Positions 1-64,000 of a stretch of DNA of 64,000 nt are shown here, piece by piece. A program made the position numbers and the translations under genes. The stretch comes from Solibacillus silvestris (GTDB lineage Bacteria > Bacillota > Bacilli > Bacillales_A > Planococcaceae): assembly GCA_001586195.1 (NCBI GenBank), contig CP014609.1:1462001-1526000 (forward strand), in the 5' to 3' direction. The notes beneath the pieces were generated by a model. That model ran no database searches. It saw only the letters and a list, made by a program, of their open reading frames with translations, and was not told where the DNA came from. The stretch's first letter is position 1, and every line of letters starts with the position of its first letter.

Positions 1-337
1 CGCAGAGATGATTGGCATCAACGATATCTGTTTTTACCTTTCGTAAACTAGAACTTTTCGTCTTATAAGAGATGAGTGGATTTACGATAATGATTAAATA
101 ACCTTTGTCTTCAAAATATTGAACAACTGGTGTGTGATAATGGCCTGTAGACTCCATAACTAGGGGAGGTCGCTCTCCTGAAATATCTTCTACTTCTTTA
201 ATAAAATCTAATAAACTAGCTAACCCATCAAGATCATGTTTTACTTTAAAGCTTTTCTTGTAGGGCTTCTTTCTTTCTAAATAAGCTTGAACCTGACTTT
301 CACCTTTAGCTACATCCAGGCCAATGACTGGATTCAT
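1..337 (-). CDS. IS110-family transposase, N-terminal part (runs off window)
   Basis: The reverse strand from the CAT at 335-337 encodes the same N-terminus as the full transposase at 15328-16563 (MNPVIGLDVAKGESQ). This includes the first RuvC-like catalytic aspartate (GLDVAK), the conserved glutamate region (MESTGHYHTP) and the start of the KVKTDIVDANHL motif. A GGAGGAATT ribosome binding site precedes the ATG. Only about 112 codons are inside the window; whether the rest is intact cannot be judged. The protein is a DEDD-type recombinase of the IS110 family, known to work with a bridge RNA. Confidence 0.85.
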   Translation of the reverse strand, partial: MNPVIGLDVAKGESQVQAYLERKKPYKKSFKVKHDLDGLASLLDFIKEVEDISGERPPLVMESTGHYHTPVVQYFEDKGYLIIIVNPLISYKTKSSSLRKVKTDIVDANHLC

Positions 338-343
338 TATAAT

Positions 344-520
344 TCCTCCTTCAAAATGATAATTGCCGGTAACCCCTAAATCCTCTTTGTAGTGTCATAG
401 CTTCGCTTGTTATACGAGATCACTGTCCCAACCAGCCTCAAACATGTTTCTACAAGTAGGGGGTGAACTGTTTTGCGGACGAGGTCTTAGCCCCACGGGC
501 GCGAACGTTCTACCTCGGCT
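344..520 (-). ncRNA. Predicted IS110 bridge RNA, copy A
   Basis: Same sequence as the candidate bridge RNA of the full copy. The left-target guide strand lies at 496-504 (read as TCGCGCCCG on the minus strand). The right-target guide lies at 471-479, whose plus-strand text is TTTTGCGGA. The donor guide lies at 430-436 (GCTGGTT on the minus strand). Ends are estimated from the promoter position and the roughly 177-nt length of the known IS621 bridge RNA. Confidence 0.55.
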
Positions 521-587
521 ACCGTTATCATATATCGATATAAAAAATGGTCAACCAGAAATATTTTCTGGCTGACCTAATAATACG

Positions 588-647
588 ATCGGGCGCTTTT
601 CTGATTAGAAAAGTGCTTTATTAAATTATAGGGCCAAATTGTTGAGT
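588..647 (+). repeat. Intergenic repeat R1, interrupted by IS110 copy A
   Basis: Starts ATCGGGCGC right at the IS110 end and ends GGGCCAAATTGTTGAG. The internal hairpin is CTTTTCTGATTAGAAAAG, different from the commonest version. The first few bases of the repeat (TTCAACA) are missing because the insertion sequence sits there. Confidence 0.7.
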
Positions 648-764
648 AAAGTAAATAAAAAATTTTATGTAATGCCCTTTAACTAACGCAGCAGTTTAAT
701 TTAGAAAAAGGAATATTTCTTGTCTTCTAGAATTTATAGATATACAACTCTAGGAGGGGAATAA

Positions 765-1154
765 GTGATTTTTGAAATTACTAATCAAGTCCGTGTTACT
801 GATATCCAACAAGGGCAAAGGTGGTATGAAATTTTACTAAATAAAAAACCTGATTTTATCCCACATGAAGGATTCGCCGAATGGGAGATAATACCTGGTT
901 ATTGGTTGCAAGTTGCTGAAGGAGTGCCTTCTGAAGGCAGTGGACCTTTACGTTTAGGGGTTACTAATATAATTGCTGAAAGAGATAGACTTGTAAAAGA
1001 GTTAGGAATTGAGAAATTTGATATATTTTCTCGTGAAGAAGTAACTGCAAAATGGGGATCTTTTACTGATCCCTGGGGGAATGAACTGGGTTTCTTTGAA
1101 TATTTGGATAAGAAAGAAGAAAACGATCGTGTTAAAACTATTTTGGGGATTTAA
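765..1154 (+). CDS. VOC (glyoxalase/bleomycin-resistance fold) family protein
   Basis: A 129-residue single-domain protein with the vicinal oxygen chelate pattern. The N-terminal strand VRVTDIQQGQRWYEILL is followed by a middle acidic/aromatic segment, and SFTDPWGNELGFFEY is the typical C-terminal metal-side strand. It starts at GTG 765, six bases after AGGAGGGG, which is a strong ribosome binding site. Length is normal for a one-module VOC protein that dimerises. Substrate cannot be told; family members include glyoxalases, fosfomycin-type resistance proteins and dioxygenases. It stands alone between IS110 copy A and an ECF sigma module. Confidence 0.8.
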   Translation: MIFEITNQVRVTDIQQGQRWYEILLNKKPDFIPHEGFAEWEIIPGYWLQVAEGVPSEGSGPLRLGVTNIIAERDRLVKELGIEKFDIFSREEVTAKWGSFTDPWGNELGFFEYLDKKEENDRVKTILGI

Positions 1155-1228
1155 TCCACGTGAAAGATTTTTGACAAAAATTAATTGAACAAGGAACTAC
1201 AATTATTGGGATGCAATTCTGTAATTAG

Positions 1229-1270
1229 GATCAGCGCTTTTTTCATTAAAGGGTCATATTGTTGAATAAC
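1229..1270 (+). repeat. Intergenic repeat R2 (right half)
   Basis: Contains CAGCGCTTTTTT followed by CATTAAAGGGTCATATTGTTGAATAAC in two adjoining pieces. This matches the hairpin 3' arm, T-run and right end of the family. The left end is degraded. It lies downstream of the VOC gene. Confidence 0.5.
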
Positions 1271-1388
1271 ACTTCAATGAAAAGAAAGATTTTAAACAAG
1301 TTTTATGCAATTTATGAACAAGCTTTGTAAGGATAAGTGCAGCTACTTCAACTGTTTATGCTATCTGTATAAACAAAATTACTCTAAA

Positions 1389-1426
1389 AAAGAGACAAAC
1401 GCTGTTACATCAACGTTTGTCTCTTT
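1389..1426 (-). terminator. Rho-independent terminator
   Basis: A 13-bp perfect stem AAAGAGACAAACG / CGTTTGTCTCTTT with a 12-base loop. On the minus strand it is followed by a T-run (TTTTTTAGAG). It lies downstream of the gene remnant at 1497-1679 and probably terminated that gene. Confidence 0.65.
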
Positions 1427-1496
1427 ATTTGCAATCCGAAACTTTGATTTGGAAGCGTTACATGTATGGATGTATTGTAAATTCATATTGTGATGT

Positions 1497-1679
1497 TTAA
1501 GCATTAATAGTTAGAGCATCTTCGATAATATCATTAATTAATTCATGGTCATTCATAATATATCTAATTTCAGAAGGTTCTACCCAAATTCTTGTCTGTA
1601 ATTCGTGTTCCCTTAAAAATGGGTGGCATTTTGTAACATCTAATCGATAAAACGCTTGAGTATTAATTGCATAGATTGT
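1497..1679 (-). pseudogene. Remnant of an unrecognised gene
   Basis: The minus strand is open for about 60 codons (ending in IIEDALTINA) and protein-like in composition. It has no plausible start codon because a stop lies immediately upstream at 1680-1682. A good minus-strand terminator follows at 1389-1426. Seen: an open, terminator-backed C-terminal fragment. Inferred: the tail of a gene whose front was lost. I do not recognise the family. Confidence 0.35.
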
Positions 1680-1792
1680 CTAAGTAGAATTTATAGTATG
1701 TTAATAAAAAATAAAAAATTTCCAAAAAAGTGCAATATTTTATCTATTTGTAGTGTCTTATTATTTAAACGGAAAGTAAGGAGGGTTTTTGA

Positions 1793-2362
1793 ATGGAATT
1801 GAAGCAAAGTGAATTAGATGCCATTACATCAAATCCGCTTGAAGCAATAGTGGATATTATGGATACATATGGAACTGAAATAAAAAGGTTTGTTTATATG
1901 TATTTAAAAGATGAAGCGGATACGGAGGATGTAACCCAAGAAGTGTTTGTGGCCGTCTTTCAAAATATACATACTTTTAAAGGGAAGTCATCACTAAAAA
2001 GCTGGATTTATTCAATTGCTGCAAATAAATGTAAAAATCATTTAAAACGTGATCGATTACGTCATTTCAATTTAATTGAGCGATTAACTCGACAGCAATC
2101 AAGCGTTTCCTCGAAGCAAGAAGACCTATCGGAGCTATATTTACAAAACTCCTTAAATAAAGGGCTATTTGAAAAAGTAATGGATTTACCTATCAAATAT
2201 AGAGAAGTCGTAATCCTTTATTATTACAAAGAATTATCCATCAAAGAAATTTGCGCCATCTTAAATGAAAAGGAAAGCACCTTACAATCTCGCCTATTAA
2301 GGTCCCGGAAAAAGTTAAAAGATTCAATACTTAATGAAGTAGGAGGCATCATTCATGGATAA
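1793..2362 (+). CDS. ECF (sigma-70 family) RNA polymerase sigma factor, module 1
   Basis: A 189-residue protein with ECF layout. Region 2 (residues about 25-85) contains DTEDVTQEVFVAVFQNIHTF and KSWIYSIAANKCKNHLKR. Region 4 (about 130-180) contains the helix-turn-helix ELSIKEICAILNEKESTLQSRL. The start ATG follows AAGGAGGG. It overlaps the next gene by 8 bases, the usual translational coupling of sigma and anti-sigma. It should direct RNA polymerase to a small envelope-stress regulon and is probably autoregulated. The subgroup cannot be fixed by eye. Confidence 0.9.
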   Translation: MELKQSELDAITSNPLEAIVDIMDTYGTEIKRFVYMYLKDEADTEDVTQEVFVAVFQNIHTFKGKSSLKSWIYSIAANKCKNHLKRDRLRHFNLIERLTRQQSSVSSKQEDLSELYLQNSLNKGLFEKVMDLPIKYREVVILYYYKELSIKEICAILNEKESTLQSRLLRSRKKLKDSILNEVGGIIHG

Positions 2363-3128
2363 ACAATTAAAGGAATTGGATTTCGAAAAGAAAATCAACG
2401 TTACATTTACAGAAGAGAACAAAAGGAATGTATTAAACAAAATTCAAAAAGTTGAACAAAAGAAAATGTCCAAACCTCATTATTTACAAAATGCACTTAC
2501 ATTCACTTTCACAATTGGATTAATTTTCTTTGGTTACACTATGTTCGCTAATAATAATGTTCAAGAGAGTGCCGAATATTCTACTCAGTTGAATAATCAA
2601 ACCCCTCCTAATAGCGGAGATTCAAAAGCTGTTATAACAAGTGAAGGAGATAAAGAAAGCAAACAATTAAAAGTCGGCGGTGAATATGATTCTTGGAACG
2701 CAATTACCTTTGCTCGAGTAGATCCAGAGACAAATATACGTGTGGAGTACGATTTTTCAGATCCAAATTATAATTTATTTGCTGCTCACCTCAAAGCTGC
2801 TGCCATTACAGAAAATGCTATTTTTATGGGAGCAGTTAGAGGTAATGAGATTCCCACTCATACTATTTATATTAATTATTTGAACGAAATATTGCTTTTA
2901 TTAGACAACATTGAGCCAAGTGAAGAAAATATAGAGGAATTAACGCAAGCCAAGCAAATTACACAACGTGTTCTTGACGAGGAGATCAGTAAGAGGGACC
3001 CAATTTTAGATGAACTTCACATGATTTTACATGAGTTAGACGAATATTATAACGTAAAACCTTTTATAGACAATGGTATGACAACAGATGGGCATCAAGT
3101 ATTAATACCGGATGAAACAGAGGATTAA
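2355..3128 (+). CDS. Probable membrane anti-sigma factor of ECF module 1
   Basis: A 257-residue protein coupled by overlap to the upstream sigma gene. The N-terminal part of about 43 residues is charged and cytoplasmic. One transmembrane helix follows (about 47-65, FTFTIGLIFFGYTMF), then an extracytoplasmic domain of about 190 residues with no recognised fold. This is the standard anti-sigma topology: the inside part holds the sigma factor and the outside part senses a signal. No zinc-binding HxxxCxxC motif is seen, so it is not a ZAS-type protein. The function is inferred from gene order and topology. Confidence 0.75.
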   Translation: MDKQLKELDFEKKINVTFTEENKRNVLNKIQKVEQKKMSKPHYLQNALTFTFTIGLIFFGYTMFANNNVQESAEYSTQLNNQTPPNSGDSKAVITSEGDKESKQLKVGGEYDSWNAITFARVDPETNIRVEYDFSDPNYNLFAAHLKAAAITENAIFMGAVRGNEIPTHTIYINYLNEILLLLDNIEPSEENIEELTQAKQITQRVLDEEISKRDPILDELHMILHELDEYYNVKPFIDNGMTTDGHQVLIPDETED

Positions 3129-3254
3129 TAATAGTAAATGGTTCACGCTATTTCTACGCCACAATTAAGAAATATGGTCATAGCACATAATTATTGGAGA
3201 ATTGATACAATCCGTCTGCTACGTTAATGGTAATAGTGTGCGCATGGCAAAAAG

Positions 3255-3291
3255 CCAACTATCTGATTTCCATCAGATAGTTGGTTTTTTT
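3255..3291 (+). terminator. Rho-independent terminator of ECF module 1
   Basis: A perfect 13-bp stem CCAACTATCTGAT / ATCAGATAGTTGG with a short loop, followed by seven Ts. Confidence 0.9.
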
Positions 3292-3433
3292 ATACCATAT
3301 TTGCTTTGTTGAAAGATTTCCATTTTAACACTTCTAAATCTTTAAAGTGATTTCTGCAATAGAAAAGGGGTCAATTGGTAAAGAGCACAGAAGCTACTTT
3401 CCGTCCGTGAGATCACTCGGTTAGATAGAGTCA

Positions 3434-3640
3434 TTAGGTAATACTGTAAAGTGATTTCACTTTGTTATAAAAAGTTTGACACTGTTCTTTTTTCGAATCC
3501 AATTCTAAGAAGTCATATATTTCAATAATCTTTAGAACAGTATCCTCTGTCCATTGCCATTTATCAAATCTAATATAGTTTTAAAATATTCTATCATCGC
3601 CTGGTTAAATTGGAGTTTGTAGCTGTTTGAAATGTTACCA
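3434..3640 (-). pseudogene. Frameshifted gene remnant
   Basis: On the minus strand two overlapping frames read as protein. One ends NQAMIEYFKTILDL; the next gives WQWTEDTVLKIIEIYDFLEL and continues to YNKVKSLYSIT before a stop at 3434-3436. The switch between frames suggests a decayed gene. I do not recognise the family and the call is weak. Confidence 0.3.
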
Positions 3641-3725
3641 AGCTTTGATTTGGGAACGTTATTAAATGTATTTTTTTGTAATTTAATATGTCTAATTGTA
3701 GTAGAATAAATATGGAGGTGGTTAT

Positions 3726-4118
3726 ATGAAAAAATACTTGTACTTAATGTTGTTAATATGCCTATTATTACTTTCTGCATGTTCTAATGGAAAAACGCAA
3801 TCATTAGAATGGTTTTATAATGATGCAAAAATTGAAAATGTAGATAAAGTTATCATTCAAGATAGTACAACTGGTTATTCTAAAACCATAACTAATCAAG
3901 AACAAATCGGTGAATTTTTATCTCTGATTAATGAAATTGAATTTACACCACAAGAAAATCAAGTAAACCGTGAGGGTTGGAGATATGGTATTACGCTTTT
4001 TGACAAAGAATTTAAGTTTAATCTAAATGAAATTGATATTACTTATTACGATACAAATCCAGATATTAATACCATTGTAGATAAATATTACAAACAGTTG
4101 GAAATTGTAAAAGAATAA
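3726..4118 (+). CDS. Small lipoprotein of unknown function
   Basis: A 130-residue protein with a classic lipoprotein signal: MKKYLYLMLLICLLLLSAC with the lipobox LSAC at about residues 16-19, so it should be exported and anchored to the outer face of the membrane. The mature part of about 110 residues is mixed alpha/beta and rich in acidic residues. I do not recognise a family. Start ATG follows GGAGGTGG with good spacing. A GGGAACGTTATTAA motif lies about 70 bases upstream, also present near 30427. Confidence 0.8.
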   Translation: MKKYLYLMLLICLLLLSACSNGKTQSLEWFYNDAKIENVDKVIIQDSTTGYSKTITNQEQIGEFLSLINEIEFTPQENQVNREGWRYGITLFDKEFKFNLNEIDITYYDTNPDINTIVDKYYKQLEIVKE

Positions 4119-4158
4119 AGAACTTTTAAACTCCTAAAAAATTATAATGAGGTCTTTT

Positions 4159-4350
4159 TTATGCATTTCTTAGCGTTTCAACAGTAATATTGTTGGATTT
4201 TTGACACGCTGAAATAAGCATTTGTTCTACACGTTTATCGAAAATTTTTTCCTAATTCAAGCCAACGGAACCAATAAAGGTAGTTGTCTAAATAACGAGT
4301 TCCAACACCTTGAAATCGTTCCATCCAACCAATAACATCCCATTGAATAA
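4159..4350 (-). pseudogene. C-terminal remnant of an insertion-sequence transposase
   Basis: The minus strand reads QWDVIGWMERFQGVGTRYL then DNYLYWFRWLEL. After a one-base frame change it continues EKIFDKRVEQMLISACQKS to a stop at 4159-4161. The pattern FxGVxTxYLxNYLxWF resembles the C-terminal end of DDE transposases of the IS1595 type, from memory and unverified. Only the last 60 or so codons survive, with a frameshift. It is an old, immobile fragment. Confidence 0.5.
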
Positions 4351-4410
4351 AAAAGCACCTAAAGCGGTGTTTGGGCAAATTCCGATATACTTGCTACACT
4401 AATCCCCCTA

Positions 4411-4644
4411 TTAGGTGAACTTTGCGAGTTTCTTAACATTTACAGCTCGACGTGATTGTTCTTTTAAATCTGGATTTTCTTCAAGGTCAAAAGATACTGC
4501 CTCACCTATGGTAAGTGATTTAAACCCGTCCATTTGAATACTACTGAAGTGTACCCATACGTCAGCCTCTCCTTCAATTGAAATCCATCCCCAACCCTCT
4601 ACGTCATCGTAAATCTTACATACTCCTCTTATATCATGTCGCAT
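4411..4644 (-). CDS. Cold-shock-domain protein
   Basis: A 77-residue protein with a single cold-shock (OB-fold) domain. GWGWISIEG corresponds to RNP1 (usual GFGFI) and DVWVHFSSI to RNP2 (usual VFVHFSAI). Both RNP motifs have aromatic replacements (W for F), which fits the divergent cold-shock-like subgroup rather than classic CspA/CspB. It should bind single-stranded RNA or DNA in the cytoplasm. The start ATG is preceded by GGAGG. It is monocistronic. Confidence 0.8.
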   Translation of the reverse strand: MRHDIRGVCKIYDDVEGWGWISIEGEADVWVHFSSIQMDGFKSLTIGEAVSFDLEENPDLKEQSRRAVNVKKLAKFT

Positions 4645-4783
4645 TTAAAACCTCCAATTTCATTAGTTGAAAACATTATAACTTATCCTACACTGTTAGT
4701 TGAGTAAAAACACACTCAAACCGTCGTTTGGGAACATTAACACTGTAAATGCTCATTTTTATACTGACTGGTCCCTAATATGG

Positions 4784-5173
4784 TTATTTAATGATCGTTG
4801 GTTGAAGCTGATGTAAAGCACCAAGATATTGCGAAGCTGTGATAAAACATATGAACGTTAATAATTCATCCTTCTCTTCTTTAGTTAAATATTTATCTAA
4901 AACATTTGTAACAGAAGGAGAAGTTTGTCCCTTTGATTGAAGAAAAGCTTCCGCATATCCAGTACATACTGCAGTTTTTTCATCATATAATTGTGGATTA
5001 GGTGTCCCTTTCGCTTTACAATACAGGCAGCCATTAACTTGTGCTAATGTTTTCCGTACTTCTTCTTTCAATTGAGCAGATAGATAGTTATCTTTTTCAA
5101 GTTCTTCGCTAATATTTCTCCATAACAGTTTTACGGTAGGATTGAAATTTAATAGTTTTTGAAAAGGTGTCAT
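4784..5173 (-). CDS. AhpD-like / carboxymuconolactone decarboxylase family protein
   Basis: A 129-residue all-helical protein with the signature CLYCKAKG around residues 48-55 and the downstream helix containing AVCTGYAEAF. The CxxC pair matches the redox-active cysteines of AhpD-type alkylhydroperoxidases. The enzyme probably reduces peroxides or transfers electrons, but many members lack a proven substrate. It is divergent from an Lrp-type regulator 115 bases away, a layout that suggests control by that regulator. Ribosome binding site GGAGG precedes the ATG. Confidence 0.75.
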   Translation of the reverse strand: MTPFQKLLNFNPTVKLLWRNISEELEKDNYLSAQLKEEVRKTLAQVNGCLYCKAKGTPNPQLYDEKTAVCTGYAEAFLQSKGQTSPSVTNVLDKYLTKEEKDELLTFICFITASQYLGALHQLQPTIIK

Positions 5174-5287
5174 TTTATTACCTCCAAAAGAATGATAATT
5201 TATTTTACCAACTCAAAATTAAATTTTACATTTGAAATTTAAAGTATTAATATAAAAGAACTTTAAAAATTGGGGGTATTTTTAAGA

Positions 5288-5698
5288 ATGGATTTAATTG
5301 ATGAGCAAATTATAAAAGAACTTTCAAAGAATAGTCGATTATCAATGAGTGAATTAGGTCGACGTGTACATTTAAGTTCACCAGCAGTAAAAGAACGTGT
5401 ACTACAGCTAGAGGAGCAAAAAATTATCACGAAATATACAATTGAATTGAATAAAAATAATTGTGGTTATCCAATTAGTTCAATTATCGAGGCTACAATT
5501 AAAAATACATTGTATGAAGATTTTAAAAATCATATTGAAAAGCAACATAATATCGATTTTTGCTACCGAATTGCTGGAGCTGCATGTTTTATGTTGAAAG
5601 CGAATTTTGCTACGTTTGAGGAGGCAGAATTATTTATCGACGGTTTAATCCCATTTGCACATACGAAAACAAATTTCATTTTTTCTAAAGTTATTTAG
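5288..5698 (+). CDS. Lrp/AsnC-family transcriptional regulator
   Basis: 136 residues from the ATG at 5288. An in-frame TTG at 5270 extends it, but GGGGG at 5272-5276 is well placed only for the ATG. The N-terminal winged helix-turn-helix (MDLIDEQIIKELSKNSRLSM, then SELGRRVHLSSPAVKERV) is typical of Lrp/AsnC. It is followed by an RAM-type C-terminal domain (about 65-136) that normally binds a small ligand, often an amino acid, and forms octamers. It is divergent from the AhpD-like gene, its likely target. Confidence 0.9.
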   Translation: MDLIDEQIIKELSKNSRLSMSELGRRVHLSSPAVKERVLQLEEQKIITKYTIELNKNNCGYPISSIIEATIKNTLYEDFKNHIEKQHNIDFCYRIAGAACFMLKANFATFEEAELFIDGLIPFAHTKTNFIFSKVI

Positions 5699-5736
5699 TC
5701 CCTAACATTGTAAATCTGCATGGTGCAATCCTTATT

Positions 5737-5766
5737 ACACAATCGGGCGCTATTTTTTGAATAAAC
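5737..5766 (+). repeat. Intergenic repeat R3 (left half)
   Basis: ACACAATCGGGCGC then TATTTTTTGAATAAAC. It has the left end of the family with a shortened hairpin and no right end. Confidence 0.5.
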
Positions 5767-5846
5767 CTTAGATTTTTAAATGACTTTATAGTTATAATTT
5801 TGAGTACAGTGAAGTAACGTATATAGAAAATTAAACAACTATATTT

Positions 5847-5874
5847 TAACCCCGTCCTAAATTTAGAACGGGGT
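5847..5874. terminator. GC-rich hairpin, possible terminator
   Basis: The inverted repeat AACCCCGT / ACGGGGTT encloses a 12-base AT-rich loop. No clean T-run follows on either strand, so termination is uncertain. Just downstream (5898-6013, minus strand) is a short protein-like open stretch ending GRPIIKVI that may be a gene remnant. Confidence 0.4.
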
Positions 5875-6016
5875 TATTGCTTGTTTGGCTTTTTAAATTA
5901 AATTACTTTAATGATAGGTCTACCTAATTGATTATAAACCCAAACACTTTCAACTATCCCGTTCTCAATTTCTTCAATTTTATTGTCTCGAAAAGGAAAA
6001 TAAATTGAATATAAAA

Positions 6017-6052
6017 AAAGCGTGTTTTGATCATTTTTTCAAAACATGCTTT
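6017..6052 (-). terminator. Rho-independent terminator of the PP-loop ligase gene
   Basis: The stem AAAGCATGTTTTGA / TCAAAACACGCTTT, read on the minus strand, is followed by a run of Ts. It lies 33 bases after the stop of the 6085-6774 gene. Confidence 0.8.
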
Positions 6053-6084
6053 TTCGTTTTGCACTTTTATCAAGGTTTAATAAG

Positions 6085-6774
6085 TTACTGGTCTAGCTCT
6101 AAAGGTAAAAAGGCATATTCTCCGTCCTTAAAAATCTCACATTTACGAACTGGAATAGGATGTTTAAAAATGGGCCCATCTAGTACTGTGGTATGGAACT
6201 CTCCACCTTCTCCGCAGGGGTCAATACCACGAGCTTCAAGCTCCTTCACGTATTCATGAGTTAACTTTCGCCCTAAATCGTCCTCTCGCATTCCAAGTGA
6301 TAAATTTACTGTTACAATAATCGTTACAAATCCTAAATTTATGAACTCTTCGACAGCTTCATGATGGTTCATTTCCCATAAGGGCATTCCAAGCTTTAAT
6401 CCAGCATACTTCGTAACCTTTTCATGCCAACAGCCATGTGCAGGCATATCTAAGTCTCCAGTTACTAACACTTCTGATCCTTGATTTTTAGCCTTTTCTA
6501 AAAGACGTATAAATACTTTTTCATAATCTCTCCAACTTGCAGCTGCAGTATATACGGGCAAACCTATAGATCTAGCTTGGGCATGTATGAGTTCCGGAGG
6601 CATTCCATGAGATCTAGAACGTTTTCCTTCTTCCTCCAGCATGACGATCAGTCCAACCGCTTCTCCAACCATCATTGCTTTATATAGAGCTAAGGCACTA
6701 TCCTTTCCTCCGCTAAAAGAAGCTATAAATTTTTGCCCGTGAGCACTATTTTTCCAATCCATTAATTCTGCCAT
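6085..6774 (-). CDS. Diphthine--ammonia ligase family protein (PP-loop ATPase, DUF71)
   Basis: 229 residues. The ATP-pyrophosphatase PP-loop SFSGGKDSALAL sits at about residues 19-30. The rest fits the ATP_bind_4 (DUF71) family, with the conserved VTGDLDMPAHGCWHEKV and the C-terminal GIDPCGEGGEFHTTVLDGP. Archaeal and eukaryotic relatives amidate diphthine on elongation factor 2. Bacteria have no diphthamide, so the substrate here is unknown; amide bond formation by adenylation is the likely chemistry. It is a single gene with its own terminator. Confidence 0.85.
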   Translation of the reverse strand: MAELMDWKNSAHGQKFIASFSGGKDSALALYKAMMVGEAVGLIVMLEEEGKRSRSHGMPPELIHAQARSIGLPVYTAAASWRDYEKVFIRLLEKAKNQGSEVLVTGDLDMPAHGCWHEKVTKYAGLKLGMPLWEMNHHEAVEEFINLGFVTIIVTVNLSLGMREDDLGRKLTHEYVKELEARGIDPCGEGGEFHTTVLDGPIFKHPIPVRKCEIFKDGEYAFLPLELDQ

Positions 6775-7090
6775 ATATATCTTTCCCCTGTAATTTAATG
6801 ACTTTTTCCCAATTCGTGTTATTAGCCAATATCATATTTCATATATGAGTTTTCATAGCTCTAATTGTTTATTTAATTTTATCACGATTGGACCTTACAG
6901 ATAGCCTATTATTGCATCCTGATAGAAAAAAATTGAAATTGTAATGATGAATAAAAGAGAAAATCATCTCAATAAAACTACTTCATTCGACAGAGACCTG
7001 TATCCATATAGTGTGGGACAGGACAAAGTTAATTTTTCTTTGATTATAAACAGATAAATTAGGGTATAAAGATATAGTAGCAAAATGTAT

Positions 7091-7124
7091 TTTATTATCA
7101 TGTTTATTATCATGTTTATTAGCA
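7091..7124 (+). repeat. Tandem 12-bp repeat upstream of the catalase
   Basis: TTTATTATCATG occurs at 7091 and 7103 and a degenerate third unit (TTTATTAGCA) at 7115. The array ends about 21 bases before the ribosome binding site of the catalase. It could be a regulator site, or slippage-prone AT-rich leader. The rest of the 6775-7161 gap shows no gene. Confidence 0.5.
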
Positions 7125-7161
7125 ATGTATTTTAGTAATTGATTAAAGGGGAGGTTTTATT

Positions 7162-8811
7162 TTGGCAGAGAACAAAGACAAACATGTTGCAAAAAAAGAG
7201 GATGGGGAACGTGAAATTCTAACTACTCGTCAAGGACATCCTGTAAGGGACAACCAAAATATCCGTACAGTAGGTAACCGTGGACCAGCGACTTTAGAAA
7301 ATTACCATTTCATTGAAAAAATTTCACACTTCGATCGTGAAGAGGTTCCTGAACGTGTAGTACATGCACGTGGTTCAGGTGCTTTCGGTTATTTTGAAAC
7401 TTACGGTAAGGTTGGAGATGAGCCTGTAGAAAAATATACCCGCGCAAAAGTCTTTTCTGGTGCCGGTAAACAAACGCCACTTATGGTGCGTTTTTCTACA
7501 GTAGCAGGTGCAAAGGATTCACCTGAGACTGCACGCGATCCACGTGGCTTTGCGGTGAAAATGTATACGGAAGATGGTAACTGGGATCTTGTAGGGAACA
7601 ATTTAAAGATTTTCTTTATTCGTGATGCGATGAAGTTCCCTGATATGATTCATGCTTTTAAAGCAGATCCGGCTTCCAACGTACCGAATCCACAGCGTAT
7701 GTTTGATTTTGTTTCACGTTCACCGGAAGCGACGCATATGATTACGTTCCTATTTTCACCTTGGGGGATTCCAGCGACATACCGCCATATGCAGGGTTCA
7801 GGGGTTAACACATATAAATGGGTTAATGAAGAAGGGAAAGCTGTACTTGTGAAGTATCACTGGGAACCAAAACAGGGCATCCGTAATTTGACACAAGAAG
7901 AGGCAAACTCCATCCAGGCTACAAACGTAGGACACGCTACTCAGGACTTGTATGAAGCAATTGAACGTGGTGAGTATCCAGAATGGGAGCTGTTCGTTCA
8001 GATTATGGAGGACGACTATCATCCAGAACTGGATTTTGATCCACTTGATGATACAAAACTTTGGCCAGAAGACAAGTTTCCTTGGCTGCCTGTAGGTAAA
8101 ATGGTACTTAACCGTAATCCGGAAGACTTTCATGCAGAAATCGAGCAGGCTGCATTCGGTACTGGTGTTCTAGTAGACGGTATGGACTTTTCGGATGATA
8201 AAATGCTGCAGGGACGTACATTCTCTTACTCAGATACACAGCGTTACCGTGTAGGCTCAAACTATTTGAAATTGCCAGTCAACGCACCAAAGGTACCGGT
8301 TCGGACAAATCAGCAGCGTGGTCAGATGGATACTCGTGATCCGAAAGAATCCGGCGAAAGCCCACATATCAATTATGAACCGTCAATGATTGGTGGCTAC
8401 CGTGATGCAGGGGATAAAGCATATCCACCACATCAACCGTCTTATAATGCGGCATTAATGAGTGAGCCTATTGATCGCCCGAATAACTATGGCCAAGCAG
8501 GTGAAACGTACCGCAGTTTTGAAGACTGGGAACGTGATGAGCTTATAAATAACTTATCGGATGCTTTGGCAATCTGTGACAAGCGTATTCAGGAAGCGAT
8601 GTTTAATCACTTTACACAGGCTGATGAAGATTACGGCCGCCGTGTGAAGGAAGCGACTGAAAAGAAAATGAAAGAAATTGAAAAGATGGCTCAGGAAGGT
8701 AAATTACCGGGCAGAGAGTCAGGAATTTCTAAATATGGTCAGGGTACGATCGCTGCGAATGAGGCAACAAAAGATGCAGTGAAGAAGAGCCATGAGGCAG
8801 ACCCGTATTAA
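7162..8811 (+). CDS. Heme catalase
   Basis: 549 residues. It has all hallmarks of monofunctional heme catalases: the active-site region [18 protein letters not shown] (catalytic His in VVHARG), [20 protein letters not shown], the catalytic Asn in WDLVGNN, and the proximal heme-ligand Tyr in [13 protein letters not shown]. It converts hydrogen peroxide to water and oxygen in the cytoplasm. Start TTG 7162 has AAAGGGGAGG about 8 bases upstream. The length and C-terminal region beyond the core (about 480-549) resemble the longer Bacillus catalases; I cannot tell vegetative KatA from spore KatX type. Confidence 0.95.
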
Positions 8812-8888
8812 TGATTTAAAAGAACACCTGGATGAATGACTTTGATTTAATCTAAAGTTAAATTTAGATAGATGTAATTGGCGAAATT

Positions 8889-8932
8889 AAAAGACTTAGG
8901 TTTGGTATTACACCAGGCTTAGGTCTTTTAAT
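8889..8932 (+). terminator. Probable terminator of the catalase gene
   Basis: The outer arms AAAAGAC / GTCTTTT, with an inner TGGT/ACCA pairing, are followed by a T-rich stretch. A short protein-like tail (WQWKLYESKFSKMIAEFESV, 8944-9012, plus strand) follows and may be a gene remnant. Confidence 0.5.
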
Positions 8933-9048
8933 TTTATGGCGGTTGGCAGTGGAAGCTATATGAATCGAAATTTAGCAAAATGATTGCAGAGTTTGAAAGT
9001 GTTCTGAAATAAAATTTACACGTAGCAATCAAACAATGGGGGAATAGC

Positions 9049-9471
9049 ATGAAAAGGATACTACAGACTGTATTATTAAGTTTTTTATTAGTTGGTTGTT
9101 CAGATGTATATAGTAAATCAGATTCGAGTCCCATATTAGATAAAGAGTTTATAGAAGCAAATGCAAAAATAGGTCAAACTAAAGATGAAGTAGAAGAAAT
9201 ATTCGGAACAGAATATTTCGCTGGGAAAGGCGAATTCGAGACCAATGAAGTATGGGTTTACGATAAAGTGAACGATGATTTCGAGTATGAAAAAAGTATA
9301 CAAAGAGTCCCATTTGATGCAATTAGAGAAGGAAATGTGGATTATCAGTTATATATAAATTTTGTTGAGGATGAAGCATTTATGTATCTGTACATTTACA
9401 GAGGGGAAGATGGGGAACTTTGGCAGTATCAAGTAAATCCAGATGGAACGACTCAAGATAAAAAAATGTAG
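9049..9471 (+). CDS. Small lipoprotein of unknown function
   Basis: A 140-residue protein with signal peptide MKRILQTVLLSFLLVGC and lipobox LVGC at about residues 14-17. The mature region begins with a Ser/Asp linker. It then has NAKIGQTKDEVEEIFG, a pattern seen in BamE/SmpA-like and related small lipoproteins (helix then GxxxxxVxxxLG-like turn). This resemblance is weak. Ribosome binding site GGGGG precedes the ATG. It is a single gene facing a converging anti-sigma gene, with a shared terminator. Confidence 0.75.
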   Translation: MKRILQTVLLSFLLVGCSDVYSKSDSSPILDKEFIEANAKIGQTKDEVEEIFGTEYFAGKGEFETNEVWVYDKVNDDFEYEKSIQRVPFDAIREGNVDYQLYINFVEDEAFMYLYIYRGEDGELWQYQVNPDGTTQDKKM

Positions 9472-9490
9472 CGATGATGAAATACGCATA

Positions 9491-9520
9491 AAAGCGCTCA
9501 ATTTTTCTCTGAGCGCTTTT
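9491..9520. terminator. Bidirectional terminator between converging genes
   Basis: The stem AAAGCGCTCA / TGAGCGCTTT is flanked by A-rich and T-rich sequence on both sides. It serves the lipoprotein gene (plus) and the anti-sigma gene ending at 9550 (minus). Confidence 0.85.
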
Positions 9521-9549
9521 AGTTCTTTTTATATGGCTATTACTCATCC

Positions 9550-11103
9550 CTAATTTACTGGATGAAAAGATTCTAATAAAGCCTTCATTTCTTCGAAGGA
9601 TATTTTTTGACTCACGACCTCATATATATAATCACCTTTCATGCCTATAAACTTGGCGCCTAAAACATCTTTTATTTCATAGCTTTTCCACTCAATGCCG
9701 TTTAACGTGAACAGTTCAAGTTGGTTTCCTGTTTCCCTATTGAAATCAGTCGAAGTACGAATAAAGGAATCCTTATGATAAGCACGTACGTACACTACTC
9801 CCGTTTCATTTTTGGTATAGGTAAGATAGGCGTGGTTAAAATTTTTATATTTTTCATAGCCTGCGGAGAATAGGTCAAGATCGGGATGAGTAAATTCATA
9901 CAAGAAAGGCAGGTCCTTTCGCATTAAATCTACCACAGCCTCCACATCCTCTTTAAACGAGTCTGCATAATCTACCACTTCTATTTCTGCTTCTCTTGGA
10001 TCAAGCTCAGGCTTTTTTCCATAAGGAACAAAAGGAGTATAGCCATCTAAGTTTGGCACAAAATCTTGCGGATCAATCGGTATATTCACTTCCAAACTTT
10101 CAGGATGGAGATAGCCTGTAAGTTGACCGTCCGTATCATACGTTTCATATTTAACTAAGATACCCGTATCTTTATCTACCCAAAAGCGAAACGTATCGGT
10201 AGTTCTTTTCATTTTAAACCTATTTATCACTTGCTCATCCATTTTTCCATATAAAACAATGGTATTGTGACCTAACAATTCTTCGTTTTGTTTTTCTATC
10301 TCCCAAAGCTCTGTATTTCTTAAGTAACTAGCTGTGATTTCATAGGGAAACAAAGACATGCCGCCAGGGGCAATTTCCGGACTTTCCCTAAAATTGGCCT
10401 TATCTGAATAAATGTCTTTCAATTCTAAATTAAACGCTTCCTCTGGCGTTATCGGATCTCGTGTGGGTTTAGATTGATAGTCATGAACGAAATATGTTTT
10501 ATTCACACTTTCTTTATGCCAGCGCTTTTCTTCATTATAAATAAATTCGTTTATCATTTCCCCATACCCCATTAACTCTTCATCAAATTGAGAGGTACTT
10601 TTCTGATAGCCACCAATTACATTTTTTATACTTAGTTTATACTCAATCACTGACTTACTCTCTGAGTCGTCATCATTTATTGAATACTCTTCGAATTTTC
10701 CAGTAGCTGTGTAAAAGTAATCCACCGTATTTAAGAGCTTGCTAACCACATCTTCTTTTGACATATCTTCGTATGATTCCTCTTGTGCAGGAGGTGTATA
10801 GATGTTGGTTTCAACTTTGGGGCCTGTTGGAACATCTCCCTTGTTGTTATTTAAACCTGCCGTCTGCTCCTCACGTGAAAAAATTCCCAACTCACTTGCA
10901 ATATAATAGCTTGTGCCTATAAAAAACAGACACGCTACAGCTATTGGCAACAAATAATTCAATATTGGCTTGATAAGGAATTGCTTCTTTTTTCTTTTGT
11001 ATATAGCCTGTCTTACCTTTTCTTTTTGTTTCACATCGAAGTGAATGTCCTTTAACACAGTTTTGTTCATAGTCTCTACGATTTGTTTAAACATGTCATC
11101 CAT
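9550..11103 (-). CDS. Large membrane anti-sigma factor of ECF module 2
   Basis: 517 residues, overlapping the upstream sigma gene by 8 bases. The cytoplasmic N-terminus of about 50 residues is strongly basic (KRKKKQF). One transmembrane helix follows (about 48-68, YLLPIAVACLFFIGTSYYIA) and then about 440 extracytoplasmic residues. The outer part includes a stretch with LolA/RseB-like character (repeated beta strands with FWVDKDTGILVKYETYDTDG), as in lipid- or peptide-sensing anti-sigma proteins. This resemblance is by pattern only. It likely holds the partner sigma factor at the membrane until an envelope signal is sensed. Confidence 0.75.
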   Translation of the reverse strand: MDDMFKQIVETMNKTVLKDIHFDVKQKEKVRQAIYKRKKKQFLIKPILNYLLPIAVACLFFIGTSYYIASELGIFSREEQTAGLNNNKGDVPTGPKVETNIYTPPAQEESYEDMSKEDVVSKLLNTVDYFYTATGKFEEYSINDDDSESKSVIEYKLSIKNVIGGYQKSTSQFDEELMGYGEMINEFIYNEEKRWHKESVNKTYFVHDYQSKPTRDPITPEEAFNLELKDIYSDKANFRESPEIAPGGMSLFPYEITASYLRNTELWEIEKQNEELLGHNTIVLYGKMDEQVINRFKMKRTTDTFRFWVDKDTGILVKYETYDTDGQLTGYLHPESLEVNIPIDPQDFVPNLDGYTPFVPYGKKPELDPREAEIEVVDYADSFKEDVEAVVDLMRKDLPFLYEFTHPDLDLFSAGYEKYKNFNHAYLTYTKNETGVVYVRAYHKDSFIRTSTDFNRETGNQLELFTLNGIEWKSYEIKDVLGAKFIGMKGDYIYEVVSQKISFEEMKALLESFHPVN

Positions 11104-11647
11104 GTTTGATGCTCCCTTCTAGTAACTTTTTTAACAAGAGGCGCGCCCTATGTAATCGAGACTTTATCGTTTGTATACTCAAATTTAATAAATCTGATAT
11201 TTGGTTATATGACATTTCTTCATAGTAATATAAAATAATTACTTCTCGATACTTCACGGGTAAGGAAAGTATTTTTTCTGCAACTAATCGCCTTTCCTCT
11301 AGACCGACTAATTCCATTTCAGGTGATTTATTTGTACTCTTTATTTTTGTGAAAAATTCAGTAAGTACGATATTTTTAAAAGACCAGCTCCTTAACTTAT
11401 CTTTACATAGGTTCACCGTAATACGGTATAACCATGTTTTATAGGTAGATTCATTCCTAAAGTTGTCTAAGTTCTCGTAGCACTTAATAAATACTTCTTG
11501 CGCAATATCTTCTGATAGTTGCTTCTGCTTAGTATAAGTAAATGCTAAACGAGCTATATTTTGGCCGTATTCATTCATCAACCATTCAATTCTCTCCTCT
11601 TTATTTAACTCACTTACTTCTACTTGTTCTAGCACTCGTTCAAGCAT
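11096..11647 (-). CDS. ECF (sigma-70 family) RNA polymerase sigma factor, module 2
   Basis: The 183-residue form starts at ATG 11647, with AAAGGG 8 bases before it. A TTG at 11680 would give 194 residues but lacks a site. Region 2 contains QLSEDIAQEVFIKCYENLDNF and TWLYRITVNLCKDKL. Region 4 contains EMSYNQISDLLNLSIQTIKS and ends LHRARLLLKKLLEG. The layout is close to the SigW/SigM/SigX-like extracytoplasmic group. It is translationally coupled to the anti-sigma gene downstream. Regulon unknown. Confidence 0.9.
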   Translation of the reverse strand: MLERVLEQVEVSELNKEERIEWLMNEYGQNIARLAFTYTKQKQLSEDIAQEVFIKCYENLDNFRNESTYKTWLYRITVNLCKDKLRSWSFKNIVLTEFFTKIKSTNKSPEMELVGLEERRLVAEKILSLPVKYREVIILYYYEEMSYNQISDLLNLSIQTIKSRLHRARLLLKKLLEGSIKHG

Positions 11648-11910
11648 CCTCCTCACCCTTTCAATTATTAGACGGAGCAAATCTAATTTGGTTGTAAAAA
11701 AATTACTGTTGTGAAATATTAAAACATATTGACCTCTCTGATGGTAGGTGGGCGGAAATAGAGGAAGAAATTCCGCTTTAGGGTTTCAGGTTTTTCTTTT
11801 GATTTCAGGTGCTTTCCTGGGATAAAAGGATTGCCCCCTTTTTGGCGTTTTTTGAAGGGCTATCAAAGTAAGATAGAGAATAAGCATTATAAGTCAGTGG
11901 GGGTGTATTT

Positions 11911-12390
11911 ATGTTGAAAAAAAGAATCCTTTTAATCTTCGCAGTAATTTTATCGTTTGCAATTGCAGGCTGTAAGGAAGAGGAGTCCATTGGAAAAAAT
12001 GAAAAAGTAATTAAAAAAAATTGGAATGAAAGTTCACTTTTTGAATCAGGCGGTTACACAATGATTGGAGAAGAAGGTCGATTAGGTTTTATTTACGATG
12101 ATAGCGAAGTAGTTAGGTTCTATCCTGATAAAGAGCAAAAGTACATGTGGCATTTTTGGGGGGAAGAACGAGAGCTAGAGGGAGAACTAAAAGTTGTTGC
12201 CACACATGAAAATGAAGATGAAGATGAAGAAATCTTTGTGACCAGTGGCGGACTAGGTGCTGCTAATAATGGCGCAGACAAACACGCCCCCTCTAACATG
12301 GCATTACCTAAAAGTGGAATGTGGAAGTTAGATGCTTATATAGGAGAAAGCCTATTTGGAAGTGTATATGTGAAAGTTCATGAGAAGTAA
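11911..12390 (+). CDS. Lipoprotein, DUF4871-like
   Basis: 159 residues. Signal MLKKRILLIFAVILSFAIAGC has lipobox IAGC at about residues 18-21. The mature domain is beta-rich (KYMWHFWGEERELEGELKV, then SGMWKLDAYIGESLFGSVYV). It resembles the small Ig-like DUF4871 proteins seen in Bacillus; this assignment is from memory and tentative. The start ATG is preceded by GGGGG. It is divergent from the ECF module 2 sigma gene, which could make it a target, but no promoter motif was clear. Confidence 0.75.
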   Translation: MLKKRILLIFAVILSFAIAGCKEEESIGKNEKVIKKNWNESSLFESGGYTMIGEEGRLGFIYDDSEVVRFYPDKEQKYMWHFWGEERELEGELKVVATHENEDEDEEIFVTSGGLGAANNGADKHAPSNMALPKSGMWKLDAYIGESLFGSVYVKVHEK

Positions 12391-12493
12391 TTTAGATTAG
12401 TTTGAAACTTACTGTTCGCATACTATCAAACGCAGGGATATGGAAAATTTGTGGTAAAATATAATAATGAATTGTGAGACAAGGGGGAATTAG

Positions 12494-12718
12494 TTGAAAA
12501 TTATTAAAATCATCCTTGCTTTAGCTGCAATGGGAATATCAGCATATGGCTTAATTACAAAAGATTTTTCGTATGGTCCAGTATCATCTTTACTACTGGG
12601 TATTTTCTTTGCACTTATTGCAATAGAGGAATTTAAAACGAAAGGTAAAAATAGCTGGGCAATGTTTTTTATGCCCGTATCATTGATCATTATCGTGATG
12701 GCTCTTTTTAGTTTCTAA
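12494..12718 (+). CDS. Small membrane protein, DUF3953-like
   Basis: 74 residues from TTG 12494 with AAGGGGG nine bases upstream. Three hydrophobic segments alternate with a short charged loop (EEFKTKGKNS): about 1-20, 28-45 and 53-73. The sequence pattern ILALAAMGISAYGLIT, then LLLGIFFALIAIEEF, matches the DUF3953 family of small Bacillus membrane proteins. Function unknown. It is followed 26 bases later by another small membrane protein gene, likely in the same transcript. Confidence 0.75.
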   Translation: MKIIKIILALAAMGISAYGLITKDFSYGPVSSLLLGIFFALIAIEEFKTKGKNSWAMFFMPVSLIIIVMALFSF

Positions 12719-12743
12719 GTATATTTAGCAAGGAGTGGCGTAC

Positions 12744-12983
12744 ATGAATAAACGTGGAACTGGGGTTGCTTTTATAGCGATAGCTGCATTTTTATTTTCT
12801 GCAAATTACATTAGCGCAGCAATCTTTGGTTCGGGTGTTTTAAGTTGGAACGACGAATTATTTAATGCCATGCTAACCTATGTAGGAAGCCCTTTAAATG
12901 TAAGCAGCATTGTTGCTTTAATGATAGGTATTGCTTACATAGCCTGGGGAGAATATGAAGAGTTTAAAAGTAAAAAGCAATAA
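12744..12983 (+). CDS. Small two-helix membrane protein
   Basis: 79 residues from ATG 12744, chosen because AAGGAG lies 8 bases upstream; an in-frame GTG at 12735 overlaps that site. Two hydrophobic helices (about 7-28 and 51-68) are separated by a polar loop, with a charged C-terminus EYEEFKSKKQ. No family recognised. Probably cotranscribed with the DUF3953-like gene. Confidence 0.6.
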   Translation: MNKRGTGVAFIAIAAFLFSANYISAAIFGSGVLSWNDELFNAMLTYVGSPLNVSSIVALMIGIAYIAWGEYEEFKSKKQ

Positions 12984-13038
12984 TTAATGGCCGTTAAGAT
13001 ATAGAAATTCTTTATAAAGAAAAGGTTGGTGAAAGATT

Positions 13039-13962
13039 ATGAAATTAATACTCAAAATACCGATGAATCCAATTGCTAATCTTAAAGAAGAGCTGAAAAA
13101 AATGACACCTCTTTCAATTGCACTTGGACATGACAACGATGTATTTGTTCTACTGAGGGAGGAGCAAATTCCACTAATTGGTGGTTCCTTCCCTGCAACT
13201 GTTACGGAAAAAAGCTATAGATATCAAGTCGTTCATCTAAAAGATGGACAAAAGAAAGTGCTAGATTTGCCGGAAGAGACATGGAATTATCATTACATAC
13301 AGCCGATCGATGACGGACACATTCTACTTGTATGCGCGCGGTCGTATTACCATGATGCTCAAAATATTGAAGAAAACGCACGAGTCTATGATGAAAATGG
13401 TTGTTTCATCCGATCCTTTTGTTTAGGGGATGGTATTGAGCATGTATTCGTAACAAAGAATCAAGAGATTTGGACAGGATACTTTGATGAAGGCGTTTTC
13501 GGCAATTACGGCTGGAAGGATCCGGTTGGCAGTAGCGGGCTAGTTGGCTGGGACGCGTCGGGTGGTAAGATGGATTCGCTTGAAGAGGATACGGAATATT
13601 ATATTTTTGATTGTTTAGCGCTGAATGATGTACCTAATGAAGGAATTTGGTTTTTCTTTAGCCTGGAATCGATGATTGGTGTACGGAAAGAAGGTCTCAC
13701 AAAGTATTATCCAACTGAAGATATGCATTTTCATGCATTTGCGGTAAAATGGGAGACAATCATTGCGTACCAAGGGAGAGGGGAACATGCATTTTTTGAG
13801 TTACAACGTGAAGGCAATGAATATAAGACGGTCCGTAAACTCGAACTAATGAAACCAAATGGTAAGCCTCTCGAACCGCAATTAGTGAATAACCGGGAGA
13901 ATAAGTTGCTGTTTTTGGACGGGAATGAGCTGTATATGTATGAATTGAAATCCGATGTGTGA
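13039..13962 (+). CDS. Uncharacterised beta-rich protein, possible beta-propeller
   Basis: 307 residues, no signal peptide or membrane segment. Repeated strand patterns such as PIDDGHILLVCAR, NARVYDENGCFIRSF, TKNQEIWTGYFDEGVFG and ENKLLFLDGNELYMYEL look like blades of a propeller. I do not recognise a named family with confidence. Start ATG follows AGGTTGGTGAAAG. It stands alone and has slightly higher GC than its neighbours, which may suggest separate origin. Confidence 0.65.
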   Translation: MKLILKIPMNPIANLKEELKKMTPLSIALGHDNDVFVLLREEQIPLIGGSFPATVTEKSYRYQVVHLKDGQKKVLDLPEETWNYHYIQPIDDGHILLVCARSYYHDAQNIEENARVYDENGCFIRSFCLGDGIEHVFVTKNQEIWTGYFDEGVFGNYGWKDPVGSSGLVGWDASGGKMDSLEEDTEYYIFDCLALNDVPNEGIWFFFSLESMIGVRKEGLTKYYPTEDMHFHAFAVKWETIIAYQGRGEHAFFELQREGNEYKTVRKLELMKPNGKPLEPQLVNNRENKLLFLDGNELYMYELKSDV

Positions 13963-14061
13963 TGGTTATCGCTCAGTAAATGAGACGTTTCAGTACTTAA
14001 AAACAGAAGTGCAACTATTATAGTTATTAGCATTTGGGAGCAATTGTTATGCCAGAATCAG

Positions 14062-14079
14062 CTATATTGTTGAATAACG
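14062..14079 (+). repeat. Intergenic repeat R4 (right end only)
   Basis: CTATATTGTTGAATAACG, only the terminal 18 bases of the family. Confidence 0.4.
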
Positions 14080-14189
14080 CGAGTGGGATAAAGTAAAGAA
14101 GTTCAATTAAATTAAATATACAATTATGTGGAATGTTAATGAGAATAATGTAAAACTACCGACATACCTTCTTAATGGGAGGCGGTATT

Positions 14190-15131
14190 TTGAAAAAAGT
14201 CCTAACAGGCTTTGTTGTGTTATTACTCATAATAACGGCATCTAATATGATACTTAAAAAAAGTTCAAATAAAACAGCATCTGTAAATACCGAAGCAATA
14301 GAAAGTACATTAGTTAAAAGTATGGAAGAAACAAAAGCGGAAAAAAAGAAATTAGAGCAATTTTTAACAAAAAGTGCTAAGGAACTAAACGATAATGGGT
14401 TTAAAGTTGGTTTAGGTTTTTCACATGAAGAACGAAACGTAACTGTGCAGGTTCAGAATAAGGCATTTTTAGAAGCCAATAAAACAAACATTGAAAAGAT
14501 CATCCATAACATGGCAAATATGATTGGGTTTCAAAATTATACGGTAGATTTTCTTGTTCTCGATAACTATCCTGCATTAAGTGAAGAAGATGAAAAGCAA
14601 AGGGAAACTATGATGGAAGTAATTGAAGAAATTTCGGCTTTATTAAAGGAAAGGGGGAATCCGTCTATTTCAATATCAACTAATTCCAATAATGAAATCC
14701 TTATTGAAATGCAAGGAATGAAGGAAGATTTCGGGAAAAGTAAAGAAATTGAAGATCTCGAAAAAATCATCGATCAAACGATTCTATCAAAAACGGATTT
14801 AGAATATACGGTTAAGATACAAAAGAAAAGCGAAAGTGCGATACGTGATCAACAATGGCAACCAATCTTAAGTGCGATAAGTGAAGAAACGAATAAGAGG
14901 TTTAAGGAATATCGGGGGTTTGCCTACTCATTTCACCCTGAACCATTACAAATTATAATTAAAACTAACATCCCTTCATCTAAATGGTTCGGGAATTCAG
15001 ATAAAAAGATAAATCAAATTACAGAGTATGTAGATAAAATCATAGAGTTGAAAAGAGAAGAGTTATCGATTGAAGAAATTCCATACGAAATTATTATTAG
15101 GGATAAAAATGATAGGGAAATCAAACAGTAA
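14190..15131 (+). CDS. Membrane-anchored DUF4030-like protein
   Basis: About 313 residues. TTG 14190 is preferred because GGGAGG at 14177-14182 is correctly spaced for it; an ATG at 14175 precedes that site. An N-terminal membrane anchor (about 3-22) is followed by a Lys/Glu-rich helix. The rest is a duplicated exported domain of about 130 residues: the first half ends at VDFLVLDNYP and the second at YEIIIRDKNDREIKQ. A decayed paralogue lies at 17604-18290 (shared pattern WxPxxxxI and YExxIxDKN). Such domains occur in Bacillus anti-sigma-like proteins, but no sigma gene is adjacent here. Confidence 0.75.
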   Translation: MKKVLTGFVVLLLIITASNMILKKSSNKTASVNTEAIESTLVKSMEETKAEKKKLEQFLTKSAKELNDNGFKVGLGFSHEERNVTVQVQNKAFLEANKTNIEKIIHNMANMIGFQNYTVDFLVLDNYPALSEEDEKQRETMMEVIEEISALLKERGNPSISISTNSNNEILIEMQGMKEDFGKSKEIEDLEKIIDQTILSKTDLEYTVKIQKKSESAIRDQQWQPILSAISEETNKRFKEYRGFAYSFHPEPLQIIIKTNIPSSKWFGNSDKKINQITEYVDKIIELKREELSIEEIPYEIIIRDKNDREIKQ

Positions 15132-15327
15132 GATTTAGGTCAATATTATTTTCTAAAGCTTTAGCTCTTTTAAATATTTATGTTTTTCCATTAAAACCAG
15201 CTAATAGTTGTCAATAATTTTCATTAAAAATAATAAAAATATCATGTTATACTAAATTTGTGCATGCCAAATAACCGTCCAAATTCTTGATTTGGAAAGT
15301 TTAGGTTTGCTTGGTTAAATTGTTAAA

Positions 15328-16563
15328 TCAAGCTATGTCTTGGAAAGAAGTTTTGTTTTTTAATATTGCATAAATCCAATGTAAGAGTTTGTTTGCACAA
15401 GCTATTACAGCTACTCTAAATGGTTTTCCTTCTTCACGTTTTTTATCATAAAACGCCCGTAGTTTCTTATTACGAGGAAGGATTTCATCTGTAGTTTTCT
15501 GTTTTCGACAATCACGAATTGCACATTTAACAGCCATATACAAAGCTTGCCGTAGTCTGCTAGAGCCTCTTTTGGTTATTCGGTTGTAAGTGCCTTTGAA
15601 TGTACCTGATTCAAAGATACTTGGATCAAGACCGGCAAATGCGACTAGTTTCTTAGGGTGATTAAACCTTTCAATTTCCCCAATTTCAGATATAATCGTG
15701 GCAGCGATTTTTTCTCCGATACCAGGAATTGATTGGATAATCTTCGATTCTTCAATACTTTTGGCCAAAGCATCTATCTCATTTTCAAGTAGGGATAGGT
15801 GTTTTTTGTATTCGAAGATCATGTTAATATACATATCTAAACTTAGGGCAAGGCTAGAATATAAAGCCTGTTGAAATGGATTTTGAGCTGCTGCAGTCAT
15901 TAGCTTTTCAGCCTGTTGATTTGCCCATTGTAGAGAACGAGAATTACAGAATTCTTTTATTTTAGTTGTTAATACTTCGTTATTGGCGCTCAATATATCT
16001 TCTGAAGTAGGATAAGTCTGTAGTATTTTTAAAGAAACATTCGAATATAAGTCGCCAAAAACATTACTATATTCAGGGAATACTTGATCTAAGACTGCCT
16101 GGAATTGTAGTTTAGTTTGTACAAACATGCCTGTAATATTATCGTGCTGTCTCGTAAGATGACGTAAGTTCGCAAGTTGGATGCCACGCTTTTTATAAGG
16201 CTCTAAATCCTCTTTATAATACAGCTCGCAGAGATGATTGGCATCAACGATATCTGTTTTTACCTTTCGTAAACTAGAACTTTTCGTCTTATAAGAGATG
16301 AGTGGATTTACGATAATGATTAAATAACCTTTGTCTTCAAAATATTGAACAACTGGTGTGTGATAATGGCCTGTAGACTCCATAACTAGGGGAGGGCGCT
16401 CTCCTGAAATATCTTCTACTTCTTTAATAAAATCTAATAAACTAGCTAACCCATCAAGATCATGTTTTACTTTAAAGCTTTTCTTGTAGGGCTTCTTTCT
16501 TTCCAAATAAGCTTGAACCTGACTTTCACCTTTAGCTACATCCAGGCCAATGACTGGATTCAT
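15328..16563 (-). CDS. IS110-family transposase (bridge-RNA-type recombinase), full length
   Basis: 411 residues, a normal IS110 length. The N-terminal DEDD/RuvC-like domain has Asp in GLDVAKGE, Glu in MESTGHYHTP and Asp in LRKVKTDIVDANHL. The C-terminal Tnp_20 domain has SIPGIGEKIAATIISEIGEI, LVAFAGLDPSIFESGTFKG (with the conserved serine of the ESG motif) and NRITKRGSSRLRQALYMAV. It should excise the element as a circle and insert it at sites chosen by the bridge RNA. GGAGGAATT lies just before the ATG. Copies A and C have nearly the same DNA sequence, which suggests recent activity. Confidence 0.95.
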   Translation of the reverse strand: MNPVIGLDVAKGESQVQAYLERKKPYKKSFKVKHDLDGLASLLDFIKEVEDISGERPPLVMESTGHYHTPVVQYFEDKGYLIIIVNPLISYKTKSSSLRKVKTDIVDANHLCELYYKEDLEPYKKRGIQLANLRHLTRQHDNITGMFVQTKLQFQAVLDQVFPEYSNVFGDLYSNVSLKILQTYPTSEDILSANNEVLTTKIKEFCNSRSLQWANQQAEKLMTAAAQNPFQQALYSSLALSLDMYINMIFEYKKHLSLLENEIDALAKSIEESKIIQSIPGIGEKIAATIISEIGEIERFNHPKKLVAFAGLDPSIFESGTFKGTYNRITKRGSSRLRQALYMAVKCAIRDCRKQKTTDEILPRNKKLRAFYDKKREEGKPFRVAVIACANKLLHWIYAILKNKTSFQDIA

Positions 16564-16569
16564 TATAAT

Positions 16570-16746
16570 TCCTCCTTCAAAATGATAATTGCCGGTAACC
16601 CCTAAATCCTCTTTGTAGTGTCATAGCTTCGCTTGTTATACGAGATCACTGTCCCAACCAGCCTCAAACATGTTTCTACAAGTAGGGGGTGAACTGTTTT
16701 GCGGACGAGGTCTTAGCCCCACGGGCGCGAACGTTCTACCTCGGCT
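16570..16746 (-). ncRNA. Predicted IS110 bridge RNA, copy B
   Basis: The left-end noncoding region has a promoter and then a foldable RNA. The first loop is closed by GAAC/GTTC and capped by a GGGG/CCTC hairpin. Its 5' strand reads TCGCGCCCG (16722-16730) and matches the left target half of the intergenic repeat at the insertion site. Its 3' strand (16697-16705) is complementary to TTTTGCGGA, which matches the junction at the right end of copy C. A second loop contains GCTGGTT (16656-16662), identical to the element's right end (AGCTGGTTTT), as expected of a donor guide. The pairing partner for the other donor half is not clear. Boundaries are estimates. Confidence 0.65.
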
Positions 16747-16752
16747 ACCGTT

Positions 16753-16780
16753 ATCATATATCGATATAAAAAATGGTCAA
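16753..16780 (-). promoter_or_regulatory. Sigma-A promoter of the bridge RNA / transposase
   Basis: Minus strand: -35 TTGACC (16775-16780), 16-base spacer, -10 TATGAT (16753-16758). The same arrangement occurs in copies A and C. In copy D it is TTGACC (30176-30181), 16 bases, TATTAT (30154-30159). Confidence 0.75.
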
Positions 16781-16813
16781 CCAGAAATATTTTCTGGCTG
16801 ACCTAATAATACG

Positions 16814-16877
16814 AAGGGCGTGATTCTTCAATAAGAAAATCGCGTTATCCCGTTATAGGACCATATTGTTGAATAAC
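16814..16877 (+). repeat. Intergenic repeat R5, interrupted by IS110 copy B
   Basis: From AAGGGCGTGATTCTTC through AATAAGAAAATCGCG to GGACCATATTGTTGAATAAC. The left terminus is missing because the IS110 left end sits there. Compared with the family it lacks the TC of ATCGGGC. Confidence 0.75.
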
Positions 16878-17032
16878 ATTTTTTCTGAAGTAATCCTTAC
16901 TTAACTTTTATGTAGAATCAAAAATATGAAACGCTACCAAAGTGTTATTTGGCACATAATTTCAAAAATTATTGCAATATTCAAACAAAAAGTTAAAATA
17001 AGAACGTAGGTTCTTATCTGGAGGCGCTAATT

Positions 17033-17494
17033 ATGGAATTACAATCGTTTAATCAATCATATCAACATTTAATTAACGAATATCAATTAGTTGAAAGCCA
17101 GCTGAAATTTACAGGGCACCCACGTGAATGTTTAAAACTAGCAAGTAATAGTAGAACGCCTATATTAGCGATCGTTGAAGGGAAGCTTGTAACATATTTT
17201 GATTTACATCAGCAGGAAGGAGTAGCACCATATTCGGATAATTGTAATGCGATTTTAGTACGTGCTTTTTCAACAGAGGTTAATGAACAAGGGAAAGGCT
17301 ATGCAAAACAGGCATTGCAGTTACTACCCGCATATGTACAAAAGAATTTCCCTCATATTAATGAAATCGTACTTGCTGTTAATGTTGCAAACACTGCTGC
17401 CCAAAATCTTTATAAGAAGTGTGGTTTTAAGGATTACGGTGTGCGCCGTCAAGGGCCTAAGGGTGAATTAATTGTGATGAGTTTCTTATTCTAA
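17033..17494 (+). CDS. GNAT-family N-acetyltransferase
   Basis: 153 residues. The acetyl-CoA-binding motif A is AFSTEVNEQGKGYAKQALQL (Q/RxxGxG/A as QGKGYA), followed by NIVNTAAQNLYKKCGFKDYG-type motif B (seen as AVNVANTAAQNLYKKCGF). The substrate is unknown. Start ATG has GGAGGC upstream. It follows IS110 copy B and repeat R5, so its promoter lies near 16900-17010; the TTCTTATCTGG leader shows no clear operator. Confidence 0.85.
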   Translation: MELQSFNQSYQHLINEYQLVESQLKFTGHPRECLKLASNSRTPILAIVEGKLVTYFDLHQQEGVAPYSDNCNAILVRAFSTEVNEQGKGYAKQALQLLPAYVQKNFPHINEIVLAVNVANTAAQNLYKKCGFKDYGVRRQGPKGELIVMSFLF

Positions 17495-17550
17495 GAGGAT
17501 TAGTGAGATCAGCAATCAAGCGCGATTCAAAAGTAACTTTAAATAGAAAA

Positions 17551-17578
17551 AGAGCAACGCCATAAAAGAGGTTGCTCT
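17551..17578 (-). terminator. Terminator of the decayed DUF4030-like gene
   Basis: The perfect stem AGAGCAAC / GTTGCTCT, read on the minus strand, is followed by TTTTTC. It lies just downstream of the pseudogene at 17604-18290. Confidence 0.75.
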
Positions 17579-17603
17579 ACTATGTTGGTAAGTATTTTTG
17601 TTT

Positions 17604-18290
17604 TTAAAATAGAAAATCCTTGCCGTTCTTGTCTTGGATTAGTAACTCATATACCTGATTGTCTATCTTTATTTTTACTTCTTCACTATTTAGGACTTCA
17701 GTAATTCTTTCATGGATTTTGTTCACTGCCTCTTGAGATTCAGTATGTGATGAGTTCATGTTCAGCTTGATGGTAATAGGCACTTTTTCAGGGTTGAAGG
17801 TATTACTAATGTCATCTACCCGGTACTTTTTTTTAGGTATAACTCTTCTTCAATACTTGTAATGACGGGCATCCACTTTGTCTCAAGTTCTTCAACCGAA
17901 ACATCTTTTGTTATAATCTGCACACTTTTCAATCAACCGTTTGAATTCAAGAATTCTCTCGCTACTGTGTTATTTTCTGCTTTCTTAGCTTCATCAGTAA
18001 CCGGTATATATACTTTGATGATAGGCGAGTATGCGTTAATATCCAAAATCGTATAGCCTGCTGCCTGCAAGTCCGACTTCAACTTTCCACCTATTTCTCC
18101 CCTCTGATTAAATACCTAAAATAGCTCGGGTGATATTTCATTCGTCTTAGAAATCATTAACTCGTAGTTATCATAACCTTTTTTTCGAAAATTCCGACAA
18201 AATAGCTAAAACCTTGTCCTCTTCTTGATGACGTATTCTTCTGTTCCTTTCAGCTGTATGTCAAATAGTGTCATATCCTCCCATTTGCTC
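17604..18290 (-). pseudogene. Decayed paralogue of the DUF4030-like membrane protein
   Basis: Several minus-strand frames join into one degraded protein. The N-terminal side contains WEDMTLFDIQLKGTEEYVI. The middle contains INAYSPIIKVYIPVTDEAKK, then a nonsense codon, then VSVEELETKWMPVITSIEEE. After a frame change in an A-run it reads FNPEKVPITIKLNMNSS, ending YELLIQDKNGKDFLF at 17604. These pieces align with the C-terminal half of the protein at 14190-15131. At least two frameshifts and an internal stop are present. Its terminator still exists at 17551-17578. Confidence 0.75.
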
Positions 18291-18330
18291 ATACCGACTC
18301 CTGCCGTGGGCAATGCTTTTGGGTTCAACA

Positions 18331-18371
18331 TTCAACAATCGGGCGCTTTTCTTGTATATGATGAAAAGGCA
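18331..18371 (+). repeat. Intergenic repeat R6 (left part)
   Basis: TTCAACAATCGGGCGC followed by a TTTTC...GAAAA hairpin. The right end is absent. It marks the upstream limit of the Hen1-Pnkp operon. Confidence 0.65.
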
Positions 18372-18480
18372 CAAAGATTTTGGAGGCCTGAAACACCAAC
18401 TACAAATTTACAAACATTTCGGCTGCCACTCATTTATAATAGACACTAGTAATAATCCCTTAAAGGAGAAAATTAACTTT

Positions 18481-19770
18481 ATGCAACTATCTATTTACAC
18501 AAAAAATCCACATGCAAGAGCAATATCGCATTTACTTGCGAAAAACCCGTCAACCGTATATGAGCGCAAAGTAAAAGGGCATTCGGTTCGATTTGCTTAT
18601 CATAAAATGACAGATGACGAATTATACGCTTCCATTTTTGTTACACCTGATTCATTGGCACTTGTAAAAGATAATGAAGCGTATGATATTACCCATTATA
18701 TTAATGACCGGGAATTTGCTGTAAGTACCATTTTCTTATCTCTTATACGTTCGGCTTTAGGTACTGCGCTGAACGGAAAACCTAAGGAAGAATATATACA
18801 ATATGCAGCGATGGACTTTCCGTTTACATTTGAGTTTGGCCCAATTTCATCGAGCCTTTCAGATGAGGAAATTCGTGGTTTATGGGAACCGCTAGGCTAT
18901 GACGTGACAATTGATACAATGGTGGACACTAGACGTGCACGCTTCTTAACGCTTTTCAACACCATCAGTTTAAAGAAAGCCTTACAACAAATTTTTATTA
19001 TAATCCCAGTCATGGATGACTATAAACATTATTATATTGATGAAGCAGAGCGTGAACGATTGGAAAACTACGGTGTGGGCTGGCTTGAAACTCATCCAAT
19101 GCGTGAGTTTATTTACAAAAAAGCATTGCGCTTTAAGCAACTCTTATTAAATGAAGAGAATGAGCAAAAAGTTGACAAGCCATCTTTAAATACGCGTCGC
19201 TATGAGACCATTGCCCGGACAGTTACCGCTTTAAAGCCTAAAACAGTTATCGATATGGGGGCAGGAGAAGGGAAGTTATCGATGCTTCTTGCGCAAATCG
19301 ATACGATTACAAAACTGTATAGTGTAGATCCTAGTAATCATGCACTTGCTAAAATGGAAAAGCGGTTCGCTGATCAGCAGTTTGCCACGACACCTATTAT
19401 TAAATGGGGCTCACTTTATTATGAGGATCAAGAGTTTGCAGGAGCGGATGTATTTGTTTTATGCGAGGTGATTGAGCATATTGATGAGGAAAGACTGCCT
19501 CAGATTATGCAGCTCATTACGCAAAATTATATGCCTCAGCACTTAATTATTACCACTCCAAACGCGGAGTATAATACAGTTTACGAACTTAAGCTAATGC
19601 GCCATGATGATCATCGCTTTGAATGGGACCGCAAGCAGTTCGAGGCTTGGTGTAAAGCTGTAGCGCCAAACTATGACCTACATTTTGAAGGAATTGGTAC
19701 TATACATGAGCAATACGGTGCTCCCACTCAAATGTGTATCATGACAAGGAGAGATTCACATGCAATTTAA
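18481..19770 (+). CDS. hen1: RNA 3'-terminal ribose 2'-O-methyltransferase Hen1
   Basis: 429 residues from ATG 18481, chosen because AAAGGAG lies about 12 bases upstream; the frame is open further upstream but only through pseudogene and repeat sequence. The N-terminal 250 residues form the bacterial Hen1 N-domain. The C-terminal methyltransferase has the SAM motif VIDMGAGEGKLSMLLAQ and the metal-site pattern CEVIEHIDEERL with HLIITTPNAEYN, and a downstream HRFEWDR. Hen1 marks a broken RNA 3' end with a 2'-O-methyl group before Pnkp seals it, making the repaired RNA resistant to the same ribotoxin. It overlaps pnkp by 11 bases. Confidence 0.93.
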   Translation: MQLSIYTKNPHARAISHLLAKNPSTVYERKVKGHSVRFAYHKMTDDELYASIFVTPDSLALVKDNEAYDITHYINDREFAVSTIFLSLIRSALGTALNGKPKEEYIQYAAMDFPFTFEFGPISSSLSDEEIRGLWEPLGYDVTIDTMVDTRRARFLTLFNTISLKKALQQIFIIIPVMDDYKHYYIDEAERERLENYGVGWLETHPMREFIYKKALRFKQLLLNEENEQKVDKPSLNTRRYETIARTVTALKPKTVIDMGAGEGKLSMLLAQIDTITKLYSVDPSNHALAKMEKRFADQQFATTPIIKWGSLYYEDQEFAGADVFVLCEVIEHIDEERLPQIMQLITQNYMPQHLIITTPNAEYNTVYELKLMRHDDHRFEWDRKQFEAWCKAVAPNYDLHFEGIGTIHEQYGAPTQMCIMTRRDSHAI

Positions 19771-22339
19771 ACTTCCAAACGGGGCCATTGTACTTTTAAT
19801 CGGGCCATCGAATAGTGGGAAAACCACATTACTGCAATCATTAGTTGATTCGGATCAGCTCCTCGAAAGCGAAATAATTAGCTCTGACTACTATCGTCGG
19901 CTTGTGGCGGATATCGATTTTATCGAACTTTCGTCTGTATCAAAAGATGACGAGGATATTATTTACGAAGAGTATCAGCGCATTTCAGAGCAGGCATTCC
20001 AAGCGCTTCATACGATTGTGGAAGCCCGTGCGAAGTTAAATAGAGTATCGATTATTGATGCAACAAACTTACGCGGCTTTGAACGCGCCAAATATTTTGA
20101 AATAGCTAAGCGCAATCACGTACCCGTTCTGGCGCTTATTTTAAACACACCAAAAGAGCAGCTGTTGGCCCGTGATGTATTGCGCGATAATCCTCGAGGT
20201 CGTAAACGCGTGCTGCAGCAATTCAATACGCTGAAATATGAGTTAAAAGCAATTAAGAAAGAGCCATTTGCCAAAATTTATAAAGTAAATGATGAAAGCG
20301 TCGAGATTGTCCGTGAACCGAATAAACTTTATTTAGAAATCGAAAGTGGTTTTGATATTATCGGGGATATTCATGGCTGCTATGATGAGATGCTTGTGCT
20401 CTTGAAGGATCTTGGCTATGAGCAGCGCGGCGATGTATATATTCACCCAGCTGGGCGACGGTTAATTTCTGTAGGCGATATTATGAGCCGAGGTCCGAAA
20501 TCAATTGAAACGATGCAATTTTGGTTGAATCAGATTGAAGCGGGATTAAGCTTTATGACAGACAGCAATCATGGTTGGAAAATAGCGCGTTGGTTAGACG
20601 GAAAAAACGTTTCGCTCAACCATGGGGATGAGCTTGTCCAGCAAGAATTTACCGAGTATGAAAAGGAGCATGGCGAAGAGGCTGCTAAGGCACTAAAAGA
20701 ACGTTTTGCAAGCATGCTTCTAAAGGCACCCTCACATTATATTTTAACGAAAAATAAGATCACAAAAGCTGTTGTTACACATGCCGGGATAAAGGACCAT
20801 TACATCGGCAAGGAATCTAAACGCATATCTGATTTTTGTCGATACGGTGATATTCAGCAAACGGACAGCTCCAGTAAGCCTGTACGCGGTGATTGGTTCT
20901 CGCAGCATAAAACGAGCGAGCTGATTATTTGGGGACATGATGTGAAAGTACAGCCATTTAAAGCAAATCGAACAATAAATATTGACCAAGGAGTTGTATT
21001 TGGCGGGGAGCTTACGGCATTTCAATATCCTGAGCAAACATTAAGAAGTGTGAAAGCATTCGCAAACTATGCCGGCAAAGAGGACAACCCTATTTTAGAG
21101 GCGGAAAACAAGAGGTTCAGCCCGCCAAATGTTGCACAATTTATAAATGGATTTGAGGTTCATACAACTAGTGGGGATCAAATAGCAATTCCTAAAGAAA
21201 ATGCTATGGCAGCAATGGAAACATTCTCTCACTACACATTGCCTTTGGAGCAGGTTATCTACATTCCGCCAACAATGAGTCCAACACCACAAACAGCTGC
21301 ATTACCGGACTATTTGGAACACCCTGCAGAAGCGTTTAATTACTATAAGAAAAACGGTATTCAAAAAATGATTGCCGAGAAAAAGCATATGGGCAGTCGT
21401 GCGGTCATCTTTATTGCAAAAAATAGAGAAGTTGCAAAGAAGCTCGTTAACAGTGACAGCTTAGGCTACATTACAACACGTACAGGTCGTGCCTTCTTTG
21501 AAAAATTACAGCAGCAACAGATGGTGGAAAAAATCCATGCTGAGCTAATGGCTAAAAATTACTTCGAGCAGTTTGATACAAGCTTCGTCTTAATGGATGC
21601 CGAAATTTTACCATGGAATTTAAAAGCACACCGCTTAATCGATCAGCAATATGAAACGGTCGCTGAAAATGCATTAATGGATCGCTATAAACTCATCGAA
21701 AAGTTGAAGGCTACAGAACATGTGGATGTTACAAGCTGGCTGGAGGAATACACAGATAAATATAAAAATGCAGCACGCTTTGATGCGGTATTCAAAAACT
21801 ATTGCTGGCCAACAAATGAACTATCCGGTATACAAATCGCACCATTCCATATTCTTGCCCATAGTTCATCAACTAACTTCCATCAGCCTCATAGCTGGCA
21901 TATGCAAATGAATGCACATTTGGCTGAAAATAGTTCGTTATTTATAGCGACAGAATATCGTGTAATCGAAAGCGAACAGGATAAACAGGAAGTTATAGAT
22001 TGGTGGCAGGACATGACGGAAAATGGTCATGAAGGCATTGTTATTAAGCCATTCGATTTCCTCGCTTATCATAAAGGGAAATTACTGCAGCCGGCAATTA
22101 AAGTACGCGGCCGGGAATATTTACGCATCATATATGGCATGGACTATACAGATGAAGCAATTATGAAAAAGTTAAAACAGCGGAACCCTTCCCGAAAAAT
22201 GAAGAACGCTTTATTGGAATTTAAGTTAGGCTTAGAAGGAATTTTACGTTTTGTAAGTTTGGAAAGCAGCAATCGTGTACATGAATGTGCACTTGCAACG
22301 CTTGCATTAGAAAGCGATACAACCGATCCGCGATTATAA
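19760..22339 (+). CDS. pnkp: Polynucleotide kinase-phosphatase / RNA ligase Pnkp
   Basis: 859 residues in three modules, the standard bacterial Pnkp length. (1) A 5' kinase at about 1-170 has P-loop LIGPSNSGKTTLL. (2) A metallophosphoesterase at about 180-430 has GDIHGCYDE, SVGDIMSRGP, SNHGWK, THAGI and IIWGHDVK. (3) A ligase-like adenylyltransferase at about 480-859 has the nucleotidyl Lys in EKKHMGSRAV and EGIVIKPF as a late motif. The enzyme heals and, with Hen1, seals RNAs cut by ribotoxins. One variation: the usual DRGP is SRGP here, while the metal-binding GD and the Arg remain. The operon has no toxin or other partner beside it. Confidence 0.95.
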   Translation: MQFKLPNGAIVLLIGPSNSGKTTLLQSLVDSDQLLESEIISSDYYRRLVADIDFIELSSVSKDDEDIIYEEYQRISEQAFQALHTIVEARAKLNRVSIIDATNLRGFERAKYFEIAKRNHVPVLALILNTPKEQLLARDVLRDNPRGRKRVLQQFNTLKYELKAIKKEPFAKIYKVNDESVEIVREPNKLYLEIESGFDIIGDIHGCYDEMLVLLKDLGYEQRGDVYIHPAGRRLISVGDIMSRGPKSIETMQFWLNQIEAGLSFMTDSNHGWKIARWLDGKNVSLNHGDELVQQEFTEYEKEHGEEAAKALKERFASMLLKAPSHYILTKNKITKAVVTHAGIKDHYIGKESKRISDFCRYGDIQQTDSSSKPVRGDWFSQHKTSELIIWGHDVKVQPFKANRTINIDQGVVFGGELTAFQYPEQTLRSVKAFANYAGKEDNPILEAENKRFSPPNVAQFINGFEVHTTSGDQIAIPKENAMAAMETFSHYTLPLEQVIYIPPTMSPTPQTAALPDYLEHPAEAFNYYKKNGIQKMIAEKKHMGSRAVIFIAKNREVAKKLVNSDSLGYITTRTGRAFFEKLQQQQMVEKIHAELMAKNYFEQFDTSFVLMDAEILPWNLKAHRLIDQQYETVAENALMDRYKLIEKLKATEHVDVTSWLEEYTDKYKNAARFDAVFKNYCWPTNELSGIQIAPFHILAHSSSTNFHQPHSWHMQMNAHLAENSSLFIATEYRVIESEQDKQEVIDWWQDMTENGHEGIVIKPFDFLAYHKGKLLQPAIKVRGREYLRIIYGMDYTDEAIMKKLKQRNPSRKMKNALLEFKLGLEGILRFVSLESSNRVHECALATLALESDTTDPRL

Positions 22340-22596
22340 ATAATATTTACAAATTACCGCATACCTAAAAGAAACAACTCTATTTATGGTTTATGTTGAC
22401 CCTTCTTCCTCTATAATAAATAAAATGAGAGAACCTCGTTTCAAGGAAGGGTTTGCATAGGTTTTATAGGCCATTTAAGCATCCGTAACAATCATATTTT
22501 CATTAAATAGTTTAGTTGCAAGCACGAAACACCATTTTAAAGAATTTCTGAAAGATTTATGGAACAGAATTAATTAATATGAAAGAGGTGAATTGT

Positions 22597-23376
22597 TTGT
22601 ATTTAAGTTATCGAGAGTATGGGGATAAGAACGCTCCATTAATGGTGTTTTTACACGGTGGTGGAGTAAGTAGTTGGATGTGGGATAAACAAATTCAATA
22701 CTTCAGTAATTATCATTGCATTACAATAGATTTGCCAGAACAAGGGGCAAGTAGAAATACCGAAAATTTTTCAATTCAATTAAGTGCAGAAAAAGTAAAT
22801 AGGTTAATAGAAAAGATAGCTGACGGTAAAAAAATTATTGTTATTGGCTTCTCATTAGGGGCACAGGTAACTATTCAAATGTTAAGTAATAATTCAAATT
22901 TAATTAATTTTGCAATCGTAAACAGCGCATTAGTAAGGCCTAATTCATTTATTAGAAAAATGATAAAACCATCTATAAAGCTATTTTTTCCATTAGTTAA
23001 AAATAAAACTTTTTCAAAACTTCAAGCCAAAACACTTTATATTGATGAAGAATTCCTTGAAACATATTACGATGAAAGTTCTCAAATGAAATCTGCTACC
23101 CTTATAAGAATATTAGAAGAAAATATGTCATTTAAAATTCCTAATAGCTTTAATAATGCAGAAAGCAATATATTAGTTACTGTGGGTGAAAAAGAAAAAG
23201 CAATTATGAAAAAGTCTGCAAGAGATATAGTTGCAAGTAATTCAAATTGTACTGGGATAATTATACCTAATGTTGGTCACGGAATATCATTGAAGAATCC
23301 TAATTTCTTTAACCAAATGATTGAAAATTGGATACAGGACTTTTCTCTACCACAAGGCGTGGTAACAATAAAATAA
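22597..23376 (+). CDS. Alpha/beta hydrolase
   Basis: About 259 residues from TTG 22597, chosen because AAAGAGGTG sits 6 bases before it; an in-frame ATG at 22579 lacks a site. The alpha/beta hydrolase fold is visible: oxyanion HGGGVSSWMW at about 20-30, nucleophile elbow IGFSLGA (Ser about residue 89), and catalytic His in IPNVGHGISL near the C-terminus. Asp in VGEKEKA-type strand is not obvious. Substrate unknown; these are esterases, peptidases or lactonases. It ends at a strong terminator. Confidence 0.85.
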   Translation: MYLSYREYGDKNAPLMVFLHGGGVSSWMWDKQIQYFSNYHCITIDLPEQGASRNTENFSIQLSAEKVNRLIEKIADGKKIIVIGFSLGAQVTIQMLSNNSNLINFAIVNSALVRPNSFIRKMIKPSIKLFFPLVKNKTFSKLQAKTLYIDEEFLETYYDESSQMKSATLIRILEENMSFKIPNSFNNAESNILVTVGEKEKAIMKKSARDIVASNSNCTGIIIPNVGHGISLKNPNFFNQMIENWIQDFSLPQGVVTIK

Positions 23377-23411
23377 TAAATTGTTTAATCTACTAATTGG
23401 ACTTAGTACAT

Positions 23412-23441
23412 AAAGGAAACCTTATATAATAGGTTTCCTTT
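23412..23441 (+). terminator. Rho-independent terminator after the hydrolase
   Basis: Stem AAAGGAAACCT / AGGTTTCCTTT with an 8-base loop, then TAATTTTT. Confidence 0.9.
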
Positions 23442-23572
23442 AATTTTTATGTAAATATTAACATTAATTATTCATACTATTATCTACATATTTAACCTTA
23501 AAAGGAACTTATTTCAAGTTCGTTCGTTAAGTAACTATATATTCGTGAAATAGTATGAAAGGGTGTAGAAAA

Positions 23573-23938
23573 TTGAAAAAAGCTATAATTTCAGGGATTA
23601 TATTTTGTTCAATCTTGTTAGGTGGTTGTAATAAAGTAGAGGTATTAGAAAGCGAGCATGAAGTAGCAGGTTCTCATAAAGCCTTATTTGCTGAATTACA
23701 AACAGAAATAATAGGATCGATTACAAAATTAACAGAACTTGAAAGTGATGCAATCGCAATAATGTTAGATGGTGGAGCTGGCGAATCAACCGTTGCAGTA
23801 GGTTTTCCAAAGAAATCAAATATTGAAGCTACGTTGATTCAACAAATAGTTGAAGATTCGATTAAGAATATTTCTGAATCAGAAACCGAAACAACAAGTG
23901 AAGAATTAAAAATAACTATTAAAATCGAGAAATACTAG
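23573..23938 (+). CDS. Small lipoprotein
   Basis: 121 residues from TTG 23573, chosen because AAAGGGTG lies about 9 bases upstream, giving the textbook signal MKKAIISGIIFCSILLGGC (lipobox LGGC, residues 16-19). An ATG at 23555 would extend it. The mature part is short, acidic and helical in pattern, with no family I know. First of three small envelope genes to 24689. Confidence 0.75.
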   Translation: MKKAIISGIIFCSILLGGCNKVEVLESEHEVAGSHKALFAELQTEIIGSITKLTELESDAIAIMLDGGAGESTVAVGFPKKSNIEATLIQQIVEDSIKNISESETETTSEELKITIKIEKY

Positions 23939-23985
23939 CAGATCCCCTAATGGACGCAAAAAAAAATAGTAAGAGGAGAGTGGAG

Positions 23986-24465
23986 ATGTTTAAGTATGTA
24001 ATGCAATTTATTGTTGGGATATTAACTTTCATAATATCAACTTTTATTGCATGGTATGAAGGAAGCGCAATTATAGAAAAACCATTCGAATGGAAGCACA
24101 CAACGCCATTTACCAATTTGTTTAATACAGAGATTACAAATGGGCATGATATTAGCCCACTCGATTTTTTCGTTTATGCAGCTAAATTTCAACCCTTTTT
24201 CCCCACAATTATGATCGTAAGTGTCCTCTATATTCTAAGTGTAACTGGCTTTTTTCTAATCAAAAGAAAATCTAAATGGGGAATTGGTTACTGGGGAATA
24301 GTAGGTGTAATACTGTTAATATTTAGTAGCTCGATTTTTAATTCCTCGACTTTAGGAAGAAGTATTTTTTTCTCGTTTTCTTCAATTAGCGGATTTTTCT
24401 TTATAACAGTTGCAGTATTACTATATAAATTACATAGTACGCCAAAAGGTGAGTTAAATAGTTAA
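23986..24465 (+). CDS. Membrane protein, DUF4306 (YjdJ-like)
   Basis: 159 residues from ATG 23986 (AGAGGAG seven bases upstream); an upstream in-frame ATG at 23950 lacks a good site. Four hydrophobic segments are visible (about 3-22, 66-90, 97-115, 125-145). The N-terminal pattern TFIISTFIAWYEGSAIIEKP then FEWKHTTPF is typical of B. subtilis YjdJ-type DUF4306 proteins. Function unknown. Probably cotranscribed with the lipoprotein before it and the small gene after it. Confidence 0.75.
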   Translation: MFKYVMQFIVGILTFIISTFIAWYEGSAIIEKPFEWKHTTPFTNLFNTEITNGHDISPLDFFVYAAKFQPFFPTIMIVSVLYILSVTGFFLIKRKSKWGIGYWGIVGVILLIFSSSIFNSSTLGRSIFFSFSSISGFFFITVAVLLYKLHSTPKGELNS

Positions 24466-24479
24466 AGGAGGTTAAAAAA

Positions 24480-24689
24480 ATGCCGGTAATTCTAATAAGT
24501 GTTTTTTCGGCTTTCATAATTTTTATGACAGTTTTTTCAATGATTAAAGTATTAAGTATAGCCTGTAAAAGAAAAGATATTTCGATTTTAAAATATAGAG
24601 TTTTAACAACTTCTTTTATTGTAGCAGGAATTTTAACTATTTCAATTTTACCTTTTGGTTATCAAAAAATATATGAAATCATCCTCTAA
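24480..24689 (+). CDS. Small two-helix membrane protein
   Basis: 69 residues with two hydrophobic helices (about 3-23 and 42-63) and a basic inner loop (CKRKDISILKYR). AAAGGAGG lies seven bases before the ATG. No family recognised. It ends this small envelope-gene run. Confidence 0.7.
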   Translation: MPVILISVFSAFIIFMTVFSMIKVLSIACKRKDISILKYRVLTTSFIVAGILTISILPFGYQKIYEIIL

Positions 24690-24745
24690 CTGAATCGTAC
24701 AATTAAATTTAATTCATGGCGAGAAAGAGTAATCCTATCTCGATA

Positions 24746-24808
24746 TTCAATCAGGCGTGATTCTTTATTAAGGAATACGCATTCCTCAATTAATGGGCTT
24801 TGAATAAG
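24746..24808 (+). repeat. Intergenic repeat R7 (diverged)
   Basis: ATTCAATCAGGCGTGATTC, hairpin ATTCTTTATTAAGGAAT, then CGCATTCC and GGGCTTTGAATAAG. It has the full layout of the family with several substitutions. Confidence 0.55.
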
Positions 24809-24885
24809 TAAATAGATGACATGCTTTGAATTGTGGTTAGTATGTTATTTACATTAGTTGGTATAAAATAGAAAGGTGTGTTCTT

Positions 24886-25662
24886 ATGATATCACTTAAT
24901 CAAAGGGAATTTAAAAATTTAAAAAGAACATTGAACAAAAATAATATAACTTGTCCAACTTTCGTATATTCAATTTTAGATGGCTATATACAAGGAACAG
25001 TTTATGTTGACTCTAGTTCTCATAAGTCTGTTCTGATTGGGACTAAATCAGGTATTTATTTTGTGGGGGGAGAGGTAGATAACTTAGATTTCAATAATTT
25101 CCTCTTTGAGCTATATAGGTATAAGAAAAATAATAAGTCAAGATTCACTTTATTCTCTTCATCGAGTAAATGGAATTGTGCAATAATGAGTCAGTTAAAA
25201 GAGGAAATTAAACAAAGGAGCAGATTTTCTTTTAATTATAATTTTGATAAGGAAATAGACAAAACAATATTACAACCTAGTGAATATTCTATAAAAAAAA
25301 TAAACGCAGAAATAATAAAGAATAGCTTGGAATTTAATGAGGCTTACTATAAAGAATATTGGGGTTCCACATCAAACTTTCTTAAAAATGGTTTTGGATT
25401 CAGCATACTACATAATGAAAGAATAATTAGTGAATGTTCTTCAATTTTTTCTTCACAAGAAATTGCAGAGATTGATATTTTTACTCACAAAGATTATAGA
25501 GGAAAAGGATTAGCAAATATAATCGCAACTTCATTTATAGAGTATTGTTTGAAAAATAGTATCGTGCCTAAATGGGATTGTGATGTGACAAATGAGTCTT
25601 CTATAAACTTAGCAGGGAAGCTAGGGTTTGTTGAACCTGTTGAATATTCAATTTTCGTTTAA
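24886..25662 (+). CDS. GNAT-family acetyltransferase (two-domain type)
   Basis: 258 residues. The C-terminal GNAT domain has EIDIFTHKDYRGKGLANIIA (acetyl-CoA loop RGKGLA) and ends WDCDVTNESSINLAGKLGF. The N-terminal 110 residues form a separate lobe, as in the PF12746-type family of Bacillus. Substrate unknown. ATG is preceded by AAAGGTGTG. It sits between repeats R7 and R8. Confidence 0.8.
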   Translation: MISLNQREFKNLKRTLNKNNITCPTFVYSILDGYIQGTVYVDSSSHKSVLIGTKSGIYFVGGEVDNLDFNNFLFELYRYKKNNKSRFTLFSSSSKWNCAIMSQLKEEIKQRSRFSFNYNFDKEIDKTILQPSEYSIKKINAEIIKNSLEFNEAYYKEYWGSTSNFLKNGFGFSILHNERIISECSSIFSSQEIAEIDIFTHKDYRGKGLANIIATSFIEYCLKNSIVPKWDCDVTNESSINLAGKLGFVEPVEYSIFV

Positions 25663-25683
25663 AAAAATTAATTAGTCCAAACC

Positions 25684-25710
25684 TCAACAATCGGGCCATT
25701 TAATTGAATA
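25684..25710 (+). repeat. Intergenic repeat R8 (minimal form)
   Basis: CAACAATCGGGCC joined directly to ATTTAATTGAAT. This looks like the two ends with the middle deleted. Confidence 0.45.
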
Positions 25711-25798
25711 TTGTCCATAAACATAAATTGGGTAATTTGTGTTATTATTTACCTGTTAGTCCATATATTATCTGTAATTTAGATGGGAGATAGCTATT

Positions 25799-26758
25799 AT
25801 GGAACAAAAAATACTAGAATTGCTCAACGGAATATATCCACTAGATTTTATAAAAGTTGAAGCAGTAACAAATGAAATGTTTCGGTGTACCGCAAATCAA
25901 GGTGAATACTTTGCAAGAATTACAAACTATAAAGGTTATGATGAACAATTAGAAGAGGTGACATATACAAACTACCTCTATAAAGAAGGACTAGGTGTAT
26001 CACCTACAATAGTTTCAATAAATGGTAAAGTGGTAGAAAAGATAACATTTAATAACAATGAAGTATTAACTATTCTTTATAAATCTGCTTTAGGTAAACA
26101 CTTATCAAAAAATCAATGGAATGCAAAGGTTTTAAAAGAATTAGGTAGGCAAATAGGTAAATTACATCGTATCTCTAGAACATTTGAAGAGATAAATCCG
26201 ACTAGATATATCAATGATTGGTATCAAAATGAAGAATATGCTTTTCTAAAATATATTCCTGAGGAAGAGTCTACGATTAGAGATGTTGCACAAGAAATTT
26301 TAACAAAGATTAAAAACATTCCAAAAGACAATTCCAATTATGGATTGTTACACGGTGACTTATGGTTAGAAAATATATTGGTAGATCGTAATTTAAAACT
26401 GTCAATGGTTGATTTTCAAGATTGTGAGAAGAATTTTTATATCTTTGATTTAGCTGTTCCCATATATAGTGCCATAGAGTATTCATTTGTCGGTGGTGGG
26501 AACATTATTGAATATGGAAGAGGTATTGCGAAAGCAATCATCGAGGGGTACCAAGAGGAAAACGATCTCCCAAAGGACATGTTAGATAAACTCCCTTTAT
26601 TTATAAAACTAAAAGAAGTCTTTGAGTATAGCTTAATGCATATGTACTGGAATAAAGAAAGGTTAACCGAAGAACAGATAAGAATAATGAACCATTTTAG
26701 AATGAGAATTGAAAAGAATCATTCTTTCCTTGACACAGACGGTTTGTTGATAATTTAA
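25799..26758 (+). CDS. APH-type phosphotransferase
   Basis: 319 residues with the aminoglycoside phosphotransferase/choline kinase fold. The catalytic loop is LLHGDLWLENIL (Asp in HGDLW, Asn five residues on) and the metal-binding Asp is in VDFQDCEKN. The N-terminal lobe has the Lys/Arg nucleotide strand EYFARITNY. Substrates in this family are antibiotics, choline, homoserine or sugars; this one cannot be decided. ATG follows GGGAGATAGCT. IS110 copy C begins 14 bases after its stop codon. Confidence 0.8.
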   Translation: MEQKILELLNGIYPLDFIKVEAVTNEMFRCTANQGEYFARITNYKGYDEQLEEVTYTNYLYKEGLGVSPTIVSINGKVVEKITFNNNEVLTILYKSALGKHLSKNQWNAKVLKELGRQIGKLHRISRTFEEINPTRYINDWYQNEEYAFLKYIPEEESTIRDVAQEILTKIKNIPKDNSNYGLLHGDLWLENILVDRNLKLSMVDFQDCEKNFYIFDLAVPIYSAIEYSFVGGGNIIEYGRGIAKAIIEGYQEENDLPKDMLDKLPLFIKLKEVFEYSLMHMYWNKERLTEEQIRIMNHFRMRIEKNHSFLDTDGLLII

Positions 26759-26907
26759 TCTTAATCTTCCGCAAAACCAGCTAATAGTTGTCAATAATTT
26801 TCATTAAAAATAATAAAAATATCATGTTATACTAAATTTGTGCATGCCAAATAACCGTCCAAATTCTTGATTTGGAAAGTTTAGGTTTGCTTGGTTAAAT
26901 TGTTAAA

Positions 26908-27391
26908 TCAAGCTATGTCTTGGAAAGAAGTTTTGTTTTTTAATAGTGCATAAATCCAATGTATGAGTTTGTTTGCACAAGCTATTACAGCTACTCTAAA
27001 TGGTTTTCCTTCTTCACGTTTTTTATCATAAAACGCCCGTAATTTCTTATTACGAGGAAGGATTTCATCTGTAGTTTTCTGTTTTCGACAATCACGAATT
27101 GCACATTTAACAGCCATATACAAAGCTTGCCGTAGTCTGCTAGAGCCTCTTTTGGTTATTCGGTTGTAAGTGCCGAACAACTGGTGTGTGATAATGGCCT
27201 GTAGACTCCATAACTAGGGGAGGGCGCTCTCCTGAAATATCTTCTACTTCTTTAATAAAATCTAATAAACTAGCTAGCCCATCAAGATCATGTTTTACTT
27301 TAAAGCTTTTCTTGTAGGGCTTCTTTCTTTCCAAATAAGCTTGAACCTGACTTTCACCTTTAGCTACATCCAGGCCAATGACTGGATTCAT
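26908..27391 (-). pseudogene. IS110 transposase, internally deleted and out of frame
   Basis: The N-terminal 70 codons (start ATG 27391) are followed by loss of 752 bases, then the C-terminal quarter (YNRITKRGSSRLRQALYMAV to SFQDIA). 752 is not a multiple of three, so the halves are in different frames. The conserved serine region is lost. The element could move only if a full transposase acts in trans. Confidence 0.9.
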
Positions 27392-27397
27392 TATAAT

Positions 27398-27574
27398 TCC
27401 TCCTTCAAAATGATAATTGCCGGTAACCCCTAAATCCTCTTTGTAGTGTCATAGCTTCGCTTGTTATACGAGATCACTGTCCCAACCATCCTCAAACATG
27501 TTTCCACAAGTAGGGGGTGAACTGTTTTGCGGACGAGGTCTTAGCCCCACGGGCGCGAACGTTCTGCCTCGGCT
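27398..27574 (-). ncRNA. Predicted IS110 bridge RNA, copy C (variant donor guide)
   Basis: Same RNA as copy B, with target guide strands at 27550-27558 and 27525-27533. The donor guide at 27484-27490 reads AACCATC on the plus strand instead of AACCAGC, a change inside the strand that should match the element's own right end. The promoter is intact. Confidence 0.5.
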
Positions 27575-27641
27575 ACCGTTATCATATATCGATATAAAAA
27601 ATGGTCAACCAGAAATATTTTCTGGCTGACCTAATAATACG

Positions 27642-27706
27642 ATCGGGTGCGATTCTTCAATAAGAAGATCGCGTTTTTCCGTTAAAGGGCCATTTTATTG
27701 AATAAC
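27642..27706 (+). repeat. Intergenic repeat R9, interrupted by IS110 copy C
   Basis: ATCGGGTGCGATTCTTC, hairpin to GAAGATCGCG, TTTTTCCGTTAAAGGGCC, ATTTTATTGAATAAC. Confidence 0.8.
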
Positions 27707-27759
27707 ATTCTTTTATAAAAGATTACTAAACGACGCTTTAGGTGCATTTTTAGTATTAA

Positions 27760-27795
27760 AAAAAGGAAACGTTGCAAAATCAACGTTTCCTTTTT
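27760..27795. terminator. Terminator at the 3' side of the MFS gene
   Basis: Perfect stem AAAGGAAACGTTG / CAACGTTTCCTTT with A-run before and T-run after, so it can work in both directions. The MFS gene ends at 27849 on the minus strand. Confidence 0.9.
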
Positions 27796-27848
27796 GTATT
27801 ATTAAACATTCATAGATGAAGAAGACTTATCTCTACAAGCAAACTTTT

Positions 27849-29033
27849 TTAAGCGATTTTTCTTAATTTCCATAAAAAATACAATGTAGGAATAATTAAA
27901 AGAGCAGAGGTAAAAATTCCACCTTGCACCGATGTATAAAGTGCAATAACTCCAACTAACGGTCCACCAGCTACTTGTCCAAACGCATCAAGCTGCCCAT
28001 ACATCGAAAGCGTAGTTGCTCGCCCTTGTGAATGTAGTTGTTTATTTGTCATAACATTTACTAATGGATAGTTCACGGCTCGAAGTGATGCAATTCCCCA
28101 GTATAAAATAGCAGCTATTACAAATTGTTCAGCAATCGCGAAGTATATCATCGCGACAACAAGTAAACTGTTAAGTAATACTAAAACAATGGCAAAACGT
28201 TCTTTTACATATGTTTCAACAATTTTTAGTAAGCAGATGTTCAATAAAAAGGCAATTGCATAAAATGCACCGAACCAATTAACTGCATCTTCTTCATTCA
28301 TTTGGAAGCCTTCAATAAAATGAGCACCCCAAAGCCGATCAAAACCTTCACTAGCTAAACCAGTGAACAATGTAATTGCGGCAAGACCAAGTAAAATAGT
28401 ATTCCCTTTTATAAGAGAAAGACTTTCTTTTAGTGCGCCTTTCATTTGTTTGATACTAGAAGTGTCATCACGTGCAATACTTATAAATTTCGTTTCAGGA
28501 ATAACTTTAGACGAAATAATCGCAATTAAAATAAGGAATCCTCCCGCAAGTAATATGGCAATTTGCACTGTGAAAATAATTCCGATAAGTACACTCACAA
28601 TAATGCCCAAGAAACTACCTAGCGAGCTAAACTTAGCCCCGTTTAATAAAGTAGTATCAAGTTCTTTATTTTCTAATTCATCTGCAATCCAAGCTGTTTC
28701 TGCGCCACTAATAAACGTCCATCCAATGCCCCACAAAGCAGCACCAATAGCAATTGCCCAAAATGAAGGAATGCTACCTTCTAAAAGATGAGCCGAACCG
28801 ATAATGAAAGTCCCAATAATAATTGATTTTTTACGTCCGAAAATATCAGCAACTAATCCAGTAGGTATTTCAAAAAATAGAATGGCCAATTCCATAACTG
28901 TTCCAAGCAATACTAACTGGAGTGGATTTAGACCTGCTTGAGACACATAGTAAATAGCATTTAGTGTAAAAACGATTTGAATACAAAACGAGCGAGAACT
29001 CGTCAATAAATAATAAACGGTTTTAATGTTCAA
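27849..29033 (-). CDS. MFS transporter
   Basis: 394 residues with 12 predicted hydrophobic segments. The MFS motif A between helices 2 and 3 is GLVADIFGRKKSI (about 60-72). A second half with weaker motifs starts near residue 205 after a charged central loop. It is an exporter-type or sugar/drug transporter; substrate unknown. It uses proton exchange in known relatives. Start ATG 29033 is preceded by GGAGGTCAT. It is a single gene with its own terminator. The 258 bases upstream show no second gene. Confidence 0.85.
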   Translation of the reverse strand: MNIKTVYYLLTSSRSFCIQIVFTLNAIYYVSQAGLNPLQLVLLGTVMELAILFFEIPTGLVADIFGRKKSIIIGTFIIGSAHLLEGSIPSFWAIAIGAALWGIGWTFISGAETAWIADELENKELDTTLLNGAKFSSLGSFLGIIVSVLIGIIFTVQIAILLAGGFLILIAIISSKVIPETKFISIARDDTSSIKQMKGALKESLSLIKGNTILLGLAAITLFTGLASEGFDRLWGAHFIEGFQMNEEDAVNWFGAFYAIAFLLNICLLKIVETYVKERFAIVLVLLNSLLVVAMIYFAIAEQFVIAAILYWGIASLRAVNYPLVNVMTNKQLHSQGRATTLSMYGQLDAFGQVAGGPLVGVIALYTSVQGGIFTSALLIIPTLYFLWKLRKIA

Positions 29034-29269
29034 ATTGATGACCTCCGATGTTATCGAGTAAATATTATCCCTCGAATCGGAGAATAAGTGACAAGATTAA
29101 ATTAAACCAACATACCCTCCGATTCATTTATGATCGTAAAAGTAATGACTGTCATATTCCTCTCTCCTTTAAATTTGATTACTCAAATATAACACAAAAA
29201 CAAAATATTGTAATAATTATACAAGCTCATACAAATAACATCCCCAAATGAAAGTTTAGAAATAAACAA

Positions 29270-29309
29270 AAAGCCAAGAAATGCTGTGAAACTAACGTTT
29301 CTTGGCTTT
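29270..29309. terminator. Hairpin overlapping the broken end of IS110 copy D
   Basis: Perfect 12-base arms AAAGCCAAGAAA / TTTCTTGGCTTT, then CCCTTTTTTT. The truncated transposase runs into this hairpin and its stop codon lies inside it. The terminator therefore belongs to older flanking DNA joined to the IS by deletion. Confidence 0.75.
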
Positions 29310-29963
29310 CCCTTTTTTTGCCCATTTTTCTGAACGAGTTGTACATAATTCTGCAATTTTACCAGTAAGATCAGATTCGCTTACGCTTAGAACTTCTTCT
29401 GAAGTAGGATAGATTGATAGAATCTGTAACGAAATCTTTGAATAAAGATTCCCAAAGACACCTCTATATTCAGGAAATACTTGATCTAAAATCGATTGTA
29501 GCTGTAATTTTATTTGTGCAGCCGTGCTTGATACCGTTTCTTGTTGTCTAGTGAGATTACGAAGATTTAAGAGTTGTATGCCTCTTTTTTTATATGGTTC
29601 TAACTCTTCCTTATAATACAATTCACATAAGTGATAGGCATCTATAGCATCGGTCTTTACTTTGCGTAAATTTGTACTTCTCGCTCGATGAGAGATAAGT
29701 GGGTTTACAATAATATAGACATATTGTTGCTCCTCCAAAAATTGAATGACAGGCATATGATATTGACCTGTAGATTCTAAAATAACCGAAGGTTGCTTAC
29801 CATCAGCCAAATTCTCAATATCCCTTAGAAATTCTAATAAACTATCTAAACCATCAAGAGTATGTTTAATACTAAAGCTCTTACGATACGGTTTGCCTTT
29901 ATCTAAAAAGGCTTGAACCTGACTTTCTCCTTTTGAAACATCCAGACCAACGACTGGATTCAT
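29292..29963 (-). pseudogene. Diverged IS110 transposase, C-terminally truncated
   Basis: 223 residues. The N-terminal catalytic domain is present (GLDVSKGESQVQ; VILESTGQYHMP; LRKVKTDAIDAYHL) and is clearly related to copy B but distinct, so it is another member of the family. The Tnp_20 domain with the conserved serine is missing. The last residues (KKGKAKKR) come from foreign sequence. Not functional alone. ATG is preceded by GGAGGAG. Confidence 0.85.
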
Positions 29964-30210
29964 AATGAAATCTCCTCCTCTAAAAAATGTTAAATTAGTC
30001 GGTAACCCCTAAAGCTGCTTGTAATGTCATAGGTTCGCTGAAACGGGATCCGTGTCCCAACCAGCTCGAAACATGTTTATACAAGTAGGGGGTGAACAGT
30101 TTTGTTGACGGGATTAAGTCCCACGGGCGCTACGTTCTACCCCGACTACCGTTATAATAAGACCTAAAAGAAAAAGGTCAACCAGAAAAATCTAGCTAAC
30201 CTCATATTAC
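29325..30210 (-). mobile_element. IS110-family element, copy D (diverged, right end lost)
   Basis: Left end at about 30210 (CTCATATTAC), directly followed by repeat R10 (AATCGGGCGC). The left noncoding region keeps promoter and RNA structure but differs in sequence from copies A-C. The right boundary is the truncation near 29325, estimated from loss of transposase similarity. Confidence 0.8.
29975..30147 (-). ncRNA. Predicted IS110 bridge RNA, copy D (different right guide)
   Basis: Same fold as copy B: GAAC/GTTC stem, cap hairpin GGGA/TCCC (GGGG/CCTC in copy B, so the stem is kept although the bases change). Left guide 5' strand GCGCCCG (30124-30130). Right guide at 30100-30108 is complementary to TTTTGTTGA, matching the repeat consensus TTGTTGAA better than the TTTTGCGGA of copies A-C. 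Donor guide GCTGGTT at 30059-30065 is conserved. Boundaries estimated. Confidence 0.6.
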
Positions 30211-30276
30211 AATCGGGCGCGTTTCTTCAATAAGAAGATCGCGTTTTTCCGTTATAGGGCCAGATTGTTGAATAAC
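30211..30276 (+). repeat. Intergenic repeat R10, interrupted by IS110 copy D
   Basis: AATCGGGCGCGTTTCTTC, loop, GAAGATCGCG, TTTTTCCGTTATAGGGCC, AGATTGTTGAATAAC. A near-consensus copy starting exactly at the IS110 left end. Confidence 0.85.
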
Positions 30277-30360
30277 TTATTTTCCTAGGTAGTTGTTAAA
30301 AGATGCCTTAATAACGTTACAGTGACTTGCATAAAACCCTGTATAAACAATATTACAAGA

Positions 30361-30402
30361 AAAAATCGGTAAACGATACTACAACAACGTTTACCGATTT
30401 TT
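30361..30402. terminator. Strong hairpin terminator
   Basis: Perfect 15-base arms AAAAATCGGTAAACG / CGTTTACCGATTTTT. No gene ends clearly here; it probably belonged to a gene destroyed by the IS110 D insertion. A GGGAACGTTATTAA motif follows at 30427-30440. Confidence 0.75.
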
Positions 30403-30578
30403 CTTATTGACTCCAAACTTTCATTTGGGAACGTTATTAATTCTATTATGTATACGTTATAAATCCTTGTTATACTAAAGCCCCCGTTGTTTGAATACGG
30501 ACTTACTTTGTATTGGTATGTCACTACTTTGGAATGATAAAACTTATCTCATATAGGGATAAGTTTTTAATTTCTATT

Positions 30579-30602
30579 AACTTTTTTCCCCTTTCACACG
30601 TC
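30579..30602 (+). promoter_or_regulatory. ECF-type promoter of the SigV-like module
   Basis: AAC at 30579-30581 and CGTC at 30599-30602, 17 bases apart. This resembles the AAC...CGTC core recognised by SigV/SigM/SigW-type sigma factors, 48 bases before the sigma start. It fits autoregulation. Confidence 0.55.
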
Positions 30603-30649
30603 TGTTAGTAGTATACAATTTGAACAGGAAAAAAGGAGCTTCTTAGGAC

Positions 30650-31168
30650 ATGAAAACTAGAAATACATTTCAACATGAAGAGGTGTTTGTCCAATTCATA
30701 CGTGAAAATAAGGAACGTTTTTATTTGCTAGCTTATAGCTACACGAAAAACGAGCAAGATGCACTCGATGTCGTACAGGACAGCATTCAAAAAGCCATGA
30801 TTGCGCTCAACAACATCGAAAAAGTCGATTACATGAAAAGCTGGTTTTACAAAATCGTCGTGCGTACTGCCATCGATTTTTTGCGCAAGCATAAACGTTT
30901 ACAAGTCACGGATGATGAAACACTTCATTACTTAACACCCGCACAAGAGGACAAATACGAAAACGTCGACTTAAAGCATGCTTTAGCTGAATTGCCACAA
31001 ATGTACAGTGAAATCATTATTTTGCATTATTTCGAGGATTTAAAAATTGCTGATGTGGCAGATATTCTCGGCATTAAACTTAGCACGACAAAATCTCATC
31101 TTTATAAAGCGTTAAAAATACTTAAAATTCAACTGCAAGATACAGAAGGAGAAATGACACATGAATGA
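30650..31168 (+). CDS. sigV: ECF sigma factor, SigV-like (module 3)
   Basis: 172 residues, the usual size of SigV. Region 2 contains YTKNEQDALDVVQDSIQKAM and MKSWFYKIVVRTAIDFLRKH. Region 4 contains YFEDLKIADVADILGIKLST and TKSHLYKALKILKIQL. The assignment to SigV rests mostly on the next gene, an RsiV-type anti-sigma factor. It overlaps that gene by 8 bases. In B. subtilis SigV turns on lysozyme resistance (O-acetylation and D-alanylation of the wall). AGGAGC lies upstream of the ATG. Confidence 0.8.
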   Translation: MKTRNTFQHEEVFVQFIRENKERFYLLAYSYTKNEQDALDVVQDSIQKAMIALNNIEKVDYMKSWFYKIVVRTAIDFLRKHKRLQVTDDETLHYLTPAQEDKYENVDLKHALAELPQMYSEIIILHYFEDLKIADVADILGIKLSTTKSHLYKALKILKIQLQDTEGEMTHE

Positions 31169-32048
31169 TAAAAAATTAAAGTACTTACAAAAACAATATG
31201 AAAATACGCCAATACCAAAGGAATTAGACTTAATCGTTGAAAATGCGTTAAAGAAAGGAAAGAAAAAGAATAGACGTTTACCACAATGGCTCCTTGGATC
31301 TGCTGCAGCGGCAATGCTTTTTACAGCTAGTTTAAATGTCAGTTCTGCTATGGCACAAACACTTTCAGAAATTCCTGTTGTTGGGAGCATCGTAAAAGTT
31401 TTAACATGGACTGAATATGAAGTAAAAGAAGAGACATATGATGCTAATATTAAAGTACCTTCTATCGAAAACCTAGAAAATAAAGATTTTGCCAATACTT
31501 TAAATGAAAAATACCGTTCAGAAGGAAAGGAGCTTTATGACGCCTTTATTTCTGAGGTTGATTATTTAAAGGAACTAGGAGGTGGGCACACAGGGATAGA
31601 TAGTGGTTATGAAATTAAAACAGACAACGACCAAATCCTATCCATTGGTCGTTATACTGTCAATACCGTCGGATCGTCTTCTACAACAATGCTCTACGAT
31701 ACAATTGATAAACAAAATGAAATTTTAATTACACTACCTATGTTATTTAAAGACGATAATTATATTAAAACTATCAGCGAAAACATTATTGAACAAATGC
31801 ATAAACAAGCTGAATCTGACTCAAATAAAGTGTACTGGGTAAAAGATGGAAGTCGTTCTGATGAAGAAGTTATAGATGGATTTACAACTATTAAAGCCGA
31901 ACAACAATTCTATATTTCTGATAAAGGTAAACTTGTTATTTCTTTCGATAAATACGAAGTAGCACCAGGCTATATGGGTGTAGTAGAATTTGAAATCCCA
32001 ACCGATGCCCTAAAAAAAGATCTTGTAAGTTCTAAGTATATTCATTAA
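31161..32048 (+). CDS. rsiV: RsiV-like anti-sigma factor (lysozyme sensor)
   Basis: 295 residues against about 285 in B. subtilis RsiV. The cytoplasmic N-terminus of 44 residues is basic (KKGKKKNRR). One transmembrane helix (about 45-65) carries the RsiV-like stretch SSAMAQTLSEIPVVGSIVKV right after it, the region cut by signal peptidase in the known system. The outer part (about 80-290) reads as DUF4163 plus DUF3298, with YSIGRYTVNTVGSSS-type strands and LPMLFKDDNYIKTISENI. RsiV binds lysozyme directly, which leads to its cleavage and release of SigV. Confidence 0.85.
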   Translation: MNDKKLKYLQKQYENTPIPKELDLIVENALKKGKKKNRRLPQWLLGSAAAAMLFTASLNVSSAMAQTLSEIPVVGSIVKVLTWTEYEVKEETYDANIKVPSIENLENKDFANTLNEKYRSEGKELYDAFISEVDYLKELGGGHTGIDSGYEIKTDNDQILSIGRYTVNTVGSSSTTMLYDTIDKQNEILITLPMLFKDDNYIKTISENIIEQMHKQAESDSNKVYWVKDGSRSDEEVIDGFTTIKAEQQFYISDKGKLVISFDKYEVAPGYMGVVEFEIPTDALKKDLVSSKYIH

Positions 32049-32073
32049 TCATTATGCTAAAAGTATAGTTCCC

Positions 32074-32118
32074 AAAAGCGAGGTATTTGACATTTCAATC
32101 GCCAAATACCTCGCTTTT
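32074..32118 (+). terminator. Terminator of the SigV-RsiV module
   Basis: Perfect 16-base arms AAAAGCGAGGTATTTG / CAAATACCTCGCTTTT, then ATAT. Confidence 0.9.
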
Positions 32119-32192
32119 ATATGTATGAAATACTTCTTTGATTCTTATTTTAATAAGAATCTATACTATTACTTGATACTAACTAATAAAAC

Positions 32193-32690
32193 TAACGAGA
32201 AGCATGCCAAACAACGATGGAAAATGCGCTATTTGAGTTCATGTATTCAACCGGCTGTCGTATTGGGGAGGTAGTAAAATTAAATCGGAATGATATTGAT
32301 TTTCGAACAAATTCTGTCATTGTACAAGGGAAAGGTGATAAAGAAAGAGAAGTATATTTTAATACTCGCTGCTCCATTTGGTTAAAAAGATATTTAGATG
32401 AACGAGAGGATGGAGATCCTTGTTTATTTATTACGGACAGGAAACCTAAAAGGCGGATGAGCATTGATAATCTGAGATATATAATTAAGCGCGTATCGAA
32501 TCGGGCTGGAATAAAAAAGAGGATACATCCGCATCAATTACGACACAGCTATGCAACACATATGATTAATAACGGTGCGCCAATCGATGTCATCCAAAGT
32601 TTACTGGGGCATAAAAAGAGTGAGACGACAAAGATATATGCTCAGTTAAGTGGAAAACTAAGACAGGATTATTACAGTAAATACTTTTAA
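32193..32690 (+). pseudogene. Tyrosine recombinase, catalytic-domain remnant
   Basis: 157 residues from ATG 32217, with a stop at 32193-32195 just upstream. All catalytic residues of a phage-integrase/XerC-type enzyme are present: Arg in TGCRIGEV, Lys in VQGKGDKER, HxxR in HPHQLRHSYATH, His in LLGHKKSE and Tyr in KIYAQL. The N-terminal core-binding (SAM-like) domain of about 100 residues is missing and there is no ribosome binding site at 32217. It is therefore a fragment of a once full recombinase. No att site or mobile cargo is visible next to it. Confidence 0.75.
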
Positions 32691-32711
32691 AATTAAACTC
32701 TTAGTAATTCA

Positions 32712-32768
32712 AGACACCCATGTAAAAGTGCGTGTCTTTTCTGTTATAGTGCCATATTGTTGAATAAC
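32712..32768 (+). repeat. Intergenic repeat R11 (alternative hairpin type)
   Basis: Begins AAGACACCCATGTAAAAG and GTGCGTGTCTTTT (a different hairpin), then CTGTTATAGTGCC, ATATTGTTGAATAAC. Same hairpin type as the copy at 60094. From 32769 to 33109 no intact gene is seen; a start at 32880 with a good site is stopped after 18 codons, with membrane-like residues in other frames, possibly a decayed gene. Confidence 0.65.
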
Positions 32769-33109
32769 AATCTGTTAAGGGAAGTTGAAAAACGATGGTT
32801 CAGGAAAATAAAAGGATATGGAATATGATTGTGGAATAGTATGTTTTATACAAAGGGAAATAGAAGGAGCCGTCTATTATGAAGCTAAATTCCAAATCTA
32901 ATTTACATTCTCATTTCGTACTGTGTTTATCTTAGTTTTTATTTGCTATCCAATGAATTTCTATTTATTTATTTTCCCAATAGTCCTATCTTTGCATTAA
33001 AACAAAATATCATTACTCAGAGTATGTCTCGTAAGGGTAACTGTATTTTAATGAATTATTGTATATATTTAATAATCGATATGAACAATTAAATTCCTAT
33101 CATTGATAT

Positions 33110-33147
33110 AAAAAACGAGAAACATTTATTGATGTTTCTCGTTTTTT
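33110..33147. terminator. Terminator of the DUF418 gene
   Basis: Stem AAAACGAGAAACAT / ATGTTTCTCGTTTT with A-run and T-run on the two sides. Confidence 0.9.
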
Positions 33148-33178
33148 ATTGAGTTCATAATTGGCAACATTGATATCA

Positions 33179-34354
33179 TTAATGCTGCATTTTTCGTTTT
33201 TTAAATGTTGGCTTCTTCCCGTACGTTGCCCAACGCCAAATATATTCAATCGGACCGTATTGGAAGCGTGCAACCCACCATTTACTAATGAAAATTTGTA
33301 ACATAAAGAATGCAAAGACTAATACAAAGCCAGTTGTATAAGAAATGCTACCGTAAAGTCCAAGACCATAGCTATAAAAAATAAACGTCATGACAATGGA
33401 TTGAAGTAAATAATTACTCATCGAAAGGCGTCCGACATATGTGAATGGTTGTAGAAGCTTGTGTCCAATTTTTGTTTGAGCCATTAAGACAATAGATGTC
33501 ATATAAAATAAGGCAATCAACGCTCCACTAAATTGCTCCTGTAAAACCATTAGGAAAAAGCTTTCTGCACTAAAGGAAGTGGCTGCTCTTGCTACAAGAC
33601 CAAAGAGTAGTCCTACAATCAGTAAGCCGATTAAAAGACGCTTATGTTTGTCGACATCCACAAGCCATCGTAACTTTGCAAAAGCAGCACCTAAAAGCAT
33701 AAGACCTAATACGCCAATTGCTAAGATTACTGCACTTATTTCAAAATTCATGTAGGTCCAATCGGTTGCACGCTGTTTTAAAATGTCTATCAGCGTACCG
33801 TTACTGTAGTTCTCAATAGAAGATTGGATGGCATTTGGGTTTTCTCCAAAATGCTCTTGTGAATGCAGCGGTAAAAAATTTAGTAAAACCGGGATGCAGT
33901 AAATCGCAATTCCTGCACGTAGCAGCGCCTTTCCACTCAACTGATAAAACAAGATAAAGACAAAGCCTGTCAACGCATATGTAATTAAAATATCGCCGTT
34001 CCAAATTAAAAATGCGTGTATACAACCGATGATGAGTAGAATTGATAAACGACGTGCAAAAAAGCTAGGGAAATAGATGCCTTTCAGTTGTGAGCGTTCC
34101 ACAATAATCATCGCTCCGTAGCCAAATAAAAATGCGAATAATGGATAAAAGTTGGACTGTGCAAATAACTCCACTAATCCTGAAAAAAACTGATCCATAC
34201 TACTTGGCCAATAAGTAAAAGAATCTAGATAAAGGAAAGGGCTATGGAATGTGGGCATATTAACAAGTAAAATCCCTAATAGCGCAAATCCTCGAAGTGC
34301 ATCAATAGCCATCGTTCGATCTTTTTCGAGTAAGGGTGTAAATTTTTCGTTCAT
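33179..34354 (-). CDS. DUF418 (YeiB-like) membrane protein
   Basis: 391 residues from ATG 34354, preceded by GGAGG eight bases before; an in-frame TTG at 34369 overlaps that site. About ten membrane segments. The N-terminal RTMAIDALRGFALLGILLVN (about residue 12-31) is the signature of YeiB/DUF418 proteins, related to heparan-alpha-glucosaminide acetyltransferase-type transmembrane acyltransferases. C-terminal DUF418 contains YVGRLSMSNYLLQSIVMTF and YGPIEYIWRWATYGKKP. Precise reaction unknown. A MerR-type promoter with 19-base spacer lies at 34404-34434. Confidence 0.85.
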   Translation of the reverse strand: MNEKFTPLLEKDRTMAIDALRGFALLGILLVNMPTFHSPFLYLDSFTYWPSSMDQFFSGLVELFAQSNFYPLFAFLFGYGAMIIVERSQLKGIYFPSFFARRLSILLIIGCIHAFLIWNGDILITYALTGFVFILFYQLSGKALLRAGIAIYCIPVLLNFLPLHSQEHFGENPNAIQSSIENYSNGTLIDILKQRATDWTYMNFEISAVILAIGVLGLMLLGAAFAKLRWLVDVDKHKRLLIGLLIVGLLFGLVARAATSFSAESFFLMVLQEQFSGALIALFYMTSIVLMAQTKIGHKLLQPFTYVGRLSMSNYLLQSIVMTFIFYSYGLGLYGSISYTTGFVLVFAFFMLQIFISKWWVARFQYGPIEYIWRWATYGKKPTFKKRKMQH

Positions 34355-34403
34355 TTTCTGTGCCTCCAATAAAATACCAATCGTATTAAAATGAATAAGC
34401 GTT

Positions 34404-34434
34404 AGTATAAAGTATGGAGTCGCTCTATAGTAAA
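34404..34434 (-). promoter_or_regulatory. MerR-type promoter/operator of the DUF418 gene
   Basis: Minus strand: -35 TTTACT (34429-34434), a 19-base spacer, -10 TATACT (34404-34409). The 19-base spacing is the signature of MerR-family activated promoters. On the plus strand the inner 26 bases (34408-34433) read TAAAGTATGGA, four spacer bases, CTCTATAGTAA. They match 35378-35403 (read on the minus strand) at 22 of 26 positions. Confidence 0.75.
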
Positions 34435-34463
34435 GAGTTATTTTAATAAAATTAATTTTAAAG

Positions 34464-34497
34464 AAAAAAAGTCTATCATAAAAGATAGACTTTTTTT
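34464..34497. terminator. Terminator of the MerR regulator gene
   Basis: Perfect stem AAAAAGTCTATC / GATAGACTTTTT with A and T runs; the MerR gene stops at 34508. Confidence 0.85.
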
Positions 34498-34507
34498 CAA
34501 TATATAT

Positions 34508-35359
34508 TTAAGGGAGTTCATCAAAATTTTCTTGTGATTTCACCTTCACGCTAATTTTTGTAATATAATTTTTTTCTTCTTTTGTTGCAATTGAGTGTAG
34601 TAAATATTCTTCATGAATATCTCCGTCTAATTCAAACTGTGTGTGTTTTAAAAAATTTAATAAGACTTCATATGTTTTGATAATCTCTTCATAGCTCCCC
34701 TTATGGTAAATAATCGCATATTCACCTGCGGGCTTCATAACCGCTGAAGTGTCCTTTGTATGACAAAACATATAGCTGAAAGCATCAGACTCTAGCTCCT
34801 TGAAATAAACGGACGTCAAAAATTCTTCTTTCGGGTACACAACGCCGTACGCAGCTGTACTTTTCACGCCAAGTTTTTTAGAAAAGGGCGTAGACTGTGC
34901 GTACATTTCTTCCATGGATTTTGACCAATCAATTTTCTCCTCACTATAGACAACAGGTTCAGCGGGTAATGACTTGATTAAAACCTCACCCAATACTACC
35001 TGCTCAATTTCCTTTGTTAAGACAACCGTACGCTCAAGGAATTGCTGAATATCTTGTAACTTTTGAATTTCCTTTGCAACTTTTTCGTGCTGCTGTATCG
35101 CTAACTGCTGCAAGTCTTCAACGTTAGGGGAACTAAAATATTTTTTGAGCTCTTTGATGGGCAGATCTACCGCACGAAGTGAATGGATGGCTACAAACTG
35201 ATCAAACTGGTCAAACATATAGTACCGATAGCCGTTGTCAAAGGTGCCTGCTGGTTTAAATAATTCAATTTTATCGTAATAAAGCAGTGTATCTTTATTC
35301 ACTTCAAGTAATTTCGCGAATTCACCCGTTGAAAATGTTTTTTCGTTCGATTTCATCAT
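34508..35359 (-). CDS. MerR-family transcriptional regulator with effector-binding domain
   Basis: 283 residues. N-terminal MerR winged helix (about 8-75): FSTGEFAKLLEVNKDTLLYY, DKIELFKPAG and NGYRYYMFDQF. A long coiled-coil helix (about 85-125) follows. The C-terminal domain (about 130-283) has the length and strand pattern of GyrI/BmrR-like effector binding domains. Such proteins twist a 19-base-spacer promoter to activate it when a drug-like ligand binds. The gene lies between two such promoters, one for DUF418 (34404-34434) and one for pssA (35377-35407), its likely targets. Confidence 0.9.
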   Translation of the reverse strand: MMKSNEKTFSTGEFAKLLEVNKDTLLYYDKIELFKPAGTFDNGYRYYMFDQFDQFVAIHSLRAVDLPIKELKKYFSSPNVEDLQQLAIQQHEKVAKEIQKLQDIQQFLERTVVLTKEIEQVVLGEVLIKSLPAEPVVYSEEKIDWSKSMEEMYAQSTPFSKKLGVKSTAAYGVVYPKEEFLTSVYFKELESDAFSYMFCHTKDTSAVMKPAGEYAIIYHKGSYEEIIKTYEVLLNFLKHTQFELDGDIHEEYLLHSIATKEEKNYITKISVKVKSQENFDELP

Positions 35360-35376
35360 AAATTTACACTTCTTCC

Positions 35377-35407
35377 TTTACTCTAGAGTTAATCCATACT
35401 TTACACT
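35377..35407 (+). promoter_or_regulatory. MerR-type promoter/operator of the pssA operon
   Basis: Plus strand: -35 TTTACT (35377-35382), a 19-base spacer, -10 TACACT (35402-35407), 80 bases before the pssA start. The core 26 bases repeat the operator at 34408-34433 (22 of 26 identical). It may also control the divergent merR gene by autoregulation. Confidence 0.75.
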
Positions 35408-35487
35408 GTTTGTAGAAAAGAATACAGGAAAAAAACAAGTGATGTTAACAATCGACTTGTTTTTTAGTGAAGATAGGAGACGATTTT

Positions 35488-36027
35488 ATGCCACAGCAGC
35501 TATTTCCGACAATGCTGACACTTTGTAATTTTGCGAGTGGCGTTTTAGCGATTTATACGATTTTCGCACAACCGTTCAGTATAGCAGTACTATGCATATG
35601 TTTCGGTTTATTATTTGATTTATTGGATGGGTGGACAGCCCGTAAATTAAATGCAGTTTCGACGTTTGGGAAAGAGCTGGATTCACTCGCCGATATTGTG
35701 ACATTTGGACTTGCACCTGCCATGTTCGCGTATCAGCTTGTATTATGCGAGTTAGGTCAAATCGGTTTAGGGGTTGCCTATCTTTATAGTATCGGCGCCG
35801 TACTTCGTTTAGCGCGATTTAATTCGACGCAAAGTGATTTACCGACATTTATCGGACTACCTGTACCTGGAGCGGCGATTGGGTTACTGCTTAGTGTAGC
35901 CTTTATGTCACCATGGTTAGTAGCGCTTAGCACGTGTCTACTTGCGTGGTTCATGATTAGTCAGGTGAAATTTCCTCACTTAAAAAAAATCAAAGTAGAT
36001 GAGGAAGAGGTACATGGCATACATTGA
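35488..36027 (+). CDS. pssA: CDP-diacylglycerol--serine O-phosphatidyltransferase
   Basis: 179 residues from ATG 35488, with AGGAG upstream; an in-frame GTG at 35467 gives 186 residues. The CDP-alcohol phosphatidyltransferase motif spans LFDLLDGWTARKLNA and TFGKELDSLADIVTF, which give the D-G-x2-A-R-x8-G-x3-D-x3-D metal site. Five to six hydrophobic helices follow. It makes phosphatidylserine at the membrane. First gene of a four-gene operon (pssA, DedA, GNAT, ABC exporter) behind a MerR-type promoter, so it may be an inducible second copy and not the housekeeping gene. Confidence 0.85.
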   Translation: MPQQLFPTMLTLCNFASGVLAIYTIFAQPFSIAVLCICFGLLFDLLDGWTARKLNAVSTFGKELDSLADIVTFGLAPAMFAYQLVLCELGQIGLGVAYLYSIGAVLRLARFNSTQSDLPTFIGLPVPGAAIGLLLSVAFMSPWLVALSTCLLAWFMISQVKFPHLKKIKVDEEEVHGIH

Positions 36028-36490
36028 TCAACTAATTGGAAACTATGGCTATGCAGCCATTTTTATAGTGCTTGCCCTAGGTTTATTTAGCTTGCCGATT
36101 CCGGATGAGGTAATGGTATTACTTGTTGGGTACTTCACAAAAATTGGTTTATTGCATTATAGCTTTTCGCTTTTAGCCGTGTTTAGTGGCTCTCTTATTG
36201 GAACGCTCGTAAGCTATGGGCTGGGTAAAAGAGTAGGGCGTCCGTTCCTCGATTGGTTTGCCAAATGGTTTAAGCTATCCAATAAATGGAGCAAGAAGGC
36301 GGAGCATTGGATTGTAAAATACGGTGCACCTGGGATTATTGTGAGCTACTTTATCCCAGGAATGCGACATGTGGCAGGATATTTTTGTGGTATGTCACAT
36401 ATGCGACTTAAAACTTATGCACTATACGTAGCGACAAGTGCTTTTCTCTGGAGCCTATTATTTTTAACAATTGGACGAATTTTTGAATGA
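36014..36490 (+). CDS. DedA-family membrane protein
   Basis: 158 residues from ATG 36014, using GAGGAAGAGG just upstream; it overlaps the end of pssA by 14 bases. DedA/SNARE-associated (VTT) domain: FSLPIPDEVMVLLVGYF at the N-terminal re-entrant loop, GTLVSYGLGKRVGRPFLDWF, and the conserved YFIPGMRHVAGYFCGMS (the F/Y-x-R-x-x-P-G-type second loop). Family members flip undecaprenyl phosphate or phosphatidylethanolamine. Coupling to pssA suggests handling of a PS-derived lipid. Confidence 0.88.
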   Translation: MAYIDQLIGNYGYAAIFIVLALGLFSLPIPDEVMVLLVGYFTKIGLLHYSFSLLAVFSGSLIGTLVSYGLGKRVGRPFLDWFAKWFKLSNKWSKKAEHWIVKYGAPGIIVSYFIPGMRHVAGYFCGMSHMRLKTYALYVATSAFLWSLLFLTIGRIFE

Positions 36491-36507
36491 AAGAAAGGGT
36501 AGTTACA

Positions 36508-37062
36508 ATGACAAAACAAATAACATTAGCGCCTGTACGACAGGACGAGCTAAATACAATAAAAAAAGAATTACAAGAAGCATTTATAAAAGGCTTACAG
36601 GATAGCTTTATGGATGCGGAGAACCCGAAAGAAATGGGACCACTACCATCAGATGAAGATTACGAGCATTCCTTAAATGCGAAAGATTCGATCGTACGCC
36701 AAATCATGCAAGACGGGAAAAGAATTGGTGGGGTTGTATTACAAGTTAATGAAAAAACTGGACGAAATGAAGTGGATTTCCTCTATACACTCTCTTCTGC
36801 ACACGGTAAAGGAATTGGCACAAAAGCATGGTTGGCGATTGAAGCGGCGTTCCCAGAAACAAAAGTATGGGAACTGCACACGCCGTATTTTGAAAAACGT
36901 AATATTCATTTTTATGTCAATAAATGCGGATTTAAAATTGTCGAGTTTTATCATAGAGGCAATCCAAAACCGGATATGGAAGGCGAGGAACCTGAATCAG
37001 ATGAGGAATATGAGTTTTTCCGCTTTGAAAAGGTCATGACGAAAGAGAGTAGTGACTTATAA
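36508..37062 (+). CDS. GNAT-family N-acetyltransferase
   Basis: 184 residues from ATG 36508 (AAAGGG upstream). Motif A reads VDFLYTLSSAHGKGIGTKAW (HGKGIG acetyl-CoA loop), and motif B contains YFEKRNIHFYVNKCGFKIVEF. The C-terminal tail is acidic (EGEEPESDEEYEF). Substrate unknown; in this operon a lipid-linked or antibiotic substrate is possible. It shares TAATG with the next gene, so translation is coupled. Confidence 0.85.
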   Translation: MTKQITLAPVRQDELNTIKKELQEAFIKGLQDSFMDAENPKEMGPLPSDEDYEHSLNAKDSIVRQIMQDGKRIGGVVLQVNEKTGRNEVDFLYTLSSAHGKGIGTKAWLAIEAAFPETKVWELHTPYFEKRNIHFYVNKCGFKIVEFYHRGNPKPDMEGEEPESDEEYEFFRFEKVMTKESSDL

Positions 37063-38780
37063 TGCAGGGGAAAGTTTTACAGCTTTGGACATTGATGAAT
37101 CGCAGCCAAATGGCAAGAGGTCAATTAGTGCTTTTATTTTTCATTAGTATTGTAGAGGTGGCAGCTGGGCTGGCTGTGCCGATACTTACGATGAAGCTTA
37201 TTAATCAAATTTCAGCGAGTGGTTTTGCCTTCACATCGCTTTTACCTGTGATTGGCGTATTAATTGTACAGGCCGTGCTGAGTGCAGTTGCGTTTTATAT
37301 GATGCGTCGTTTAGGCGAAAGAGTCGTTGCCAAATTACGTACAGAAGTGTGGGAGCATATGCTGCATTTACGCTTGTCGTACTACGATGCGCATGAATCG
37401 GGTGAAACTATGAGCCGAATCACACAGGATACAAATGTCGTGAAAGAATTTGTGACCGAGCAGCTGGTGTCGTTTGTGTCAGGCTTGTTCGCCATTCTTG
37501 GTGCCGTTGTAGTTTTACTATGGATTGACTGGAAAATGACCTTGTTACTATTCATTGCCGTTCCACTCACAATTTTCGTGACATATCCGCTAGGGGATAA
37601 AATGTTTGACATTTCAAAAGCGAATCAAGATGAACTCGCAAGCTTTGGTGGACGACTAGGGCGTATTTTATCGAATATTCGACTTGTGAAAGCGTCTCAA
37701 ACAGAGCAACAGGAGCTAGCCGGTGGGAAATCTCAAATTCAGCAGCTTTACAAGTTCGGCATGCGAGAAGCGAAAATTGTCGCGATTCTTACGCCACTTA
37801 TGACACTGATGATGATGGTGGTATTAATTGCAATCTTTGGCTACGGAGGTTCGCAAGTAGCAACTGGAGCCATTACGTCAGGTGAACTTGTCGCCATCAT
37901 GATTTATTTAATGCAAATTATAATGCCATTTACGCAAATGGCGACATTCTTTACGGATTTACAAAAAACACTTGGGGCGACAGAGCGTATTGTGGAGGCA
38001 CTAGATGAAACACGTGAAGAGCAGAACGGTCTGCCTGTACCAACTAGTGCACGTCCGATTCATTTTGATAATGTGTCGTTAAAATATAACGAAAAATATG
38101 TGTTAAACAACATGACATTTACAATCGAACCCAATACAACGACAGCTTTTGTTAGTCGAAGTGGCGGCGGGAAGACGACGATGTTCTCGCTCATGGAACG
38201 TTTTTATGACGTGACGTCGGGGCAAATTTTGTATGGTGACGATAACATTGAAACATTTGATTTAAAAGAGTGGCGTGCCTTATTTGGTTACGTTAGTCAA
38301 AATGCCCCGTTACTGAATGGGACGATTCGTGACAATGTTACGTACGGCACGCCAAATGCGACAGAGGAAGAAATGCTGGTGGCATTAAAGGCTGCCTATG
38401 CGTACGACTTTGTCATGCAGCTCGAAAAACGTCTGGATACAGAGGTTGGAGAAGGAGGAATTAAGCTTTCAGGTGGTCAAAAACAACGGATTGCGATTGC
38501 TCGTGCGATTTTACGAAACCCGAGAATCCTATTACTGGATGAGGCGACATCAAACTTAGATAACGAATCTGAGCGTGAACTACAGCTCGCACTGCAAGCA
38601 TTAACAGAAAAACGGATAACAATTATTATTGCGCACCGATTATCAACGATTACTAATGCCGATCAAATTCTTGTGTTCGAAGATGGACGACTGTCTGGAC
38701 AAGGTGCACATGAAACGTTACAACAAACGCACCCTTATTACCAGCAGCTTTGGGCTAATGGTTTTTTGGCCGAAAAGTAG
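37062..38780 (+). CDS. ABC exporter half-transporter (BmrA/LmrA type)
   Basis: 572 residues: an N-terminal six-helix membrane domain (about 20-310) and a C-terminal ATPase (about 335-572). Walker A is SRSGGGKTT (Ser where Gly is usual at the first position), Q-loop GYVSQNAPLL, signature LSGGQKQRIAIARAIL, Walker B ILLLDEATSNLD and switch IIIAHRLST. These half-transporters form homodimers and export drugs, lipids or peptides. Last gene of the pssA operon. Link to the MerR regulator suggests induction by a membrane-active compound. Confidence 0.93.
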   Translation: MQGKVLQLWTLMNRSQMARGQLVLLFFISIVEVAAGLAVPILTMKLINQISASGFAFTSLLPVIGVLIVQAVLSAVAFYMMRRLGERVVAKLRTEVWEHMLHLRLSYYDAHESGETMSRITQDTNVVKEFVTEQLVSFVSGLFAILGAVVVLLWIDWKMTLLLFIAVPLTIFVTYPLGDKMFDISKANQDELASFGGRLGRILSNIRLVKASQTEQQELAGGKSQIQQLYKFGMREAKIVAILTPLMTLMMMVVLIAIFGYGGSQVATGAITSGELVAIMIYLMQIIMPFTQMATFFTDLQKTLGATERIVEALDETREEQNGLPVPTSARPIHFDNVSLKYNEKYVLNNMTFTIEPNTTTAFVSRSGGGKTTMFSLMERFYDVTSGQILYGDDNIETFDLKEWRALFGYVSQNAPLLNGTIRDNVTYGTPNATEEEMLVALKAAYAYDFVMQLEKRLDTEVGEGGIKLSGGQKQRIAIARAILRNPRILLLDEATSNLDNESERELQLALQALTEKRITIIIAHRLSTITNADQILVFEDGRLSGQGAHETLQQTHPYYQQLWANGFLAEK

Positions 38781-38984
38781 TGGTATTTTAGTGTTCAATT
38801 TATAAGTGTGTTTTAATGTTTTTAAAGAGGTGAATAACTATTCTTGCAGTGGTTATATAATTTAAATGATTTACAATATGACCAACTTTTGACGGTCTTA
38901 TTTACGCATTGCGATACCATTACGTGAGTTGACAATAAAGATTTTGCTTAACATTGTAAATAGTTAATCTGATGCCACCCTTAT

Positions 38985-39055
38985 GCAACAATCTGGCGCG
39001 ATTCTTTAATAAGAAAATCGCGTTTTTCCGTTATAGGGCCATATTATTGAACAAC
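38985..39055 (+). repeat. Intergenic repeat R12 (near full length)
   Basis: GCAACAATCTGGCGCGATTC, loop, GAAAATCGCG, TTTTTCCGTTATAGGGCC, ATATTATTGAACAAC. It follows the ABC exporter by about 200 bases, between it and the HAD gene. The stretch 38781-38984 shows no gene. Confidence 0.85.
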
Positions 39056-39162
39056 ACTTTCAATAGTTACACACGTACTTGCCAATTAAATATAAAGATA
39101 ACATCTTGTGCCTATTTTTGTTAGAATTATACAAAAATATATAAATTATATGGGAGATTAAT

Positions 39163-39936
39163 GTGAAACATAAAATAATTTTTTTTGATGTAGATGGTAC
39201 TATCACAAGTTATAAAGACGGCACAATTTCACAAAGTACGATAACAGCGATTAAAAAGCTGTTGGACCATGGATTTAAAGTGGTAGCAGCAACTGGTAGA
39301 CCATTATCAATGTGTAATGAACTTGTCGAAATAGGAATAGACACTTTTATAACGGCTAACGGCGCATATGTTACTCATCAAGGATCTTGCATTCATAAAA
39401 TTGTAATCCCTAACGAAACAACTCGCCTGTTTAGCAAATTTGCATTTGAACAACAAAATGCCCTTACTTATTATTCGGATACTTTACATATGAATGAGGT
39501 ACAAAGTCCAAAAATACAGCAGGCTCTCTACGAAACATTAAGACTGCAGGAATTTCCACCTATTAATGTAGAAGCACATTTGAACGAAATCTATTTGCTT
39601 TGTTTATTTGCTGATGATGTAGAAATTGAAAAGTACAAAAATCAATTTCCTACAATTCACTTTAAACGCTGGCACCCATATATTGTGAACGTACTTGAAG
39701 AAGATGTATCAAAATCCGTGGCAATAAAGAAATTACTAGATTATTTTGGACTTAAAAAGGAAGAAGCTATTGCTTTTGGAGATGGAGAAAATGATATTGA
39801 TATGTTGGAACTTGTGGACTTAGGTATCGCTATGGGAAACGCAAACGAAAAATTAAAATCGACTGCTAATTTTGTTACGAAAGATTCTAGTGAGGATGGT
39901 ATTGAGTGGGCTTTAAAGAAGTATGAATTAATTTGA
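39163..39936 (+). CDS. HAD-superfamily phosphatase (Cof type)
   Basis: 257 residues. HAD motif I is FFDVDGTIT (residues 6-14), motif II AATGRP, motif III Lys in the KSVAIKKLL region, motif IV GDGENDIDML. The cap between motifs II and III (about 80-185) is of the C2B Cof type. Such enzymes dephosphorylate sugar phosphates, FMN or pyridoxal phosphate. Start is GTG 39163, with GGGAGATT upstream. A single gene between repeats R12 and R13. Confidence 0.88.
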   Translation: MKHKIIFFDVDGTITSYKDGTISQSTITAIKKLLDHGFKVVAATGRPLSMCNELVEIGIDTFITANGAYVTHQGSCIHKIVIPNETTRLFSKFAFEQQNALTYYSDTLHMNEVQSPKIQQALYETLRLQEFPPINVEAHLNEIYLLCLFADDVEIEKYKNQFPTIHFKRWHPYIVNVLEEDVSKSVAIKKLLDYFGLKKEEAIAFGDGENDIDMLELVDLGIAMGNANEKLKSTANFVTKDSSEDGIEWALKKYELI

Positions 39937-40049
39937 GGTTTAATTATTATTAAAGTAACAAAAAAATGTTTATCACTATTATTAATTTATTCAAATTTAA
40001 TTAAATAAAGGGCCAGTAAGTTCATATTAGGACATTCATTTTAATACTA

Positions 40050-40110
40050 TTCAACAATCGAGCGCGATTCTTCAATAAGAAGATCGCGTTTTTCCGTTAA
40101 GTACCATTAT
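40050..40110 (+). repeat. Intergenic repeat R13
   Basis: TTCAACAATCGAGCGCGATT, loop, GAAGATCGCG, TTTTTCCGTTAAGTACC; the right end is lost after ACC. Confidence 0.75.
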
Positions 40111-40140
40111 ATGTAGGAAGAAAAGTATTTCTAAATATTG

Positions 40141-40183
40141 AAAAAGGTTTGGTTTTAGGAAGGATAAAACTAAACCTTTTTTA
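40141..40183 (+). terminator. Hairpin terminator
   Basis: Arms AAAAAGGTTT...GTTTTA / TAAAAC...AAACCTTTTTT, then TATTTTATTT. It lies between repeat R13 and ECF module 4. Confidence 0.75.
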
Positions 40184-40333
40184 TTTTATTTGGTTGATAA
40201 ATGAAAATTTCGCTATGATAGAAAATAAATAGCAAAGTAAGATAAAGTATTTTTTGCAAATTATTGTAACGAAAATCATTTTAAATCTATATATAAGTAT
40301 CCCAGTTATTATTTGATAGAAGGAGGGGGGCAG

Positions 40334-40843
40334 GTGGAGGATTTAAGTAGCATATATCAATCTTCTGCAGATGAGGTAAAACGATTTCTTATCTGTTTAA
40401 CGTCGAATGTGGATTTAGCGGAAGAATTAACACAAGAAACTTTTTATCAAGCTGTTAAGTCAATTCATCGCTATAACGGTGAATGCAAAATATCTGTCTG
40501 GTTATGCCAAATTGCAAAACACACGTATTATAACTACTTAAAAAAGGAGAAGAACAATCATAATGCCAGTGTAGAAAATATGATGCAAATGGGTTTAGAT
40601 ATCCCTTCGAACAAGGAATTACCAGATGTTACAGTCATAAAACGCAGTACGCTAATTTCGATACATAAAGAAATTCATCGCTTACAAGAACCTTATCGTG
40701 GAATTTTTTTACTTAGAGTATCTCTTCAACTTAGTTTTAAAGAAATTGGTGAGATATTTGACAAGAGTGAAAACTGGGCGAGAGTTACCTATTATCGTGC
40801 GAAATTAAAACTATCAGAAAGGATTGATCCGCATGAATTGTAA
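40334..40843 (+). CDS. ECF sigma factor, module 4
   Basis: 169 residues from GTG 40334; AGAAGGAGGGGG at 40319-40330 is placed for this start, though the frame extends upstream. Region 2: LAEELTQETFYQAVKSIHRY and KISVWLCQIAKHTYYNYLK. Region 4: LQLSFKEIGEIFDKSENWAR and VTYYRAKLKL. It overlaps the anti-sigma gene by 11 bases. This subgroup pairs with zinc-containing anti-sigma factors. Confidence 0.88.
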   Translation: MEDLSSIYQSSADEVKRFLICLTSNVDLAEELTQETFYQAVKSIHRYNGECKISVWLCQIAKHTYYNYLKKEKNNHNASVENMMQMGLDIPSNKELPDVTVIKRSTLISIHKEIHRLQEPYRGIFLLRVSLQLSFKEIGEIFDKSENWARVTYYRAKLKLSERIDPHEL

Positions 40844-41444
40844 TATTATTAAAGATTTGTTGCCTTCTTATATTGATGAAATTAGTAGTAAAGAGACTGC
40901 TGAAGCTGTTGAAGAACATATTGAACACTGTGAAGAGTGTCAACGATATATACAGAGGATGAAGAAACCAACCACTAGCATTCAAATGATGACAGAAGAA
41001 GTAAGTGTAGCAAAGGAGCCTTTTAAACGGATTAATAAAAAGCGACGTATTCAAGTGCTTATAGCAATTGCAATTACTTTTATGGTGACAATAATAGGAG
41101 CCTGGGTAGTACAAGATGTCGGGGCGGTCAATGACATTTTCTTCCCAGACAAGTGGGGATTGGCAACTGTAACAGATGATATGGAAGAATGGGAGAGTAT
41201 AAAGTTTAGCGATCAAAACTATATAATATTTGATAGTATTTTTTGGAGAAAAGAAATCGTTAATCATGCGAATAATGGAAAGAACGTTTTATTAAGAATA
41301 AAAGATGATAATGACAATATAGTCCTTGATGAAATTCTAGTACCTGCAGGAACAAGTGTGAAATTAGAGGGCTTGAAAAGAAATGAAAAATATTACATTG
41401 AAATCAAAGCACCACAAGGTAGATTTACTATTGTTGCGGTATGA
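40833..41444 (+). CDS. Zinc-binding anti-sigma factor (ZAS type), module 4
   Basis: 203 residues from ATG 40833. The N-terminal ZAS domain has MNCNIIKDLLPSYIDEISS and the metal motif HIEHCEECQRY (HxxxCxxC, about residues 30-37). One transmembrane helix (about 70-92, VLIAIAITFMVTIIGAWVV) is followed by an exported domain of about 105 residues. The inner domain binds the coupled sigma factor. Signal unknown. Confidence 0.85.
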   Translation: MNCNIIKDLLPSYIDEISSKETAEAVEEHIEHCEECQRYIQRMKKPTTSIQMMTEEVSVAKEPFKRINKKRRIQVLIAIAITFMVTIIGAWVVQDVGAVNDIFFPDKWGLATVTDDMEEWESIKFSDQNYIIFDSIFWRKEIVNHANNGKNVLLRIKDDNDNIVLDEILVPAGTSVKLEGLKRNEKYYIEIKAPQGRFTIVAV

Positions 41445-41477
41445 TTGTATTTTTGGATAAGAATTTGTACAGATAAT

Positions 41478-41550
41478 CTTCAGCATTCGGGTGCTTTCCT
41501 TGAATAAAGGAAAGGCTCTTTTTCCTTTAGAGTGCCAGATTGTTGAATAA
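41478..41550 (+). repeat. Intergenic repeat R14 (variant hairpin)
   Basis: TTCAGCATTCGGGTGC, hairpin CTTTCCTTGAATAAAGGAAAG, T-rich arm, then AGTGCCAGATTGTTGAATAAG. The hairpin sequence differs but pairs perfectly, so structure is kept while bases change. Confidence 0.75.
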
Positions 41551-41729
41551 GTATCTGTACCATGAAATATACGTTTTATTCCTGGTACCATATGTCAGTA
41601 AAAAAGATACGTTTGTACGGTTAAACATAGTAGTTCCCATACGAGTTCCGATTTCTGACCATCCTAATAACCGGAGCCTGTATAGGTGGCCCTTATTTAA
41701 ATAAAAAAAGACAGGATGGCGCGAATTAA

Positions 41730-42215
41730 TTAATAAACTTCCCATTCTTTATAACATTCTGTATCAATACCTAGTGTGTTTGTTTTTAGCCATTCAAATG
41801 CTTTAAGGACTAAAGGTGAAGCGTTATTTACTGATACATCTTGCTCTGACACCCAAACAGCTCCAAGTGAATCTTGTCCATCAAATTGTAGGGGTTCACT
41901 CAATTCTCCACCTATTTTATTAACTAAATAATAAACAGCTATATGATGTAAGTCTGTGAACCCATTCCAATTGTTAGGGAGTTGAAAATCAATAACACCA
42001 ATATTTTTTAGAATTTCAATTTTAACGCCTGTTTCTTCTAGAAATTCTCTTTTCATTGCAATTGATAAACTTTCCCCAGATTCTAGGCTACCACCGGGGA
42101 GGTCATAACGGTTTTTATATGGCCCACCATTTTTATTTATTACTAGGAGCTTTTCATTTTCTGTATAAATCCCATAAACACCAAAGGCTCGGTGATAATT
42201 TTTGGTTTCCTCCAC
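41730..42215 (-). CDS. NUDIX hydrolase
   Basis: 161 residues. The Nudix box GGSLESGESLSIAMKREF plus LEETGV matches Gx5Ex7REUxEExGU exactly. The substrate could be a nucleotide sugar or oxidised nucleotide; it cannot be decided. Start ATG 42215 follows AAAGGAGTC. A single gene on the minus strand, ending in AT-rich sequence without a clear terminator. Confidence 0.88.
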   Translation of the reverse strand: MEETKNYHRAFGVYGIYTENEKLLVINKNGGPYKNRYDLPGGSLESGESLSIAMKREFLEETGVKIEILKNIGVIDFQLPNNWNGFTDLHHIAVYYLVNKIGGELSEPLQFDGQDSLGAVWVSEQDVSVNNASPLVLKAFEWLKTNTLGIDTECYKEWEVY

Positions 42216-42415
42216 GATACATTGACTCCTTTACTAAAATATACTTGGTAATATTATACAATATATATTTTAATTTTTCTTTACCTGTTAAATTTAGATC
42301 TTGAAAAATTATAAGTTATCAATTTATATTATAAGATCATATTAGGGAATTGTTGGTTAATAGTTGTAAAAATGGTAATATAATGGGGATGTTTTGTTAT
42401 ATAAGGGGGATTAAA

Positions 42416-42706
42416 ATGTTATATTTTAAAGTGGTAGTTAATGGAAATTCTAATCAAGTTTTAACAGAAAGAGAAAAATTGATTTTACAAAACTCAATAT
42501 TGCATTTTTCAGCAATGACAAATGCTATTGTTACAGGCAAAGGGGTTATGTTAAATCCACCAGATGAGGGTACGATGGGAATTGTTTTTGCATATCCTGA
42601 AGCGATTGATGCTGAAAAGGAAGTCGAAGTCCGTGAAAGTATTGTTAAAAGATTAAATAGCTTTTTTACTATGTCAAATCTTGAATTAAATGCAGTTATT
42701 ATTTGA
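42416..42706 (+). CDS. Unrecognised small cytosolic protein
   Basis: 96 residues from ATG 42416, with AAGGGGGAT 5 bases upstream; the longer frame from 42350 lacks a site. No signal or membrane segment. One motif-like stretch is VMLNPPDEGTMGIVFAYPEA. I do not know the family. Repeat R15 begins 8 bases after the stop. Confidence 0.65.
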   Translation: MLYFKVVVNGNSNQVLTEREKLILQNSILHFSAMTNAIVTGKGVMLNPPDEGTMGIVFAYPEAIDAEKEVEVRESIVKRLNSFFTMSNLELNAVII

Positions 42707-42714
42707 AAAACATT

Positions 42715-42733
42715 CTTCAACAATCAGGCTGTT
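42715..42733 (+). repeat. Intergenic repeat R15 (left end only)
   Basis: TTCAACAATCAGGCTGTTT, the left terminus of the family without hairpin or right end. Confidence 0.45.
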
Positions 42734-42799
42734 TAGAAAAACAAGACCAGGTGAGCCGCATTTTTTCTTTTTATGAAAAATAAAAAATTGGGAGGGAAA

Positions 42800-43222
42800 A
42801 TGAAAAATAAAAAAATTTTTATAACGATAAACTGGGCTACATTCACTATTATTTTATTGGTAGGAATTTCTACAGCAGCATTTACGCTGTATGATTTAAA
42901 TACTCAGATTAGGTTTGGGGAGGAATTACAGTCACGTGCGGGGTTCCGATGGGGTATAATGCACATCATCATTTTAATTGTAGTTTTACTGTCTACTTCC
43001 TTATTATGTTTTGGTTGGAAACGACTATTCCCTTTTAATGTACCAATTGCAATCATAATAGCTGGTTTATGCTATTTACTATTTTTCTTTACATTTACAA
43101 TTGGATGGGTCGGTATTGTAGGGATATTTGGCTTCCTTATCGCATTCATGGTTGGCGTAATATTAATCATTTGTTACTTTGTGTTCAAGTTTCTTGAAGT
43201 TCGTAAGGCTAATCACACCTAA
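42800..43222 (+). CDS. Four-helix membrane protein of unknown function
   Basis: 140 residues from ATG 42800 with GGGAGGG upstream. Four hydrophobic segments (about 8-28, 54-72, 80-100, 105-130). No recognised family. Starts a cluster of small membrane genes (to 44416), two of which carry frameshifts. Confidence 0.65.
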   Translation: MKNKKIFITINWATFTIILLVGISTAAFTLYDLNTQIRFGEELQSRAGFRWGIMHIIILIVVLLSTSLLCFGWKRLFPFNVPIAIIIAGLCYLLFFFTFTIGWVGIVGIFGFLIAFMVGVILIICYFVFKFLEVRKANHT

Positions 43223-43283
43223 ATAGTAACTAAGTCATACGGATATCGCCACTCCAGTTTATGCCGTTAAGAGGGGAGATTAT

Positions 43284-43615
43284 ATGAGCGGAGATTCTAT
43301 TGTTTGGTTGATTATAATATTATCTATTTTAATTTGTGATGGAATAGCAGTGTATTTATACCGCAAAAAAGATTCCCTTTATGGGTTTCGGCAATTATTA
43401 TAGCTCTTTTAGTACCAGTGATTGTATATAGTTTTGTGGTTTTAGGAATTGATTATTTTAAAAGAACCAATACCGATCCGGATAATACAGGAGAAGGAAT
43501 AGCCTTTGCAGGAGGATTTATAGCGATAGTACTGGCATTCAATGCAATAGTTATGTTTGTGATCGGAGTTATTTTAAATATCTACACTTTCATTAAAAAG
43601 AGGCAAAGGGGATAA
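43284..43615 (+). pseudogene. Small membrane protein, frameshifted
   Basis: ATG 43284 (GAGGGGAG upstream) gives MSGDSIVWLIIILSILI, then CDGIAVYLYRKK. A frame change at the A-run (43365-43370) then continues FPLWVSAIIIALLVPVIVYS and ends FIKKRQRG at 43615. Removing the shift restores one three-helix protein of about 110 residues. The change is one missing base (or two extra). Either a recent mutation or an assembly error in a homopolymer. Confidence 0.7.
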
Positions 43616-43659
43616 TTGCACGGGTATGCAAAAGTGAAAACTCTAAGGGGGGTAATGTA

Positions 43660-44111
43660 GTGAACCCGCACAATTTAATAATAACCCAGTATCATCCAAA
43701 ATATGCTGAACAGACAGTGGGAATGTGGAGAGAAAGTAAGGAACGGGCTATTGTCAGAAAGAAGGACATAGCTTTGAAAATCATATATATTTTCTAAATA
43801 ATATATTAAGTGAGCAGTATCAAATAGATGTAGTCCTTATGGATGACAAAGTAGTTGGTATGATTGCCTATAATGATAGGGAAATCAGCCAACTTTACAT
43901 TCATATTGATTTTCAAGGATTTGGTATAGGTAAAACATTACTTGATAAGGCAAAAGAACAGTCAAGTGGAAAATTAACATTATATACATTTGAAGTAAAT
44001 GAAAATGCACGAAGATTTTATGAAAAAAATAGCTTTAAAATCATTTCCAGAGGGCACGAAAATGAAGAAAACTTACCTGATATTCTTTATGAATGGATTT
44101 CCAATAAATAA
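43660..44111 (+). pseudogene. GNAT-family acetyltransferase, frameshifted
   Basis: GTG 43660 (AAGGGGGG upstream) opens MNPHNLIITQYHPKYAEQTV and MWRESKERAI. A one-base loss near 43755 moves the rest to another frame: QKEGHSFENHIYFLNNILSE, then MDDKVVGMIAYND and the acetyl-CoA loop IDFQGFGIGKTLL, ending NARRFYEKNSFKI to EWISNK. The restored protein is about 150 residues, normal for GNAT. The surviving downstream ATG at 43839 would give only 90 residues. Confidence 0.8.
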
Positions 44112-44137
44112 TTTAATGGAGAAAATGGAGTGATAGT

Positions 44138-44416
44138 TTGTTGAGAATAATTTTTTCAGTAGTTTCCGCACTTCTTTGTTTGTTATTAATTTCATTATTT
44201 ACAGAAATGCCTTTTCGTTTTGAAGAAAAGATTTTTAACTTAATTGTTGGCACTAATATATACTTACCTTTTGGATTAGGTATTTTAGGATTATTTTTTG
44301 CCATGTTCGGTGTGAAAGGATATATAAGACTTACATTAGTATGCTTATATATAGCTGGTTTGGTTGGCTATCTTGTTATATTTATAATGGCAACAGTTGG
44401 TTTTCAAGAACCATAA
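44138..44416 (+). CDS. Small three-helix membrane protein
   Basis: 92 residues from TTG 44138, with TGGAG eleven bases upstream. Three hydrophobic segments (about 3-20, 38-58, 63-87). No family recognised. Probably the last gene of the 42800-44416 run. Confidence 0.65.
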   Translation: MLRIIFSVVSALLCLLLISLFTEMPFRFEEKIFNLIVGTNIYLPFGLGILGLFFAMFGVKGYIRLTLVCLYIAGLVGYLVIFIMATVGFQEP

Positions 44417-44470
44417 CATTTTCTACTTATAAACTAAATTAGCGATTTTACATTATGTAACCATTTTTTT

Positions 44471-44526
44471 CAATCGGGCGTTTTCTATGAACATGGAAAG
44501 GGTCTTTTTGTATTTTAATGGCCAAA
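44471..44526 (+). repeat. Intergenic repeat R16
   Basis: CAATCGGGCG, hairpin TTTTCTATGAACATGGAAA, T-run GGTCTTTTTGTATTTTAATG, then GGCCAAATT. It lies between converging genes. Confidence 0.6.
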
Positions 44527-44566
44527 TTTAAATACAACGTTCACGAAAATGAGTATATGAGTAAAC

Positions 44567-44595
44567 AAAAATAACCAAGACAATGCCTTGGCTAT
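44567..44595 (-). terminator. Terminator of the ferric siderophore ABC operon
   Basis: Minus strand stem AGCCAAG / CTTGGTT, then ATTTTTG. It overlaps the last codons of the ATPase gene. Confidence 0.65.
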
Positions 44596-45371
44596 CTTTT
44601 ATTTCCATAAGGAATACACATAGGTGTTCCGTATATTGGATCTTCTATAATTTCACAATTTAGTTGGAAAACATCTTGAACGAGCTTTATTGACAAAATA
44701 TCCTTTGGCTTTCCTTGCGCATATATTCCTTTATTAACAAGGGCGATAATATTGGTAGCATAGCGGCAAGCCAAATTGATGTCATGCAGTACCATTACGA
44801 TTGTACGATTTTTTTCTTGGTTCAATTTGTACAATAAATCTAATACTTCAATTTGATGTGTGACATCTAAATAGGTTGTTGGTTCATCAAGTAAAATAAT
44901 ATCTGTTTGTTGCGCCAAAGTCATCGCAATCCATGCCCGTTGTCTTTGTCCACCTGAAAGATTTTCAACTTCCATATTTTTAAACTCCATTAAACCTGTG
45001 GCAGCAATCGCTTGTTCAACAATGAGTTGATCCTCATTAGACCATTGTTTGCGCCAATTTTGATACGGAAATCGTCCTTGTTTCACTAATTGTAGGACGG
45101 TTAAACCTTCTGGTGCCATTGGTTGTTGTGGTAAAATGGCTAGTCTCTTAGCAGTATCTTTTGCGGACAATTTCGTAATATCCTCATTATTTAATAGGAT
45201 GGATCCACTTTGGGGTTTCAATAATCGAGCAATGGATCTTAGAAGTGTAGATTTCCCGCAACCATTTGCGCCTATTAATACGGTGATTTCTCCTTTAGGC
45301 ACAACTAAATCTAAAGGCTCGATAATAATTTTTTCACCGTAATTTAACTGTAGCTGCTTTGTTTCAATCAT
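44592..45371 (-). CDS. Iron-siderophore ABC transporter ATPase
   Basis: 259 residues. Walker A is IGANGCGKSTLLR, signature LSGGQRQRAWIAMTLAQQ, Walker B IILLDEPTTYLD and switch His in VLHDINLA. This is the FecE/FhuC/FepC subgroup that powers uptake of ferric siderophores, ferric citrate, heme or cobalamin. Third gene of the minus-strand unit; 10 bases separate it from the permease. The Fur box upstream of the whole locus (47515-47529) points to iron. Confidence 0.92.
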   Translation of the reverse strand: MIETKQLQLNYGEKIIIEPLDLVVPKGEITVLIGANGCGKSTLLRSIARLLKPQSGSILLNNEDITKLSAKDTAKRLAILPQQPMAPEGLTVLQLVKQGRFPYQNWRKQWSNEDQLIVEQAIAATGLMEFKNMEVENLSGGQRQRAWIAMTLAQQTDIILLDEPTTYLDVTHQIEVLDLLYKLNQEKNRTIVMVLHDINLACRYATNIIALVNKGIYAQGKPKDILSIKLVQDVFQLNCEIIEDPIYGTPMCIPYGNKR

Positions 45372-45381
45372 TGTTATCAGC

Positions 45382-46431
45382 CTACCTTTTTTGCATTTTA
45401 ATTAACAAATAAATAAAGTAAGGTGCCCCTATTGCGGCAGTAAATACCCCTGCGGGAACAACAATAGAACCGAATAAGCTCCGTCCGATCGTATCAGCAA
45501 GTACAACTAAAATTCCACCGATACAAGCTGAAGCAGGAATTAGCGAACCAAATGATGATCCGACTAATTTTCGAGCAATATGGGGAGCCATTAACCCTAC
45601 AAACCCAATTGTACCTGCAAATGATACGGCACTCCCTACAAGAGCGGTACATAAAAGTAACAATGCCAGTCTCGTTTTTTGCACATGTTGTCCTAGGCTA
45701 GTTGCCACATCATCACCAAATTGCTGTAAATTTAAATGGCGAGTAACGAGCAGGGTAATGATGAATAAGCAAGTGACTATAGGAATAATAATTTTCACTT
45801 GTTGCCATGTTGCACTATTCACACTTCCGGTAATCCATACATTTGCTTTACTTGCCTGATAAATTGGGCAAATGAGCATCAATAAGGTTGTGACGGCCTG
45901 CATCAATGAAGCAATTCCAACGCCGATCATGACGAGCCGTGTAGCTGAAACACCATTTTTCCAAGCTAAACTGTAGACGAGTAGTGCCGTAGCTAAAGCA
46001 CCAATAAACGCTGCAAACGGCATCCATTCAATACTTACAGTTAGTGAATTGTTAGCATCGCTAAATAGTGCCAAAAATGCAACAACTGCTGTGCCTGCAC
46101 CAGTTGAAATACCGATCACATCTGGTGAAGCTAAAGGATTACGAATAATTCCTTGTAAAATTGCACCCGAAATTGCTAACCCCATACCAGCAAATAATGA
46201 GATAAAAATTCGTGGCATTCGAAATTCTTGAACGATTAATGTGTCAAATGCGGAACCATTACCAAAGAGTATCGAAATAACTTTAAGCGGAGAAATAAAG
46301 GAATCACCAATCGATAAGCTCAAAATAAACGTTAAAGCAACTATAAGCAGTAATATGAATAGCTTTTTTACAGCGCTTAAATCTACTAGTTGTGAAAAAT
46401 AATTTGATTGTAAGTTCATTAACTTTTTCAT
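45382..46431 (-). CDS. FecCD-family permease, second subunit
   Basis: 349 residues with nine or ten hydrophobic segments. The FecCD family patterns are present: GAILQGIIRNPLASPDVIGI near residue 88, and FAGTIGFVGLMAPHIARKLVG, the coupling region to the ATPase. It overlaps the next upstream permease gene by 4 bases (ATGA-type). It forms the membrane channel as a heterodimer with the other permease. Confidence 0.92.
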   Translation of the reverse strand: MKKLMNLQSNYFSQLVDLSAVKKLFILLLIVALTFILSLSIGDSFISPLKVISILFGNGSAFDTLIVQEFRMPRIFISLFAGMGLAISGAILQGIIRNPLASPDVIGISTGAGTAVVAFLALFSDANNSLTVSIEWMPFAAFIGALATALLVYSLAWKNGVSATRLVMIGVGIASLMQAVTTLLMLICPIYQASKANVWITGSVNSATWQQVKIIIPIVTCLFIITLLVTRHLNLQQFGDDVATSLGQHVQKTRLALLLLCTALVGSAVSFAGTIGFVGLMAPHIARKLVGSSFGSLIPASACIGGILVVLADTIGRSLFGSIVVPAGVFTAAIGAPYFIYLLIKMQKR

Positions 46432-47429
46432 CCTTTATTAAATCCCTTTCTAGCTATATATACAAAGATTGGCGTACCAATTATGGCAGTCATGACGCCC
46501 ACGGGTACTTCTTGTGGCATGATGATATAGCGTGCACCTAAATCTGCAAATAGTAATAAAATCGCTCCAAGAAGTGCAGCTAACGGAATATACCATTGAT
46601 GTTCCGTACCAATTATTTTGCGTGCAATATGCGGAATGATCAAACCGATAAAGCTTATTGGTCCAGCGATTGCAACTGAACCTCCAGCTAGTAGCACAAC
46701 AATGAGTACAATTAATAACTTGGTTCTTAGAACATTCAATCCTAGCCCTTTTGCAACATCCTCACCTAATGACAACAAATTCAATTGTTTCGCCATAATC
46801 GCAGTAATAAGCCAGCCTATAGCAAAAAAAGGCAGTACTACCCAGAGCATTTGGAGATCCCTTCCTTGTACAGATCCTGCAAGCCAAAATAATACCTGAT
46901 CAAGCTGTGCTTCATTGATCGCTAACAAGCCTTGAGTTATGGAATAAAACAACGCACCTAGAGCAGTCCCGGCTAAAGTCAAGTTCATAGGCATCATTTC
47001 TCCATGACCAATAGAACTAATTGCTAAAATACTAAGGGCCGATACAGCCGCACCTAAAAATGCAACTAATGTAAAACTAAAGAGACTTGTCATTTGGAAA
47101 ATACTTTTAGCAAGTACTACAAATAAGCCAGCACCAGCATTTATTCCTAATATACCTGGAGAAGCTAAAGGATTTCTTGTCATTGTTTGGAGTAAAGCAC
47201 CTGCTATTGCAAGGGATGCTCCAACAAAAGTCGCAATAAGCGCCCTAGGTAAACGATGCTTAAGAATAATGATATGTTCATTACTTTTATTAAAATGGAA
47301 AAATGCTTCCCAAGTTGTATGTACATTAGTATTAACATAGCCATATGTAATACTTAGAACGATCCCTATTATCATCATAATAAAACCAAATAATAATAGA
47401 ATTACTTTCGATAAGTTACTTTTCATCAT
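46428..47429 (-). CDS. FecCD-family permease, first subunit
   Basis: 333 residues, with GALLQTMTRNPLASPGILGI and IAGPISFIGLIIPHIARKII as FecCD signatures and about nine membrane helices. It is the first gene of the minus-strand unit, 150 bases from the divergent binding-protein gene. The shared region contains a perfect Fur palindrome, so both directions are probably repressed by Fur with iron. Confidence 0.92.
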   Translation of the reverse strand: MMKSNLSKVILLLFGFIMMIIGIVLSITYGYVNTNVHTTWEAFFHFNKSNEHIIILKHRLPRALIATFVGASLAIAGALLQTMTRNPLASPGILGINAGAGLFVVLAKSIFQMTSLFSFTLVAFLGAAVSALSILAISSIGHGEMMPMNLTLAGTALGALFYSITQGLLAINEAQLDQVLFWLAGSVQGRDLQMLWVVLPFFAIGWLITAIMAKQLNLLSLGEDVAKGLGLNVLRTKLLIVLIVVLLAGGSVAIAGPISFIGLIIPHIARKIIGTEHQWYIPLAALLGAILLLFADLGARYIIMPQEVPVGVMTAIIGTPIFVYIARKGFNKG

Positions 47430-47469
47430 ATGAATTCCTTTGATTAGAATGAATATTTAAAAAATAATG

Positions 47470-47498
47470 TTGACAGAAGATTCCTAGTCAAATATGAT
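47470..47498 (+). promoter_or_regulatory. Sigma-A promoter of the siderophore-binding protein gene
   Basis: TTGACA (47470-47475), 17-base spacer, TATGAT (47493-47498): a near-consensus vegetative promoter. Confidence 0.8.
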
Positions 47499-47514
47499 TT
47501 AAACTGTTAGAAAA

Positions 47515-47529
47515 TGATAATCATTATCA
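47515..47529. promoter_or_regulatory. Fur box
   Basis: TGATAATCATTATCA is a perfect 7-1-7 inverted repeat, identical to the Bacillus Fur core. It lies about 15 bases past the -10 box, covering the expected transcription start region between the divergent units. Confidence 0.92.
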
Positions 47530-47579
47530 ATTACGTATTAGCACAATAATACTAACACACATATCGGAGGAAGAAAAGT

Positions 47580-48563
47580 ATGAAAATGTCATTGAGTAAG
47601 ATTTTAGGAATTTTATTATTGTTAACGGTTTGTGTTCTGGCTGCGTGTAGCGATTCAGGGAAAACCCAAGAGGCAAGTAGTGCTGAGCCGACAGAGGAAA
47701 AATCTACATCATATACAGTAGAGCATGCGATGGGTTCTACAAATATTACATCAACACCTGAAAAAATTGTCGTACTAACAAATGAAGGAACAGAAGCATT
47801 ACTTGCTTTAGGAATTAAACCGGTTGGCGCGGTATCTTCATGGTCAGGTGAACCTTGGTATGAACATATTGCAGAACAAATGGATGGAGTAGAAGTTGTA
47901 GGGCAAGAAACAGCTATCGATTTAGAAGCGATTGCTAAGTTAAAGCCAGATTTAATTATCGGTAATAAAATCCGTCAAGAAGCTGATTATGAAAACTTAA
48001 GTAAAATTGCGCCAACTGTTTTTGCTGAAACATTAACAGGACAATGGAAAGATAATTTCACATTATATGCAGAAGCAGTTAATGCTGTAGATAAAGGCGA
48101 AGAAGTATTGGCGGATTATGATGCTAAAATTCAAGAAACAAAAGAATCTTTAGGTGATGTAACTAATCAATCTGTATCTGTCGTTCGTTTCTTATCAGGC
48201 ACTTCTAGAATTTATTACACTGACTCATTTTCAGGTGTTATTTTAAAAGAATTAGGCTTTAACCGCGTAGGAGAGCAAGCGGATTTATTTACTAAAGATA
48301 ATCAAATGGCAGTAGAAGTCGGTAAAGAATTAATTCCACAAATGGATGGGGATTTGCTATTCTACTTTACTTATCTACCAACAGGCGACGATTCAGCATC
48401 TGCAACAGAAGCTGAATGGACAGCTGATCCATTATGGCAAAATCTTAATGCAGTAAAAAATGGCAAAGCTATTAGCGTGAATGATGCTGTTTGGAATACA
48501 GCAGGTGGTATTTTAGCAGCTCGAAAAATGCTTGAAGAAATTCAAGAATTATTAGCTCCTTAA
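47580..48563 (+). CDS. Iron-siderophore ABC transporter substrate-binding lipoprotein
   Basis: 327 residues. Signal peptide with lipobox VLAAC (Cys about residue 22), then a Ser/Glu-rich linker. The type III periplasmic-binding fold has two lobes linked by a long helix: EKIVVLTNEGTEALLALGIK at the first strand, IDLEAIAKLKPDLIIGNKI in lobe 1 and the helix AEAVNAVDKGEEVLADYDAK between lobes. It captures the ferric complex outside and delivers it to the FecCD permeases encoded on the opposite strand. Resembles FecB/YfmC-type citrate or FeuA-type proteins; ligand not decidable. Confidence 0.9.
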   Translation: MKMSLSKILGILLLLTVCVLAACSDSGKTQEASSAEPTEEKSTSYTVEHAMGSTNITSTPEKIVVLTNEGTEALLALGIKPVGAVSSWSGEPWYEHIAEQMDGVEVVGQETAIDLEAIAKLKPDLIIGNKIRQEADYENLSKIAPTVFAETLTGQWKDNFTLYAEAVNAVDKGEEVLADYDAKIQETKESLGDVTNQSVSVVRFLSGTSRIYYTDSFSGVILKELGFNRVGEQADLFTKDNQMAVEVGKELIPQMDGDLLFYFTYLPTGDDSASATEAEWTADPLWQNLNAVKNGKAISVNDAVWNTAGGILAARKMLEEIQELLAP

Positions 48564-48583
48564 TTGCTACTTAATTTAAAAGA

Positions 48584-48630
48584 GCAGACGTTTAGAATTG
48601 GTTTCATTGCAATCTAAAACGTCTGTTTTT
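48584..48630 (+). terminator. Terminator of the binding-protein gene
   Basis: Arms CAGACGTTTAGATT / AATCTAAAACGTCTG (one bulge), then six Ts. Confidence 0.85.
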
Positions 48631-48755
48631 TATTTAGAATGAAGGTAAAAATGCATGGTGAAGCTATCTGAAAATAATTACAAACAAATTAGAGGAAAAT
48701 ACCGCCTTCTTATCTAATCATTATGTAATACCTATCACTGGAAGGAGTAGCGCAA

Positions 48756-49211
48756 ATGTATCAATATTTTAATGGTTTCGTAATTAGAGAAGGTACTGAT
48801 GGGATTCCAGCCGACTTTGTTGAGTCCTTGTTTAAAGACGCTGGATGGGCAAAAAATATTCCATCGTGGCAAAAAGAAAAATACTCACTCATCTTTAAAA
48901 ATTCCACTTGGGCATTTACTGTTTGGGATAATGAGAGAATGATTGCAATGGTGAGAGTGATATCCGATCAAATCATGGCAGCAAATATAATGGATTTAGT
49001 CGTTTTAACAGAATATAGAGGCAAAGGGTTAGGGAAAAAACTTGTTGAGTTATGTATTCAAAAACTTCCGCATGGGGATTGGTTTGCGCACACTTCAGCA
49101 AACAATTTTAAATTTTACGAGGGCTGCGGATTGGAAGTAAAAGATGTATCAACCCATGGTACTTGTGTATATTATGGCTATATACAAGCTAGGAAAGATG
49201 GACACCGTTAA
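48756..49211 (+). CDS. GNAT-family N-acetyltransferase
   Basis: 151 residues. Motif A is MDLVVLTEYRGKGLGKKLVE (RGKGLG loop) followed by FYEGCGLEVKDVS. The N-terminus FVESLFKDAGWAKNIPSW is typical of the family annotated as GNAT with a Trp-rich first helix. Substrate unknown. GGAAGGAG precedes the ATG. Confidence 0.85.
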   Translation: MYQYFNGFVIREGTDGIPADFVESLFKDAGWAKNIPSWQKEKYSLIFKNSTWAFTVWDNERMIAMVRVISDQIMAANIMDLVVLTEYRGKGLGKKLVELCIQKLPHGDWFAHTSANNFKFYEGCGLEVKDVSTHGTCVYYGYIQARKDGHR

Positions 49212-49293
49212 AACCTTTTCTTCAGATAGAAATGGGCAAGTAAACTTATTTGGGGCGGTATTAGTAGAGATAATAAGAAAAGTTTATAATTTA

Positions 49294-49337
49294 CTCAATT
49301 GGGCGCAATTCTTGGATAGGATCGCGCTTGTCTTTGC
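49294..49337 (+). repeat. Intergenic repeat R17 (diverged)
   Basis: CTCAATTGGGCGCAATTCTT, loop, GGATCGCGC, TTGTCTTTGCC; right end lost. Confidence 0.45.
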
Positions 49338-49443
49338 CAAACCAATCTTTTAAGATATGTTTCAAAATGACGGTTTGGATGCATGTAGAAGGATTTATAA
49401 AGTTCATAGTGGAAAATTAGAAGCTTTTAAATGGAGGAGAAAA

Positions 49444-49929
49444 ATGACTACAACTTATGTTAATTGGGGCAAATCAAGAGTTAAATTAACTTGGGAAGAA
49501 AATACTTTACTTCCTCAATCTAATTTGATTACAAGTGTACACGGTTTTTGTTTTCAAGAAGATCAACTGTTACTAGTCGACTTAAAGGATCGAGGGTGGG
49601 ATTTTCCGGGAGGACACATCGAACCAGAGGAAACTCCAGAGGAATGCTTTAAACGGGAAGCTTTAGAAGAGGGCTTTATTGATGGGGAATGTGAGTTATT
49701 GGGACATATAATTGTAGACCATTGCGAAAATCCAATGTGGACAGAAAACAGTCCATATCCTAAAATCGGTTATCAAGTTTTCTACAAAATGAATATCACA
49801 AAATTGTTACCATTTGAAGGTAGTTATGAATCTACCCGACGTATTTTTATAAACCCTAATGATATTTCCGAATATTATCCAAAATGGAATGGGCTTTATC
49901 AGGAAATAATGGACTGTGCTATACAATAA
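49444..49929 (+). CDS. NUDIX hydrolase
   Basis: 161 residues from ATG 49444 with TGGAGGAG five bases upstream; the same frame is open from 49357 but without a site. The Nudix box GGHIEPEETPEECFKREA plus LEEGFI fits the consensus. Second NUDIX protein of the window, and not closely similar to the one at 41730-42215. Substrate unknown. It follows a GNAT gene but repeat R17 lies between. Confidence 0.85.
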   Translation: MTTTYVNWGKSRVKLTWEENTLLPQSNLITSVHGFCFQEDQLLLVDLKDRGWDFPGGHIEPEETPEECFKREALEEGFIDGECELLGHIIVDHCENPMWTENSPYPKIGYQVFYKMNITKLLPFEGSYESTRRIFINPNDISEYYPKWNGLYQEIMDCAIQ

Positions 49930-50210
49930 ATGCCGTATGAAATTTTATACATATACCGTTCCTAACTAATCATTTGAGGAACACAGAAAAACGATTTTAC
50001 GCAAGGTTTAATATACATATTAAAGAAGATGAAGGTTTTACCTGTCTAAATAAATTAGTAAGAGAAAGCCGATTCAAGTTATTGAAGCAATCACAAATTA
50101 CTATAATTTAGATAACTTAAATGTTCACCGATTTTAGATATTAAATAATTAAAAAGTTGAAATACAAAATGGTCTTATAACATTTTAGTTATGCTTTAAT
50201 TTATACCTTC

Positions 50211-50281
50211 TACAATCGGATGCTATCTTTGAAATAAACAAGGATAAGCGCTCATCTTCATTTTAGGACCAGATTTGAAGA
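50211..50281 (+). repeat. Intergenic repeat R18 (diverged)
   Basis: TACAATCGGATGC, hairpin TATCTTTGAAATAAACAAGGATA, then a T-rich arm and AGGACCAGATTTGAAG. The rest of 49930-50396 has no clear gene; around 50020-50110 a short protein-like frame suggests a remnant. Confidence 0.5.
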
Positions 50282-50351
50282 ATGGTTGGGGTAATAATAT
50301 GTAATAATTAATGGCAGTTTTTACATTAGACTAGCTCTTCCAATAATGAAA

Positions 50352-50384
50352 AGGTACTTTTGAAATAACAGAGACAAAAGTACC
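50352..50384 (-). terminator. Terminator of the adhB cluster
   Basis: Arms AGGTACTTTTG / CAAAAGTACCT; on the minus strand followed by TTTTCATT. It lies 13 bases beyond the adhB stop. Confidence 0.8.
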
Positions 50385-50396
50385 TACACACTAAAT

Positions 50397-51533
50397 TTAA
50401 GGTTTTAAAACCACTTTAATGCAATCTTCTTGTTTTGTATCAAATACTTCATATCCATGTTTTGCTTTTTCAAGAGGGAGGACATGTGTGATGATATCAC
50501 CTGCATTCACTTTACCATCAGCAATTAAGTTATAGACATGAGGCATGATATGAACAACTGGTGCTTGTCCAGTACGTATCGCTACATTGCGTTGGAATAT
50601 ATCACCAAGTGGGAAGGCATTGTATCGGCCACCATAAACACCTGTAATTTGAATCGTTCCACCTTTACGTACAGCTTGACTGGCTGTAACAATAGCACCC
50701 ATGGCACCACTTTGCAGTTTTACACCACTTGCCAGAAACTCTAAAGGCGTCATTTTTCCACTCATCCCGACACAATCAATGACAACGTCTGCGCCGCCTT
50801 TTGTAATCTCTTTCAAATATTCACCACAATTTTCATGGTCTTCAAAATTAACGATTTCCACTTTGTTTGTCTTCTTTGCATGTTTGAGACGATATCCGAT
50901 GTAGTCAACTGCGATTACTCTTTCCGCACCTTTTAACCAAGTAAATTTTTGCGCCAATAGCCCAACTGGTCCGCAGCCAAGAATAATAACCGTATCACCT
51001 TTTTTTACACCGGCATTTTCTACACTCCAAAAAGCAGTAGAGGCAGCATCTGCAAGGAGAACGAGACTTTCATCAGGAACTTCAGATTTCTCTGGGATTT
51101 TGAAAGGGATAAAATTGCCATAGGGAACGCGCATATATTCTGCCTGTCCTCCCGGAAAGCCGCCTGTTGTGTCTGAATAACCGAAGTAGGCACCCATTTC
51201 ACCATTTTCATTTGAATTATCACATTGACTTTCCAACTCGTGATTGCAATACCAGCATTGACCACATGCAATATTAAAAGGAATGACAACCCGGTCACCC
51301 TTTTTAACCTTCGTCACATCCTTGCCGACTTCTTCTACAATTCCCATCGGTTCATGGCCAATGACATAATCTTGTCCAAGATTTGGAATCATTCCATGAA
51401 TCAAATGCAAGTCCGACCCGCAAATGGCTGTAGTTGTTAAACGGACAATAATATCATCGGCTTTTTTTATTTTAGGGTCTTGTACTTCTTTAACCTCAAC
51501 ATTTTTTATACCTTGAAAAGTAACAGCTTTCAT
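50397..51533 (-). CDS. adhB: Zinc-dependent alcohol dehydrogenase AdhB
   Basis: 378 residues, the same length as B. subtilis AdhB (YraB). The catalytic zinc site is in ICGSDLHLIHG and GHEPMGIVEEVG; structural zinc Cys cluster CGQCWYCNHELESQC; Rossmann motif ILGCGPVGLLAQ. It oxidises an alcohol or aldehyde with NAD, close to glutathione-independent formaldehyde-dehydrogenase types. It follows two spore-coat-like genes in the order yraG-yraF-adhB, as I recall for B. subtilis, so it is probably a late sporulation gene made in the mother cell. Confidence 0.9.
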   Translation of the reverse strand: MKAVTFQGIKNVEVKEVQDPKIKKADDIIVRLTTTAICGSDLHLIHGMIPNLGQDYVIGHEPMGIVEEVGKDVTKVKKGDRVVIPFNIACGQCWYCNHELESQCDNSNENGEMGAYFGYSDTTGGFPGGQAEYMRVPYGNFIPFKIPEKSEVPDESLVLLADAASTAFWSVENAGVKKGDTVIILGCGPVGLLAQKFTWLKGAERVIAVDYIGYRLKHAKKTNKVEIVNFEDHENCGEYLKEITKGGADVVIDCVGMSGKMTPLEFLASGVKLQSGAMGAIVTASQAVRKGGTIQITGVYGGRYNAFPLGDIFQRNVAIRTGQAPVVHIMPHVYNLIADGKVNAGDIITHVLPLEKAKHGYEVFDTKQEDCIKVVLKP

Positions 51534-51556
51534 TAAAAAAATCCCTCTTTTTTCAT

Positions 51557-51919
51557 TTAATTTTTTGGTGGGGTAGGGAACATTCCTTTACGATTCATGC
51601 TCTTAGGGAATAATTCCAACTGTGCAATACTAATCGCATTTTCTGCAGATTTAATATCCAGTTCTTTTTGACCTTCAAGATTAAAGGGCTTCAGCCATTC
51701 TTTTTTTTGCATTAGATCAGAAATCTCAAAATATAAATCAATCATGACATCTAGCTGAGTTCTCATGATTTTTTGAAGTGCAGGGGAAGCTGTTTCGGTT
51801 AAGGCGATTGAAAGATTTCGAATACCCGTTTTGGTAGTAAGTAAAAACTCAAGAGCAACTCCCGAATCAGTTAGTTCAGGCATTCCAACTGAATTTATAG
51901 GATCTAAATAGTCTTGCAT
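51557..51919 (-). CDS. yraF: CotF-family spore coat protein, YraF-like
   Basis: 120 residues. The helical CotF-type domain has ALEFLLTTKTGIRNLSIALT, ETASPALQKIMRTQLD and MIDLYFEISDLMQKKEWLKP, and a C-terminal tail with PTPPKN. These proteins associate with the spore coat. Gene order with a small partner upstream and adhB downstream supports the YraF name. GGAGG precedes the ATG. Confidence 0.8.
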   Translation of the reverse strand: MQDYLDPINSVGMPELTDSGVALEFLLTTKTGIRNLSIALTETASPALQKIMRTQLDVMIDLYFEISDLMQKKEWLKPFNLEGQKELDIKSAENAISIAQLELFPKSMNRKGMFPTPPKN

Positions 51920-51931
51920 ATCATAGTCCTC

Positions 51932-52141
51932 CTAATATTCTAATTCTGATTTAGAGTAAAGCTTAACCATGGCAGTGAGTGCTGGCGTAGATAATTTAAC
52001 ATTTTTGTCTAATAAGGCTCTTAAATCATCATCAAAGACAACCCCTTGACTCAGCTTCGATTTGAGTAAACTAGTTGTCATAAAGTTTATGACTTCATGA
52101 AATTCCATTGTTTCATGTAGTGCTAATTTTTTCTCTAACAC
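51932..52141 (-). CDS. yraG: Small spore coat-associated protein, YraG-like
   Basis: 69 residues. Helical, with MLEKKLALHETMEFHEVINF and TTSLLKSKLSQGVVFDDDLR, typical of the short CotF-like partner proteins (B. subtilis YraG is about 79 residues). First gene of the yraG-yraF-adhB unit and 12 bases before yraF. GGAGGTGCG lies upstream of the ATG. No sigma-K promoter could be assigned with confidence. Confidence 0.75.
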   Translation of the reverse strand: MLEKKLALHETMEFHEVINFMTTSLLKSKLSQGVVFDDDLRALLDKNVKLSTPALTAMVKLYSKSELEY

Positions 52142-52310
52142 GTTAATCGCACCTCCATATTTTTCTTAAAAAAGTTACCATGATGAAAGTCTACCCTGCA
52201 GAAGTCTATATATACATTTAGGTTTTGGATTAGAAATGAAGATACTAAAGTGTATAAAAGGACGGTGTGATTGAAATAACTGTAGAAAAGCAAAGAAAGG
52301 TATCGGTGCC

Positions 52311-53936
52311 ATGTTTTCATTTTTTAAAGGGAAAAGTGAAATGAAGAATAGTAAAAATCAGCAGGGAAATAGCCCTACTGAATCTACTGATAAATCGTCG
52401 AATAACATCGATACCTCATTGTCAGTGAATGTGGAAATCATTAAAAAAAGAACAGGAAATAGTTCAGATATTGTAATCAGACCGGTTAAACTGGGGAAAT
52501 TCCCTAAGGTTAAAACGAAAATTGTGTATATTAAAGGGCTGGTAGATAATCAAACTGTTAACGACTTCCTAATAGAAGCGATGATAGATATTCCTGCATC
52601 CCAAGAACAGAATACTCAACAGGAGGTAATCGATTTGATTGCCGAAGATGTTGTAGCTGTCGGTGAGATAAAAAAATCAAGGGACTGGGACGAACTATTT
52701 ACAGAATTGATATCAGGAAATACGATTATATTTATCGAGGGCAATAATGCAGCTCTAAGTGTCAGTACTCAAGGTGGGGAAAGACGTTCCATTCAAGAAT
52801 CGACTACCAATGTCTCTATTCGGGGGTCGAAAGAAGCGTTTACTGAATCAATTGAGACGAATATCGCTCTGGTACGTCGGATTATCAATACGCCAGATTT
52901 GTGGATTGAAACTATGAAAATTGGCAAAATGACGAAAACAGATGTTTCCATCATGTATATAAATGGCATAGCAAAGAATGAAATCATCGAAGAAGTACGC
53001 AAACGTTTAAAAAGAATAGACATCGATGGCGTTCTGGAATCCGGATTTATAGAACAGCTGATTGAAGATCAGACAAATACCACATTCCCAACTATACATC
53101 ATACAGATAGGCCAGATGGAGTGGCAGGTAATCTTCTTGAAGGGAGGATTGCCATTTTCGTAAATGGGACTCCTTTTGTGCTGATGGTACCAGCCTTATT
53201 TATTGACTTTTTTCAATCGGTTGAGGATTACTATGAACGTTTTGATATCTCAACAGCCATTCGTTTATTGCGTACCATCATCTTCTTTATATCCCTGGTT
53301 GGACCTGCAGTTTACATCGCTGCGACTACCTTTCACCAGGAGATGATTCCAACAAAACTAGCCGTCATTGTTGCCGCTCAGCGAGAATCTGTTCCTTTTC
53401 CTGCATTTGTCGAGGCGCTCATCATGGAAATTACATTTGAAATTTTAAGAGAAGCAGGTTTAAGAATGCCAAAAGCGATAGGTTCTACGATTTCCATCGT
53501 GGGTGCGCTTGTCATTGGGCAAGCAGCGATTCAGGCAGGCATTGTTTCACCAGTTATGGTCATTGTCGTCTCTATTACTGCGATTGCAAGTTTTGCAACA
53601 CCTTCCTATGCGGTTGCGATATCTGCACGTTTGGTTAGATTTATGTTTATGGTCAGCGCAGCAACGTTCGGTTTTTACGGAATGATTCTGGCGTTTATCA
53701 TCCTTGTCGTCCACTTATCCAGCTTACGTTCATTTGGTGTTCCATATATGACACCCCTTGCACCATTCATTAAAGAAGAAGTTGGGGATACCATTGTACG
53801 AAGACAACTTTGGGATTACAAGAAAAGACCAAAGTTAATCAGTGGCAGAAATAAAGTCCGGCAAGGGGAAAATCAGAAACCACACCCTCCAGAACCTCGT
53901 ACCATGAATAATTTTGACTATGAAAAAGGAGAATGA
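52311..53936 (+). CDS. GerA-family spore germinant receptor, A subunit
   Basis: 541 residues. Hydrophilic N-terminal domain (about 1-285), which includes KTKIVYIKGLVDNQTVNDFL and SGNTIIFIEGNNAALSVSTQ. Five membrane helices follow (about 290-480), with VPFPAFVEALIMEITFEILR and EAGLRMPKAIGSTISIVGAL, the most conserved stretch of GerAA-type proteins. The C-terminus is polar and proline-rich. It sits in the inner spore membrane and binds germinants with B and C subunits. Here the C and B genes that follow are damaged. Confidence 0.92.
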   Translation: MFSFFKGKSEMKNSKNQQGNSPTESTDKSSNNIDTSLSVNVEIIKKRTGNSSDIVIRPVKLGKFPKVKTKIVYIKGLVDNQTVNDFLIEAMIDIPASQEQNTQQEVIDLIAEDVVAVGEIKKSRDWDELFTELISGNTIIFIEGNNAALSVSTQGGERRSIQESTTNVSIRGSKEAFTESIETNIALVRRIINTPDLWIETMKIGKMTKTDVSIMYINGIAKNEIIEEVRKRLKRIDIDGVLESGFIEQLIEDQTNTTFPTIHHTDRPDGVAGNLLEGRIAIFVNGTPFVLMVPALFIDFFQSVEDYYERFDISTAIRLLRTIIFFISLVGPAVYIAATTFHQEMIPTKLAVIVAAQRESVPFPAFVEALIMEITFEILREAGLRMPKAIGSTISIVGALVIGQAAIQAGIVSPVMVIVVSITAIASFATPSYAVAISARLVRFMFMVSAATFGFYGMILAFIILVVHLSSLRSFGVPYMTPLAPFIKEEVGDTIVRRQLWDYKKRPKLISGRNKVRQGENQKPHPPEPRTMNNFDYEKGE

Positions 53937-53942
53937 AATGAA

Positions 53943-54725
53943 TTGAATTATAAATCGATTTCTCTTTACTTAATAATAGCAAGTATCTCATTCCTTTCCG
54001 GTTGTTGGAGTCAAAAAGAGTTAAATGAACTGGCAATCATTTCCGCCACGTCTATTGATAAAAACGAAGAGGGTCAATACATCAAGACCATTCAATTGAT
54101 CAATCCATCAAATGTAGCAGGGGGGCTACAGGGAGGGGGTGGTGGGCAAAGTACTGCTGTTACCGTTTACTCTGCAACAGGAGATAGTGTACTTGAAGCC
54201 CATTTCAACGCATCTTCCAAAATCTCTCGAAAGCTGTACCATTCTCATGCAAATTTAATTGTATTGAGTGAAAATGTTGTACGAGAGGATGGACTAGAAA
54301 ATGTTTTAGATGCCTTCGAACGGGAACCGGAAATCCGATCAACAGCTCGGGTTGTGATTGCTCATAATACAAAAGCTGGCGATTTGCTTAAATCTTTGAC
54401 AGCCGTTGATAAAATACCAGCTGAAAAAGTGAACGGAACATTGAAAGTTACTGAACAATCTAGGGGTGTAAATATGGAAGTGACTCTTCAGGATGTTATT
54501 AAGACACTTACTTCCGAAGGGAAAGAACCGGTGATCAGTGGTTTTAGTATGAATGGAGATATTGAGCTTGGGAAAAGTTTGGAGAATGTCCAGAAATCAG
54601 AACTCGATACCACTCTGGAAGCAGATGGAATGGCCATATTCAAAGAAGGAAAGTTGATTGATTGGTATCAAGATGATATGGCCAAAGGGGTTATACGAAA
54701 CAGGATGCTTGGCTGGCAGTTTTGA
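53943..54725 (+). pseudogene. Ger(x)C lipoprotein, C subunit, 3'-truncated
   Basis: 260 residues against about 370-400 in intact GerC proteins. TTG 53943 with AAGGAG upstream; signal SLYLIIASISFLSGCW with lipobox LSGC. Domains I and II are present (ELAIISATSIDKNEEGQ; YHSHANLIVLSENVV; VNGTLKVTEQSRGVNMEVTL). It stops after MAKGVIRNRMLGWQF, where the last residues are GerB sequence read out of frame. The C-terminal domain III is missing, lost by a deletion that joins gerC to gerB near 54695. Confidence 0.8.
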
Positions 54726-55714
54726 TTGGACTGGCAGGAGGCTGTTGTTTATTTTGGATTTATCATAGCCTTTATTCATATTATCCGGAAATTCCGCTTA
54801 CTGAATATATACAGCAAATATTAGGGAGTTTTTTAGGAAAGGTTTTGGCCTTTTTTTATGTTCTTTATTTTATGTATATTGCAGCGAGAGTCCTAAGGGA
54901 TTTTGGAGAAATGCTAATCATTGTTTTCTATCCGCAAACACCATTGTTTATCATGAATGTACTGATGGTATTAGTGGTTGTGTATACAATTAGTAAAGGA
55001 ATTGAGGTTATTGCGCGAACAGGAGAACTACTATTTATAATCATGATGTTGATTGGCATAAGTGGCACCGTTTTAATTATTATTTCTGGCCTTATTGAAA
55101 TATCTAACCTAGAACCAATGCTCGAAGAAGGAATAAAGCCTGTTATAAAAACGGCATTTACCCAAACCCTATTTTTCCCATTTGGTGAAGTCATTGTATT
55201 TGCCATGGTATTGCCCTATTTGAACCAAAAATCAAAGGCGATGAAAACCGGTTTACTTGGACTAGGTCTGAGTGGACTGATCATAGCGCTAATTATGGCT
55301 ATGAACATCAGTGTACTCGGTGTAAACCTCATTTCACGATCACATTTCCCCCTACTTTCAACCATACAAACCATTGAATTTGCAGGTTTTTTACAACGGC
55401 TAGATATTACATTTATGCTATCGACGGTAATCGGAGGTTTCTTTAAAATCAGTATGTATTTCTATGCTTCGATGGTAGGCACTGCAAATTTATTCAATAT
55501 AAAAAATTCAGCTCAGTTGGCGTATCCATTGGGGTTGCTCCTGTTAGTTTTATCTATAACCATTGCCAGCAATTTTTCTGAACATGTTTATGAAGGATTA
55601 CAGATTGTCCCATTGTATGTGCATCTTCCTTTTCAAGTGATTATTCCTGTTCTTCTTCTTAGTATTGTTTTTTTTAAGAACAGGAATAAGCAACGCAAAC
55701 GTATTCGTAATTAA
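54695..55714 (+). pseudogene. GerB-type permease, B subunit, 5'-truncated
   Basis: The GerB frame begins at the deletion joint as TKQDAWLAVLIGLAGG, a conserved stretch normally near residue 30-45 of these ten-helix APC-type proteins. The start codon and first helix are gone. The rest is intact (LVVVYTISKGIEVIARTGEL; PFGEVIVFAMVLPYL). A TTG at 54722 could give 330 residues but has no ribosome binding site and overlaps the gerC stop. It would be made only by coupling to gerC. Probably non-functional. Confidence 0.8.
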
Positions 55715-55747
55715 ATGGTAATTTTCGCTTTTGGAGTGTGATAAAGA

Positions 55748-55972
55748 TTGAAAATCCTCGGTATTTCCATTTTGATGTTCTTATTATTATCTGGCATTTC
55801 TATTGGTATGGACAGTCTTTTAGGGTTTGACTTAAAAACTTCATTTAAGAATGCCGTTAATCCTTTTTTGGTGATGGAGGTAACTGAAATTATTATTTTT
55901 TATTTCCTTATCATTATTTGGGTTTATTGTTCAATTCGTTTATTTCTTATAAAAAGAAGTAAGAAACGGTAA
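55748..55972 (+). CDS. Small two-helix membrane protein, possible germinant-receptor D subunit
   Basis: 74 residues from TTG 55748 region with GGAGTG upstream. Two hydrophobic helices (about 2-20 and 42-66) joined by a short outer loop (DLKTSFKNAVNP) and a basic tail. Small two-helix D subunits are known beside GerA-type operons (for example YfkS-like). Position after A-C-B supports this. The function is inferred from context. Confidence 0.65.
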   Translation: MKILGISILMFLLLSGISIGMDSLLGFDLKTSFKNAVNPFLVMEVTEIIIFYFLIIIWVYCSIRLFLIKRSKKR

Positions 55973-56033
55973 TCGTATTGTAAATGGTAGAATGCAAACC
56001 ATGGTATATAGATTATCATTGGTTAAAGAATCT

Positions 56034-56195
56034 CTATGCAGAATCAGAATATTTATTTAGTAACTCATCTAATTTTTGACTGCAATTTACTACTTCTGGA
56101 TGTGTGAACCCTAAATCGTTCGCTTTTTTATACAAATGTTTTCGTTTTGTTTCAATTCTAAGTTTTAATATTAATTTTAATATTAAAAATCTCAT
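56034..56195 (-). CDS. Spo0E-like aspartyl-phosphate phosphatase
   Basis: 53 residues, short enough to be missed by ordinary gene calling. Reads MRFLILKLILKLRIETKRKH, YKKANDLGFTHPEVVNC, then SQKLDELLNKYSDSA. The SxxLDxLL motif (SQKLDELL) and the preceding helix-turn-helix (KxxLYxxAxxxGFxxPxVxxxS) are the Spo0E family signature. Family members dephosphorylate Spo0A~P and delay sporulation. ATG 56195 has AAAGGA about 11 bases upstream. No terminator was obvious. It lies directly after the germination operon, on the opposite strand. Confidence 0.8.
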   Translation of the reverse strand: MRFLILKLILKLRIETKRKHLYKKANDLGFTHPEVVNCSQKLDELLNKYSDSA

Positions 56196-56414
56196 TATAT
56201 TATGTTCCTTTCACTATTATTGACTGCACTTTTAGAAACATTTTTTCTCCCAATAGAACATTCAAATTTTAATTAACAGATGTATATTATAAAATTTTAT
56301 AAAATTATTGTCTAATTCGATTTAAGCACGTAAATTAACATTTCGGACAACTAAACAATAATTTCATGCAAGATATTAATGGTTTTACTACAACATTCAT
56401 CCTTTTTTAAATAA

Positions 56415-56441
56415 CAAAAAAACTCAACAAAATTGCTGAGT
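56415..56441 (-). terminator. Terminator of the PAS-LytTR gene
   Basis: Short stem ACTCA / TGAGT around AT-rich loop, with a T-run on the minus strand. It is 5 bases past the stop codon. Confidence 0.65.
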
Positions 56442-56445
56442 CTAA

Positions 56446-57156
56446 TTAATAAGTTTTATAATCTTTTAATTTGTTTACCATGTTTTTGGATATTTTAACT
56501 GTTTTATTATTCTTAAAATGGCCGATATAACCTTGACCACTTTGTTCGATTTTTTCTAAAAAATCGATATTTATAATGTATGACCTATGGCAAAAAATAA
56601 AGTGAATATCAAGTTGTTCATATAATTTAGCTAATGAATCAATGGTCATATATTCTTCATCGCCTGTATGGATTATCGATTTTCTTCCTAATCTCTCAAT
56701 GAACATAATCTCATTTAATGGAACAAAAATAACGTAGTTCCGTTCTTTTAGTATTAAATTCTTTGGACCTGAGATAATAGAATGTAGGTTATTTTTTTTA
56801 GATATTGAAATATGTTCTGTAATATTAATACATGAGCCTACGACCTCTATTACTTCTTTGTTTTTAAATACTGGTCTTAAGGATGCGATTTGAAGTATTC
56901 CATTAATCTCTGATTCATATTGAACATAATTTCCTTCCCAAGCTTGTAGATAATATTGATGTTTGATATTAGCGTAGGGTTTTGGGAAAAAATCATGTAA
57001 CGTTTTACCTACAATATCACTTTCTTTAAATCCTAAATGATGAAGTAAATCGCCAGCAATCATAGTATGGATAAAAACATCTCCATTTTTAATAAATTTA
57101 TAAACCATACCAGTACGATTGGCGTTTAATTGTTTTACATACCCTAAATCACTCAT
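56446..57156 (-). CDS. PAS-LytTR transcriptional regulator
   Basis: 236 residues. A PAS-type sensor (about 10-115) with DIVGKTLHDFF and the following KNKEVIEVVGSCINITEHI, a linker, then a LytTR DNA-binding domain (about 135-236) with VPLNEIMFIERLGRKSIIHT, HFIFCHRSYIINIDFLEKI and NNKTVKISKNM. No response-regulator receiver domain, so the PAS domain probably senses the signal directly. LytTR proteins bind paired direct repeats; none was seen clearly in 57157-57542. Divergent from a c-di-GMP enzyme gene, a possible target. Confidence 0.88.
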   Translation of the reverse strand: MSDLGYVKQLNANRTGMVYKFIKNGDVFIHTMIAGDLLHHLGFKESDIVGKTLHDFFPKPYANIKHQYYLQAWEGNYVQYESEINGILQIASLRPVFKNKEVIEVVGSCINITEHISISKKNNLHSIISGPKNLILKERNYVIFVPLNEIMFIERLGRKSIIHTGDEEYMTIDSLAKLYEQLDIHFIFCHRSYIINIDFLEKIEQSGQGYIGHFKNNKTVKISKNMVNKLKDYKTY

Positions 57157-57542
57157 AGTACCTCTCCATTAATTAAGATTAAGTTTCTAGATTTTTGAAC
57201 TTCATTACTCATTTAGTATAAATTTTACTAGAAAAAAGAATGAACGTCTATTAACAATTCATCTATCAAGATGCAATTCTATTAAAGAAAACCCTTGAAA
57301 TGTGCAATAAAGTAAATAAGGAAAAATAGTTTATTTTGCTTGAGCTATTTTTTAAATAAGTGAATAAATATAAATTTGTAATTTTTTCTTATTTTTATGT
57401 CCAATATAATGTAATATATTTATTAAAAATTATTTATTAGTGTTAAGAATTATCTTTTATTTTATTATTTGTATAGAAATAATAAATTTAAAATAATTAT
57501 GTTATTTAAATATTCTCATACTATAAGTAAGGAGTCTAGCCC
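57157..57542. other. Long AT-rich divergent intergenic region
   Basis: 386 bases between the PAS-LytTR gene and the PAS-GGDEF-EAL-PilZ gene. Very AT-rich, no open frame of note. It must hold both promoters. GGAGTC lies nine bases before the ATG of the right gene. No clear inverted or direct operator repeats could be picked out by eye. Confidence 0.7.
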
Positions 57543-60065
57543 ATGAATATGCATATAAATAAAGATACTTTTTACAATTCCTTATTTGAGCATGGCCCAG
57601 ATATAATACTTTTTTTAGATAAAGAAAGTGTTATTGCTAATGCAAACCAAAATTTTTATAAAGTGATAGGTTATTCGGTTGAGGAAGTTTTACATACCCC
57701 ACTTACCAAATATTTAGCTGAAAATGAACAAAAAAATTATCAGAATATCTTCTTAGAAGTACTGAAAGGTGAAACAATTAGTATGGATTCTGTCATTATA
57801 CATAAGAACGGAATCAGCCTATCAACTCATATTATACTCATTCCAGCGACTGTAGAGGGTAAAGTAACCGGTGTTTATGGGATTATAATAGATAAATCTG
57901 AAACAATAAAAATTGAAAATAGTTTACGTGCATCAGAGGCAAAATTTAAAGCTATTGTAGAAGAGGCATTAGTAGGAGTTTATATCTTAAAAGATAAACA
58001 TCTTATTTATGGTAATCCGTACTATCATCAACTATTAGGTACTAAGTATCCTGACGTCAATTTTGATATCTTTAATTATATTCATCCAGAAGATATCAAT
58101 GAACTCCAATCCATTTTTGATTCGTTACCAGTAGGAGGGAATGGAAAAACACATTATTGCCGTGTAATTCGTAAAAACGGATCTGAGAGAAAAATTGAAG
58201 CACATTCCAAGTTAATTTACTTAAATAGGGAACCAATAATTTTGGGTACAATTATAGATGTTACCGAGAGAGAAAAATCTTTGGAGAAGATTAATTTTCT
58301 TGCTTATTTTGATCAATTGACAAAGTTACCAAACCGAAAATCATTTGAAGAAGTTTTGGATAAAGAATTAGTAATCGCTAAAACATTAAATCAAAAGCTG
58401 GCTATTATGTATCTTGACTTGGATAGATTCAAATACACAAATGATACATTAGGTTATCGTGTTGGGGAGGAACTATTGATAGCTATTTCTAAACGCCTTC
58501 AAATAATACTTGGAGATGAGCGTCAACTGTTTAGGATTAGCGGAGAAGAGTATGCAATCATTATTCAAGACTATAGAACCCTCAACATGGTATTTGATTT
58601 AGCAAAACAAATAATTAGTTCAATGGGAGAAGAGTTTGTCGTTGAACACTATAGACTTTTTTTGAACACAAGCATTGGTATCAGTCTCTTCCCAAATGAT
58701 GGCGAGGATATAATTTCTCTCATGAAAAATGCAGCTGCAGCCCTTCTTAACTCAAAACAGGAAGGGAAAAATACTTTTAAAACATATTCTTCTACAATGG
58801 ATATTCGTACATTTAGGGCTTTTAAGTTAGGTTCTGACATCCGCTTTGCACTTGAAAATGATCAATTAGAGTATTATTTCCAGCCAAAGGTAAGCACAGA
58901 GAATAATCAAATAATAGGTGCAGAAGCGTTAATCAGATGGAACCATCCAGAATGGGGCATCCTTTCTCCAAACGAGTTCCTTCCGGTTATAGAAGAAAAT
59001 GGGTTAATTGCTGAAATTGATCAAAAAATGAATTTGATATTAGCCAAGCAAATTACAACTTGGCAAGAAAAGGGCTTACCACAAATAACTGTATCTATGA
59101 ATTTATCTGCAAAACGCTTTTTGGATAAAAACCTTGTTAGTAATTTCCAAGAAATTTTGGCAGAAACTAAACTGGCCCCTGAGTTTATCGAAATCGAAAT
59201 AATTGAGACGTCTATGTTAGAAAATGAGAAAATTGTGTTGTCCACTTTAAATGATCTCATAAAAACAGGAATAGCTATTTCTTTAGACGACTTTGGTACA
59301 GGATATTCATCACTTTCTTATTTAACCAAATTTAAAAAATATATCAAAACATTGAAAATAGATCGTTCTTTTATTACCGAATTAAGTTCTGATGAAGAAA
59401 ATGAATCGAACTTTATCACTCAAACTATGATTAAACTTGCAGAAAGAATGAAGATGAGTGTAGTAGCAGAAGGAGTAGAAACTTTAGAGCAATACCATCT
59501 TTTAAAACAAATGGGATGTAAGATTGTTCAGGGATATTTATTTTCTAAACCTATACCAGCGAATGAATTTGAAGAATTATTAAAGCATGGAATAATTGAT
59601 ATAACCAATGATATCAATTTAGAAAATCCAACAATAGAGGATAAAAGAAAGTTTTTCAGAGTATCTCTTCATTTTCCGCTTAGTGGTACAATGACACTTA
59701 CACGAATCAATGGCCGTACGGTGGACGTAGGAAAAACTGTAGTAATAATTGAGAATATTGGATTAGGTGGTCTTCGCTTTATTACTGATTTAAAGCTTAC
59801 AGTAAACCCCAATATACTATTTGAGTTTGAGGTTTACTTATTTGGAGAAACTATTAAACTTCTAGGGACAATTGTATGGATGAATGAAAATAAACCTGAT
59901 ATTTATCAATATGGTTTAGAATATGCTATTGATGAGAGTAGGCGTTCTGAGATTACACCAATTTTGAATAAACTTGCTTTAAAACTTCGCAATGCCCCTT
60001 TAGTTCCTGACTGTAGTTTTGTAACTGAGGATCGATACACGTTTATAAAAAAATTACGAAGTTAA
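57543..60065 (+). CDS. PAS-PAS-GGDEF-EAL-PilZ cyclic-di-GMP phosphodiesterase
   Basis: 840 residues. Two PAS domains (about 8-125 and 130-245), then GGDEF (about 255-410), EAL (about 425-665) and PilZ (about 690-805). The GGDEF active site is degenerate (FRISGEEYAI in place of GGDEF), so no cyclase activity is expected. The EAL domain has all key motifs: GAEALIRWNHP, SLDDFGTGYSSLSYL, LKIDRSFI and VVAEGVET. PilZ binds c-di-GMP, with KRKFFRVSLHF and ENIGLGGLRF as RxxxR and xxGxGG-like motifs. It therefore looks like a c-di-GMP-degrading enzyme with its own c-di-GMP sensor at the C-terminus. Confidence 0.92.
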   Translation: MNMHINKDTFYNSLFEHGPDIILFLDKESVIANANQNFYKVIGYSVEEVLHTPLTKYLAENEQKNYQNIFLEVLKGETISMDSVIIHKNGISLSTHIILIPATVEGKVTGVYGIIIDKSETIKIENSLRASEAKFKAIVEEALVGVYILKDKHLIYGNPYYHQLLGTKYPDVNFDIFNYIHPEDINELQSIFDSLPVGGNGKTHYCRVIRKNGSERKIEAHSKLIYLNREPIILGTIIDVTEREKSLEKINFLAYFDQLTKLPNRKSFEEVLDKELVIAKTLNQKLAIMYLDLDRFKYTNDTLGYRVGEELLIAISKRLQIILGDERQLFRISGEEYAIIIQDYRTLNMVFDLAKQIISSMGEEFVVEHYRLFLNTSIGISLFPNDGEDIISLMKNAAAALLNSKQEGKNTFKTYSSTMDIRTFRAFKLGSDIRFALENDQLEYYFQPKVSTENNQIIGAEALIRWNHPEWGILSPNEFLPVIEENGLIAEIDQKMNLILAKQITTWQEKGLPQITVSMNLSAKRFLDKNLVSNFQEILAETKLAPEFIEIEIIETSMLENEKIVLSTLNDLIKTGIAISLDDFGTGYSSLSYLTKFKKYIKTLKIDRSFITELSSDEENESNFITQTMIKLAERMKMSVVAEGVETLEQYHLLKQMGCKIVQGYLFSKPIPANEFEELLKHGIIDITNDINLENPTIEDKRKFFRVSLHFPLSGTMTLTRINGRTVDVGKTVVIIENIGLGGLRFITDLKLTVNPNILFEFEVYLFGETIKLLGTIVWMNENKPDIYQYGLEYAIDESRRSEITPILNKLALKLRNAPLVPDCSFVTEDRYTFIKKLRS

Positions 60066-60093
60066 TTTTTTAGTTTGAGCATGAAACGTTTTA

Positions 60094-60150
60094 GGATACC
60101 CCATGTAAAAGTACGTGTCTTTTTGTTATAGGGCAATATTGTTAAATATC
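60094..60150 (+). repeat. Intergenic repeat R19 (alternative hairpin type)
   Basis: GGATACCCCATGTAAAAGTA, CGTGTCTTTTTG, TTATAGGGCAATATTG, TTAAATATC. Same hairpin type as R11 at 32712-32768 (GACACCCATGTAAAAG). Confidence 0.65.
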
Positions 60151-60273
60151 TATATTTTATGGAAGGTTACCAAACGGTTGACTTCGTTATTATTGGCTAT
60201 TTCCTTTTTCAACTTATGAGTACTTGTTAAAATCAACCCGTTTTGATAGAATCAAGCTAATTAAATGCATTTG

Positions 60274-60350
60274 CGGGGGGACACAATTGTGTTGAGAAGG
60301 TAAAACCTGACCCTTAGAACCTGACCGTTAATACGGACGTAGGGAGCAAA
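60274..60350 (+). promoter_or_regulatory. TPP riboswitch (THI element), first of two
   Basis: Contains GGGGGACAC, TGTTGAGAAGG, CCTGACCCTTAGAACCTGAC and ACGGACGTAGGGAGC in the right order. These are the conserved blocks of the thiamine pyrophosphate aptamer (usual CTGAGA is TTGAGA). It is followed by its own terminator at 60381-60410. Confidence 0.9.
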
Positions 60351-60380
60351 GTACATATTAGTTTTTCTGTACTTACTATG

Positions 60381-60410
60381 GCTCCGCGTAATTTACGTGG
60401 AGCTTTTCTT
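60381..60410 (+). terminator. Terminator of the first TPP riboswitch
   Basis: Stem GCTCCGCGTAA / TTACGTGGAGC (one G-U), then TTTTCTT. Confidence 0.8.
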
Positions 60411-60427
60411 ATGCAAATACTTTAATT

Positions 60428-60504
60428 GCAGGGGGACACATTCGTGTTGAGAAGGTTAAAACCTGACCCTTAGAACCTGACAGTTAACACTGACGTAGGG
60501 AGCA
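60428..60504 (+). promoter_or_regulatory. TPP riboswitch (THI element), second of two
   Basis: GGGGGACAC, GTGTTGAGAAGG, CCTGACCCTTAGAACCTGAC and CTGACGTAGGGAGC. Nearly the same aptamer as the first, 154 bases downstream. Differences fall in the variable stems. Confidence 0.9.
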
Positions 60505-60532
60505 ATTATAGGTGTAGTATACACTTTTTTGG

Positions 60533-60561
60533 CGTCTCTATATTAATAGAGACGTTTTTTT
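60533..60561 (+). terminator. Terminator of the second TPP riboswitch
   Basis: Perfect stem CGTCTCTAT / ATAGAGACG, then seven Ts. Confidence 0.9.
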
Positions 60562-60695
60562 GCTCTTACATAATCTAATGAGTAGGTAGGTAAACGTATT
60601 TAGTTTTGCGGAAATCTAGAAAAAAGTCGGATGGCTTTGTTGTCTTTCCGTCATTTACGAGTATCAAACAACTATATAAAAATTAAGTAGGGGAA

Positions 60696-61464
60696 ATGAT
60701 GATGAAATTACATGAGCAAACTGTTTTAGTTACAGGCGCAAGTAGAGGCGTTGGAGAAGAACTCGTAAAAGCATTTGTCAAAGAGGGGGCTAATGTCGTA
60801 CTGAATTATTATAAGAGTAAGGAAAAAGCGCAACGTTTAGCACAAAGTTTGGGTTCTCAGGTTATCGCCTTACAAGCAGATATCCGCAATCAAGAAGAAG
60901 TGCAGCAAATGGTCGAAAAGGCAAAGCAATATTTTCATACTCCGATTACAACCATTGTCAATAATGCATTGATTGATTTCGAATTTAATCCACTCACACA
61001 AAAAAATGTGTTTGAGCTTCAATGGACCGATTACAATAAGCAATTTGAAGGAACAATTAACGGTGCTTTAAACAGTATTCAAGCATGCATTCAGGATATG
61101 AAAGAACTAGAATTTGGTCGTATTATCAATATTGGGACAAACTTATTTCAGCATCCGGTAGTAGCTTAACATGAATACACAACAGCTAAAGCAGCATTGC
61201 TCGGATTTACACGTAACATGGCGAAAGAGTTAGGGACGTATGGCGTTACAGTCAATATGATGTCTGGTGGACTTTTAAAACAAACGGATGCGAGTAAAAG
61301 TGACAACAGCAGAAGTATTTCAATTGATTGAAACCACAACCCCTTTACAAAGAGTGACAACACCAAAAGAATTAGCGGAAGTGGCATTATTCTTTGCATC
61401 TCCTTGGGGAAGTGCCATCACTGGACAAAATTTAGTCGTTGATGGCGGTCTTGTAATGGATTAA
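60696..61464 (+). pseudogene. SDR-family oxidoreductase (FabG-like), nonsense and frameshift
   Basis: Front 157 codons: NAD(P) motif LVTGASRGVGEELVKAF, IVNNALIDF and GRIINIGTNLFQHPVVA, then an in-frame TAA. The same frame continues HEYTTAKAALLGFTRNMAKE, which contains the catalytic YxxxK. A further one-base shift near 61295 gives VTTAEVFQLIETTTPLQRVT and ends TGQNLVVDGGLVMD at 61464. Restored length about 255 residues, normal for SDR. It was probably a thiamine-regulated gene: both TPP riboswitches lie upstream. THI-controlled SDR genes have been reported in Firmicutes, from memory and unverified. Confidence 0.85.
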
Positions 61465-61630
61465 GAACGAACTTGTATCTCTCTTTAAGATGTACATAAA
61501 GGAAGATCAATTAATTAAAGTTTGGATGGGATAATATAATAATTATTCAAGGACAACTCATTATGAACAGGGATCCTGAATGATGGATGCTTAATAAATT
61601 TATATGACTATTTAATATGTGATTTATATG

Positions 61631-61660
61631 TTCAACAATAGGGCCATATTGTTGAATAAC
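61631..61660 (+). repeat. Intergenic repeat R20 (30-bp mini form)
   Basis: TTCAACAATAGGGCC joined to ATATTGTTGAATAAC. It has both termini of the family with no internal hairpin, so it is nearly a perfect palindrome and shows that the ends are inverted repeats of each other. Confidence 0.8.
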
Positions 61661-61786
61661 ACTTTTGAAAAATTAGGTTGTAGCTGACAATGTATTTAAA
61701 ATAGTGTCACATGTTTGCAAAAGAAGGATTATTAAACGGCTGTAAAGAAAACAATAGTGACCAGAAATATTAAAGGAGTAAGCAAA

Positions 61787-62170
61787 ATGAAAAATCTTTT
61801 ATTAGAGTCACACTGTATATTTCCGACATCGGATATAATAAAAACTGCTGAATTTTATGAACAAAAAATGGGATTTAAGGCTGTACGATATTTAGACGCA
61901 ACTGAACCCCATATATGTTTGTATCGTGATACAACAGAAATTATCTTAACTAAAACTAACGGACAAAAAGTAATTCCCAATAGGGATTTATATGGCTACG
62001 GGTACGATGCTTACTTTATTACAAAAAATCAAGAGAATCTTCAAAAAGAGTTTATTAATTCTAATGTGAAAATAGTCCGTTTATTAAATAATACCGATTA
62101 CAACAATAAAGAATTTGTAATTGAAGATATAGATGGAAGATGGATAGCATTTGGCATTAAAGTAGATTAA
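61787..62170 (+). CDS. VOC (glyoxalase-fold) family protein
   Basis: 127 residues from ATG 61787 with AAAGGAG nine bases upstream; the frame is open back to GTG 61757. Pattern: HCIFPTSDIIKTAEFYEQKM, GFKAVRYL, then HICLYRDTTEIILTKTNGQK and the C-terminal EFVIEDIDGRWIAFGIKVD. This is a one-module VOC protein, like bleomycin-binding or glyoxalase-like proteins. No metal triad can be confirmed by eye. Confidence 0.8.
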   Translation: MKNLLLESHCIFPTSDIIKTAEFYEQKMGFKAVRYLDATEPHICLYRDTTEIILTKTNGQKVIPNRDLYGYGYDAYFITKNQENLQKEFINSNVKIVRLLNNTDYNNKEFVIEDIDGRWIAFGIKVD

Positions 62171-62191
62171 GGCTTATGAAGCGTGGATTTT

Positions 62192-62258
62192 TAATAATCG
62201 TGCAAGTCTTGAAAAGTAATTTTTCCTTTTCAGTAAACAGGCCATATCGTTAAATAAC
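62192..62258 (+). repeat. Intergenic repeat R21 (diverged)
   Basis: AATAATCGTGCAAGTC, hairpin arm CTTGAAAAG, TTTTTCCTTTTCAGTAAACA, GGCCATATCGTTAAATAAC. Right end best preserved. Confidence 0.5.
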
Positions 62259-62320
62259 ATCTGAATTAGCAACCGACGCTTTGAGAATCCAGTAACTTAA
62301 AAGTCAGGGAGGATAGTAAT

Positions 62321-62797
62321 ATGATTGAACTTAGAAAAATCACGTTGGAAAACCGACGTGCTATATTTAACTTGGAAGTTTCAGAAGAACAACGACGCTT
62401 TGTTGCGTCTAATCTTTCCAGCATAGCTTCTTGCTATGTTCTTGCTACCAATGGCGGACACCCTTTTCCATTTGCTATATATGCAGATGGGCAGCCAGTC
62501 GGGTTTGTGATGCTGACATATGGAATTACTGGATACGAGCTGCCTTCGATTGCTGATGACAGCTATTGTATCTTACGACTGATGATTGACAAGCAATACC
62601 AGAACATGGGCTTTGGTCGAGAAGCCATGAAAGCAATCTTGGAATTTATACGTACCTTTCCAGCTGGACCTGCACGTTATTGTTGGATTCCATATGGGAG
62701 TGATAATCTCACTGCCAAAATGCTTTATGAAAGCTTTGGATTCCGTGACAACGGCGAAATTTGCGACAATGAGCCAATAACTGTATTACGACTTTAA
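62321..62797 (+). CDS. GNAT-family acetyltransferase (polyamine acetyltransferase-like)
   Basis: 158 residues. The N-terminal IELRKITLENRRAIFNLEVS, EEQRRFVASN resembles BltD/PaiA-like spermine/spermidine acetyltransferases. Motif A: YCILRLMIDKQYQNMGFGRE (QxxGFG), then NLTAKMLYESFGFRDNGE. Substrate inference from the N-terminal motif only. GGGAGG precedes the ATG. Confidence 0.85.
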   Translation: MIELRKITLENRRAIFNLEVSEEQRRFVASNLSSIASCYVLATNGGHPFPFAIYADGQPVGFVMLTYGITGYELPSIADDSYCILRLMIDKQYQNMGFGREAMKAILEFIRTFPAGPARYCWIPYGSDNLTAKMLYESFGFRDNGEICDNEPITVLRL

Positions 62798-62860
62798 TCA
62801 CCTATACTTCAATTTAAGTCTTCTTACATATTTAATCATACATTAGTAGAAGATCCATTC

Positions 62861-62932
62861 TTCAACAACGGGCGTGATTCTTCAATAAGAAGAACGCGTT
62901 TTTCCGTTATAGGGCCATATTATTGAATTACA
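62861..62932 (+). repeat. Intergenic repeat R22 (near full length)
   Basis: TTCAACAACGGGCGTGATTC, TTCAATAAGAAGAACGCG, TTTTTCCGTTATAGGGCC, ATATTATTGAATTAC. Confidence 0.85.
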
Positions 62933-63029
62933 CTTTTAAGTCTTTCAAAATTACTCATTCAAACAGAATATATATAAAATAACCCTTAAATGATAATATT
63001 ATTACATACATTATTTAGGGGGCTTTACA

Positions 63030-63545
63030 ATGAGATTAAATAAGATTTTAAGTATTATATCTATTTTATTCTTACTAAATCTAAGCGCATGTTCAAAAGA
63101 AGAAGTTAAATATGATGGAGAACCTTTAAAAATCGCTGTAATTGGTGATATTCCTGAACTAAATAATAAAAAAATTAGTTTTGAAAAAATTTCATTAGAT
63201 GAACTTAGCGAAGATACAGTACAGATTTCAACAAATTTTGATGCAGTTATGATAACACCATTGATGTTTGAAGAAGCTTCTAATGATCGATTTGTTGAAG
63301 TTTATAATAACTCTAAAATCCCCTATATCTTTTTTGATTCCGAAAAAAGGAATCTTCCATTTACAAAAGTAGGATATACATACGAAACAGCCAGGTGGGA
63401 ATCATTAGAAAACGGTTCACATACGACAATTTATTTATCCGATAAAGATGCCAATAGAGAAGATGTTTGGTATTTCTATTTAAATGATGAAAAAGAGTTA
63501 GAAGTTCTTTACAAAGAGATTTTTGAAAAGGTTAAAATGTTATAA
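63030..63545 (+). CDS. Lipoprotein of unknown function
   Basis: 171 residues. Signal MRLNKILSIISILFLLNLSAC with lipobox LSAC at about residues 18-21. The mature domain starts LKIAVIGDIPELNNKKISFE and continues FDAVMITPLMFEEASNDRFV, PYIFFDSEKRNLPFTKVGYT. It is alpha/beta in pattern, somewhat like a small receiver-type fold, without a family I recognise. AGGGGG lies before the ATG. Repeat R23 follows 19 bases after the stop. Confidence 0.75.
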   Translation: MRLNKILSIISILFLLNLSACSKEEVKYDGEPLKIAVIGDIPELNNKKISFEKISLDELSEDTVQISTNFDAVMITPLMFEEASNDRFVEVYNNSKIPYIFFDSEKRNLPFTKVGYTYETARWESLENGSHTTIYLSDKDANREDVWYFYLNDEKELEVLYKEIFEKVKML

Positions 63546-63564
63546 ACCTATTCAGAAAAACGAT

Positions 63565-63636
63565 CTTCAACAATCGGGCGCGATTCTTCAATAAGAAGAT
63601 CGCGCTTTTCCGTTATAGGGCCAGAATGTTGAACAA
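63565..63636 (+). repeat. Intergenic repeat R23 (best full-length copy)
   Basis: TTCAACAATCGGGCGCGATT, CTTCAATAAGAAGATCGCGC, TTTTCCGTTATAGGGCC, AGAATGTTGAACAAT. About 72 bases, close to consensus. Confidence 0.9.
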
Positions 63637-63645
63637 TATTTTTTT

Positions 63646-64000
63646 ATGAAAGGTTACAAAACAATACGCCTTTTTGATGATTTTTCTTTACCCTGCATGG
63701 TTTCTATTATAAGTACAAATGAAGAGTCTGATTGGTTAGATATTGCAATCCCAGAAGCAATCTTTGAGAAGATATACCATTACAAATATCCGCTTACAAA
63801 AGAACTTAATCCTTGGTTAGAACAAGTGGATGAGGTGTTGATAAAATTGGCTGAATTTATATATAAACATTCACCTTTCGATTTGGCAATGATAGGAGAA
63901 GAGATTTCTGGATATACAAACCAACAGACATTCCCCCTGAATGCTTAGACACAATAACTTGTATGATTCCTGCCGCATTGCAGAAGCGTCTTAAAATACA
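63646..64000 (+). pseudogene. Unrecognised gene, frameshifted and cut by window edge
   Basis: ATG 63646 opens MKGYKTIRLFDDFSLPCMVS and runs through KLAEFIYKHSPFDLAMIGEE to 63948. Near 63917 a one-base loss moves the natural continuation to another frame: KPTDIPPECLDTITCMIPAA, LQKRLKI, still open at the window end. There is no ribosome binding site, because repeat R23 ends 9 bases before the ATG, so the true start may have been lost when the repeat inserted. I do not recognise the family. Confidence 0.55.

Follow-up and report, generated by a model that had tools for sequence, protein, structure and literature searches.

A probable bridge RNA-guided IS110-type element homing into an intergenic repeat, with target guides rewritten within its clade

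INTRODUCTION

Insertion sequences that target REP elements, with extragenic palindromes serving as insertion sites, were reportedly described by Tobes and Pareja in 2006.

The closest described systems are IS621 and other IS110 elements (PMC11208160, PMC11208158). The element considered here resembles them in its DEDD plus serine recombinase and in a left-end RNA with a target loop and a donor loop; likewise, its predicted guides pair with the bottom strand on the left and with the top strand on the right, its targets are palindromic extragenic repeats and a putative promoter spans the circle junction. Guide–target concordance was reported over 5511 ncRNA–target pairs (Durrant 2024, PMC11208160). 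A guide RNA matching both target strands was also described for the seekRNA of IS1111/IS110 elements (Siddiquee 2024, PMC11187229), another point of likeness; the same paper gives one example of natural re-direction, ISEc11 and ISXne4. The RNA-guidance mechanism is already known from the 2024 IS621 and seekRNA papers, and the present element adds a member rather than a kind.

We consider it very probable that the locus holds an IS110-type element guided by a bridge RNA, which excises as a circle and homes into an intergenic repeat, and whose guides have been rewritten within its clade.

MATERIALS AND METHODS

The window, i.e. the whole 64 000-nt stretch of Solibacillus silvestris DNA that was analysed, occupies G000:C1:1462001-1526000, where G000 is a genome of 3.99 Mb in a single contig. 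Relatives were the best 80 of 226 from named genomes, at 65–93% identity; in the genus sample matches were found in 9 of 16 genomes, the window's own included. Copies in the wider order were collected with a right-end (RE) pattern, present in 31 of 261 genomes, and with a second pattern, present in 10 of 261; reversed controls gave 0.

We read 116 elements: 111 with a left flank, 103 with a right flank and 87 with a protein; an earlier reading had covered 95 of 112 left-end (LE) matches. Repeated sites, flanks with N and misread guides were left out before counting. L012, L013, L221, L222 and the reverse-strand copies in L033 and L104 were read by eye and stand outside the sets of 102 and 96 sites used below.

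RESULTS

The element and its recombinase

Four IS110-type copies lie in the window (Table 1): copies A, B and C are near-identical, while D is divergent and truncated. The window's genome as a whole has four near-identical full-length matches (L001–L004, 99–100%) and several partial or divergent ones. Copy B, which extends past the interval covered by the original prediction, starts at its LE with CGTATTATTAGG (at 16813) and ends at its RE with ATTAGCTGGT (at 15196), the last letters being GCTGGT; its cores are TT at 16815-16814 and TT at 15195-15194. The noncoding ends, 250 nt upstream of the transposase at the LE and 132 nt at the RE, follow the layout of the IS110 group. The core of copy A is AT (589-588); copy C has AT on the left (27643-27642) and TT on the right (26775-26774).

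The protein of copy B matches both Pfam domains of the IS110 family, DEDD_Tnp_IS110 (1.9e-29) and Transposase_20 (9.3e-26), and a PDB sequence search with E up to 0.001 gave matches only to IS621 (8wt6) and ISCro4 (9t56). Residues D8, E62, D104, D107 and S319 align with D11, E60, D102, D105 and S241 of IS621 (residue numbers from PMC11208158; positions were counted on the alignment, allowing for two extra chain residues), so that the catalytic DEDD plus serine set of the family is present.

Table 1. Coordinates of the element copies, RNA parts and flanking repeat in the window
Feature	Position	Strand	Basis or remark
Copy A of the element	1..587 (window part)	-	Full copy crosses the window edge, G000:C1:1460966-1462649
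Copy B of the IS110-type element	15196..16813	-	Boundaries by comparing copies and junctions
-35 box TTGACA in RE	15209..15214	-	Partner -10 TATTAT in LE at 16811-16806
IS110 transposase/recombinase, 411 aa	15328..16563	-	Pfam and PDB sequence matches
Bridge RNA region, with a 5' stem-loop and target- and donor-binding loops	16592..16803	-	53-sequence alignment and consensus fold; outer boundaries inferred
Probable right donor guide AAGCGAA	16628..16634	-	Sequence
Left donor guide GCTGGTT	16656..16662	-	Same as RE end plus first core base (15201-15195)
Right target guide TCCGCAAAA (complement TTTTGCGGA)	16697..16705	-	Sequence, guide–target matching
Left target guide TCGCGCCCG	16722..16730	-	Sequence, guide–target matching
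5' stem-loop GGTCAGCCAG..CTGGTTGACC	16775..16803	-	Read from sequence
Intergenic repeat to the left of copy B	16816..16880	-	Repeat families D3, D5, D6
Copy C of the element	26776..27641	-	Internal deletion; both ends and bridge RNA kept, most of the gene lost
Copy D of the element	29292..30211	-	Truncated and divergent relative with 72% identity where it matches; lies in another repeat copy

The left-end RNA

The consensus fold of 53 left ends has a target-loop stem, an upper hairpin and a donor-loop stem. Compensatory changes were found in 6 of 37 consensus pairs; for instance, columns 42/50 of the target-loop hairpin change from A-U to G-C in 13 sequences, and columns 23/69 of the target-loop stem from G-C to A-U in 6. 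The RNA with its two internal loops, a variable target loop and a conserved donor loop, has the form of a bridge RNA. Rfam had no family matching the left end, whether gathering thresholds were applied or E values up to 1 were admitted. At gathering thresholds the whole window gave two TPP riboswitches only; they stand in tandem at 60265-60362 and 60420-60518 on the plus strand.

The original prediction had placed two guide strands in one loop of this RNA and had proposed the fold as a check. Both strands are unpaired in the consensus (columns 27-37 and 55-65), between conserved stems; the minimum-energy fold of the single window RNA forms a few base pairs between them, which are lost in the consensus. 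The predicted left strand, the left target guide, lies at 16730-16722; it fits the repeat next to copy B only when the copy's own site is shifted. Complementarity of the predicted right strand to the right junction of copy C also held; that junction (26781-26766) reads GCTGGT[TT]TGCGGAAG, and of the stretch matched to TTTTGCGGA only TGCGGA is flank, the rest being element and core. GCTGGTT in the second loop does equal the element's right end, with the refinement that it includes one core base. In copy C this guide is GATGGTT, one base off that of copies A and B. The probable right donor guide AAGCGAA is near-complementary to the core plus LE sequence TTCGTAT, with one G-T and one mismatch.

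A putative promoter across the circle junction

The -35 and -10 boxes would make a promoter only across the junction of a circle. In 90 of 90 LE/RE pairs the boxes stand 17 nt (27 pairs) or 18 nt (63 pairs) apart across the joined ends; the LE supplies TATTAT or TAATAT, the RE TTGACA (89 of 90 pairs) or TTGACT (1 of 90). Since the search pattern already demanded the LE motif and a box resembling TTGACA, it is the junction spacing that counts as the result. This spacing is consistent with a circular intermediate, and a promoter spanning the joined ends of IS110 circles was described in PMC11208160.

Core dinucleotides

Both junctions were readable in 96 site records. Left/right cores were TT/TT in 70, AT/TT in 21 and CT/TT in 1; the right core was TA in the remaining 4, where the right side is seemingly one base shorter. 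Not one of the 96 had a right core starting with A, nor was TT on the left ever combined with AT on the right. Four right flanks were repeated within the 96, none of them belonging to the 21 AT/TT records. Copy C, outside the 96, is another AT/TT case. L221 and L222, also outside this set, have AT both in the right-guide core and at the right junction, and the left core of L221 is TT; this would be the same rule with letters exchanged. The decayed copy L012 has GT on both sides and does not display the rule.

As to the RNA, TG directly follows the left guide in 53 of 53 aligned sequences and mismatches a core of AT or TT; the right guide has AA opposite the core TT. By analogy with IS621, the top strands would leave the target core on the left and the donor core on the right, and the bottom strands the opposite arrangement. 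The 96 sites show the top-strand product alone, as if the top-strand product of an IS621-like chemistry were always retained. Alternatively, the bias may have arisen from mismatch repair or from selection acting on the element.

Guide–target matching across insertion sites

The comparison of sites in other genomes with the loop strands, the other check proposed in the original prediction, came out in its favour. The 7-nt left guide had at least 6 matches to its own flank at 86 of 102 distinct sites if a shift of 1 nt is permitted, and at 72 of 102 unshifted; for shuffled flanks, with the shift allowed, the rate was 0.24%. The 6-nt right guide had at least 5 matches, counting G-U wobble, at 57 of 88 sites (1.9% when shuffled). 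Permuting the guide–target pairs lowered the left match from 6.77 of 9 to 5.34 (78 sites; maximum of 5000 permutations 5.85) and the right match from 4.13 of 6 to 3.40 (70 sites; maximum of 5000 permutations 3.74).

Mutual information peaks on the pairing diagonal at left positions -2, -3, -5, -6 and -9 and right positions +1 and +2; its maxima lie off the diagonal at left -1, -4, -7 and -8 and at right +3 to +6. Left -2, -3, -5 and -6 and right +1 show as the positions that are read most clearly.

Fewer than 6 of 7 left matches, despite the shift, were seen at 16 of 102 sites and fewer than 5 right matches at 31 of 88. Elements with the guide CTGCCCG have an extra C at several sites, and the right flank of L040 has no match to its guide. 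Copy B itself fits imperfectly: its left flank, CACGCCC with core TT, has to be shifted by 1 nt to suit the guide, and on the right the flank TAATGGA agrees poorly with its guide; better-fitting left flanks in the same genome are AGCGCCCG[AT] of copy A, CGCGCCCG[AT] of L002 and L004 and CGCACCCG[AT] of copy C. A 1-nt shift seems to be tolerated, as does a mismatch at the first base of the core.

Changes of guide within the clade

The transposase tree had 77 rows; with one misread row omitted from the count, left guides fell into 18 seven-letter classes with at least 29 changes on the tree (19 and 30 with that row included). GCGCCCG guides occur in separate clades (that of the window, the L086/L093 clade and L074), TGGCCC guides in the L009 and L090 clades and CTGCCCG in several. 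L083, whose broken gene keeps it off the tree, has the guide CGGCCCG at the target TGGCCCG.

Within the window's genome alone, copies A–C aim at GCGCCCG[AT]TGTTGAA, L009 has the guide ATGGCCCT and occupies the repeat's other end, and L012 has the guide CTGGCCCG and is inserted in CTGGCCCG. A further lineage (L118/L205, L206, L124, L175, L184 and reverse-strand copies in L033, L046 and L104) occupies the repeat on its opposite strand; the guides of this lineage are, e.g. ACGGGGGCG and ACGGGTGCG, with variants ACGGGGTCG (L184) and ACCGGTGCG (L046). Judging from these sequences, guides would have moved from one sub-site or sequence variant of intergenic repeats to another, and even between their strands. 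In L104, at about 1-130, a single copy of the repeat harbours a back-to-back pair of IS110 elements in opposite orientation, of which the reverse one is cut off by the contig end.

Alternatively, the guides may have changed by neutral drift, many copies being dead, and not through adaptive tracking of the repeat; this would touch the evolutionary side of the explanation and leave RNA guidance intact. Many copies are, indeed, truncated or deleted. Drifted guides, however, would tend to mismatch their own sites, yet the 86 of 102 sites above match with the shift allowed, and like guide classes (GCGCCCG, TGGCCC, CTGCCCG) turn up in separate clades. We regard drift as unlikely, though it deserves more weight than the other alternatives.

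Capture of a guide by copying of the target was also considered. The guide of L012 equals its left flank over 11 nt, which compared with sister elements is two extra letters only. Identity beyond position -7 was 0.45 versus 0.39 in permutation at -8, 0.51 versus 0.39 at -9 and 0.09 versus 0.09 at -10. Guide capture is unsupported, as there is a single case and little excess identity beyond -7.

The truncated copies L199 and L047 show the left target fused to the left guide in the bridge RNA, AAAGCACCCG being followed directly by TGGGG in the former and AAAGCCCCCG by TGGGA in the latter. The two cases look as if the deletion had been promoted by the direct repeat that guide–target identity creates.

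Correction for relatedness and swaps within genomes

Phylogenetically independent pairs with different guides were drawn in 300 random pairings, leaving out the L065 guide and the L058 flank; whole guides were compared instead of single letters, for which there were too few pairs. The own left target beat the swapped one in a mean of 16.7 of 22 pairs, lost in 0.8 and tied in 4.4. With L065 (misread guide) and L058 (gap-side flank) included, the result was 16.8 wins of 23 and 1.8 losses. For the right guide the own target won in 10.7 of 22, lost in 3.0 and tied in 8.3. The left guide–target match is solidly independent of relatedness; the right match is suggestive after the correction. The covariation by which a bridge RNA is recognized was found on the left, and on the right it is weak once the tree is taken into account.

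Guides were also exchanged between elements of the same genome, excluding the L058 row at an assembly gap. In CH30_1T, L058 and L079 each matched their own guide at 8 of 8 letters and the other's at 5; in Aquibacillus, L076 scored 8 with its own guide versus 4 and L080 7 versus 3. In the window's genome L002 and L004 scored 8, versus 4 with the guide of L009, and L003 scored 7 versus 5. The own guide also won in FJAT-29790 (L034, 7 versus 5; L083, 7 versus 6), for L045 of Domibacillus (7 versus 4) and in Alkalihalobacillus (L110, 7 versus 6; one L101 copy, 7 versus 5). Ties were seen for the other L101 copy (7 versus 7), L001 (2 versus 2) and L009 (3 versus 3), the sites of L001 and L009 being ones that need a shift; L073 did worse with its own guide (2) than with the other's (3). 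Sister elements with a one-letter difference between guides, L041 versus L042 and L109 versus L108, match their targets at that letter.

These swaps bear on the possibility that the recombinase protein alone reads a motif of the repeat and that the likeness to the RNA arose in lineages confined to hosts with such repeats. Guide and target do have a host history in common, the right-guide evidence is weak once tree-corrected, and the swaps at L073, L001, L009 and one L101 copy are tied or unfavourable. Against a protein-only reading stand the single genomes with different guides at different matching sites (L058/L079, L076/L080), the one-letter guide differences that track the target letter, and the mutual information, which lies on the diagonal at -5 and -6, where the left side varies most. 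We judge it very improbable.

Homing by an RNA guide into an intergenic repeat of Firmicutes, the central claim of the original prediction, is thus supported: matching exceeds chance and the left match survives the correction for relatedness.

The host repeat and empty sites

In the window's genome the pattern GCGCCCGATTGTTGAA was found at 57 places when up to 2 mismatches were allowed, and the reversed pattern at 0. All 57 are uninterrupted target-like sites, and 49 of 57 have the core AT. They lie mainly near 0.37, 1.40-1.64, 1.87-1.91 and 2.89-2.97 Mb of the genome, the window falling within one of these regions; the host repeat looks clustered in few chromosome regions. For insertion L004 a probable empty orthologous site, known by its left flank, was found in the sister genome G009; it reads GCGCCCAGATTGTGGAATAAGGG, with core AT. 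A place in G015, tried as an empty site for copy C, was set aside since only the right flank of copy C aligns there; a consensus and fold of the repeat alignment, which mixed long and short forms, were set aside as well.

That the repeat belongs to the element or travelled with it, guide–flank likeness then being a matter of common origin, accords with the repeat on the left side of copies A, B and C but is largely contradicted by the empty sites, both the 57 in this genome and the probable orthologous one, and by relatives at different sites with correspondingly different guides; it may be dismissed as exceedingly improbable.

DISCUSSION

Guidance by a bridge RNA, our preferred reading, would operate as follows. 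The IS110-type element would leave its site as a circle; the joined ends would create a promoter from which the bridge RNA is transcribed; and the circle would then insert through RNA-guided recombination. The target would be one sub-site within a palindromic repeat that is abundant between genes, and guides in the clade would have been rewritten repeatedly to suit different sub-sites, variant sequences or the opposite strand of repeats of this kind.

Homology, the fold, guide–target matching, phylogenetic independence on the left side, the anatomy of the junction and one probable empty orthologous site support this reading directly. RNA expression, circle formation, catalysis and a selection behind the guide changes are what we infer.

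Taken further, the data incline us to a joint reading that we hold to be somewhat better than an even bet: that this IS110 clade spreads by guide rewriting; that co-resident lineages partition the repeat among its long-form end, its opposite end, its short form and either strand; and that, where cores are mismatched, the top-strand product is always kept.

What the element adds is the repeated retargeting across one clade and the biased inheritance of a mismatched core. Searches of the open-licence PMC literature turned up no paper on IS110 insertion into this host repeat, in itself weak evidence. The clade can be seen as a natural experiment in RNA-guided recombination, informative on which positions are read and on the fate of a mismatched core in cells. 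It offers a record of natural retargeting for a system under development as a genome-editing tool, as well as a source of recombinases with natural guide diversity.

Compared with the REP-targeting insertion sequences, insertion into a palindrome is alike; here, the repeat is another one and the evolution of the guide is visible. In comparison with IS621, as described in the papers cited above, the recombinase has 411 aa rather than 326 and the donor core is TT rather than CT; the target core is often AT, the host repeat is a different one and many guide changes occurred inside one clade. In contrast to the single natural re-direction given for the seekRNA elements, many redirections are seen here, mapped on a tree, among the sub-sites of intergenic repeats.
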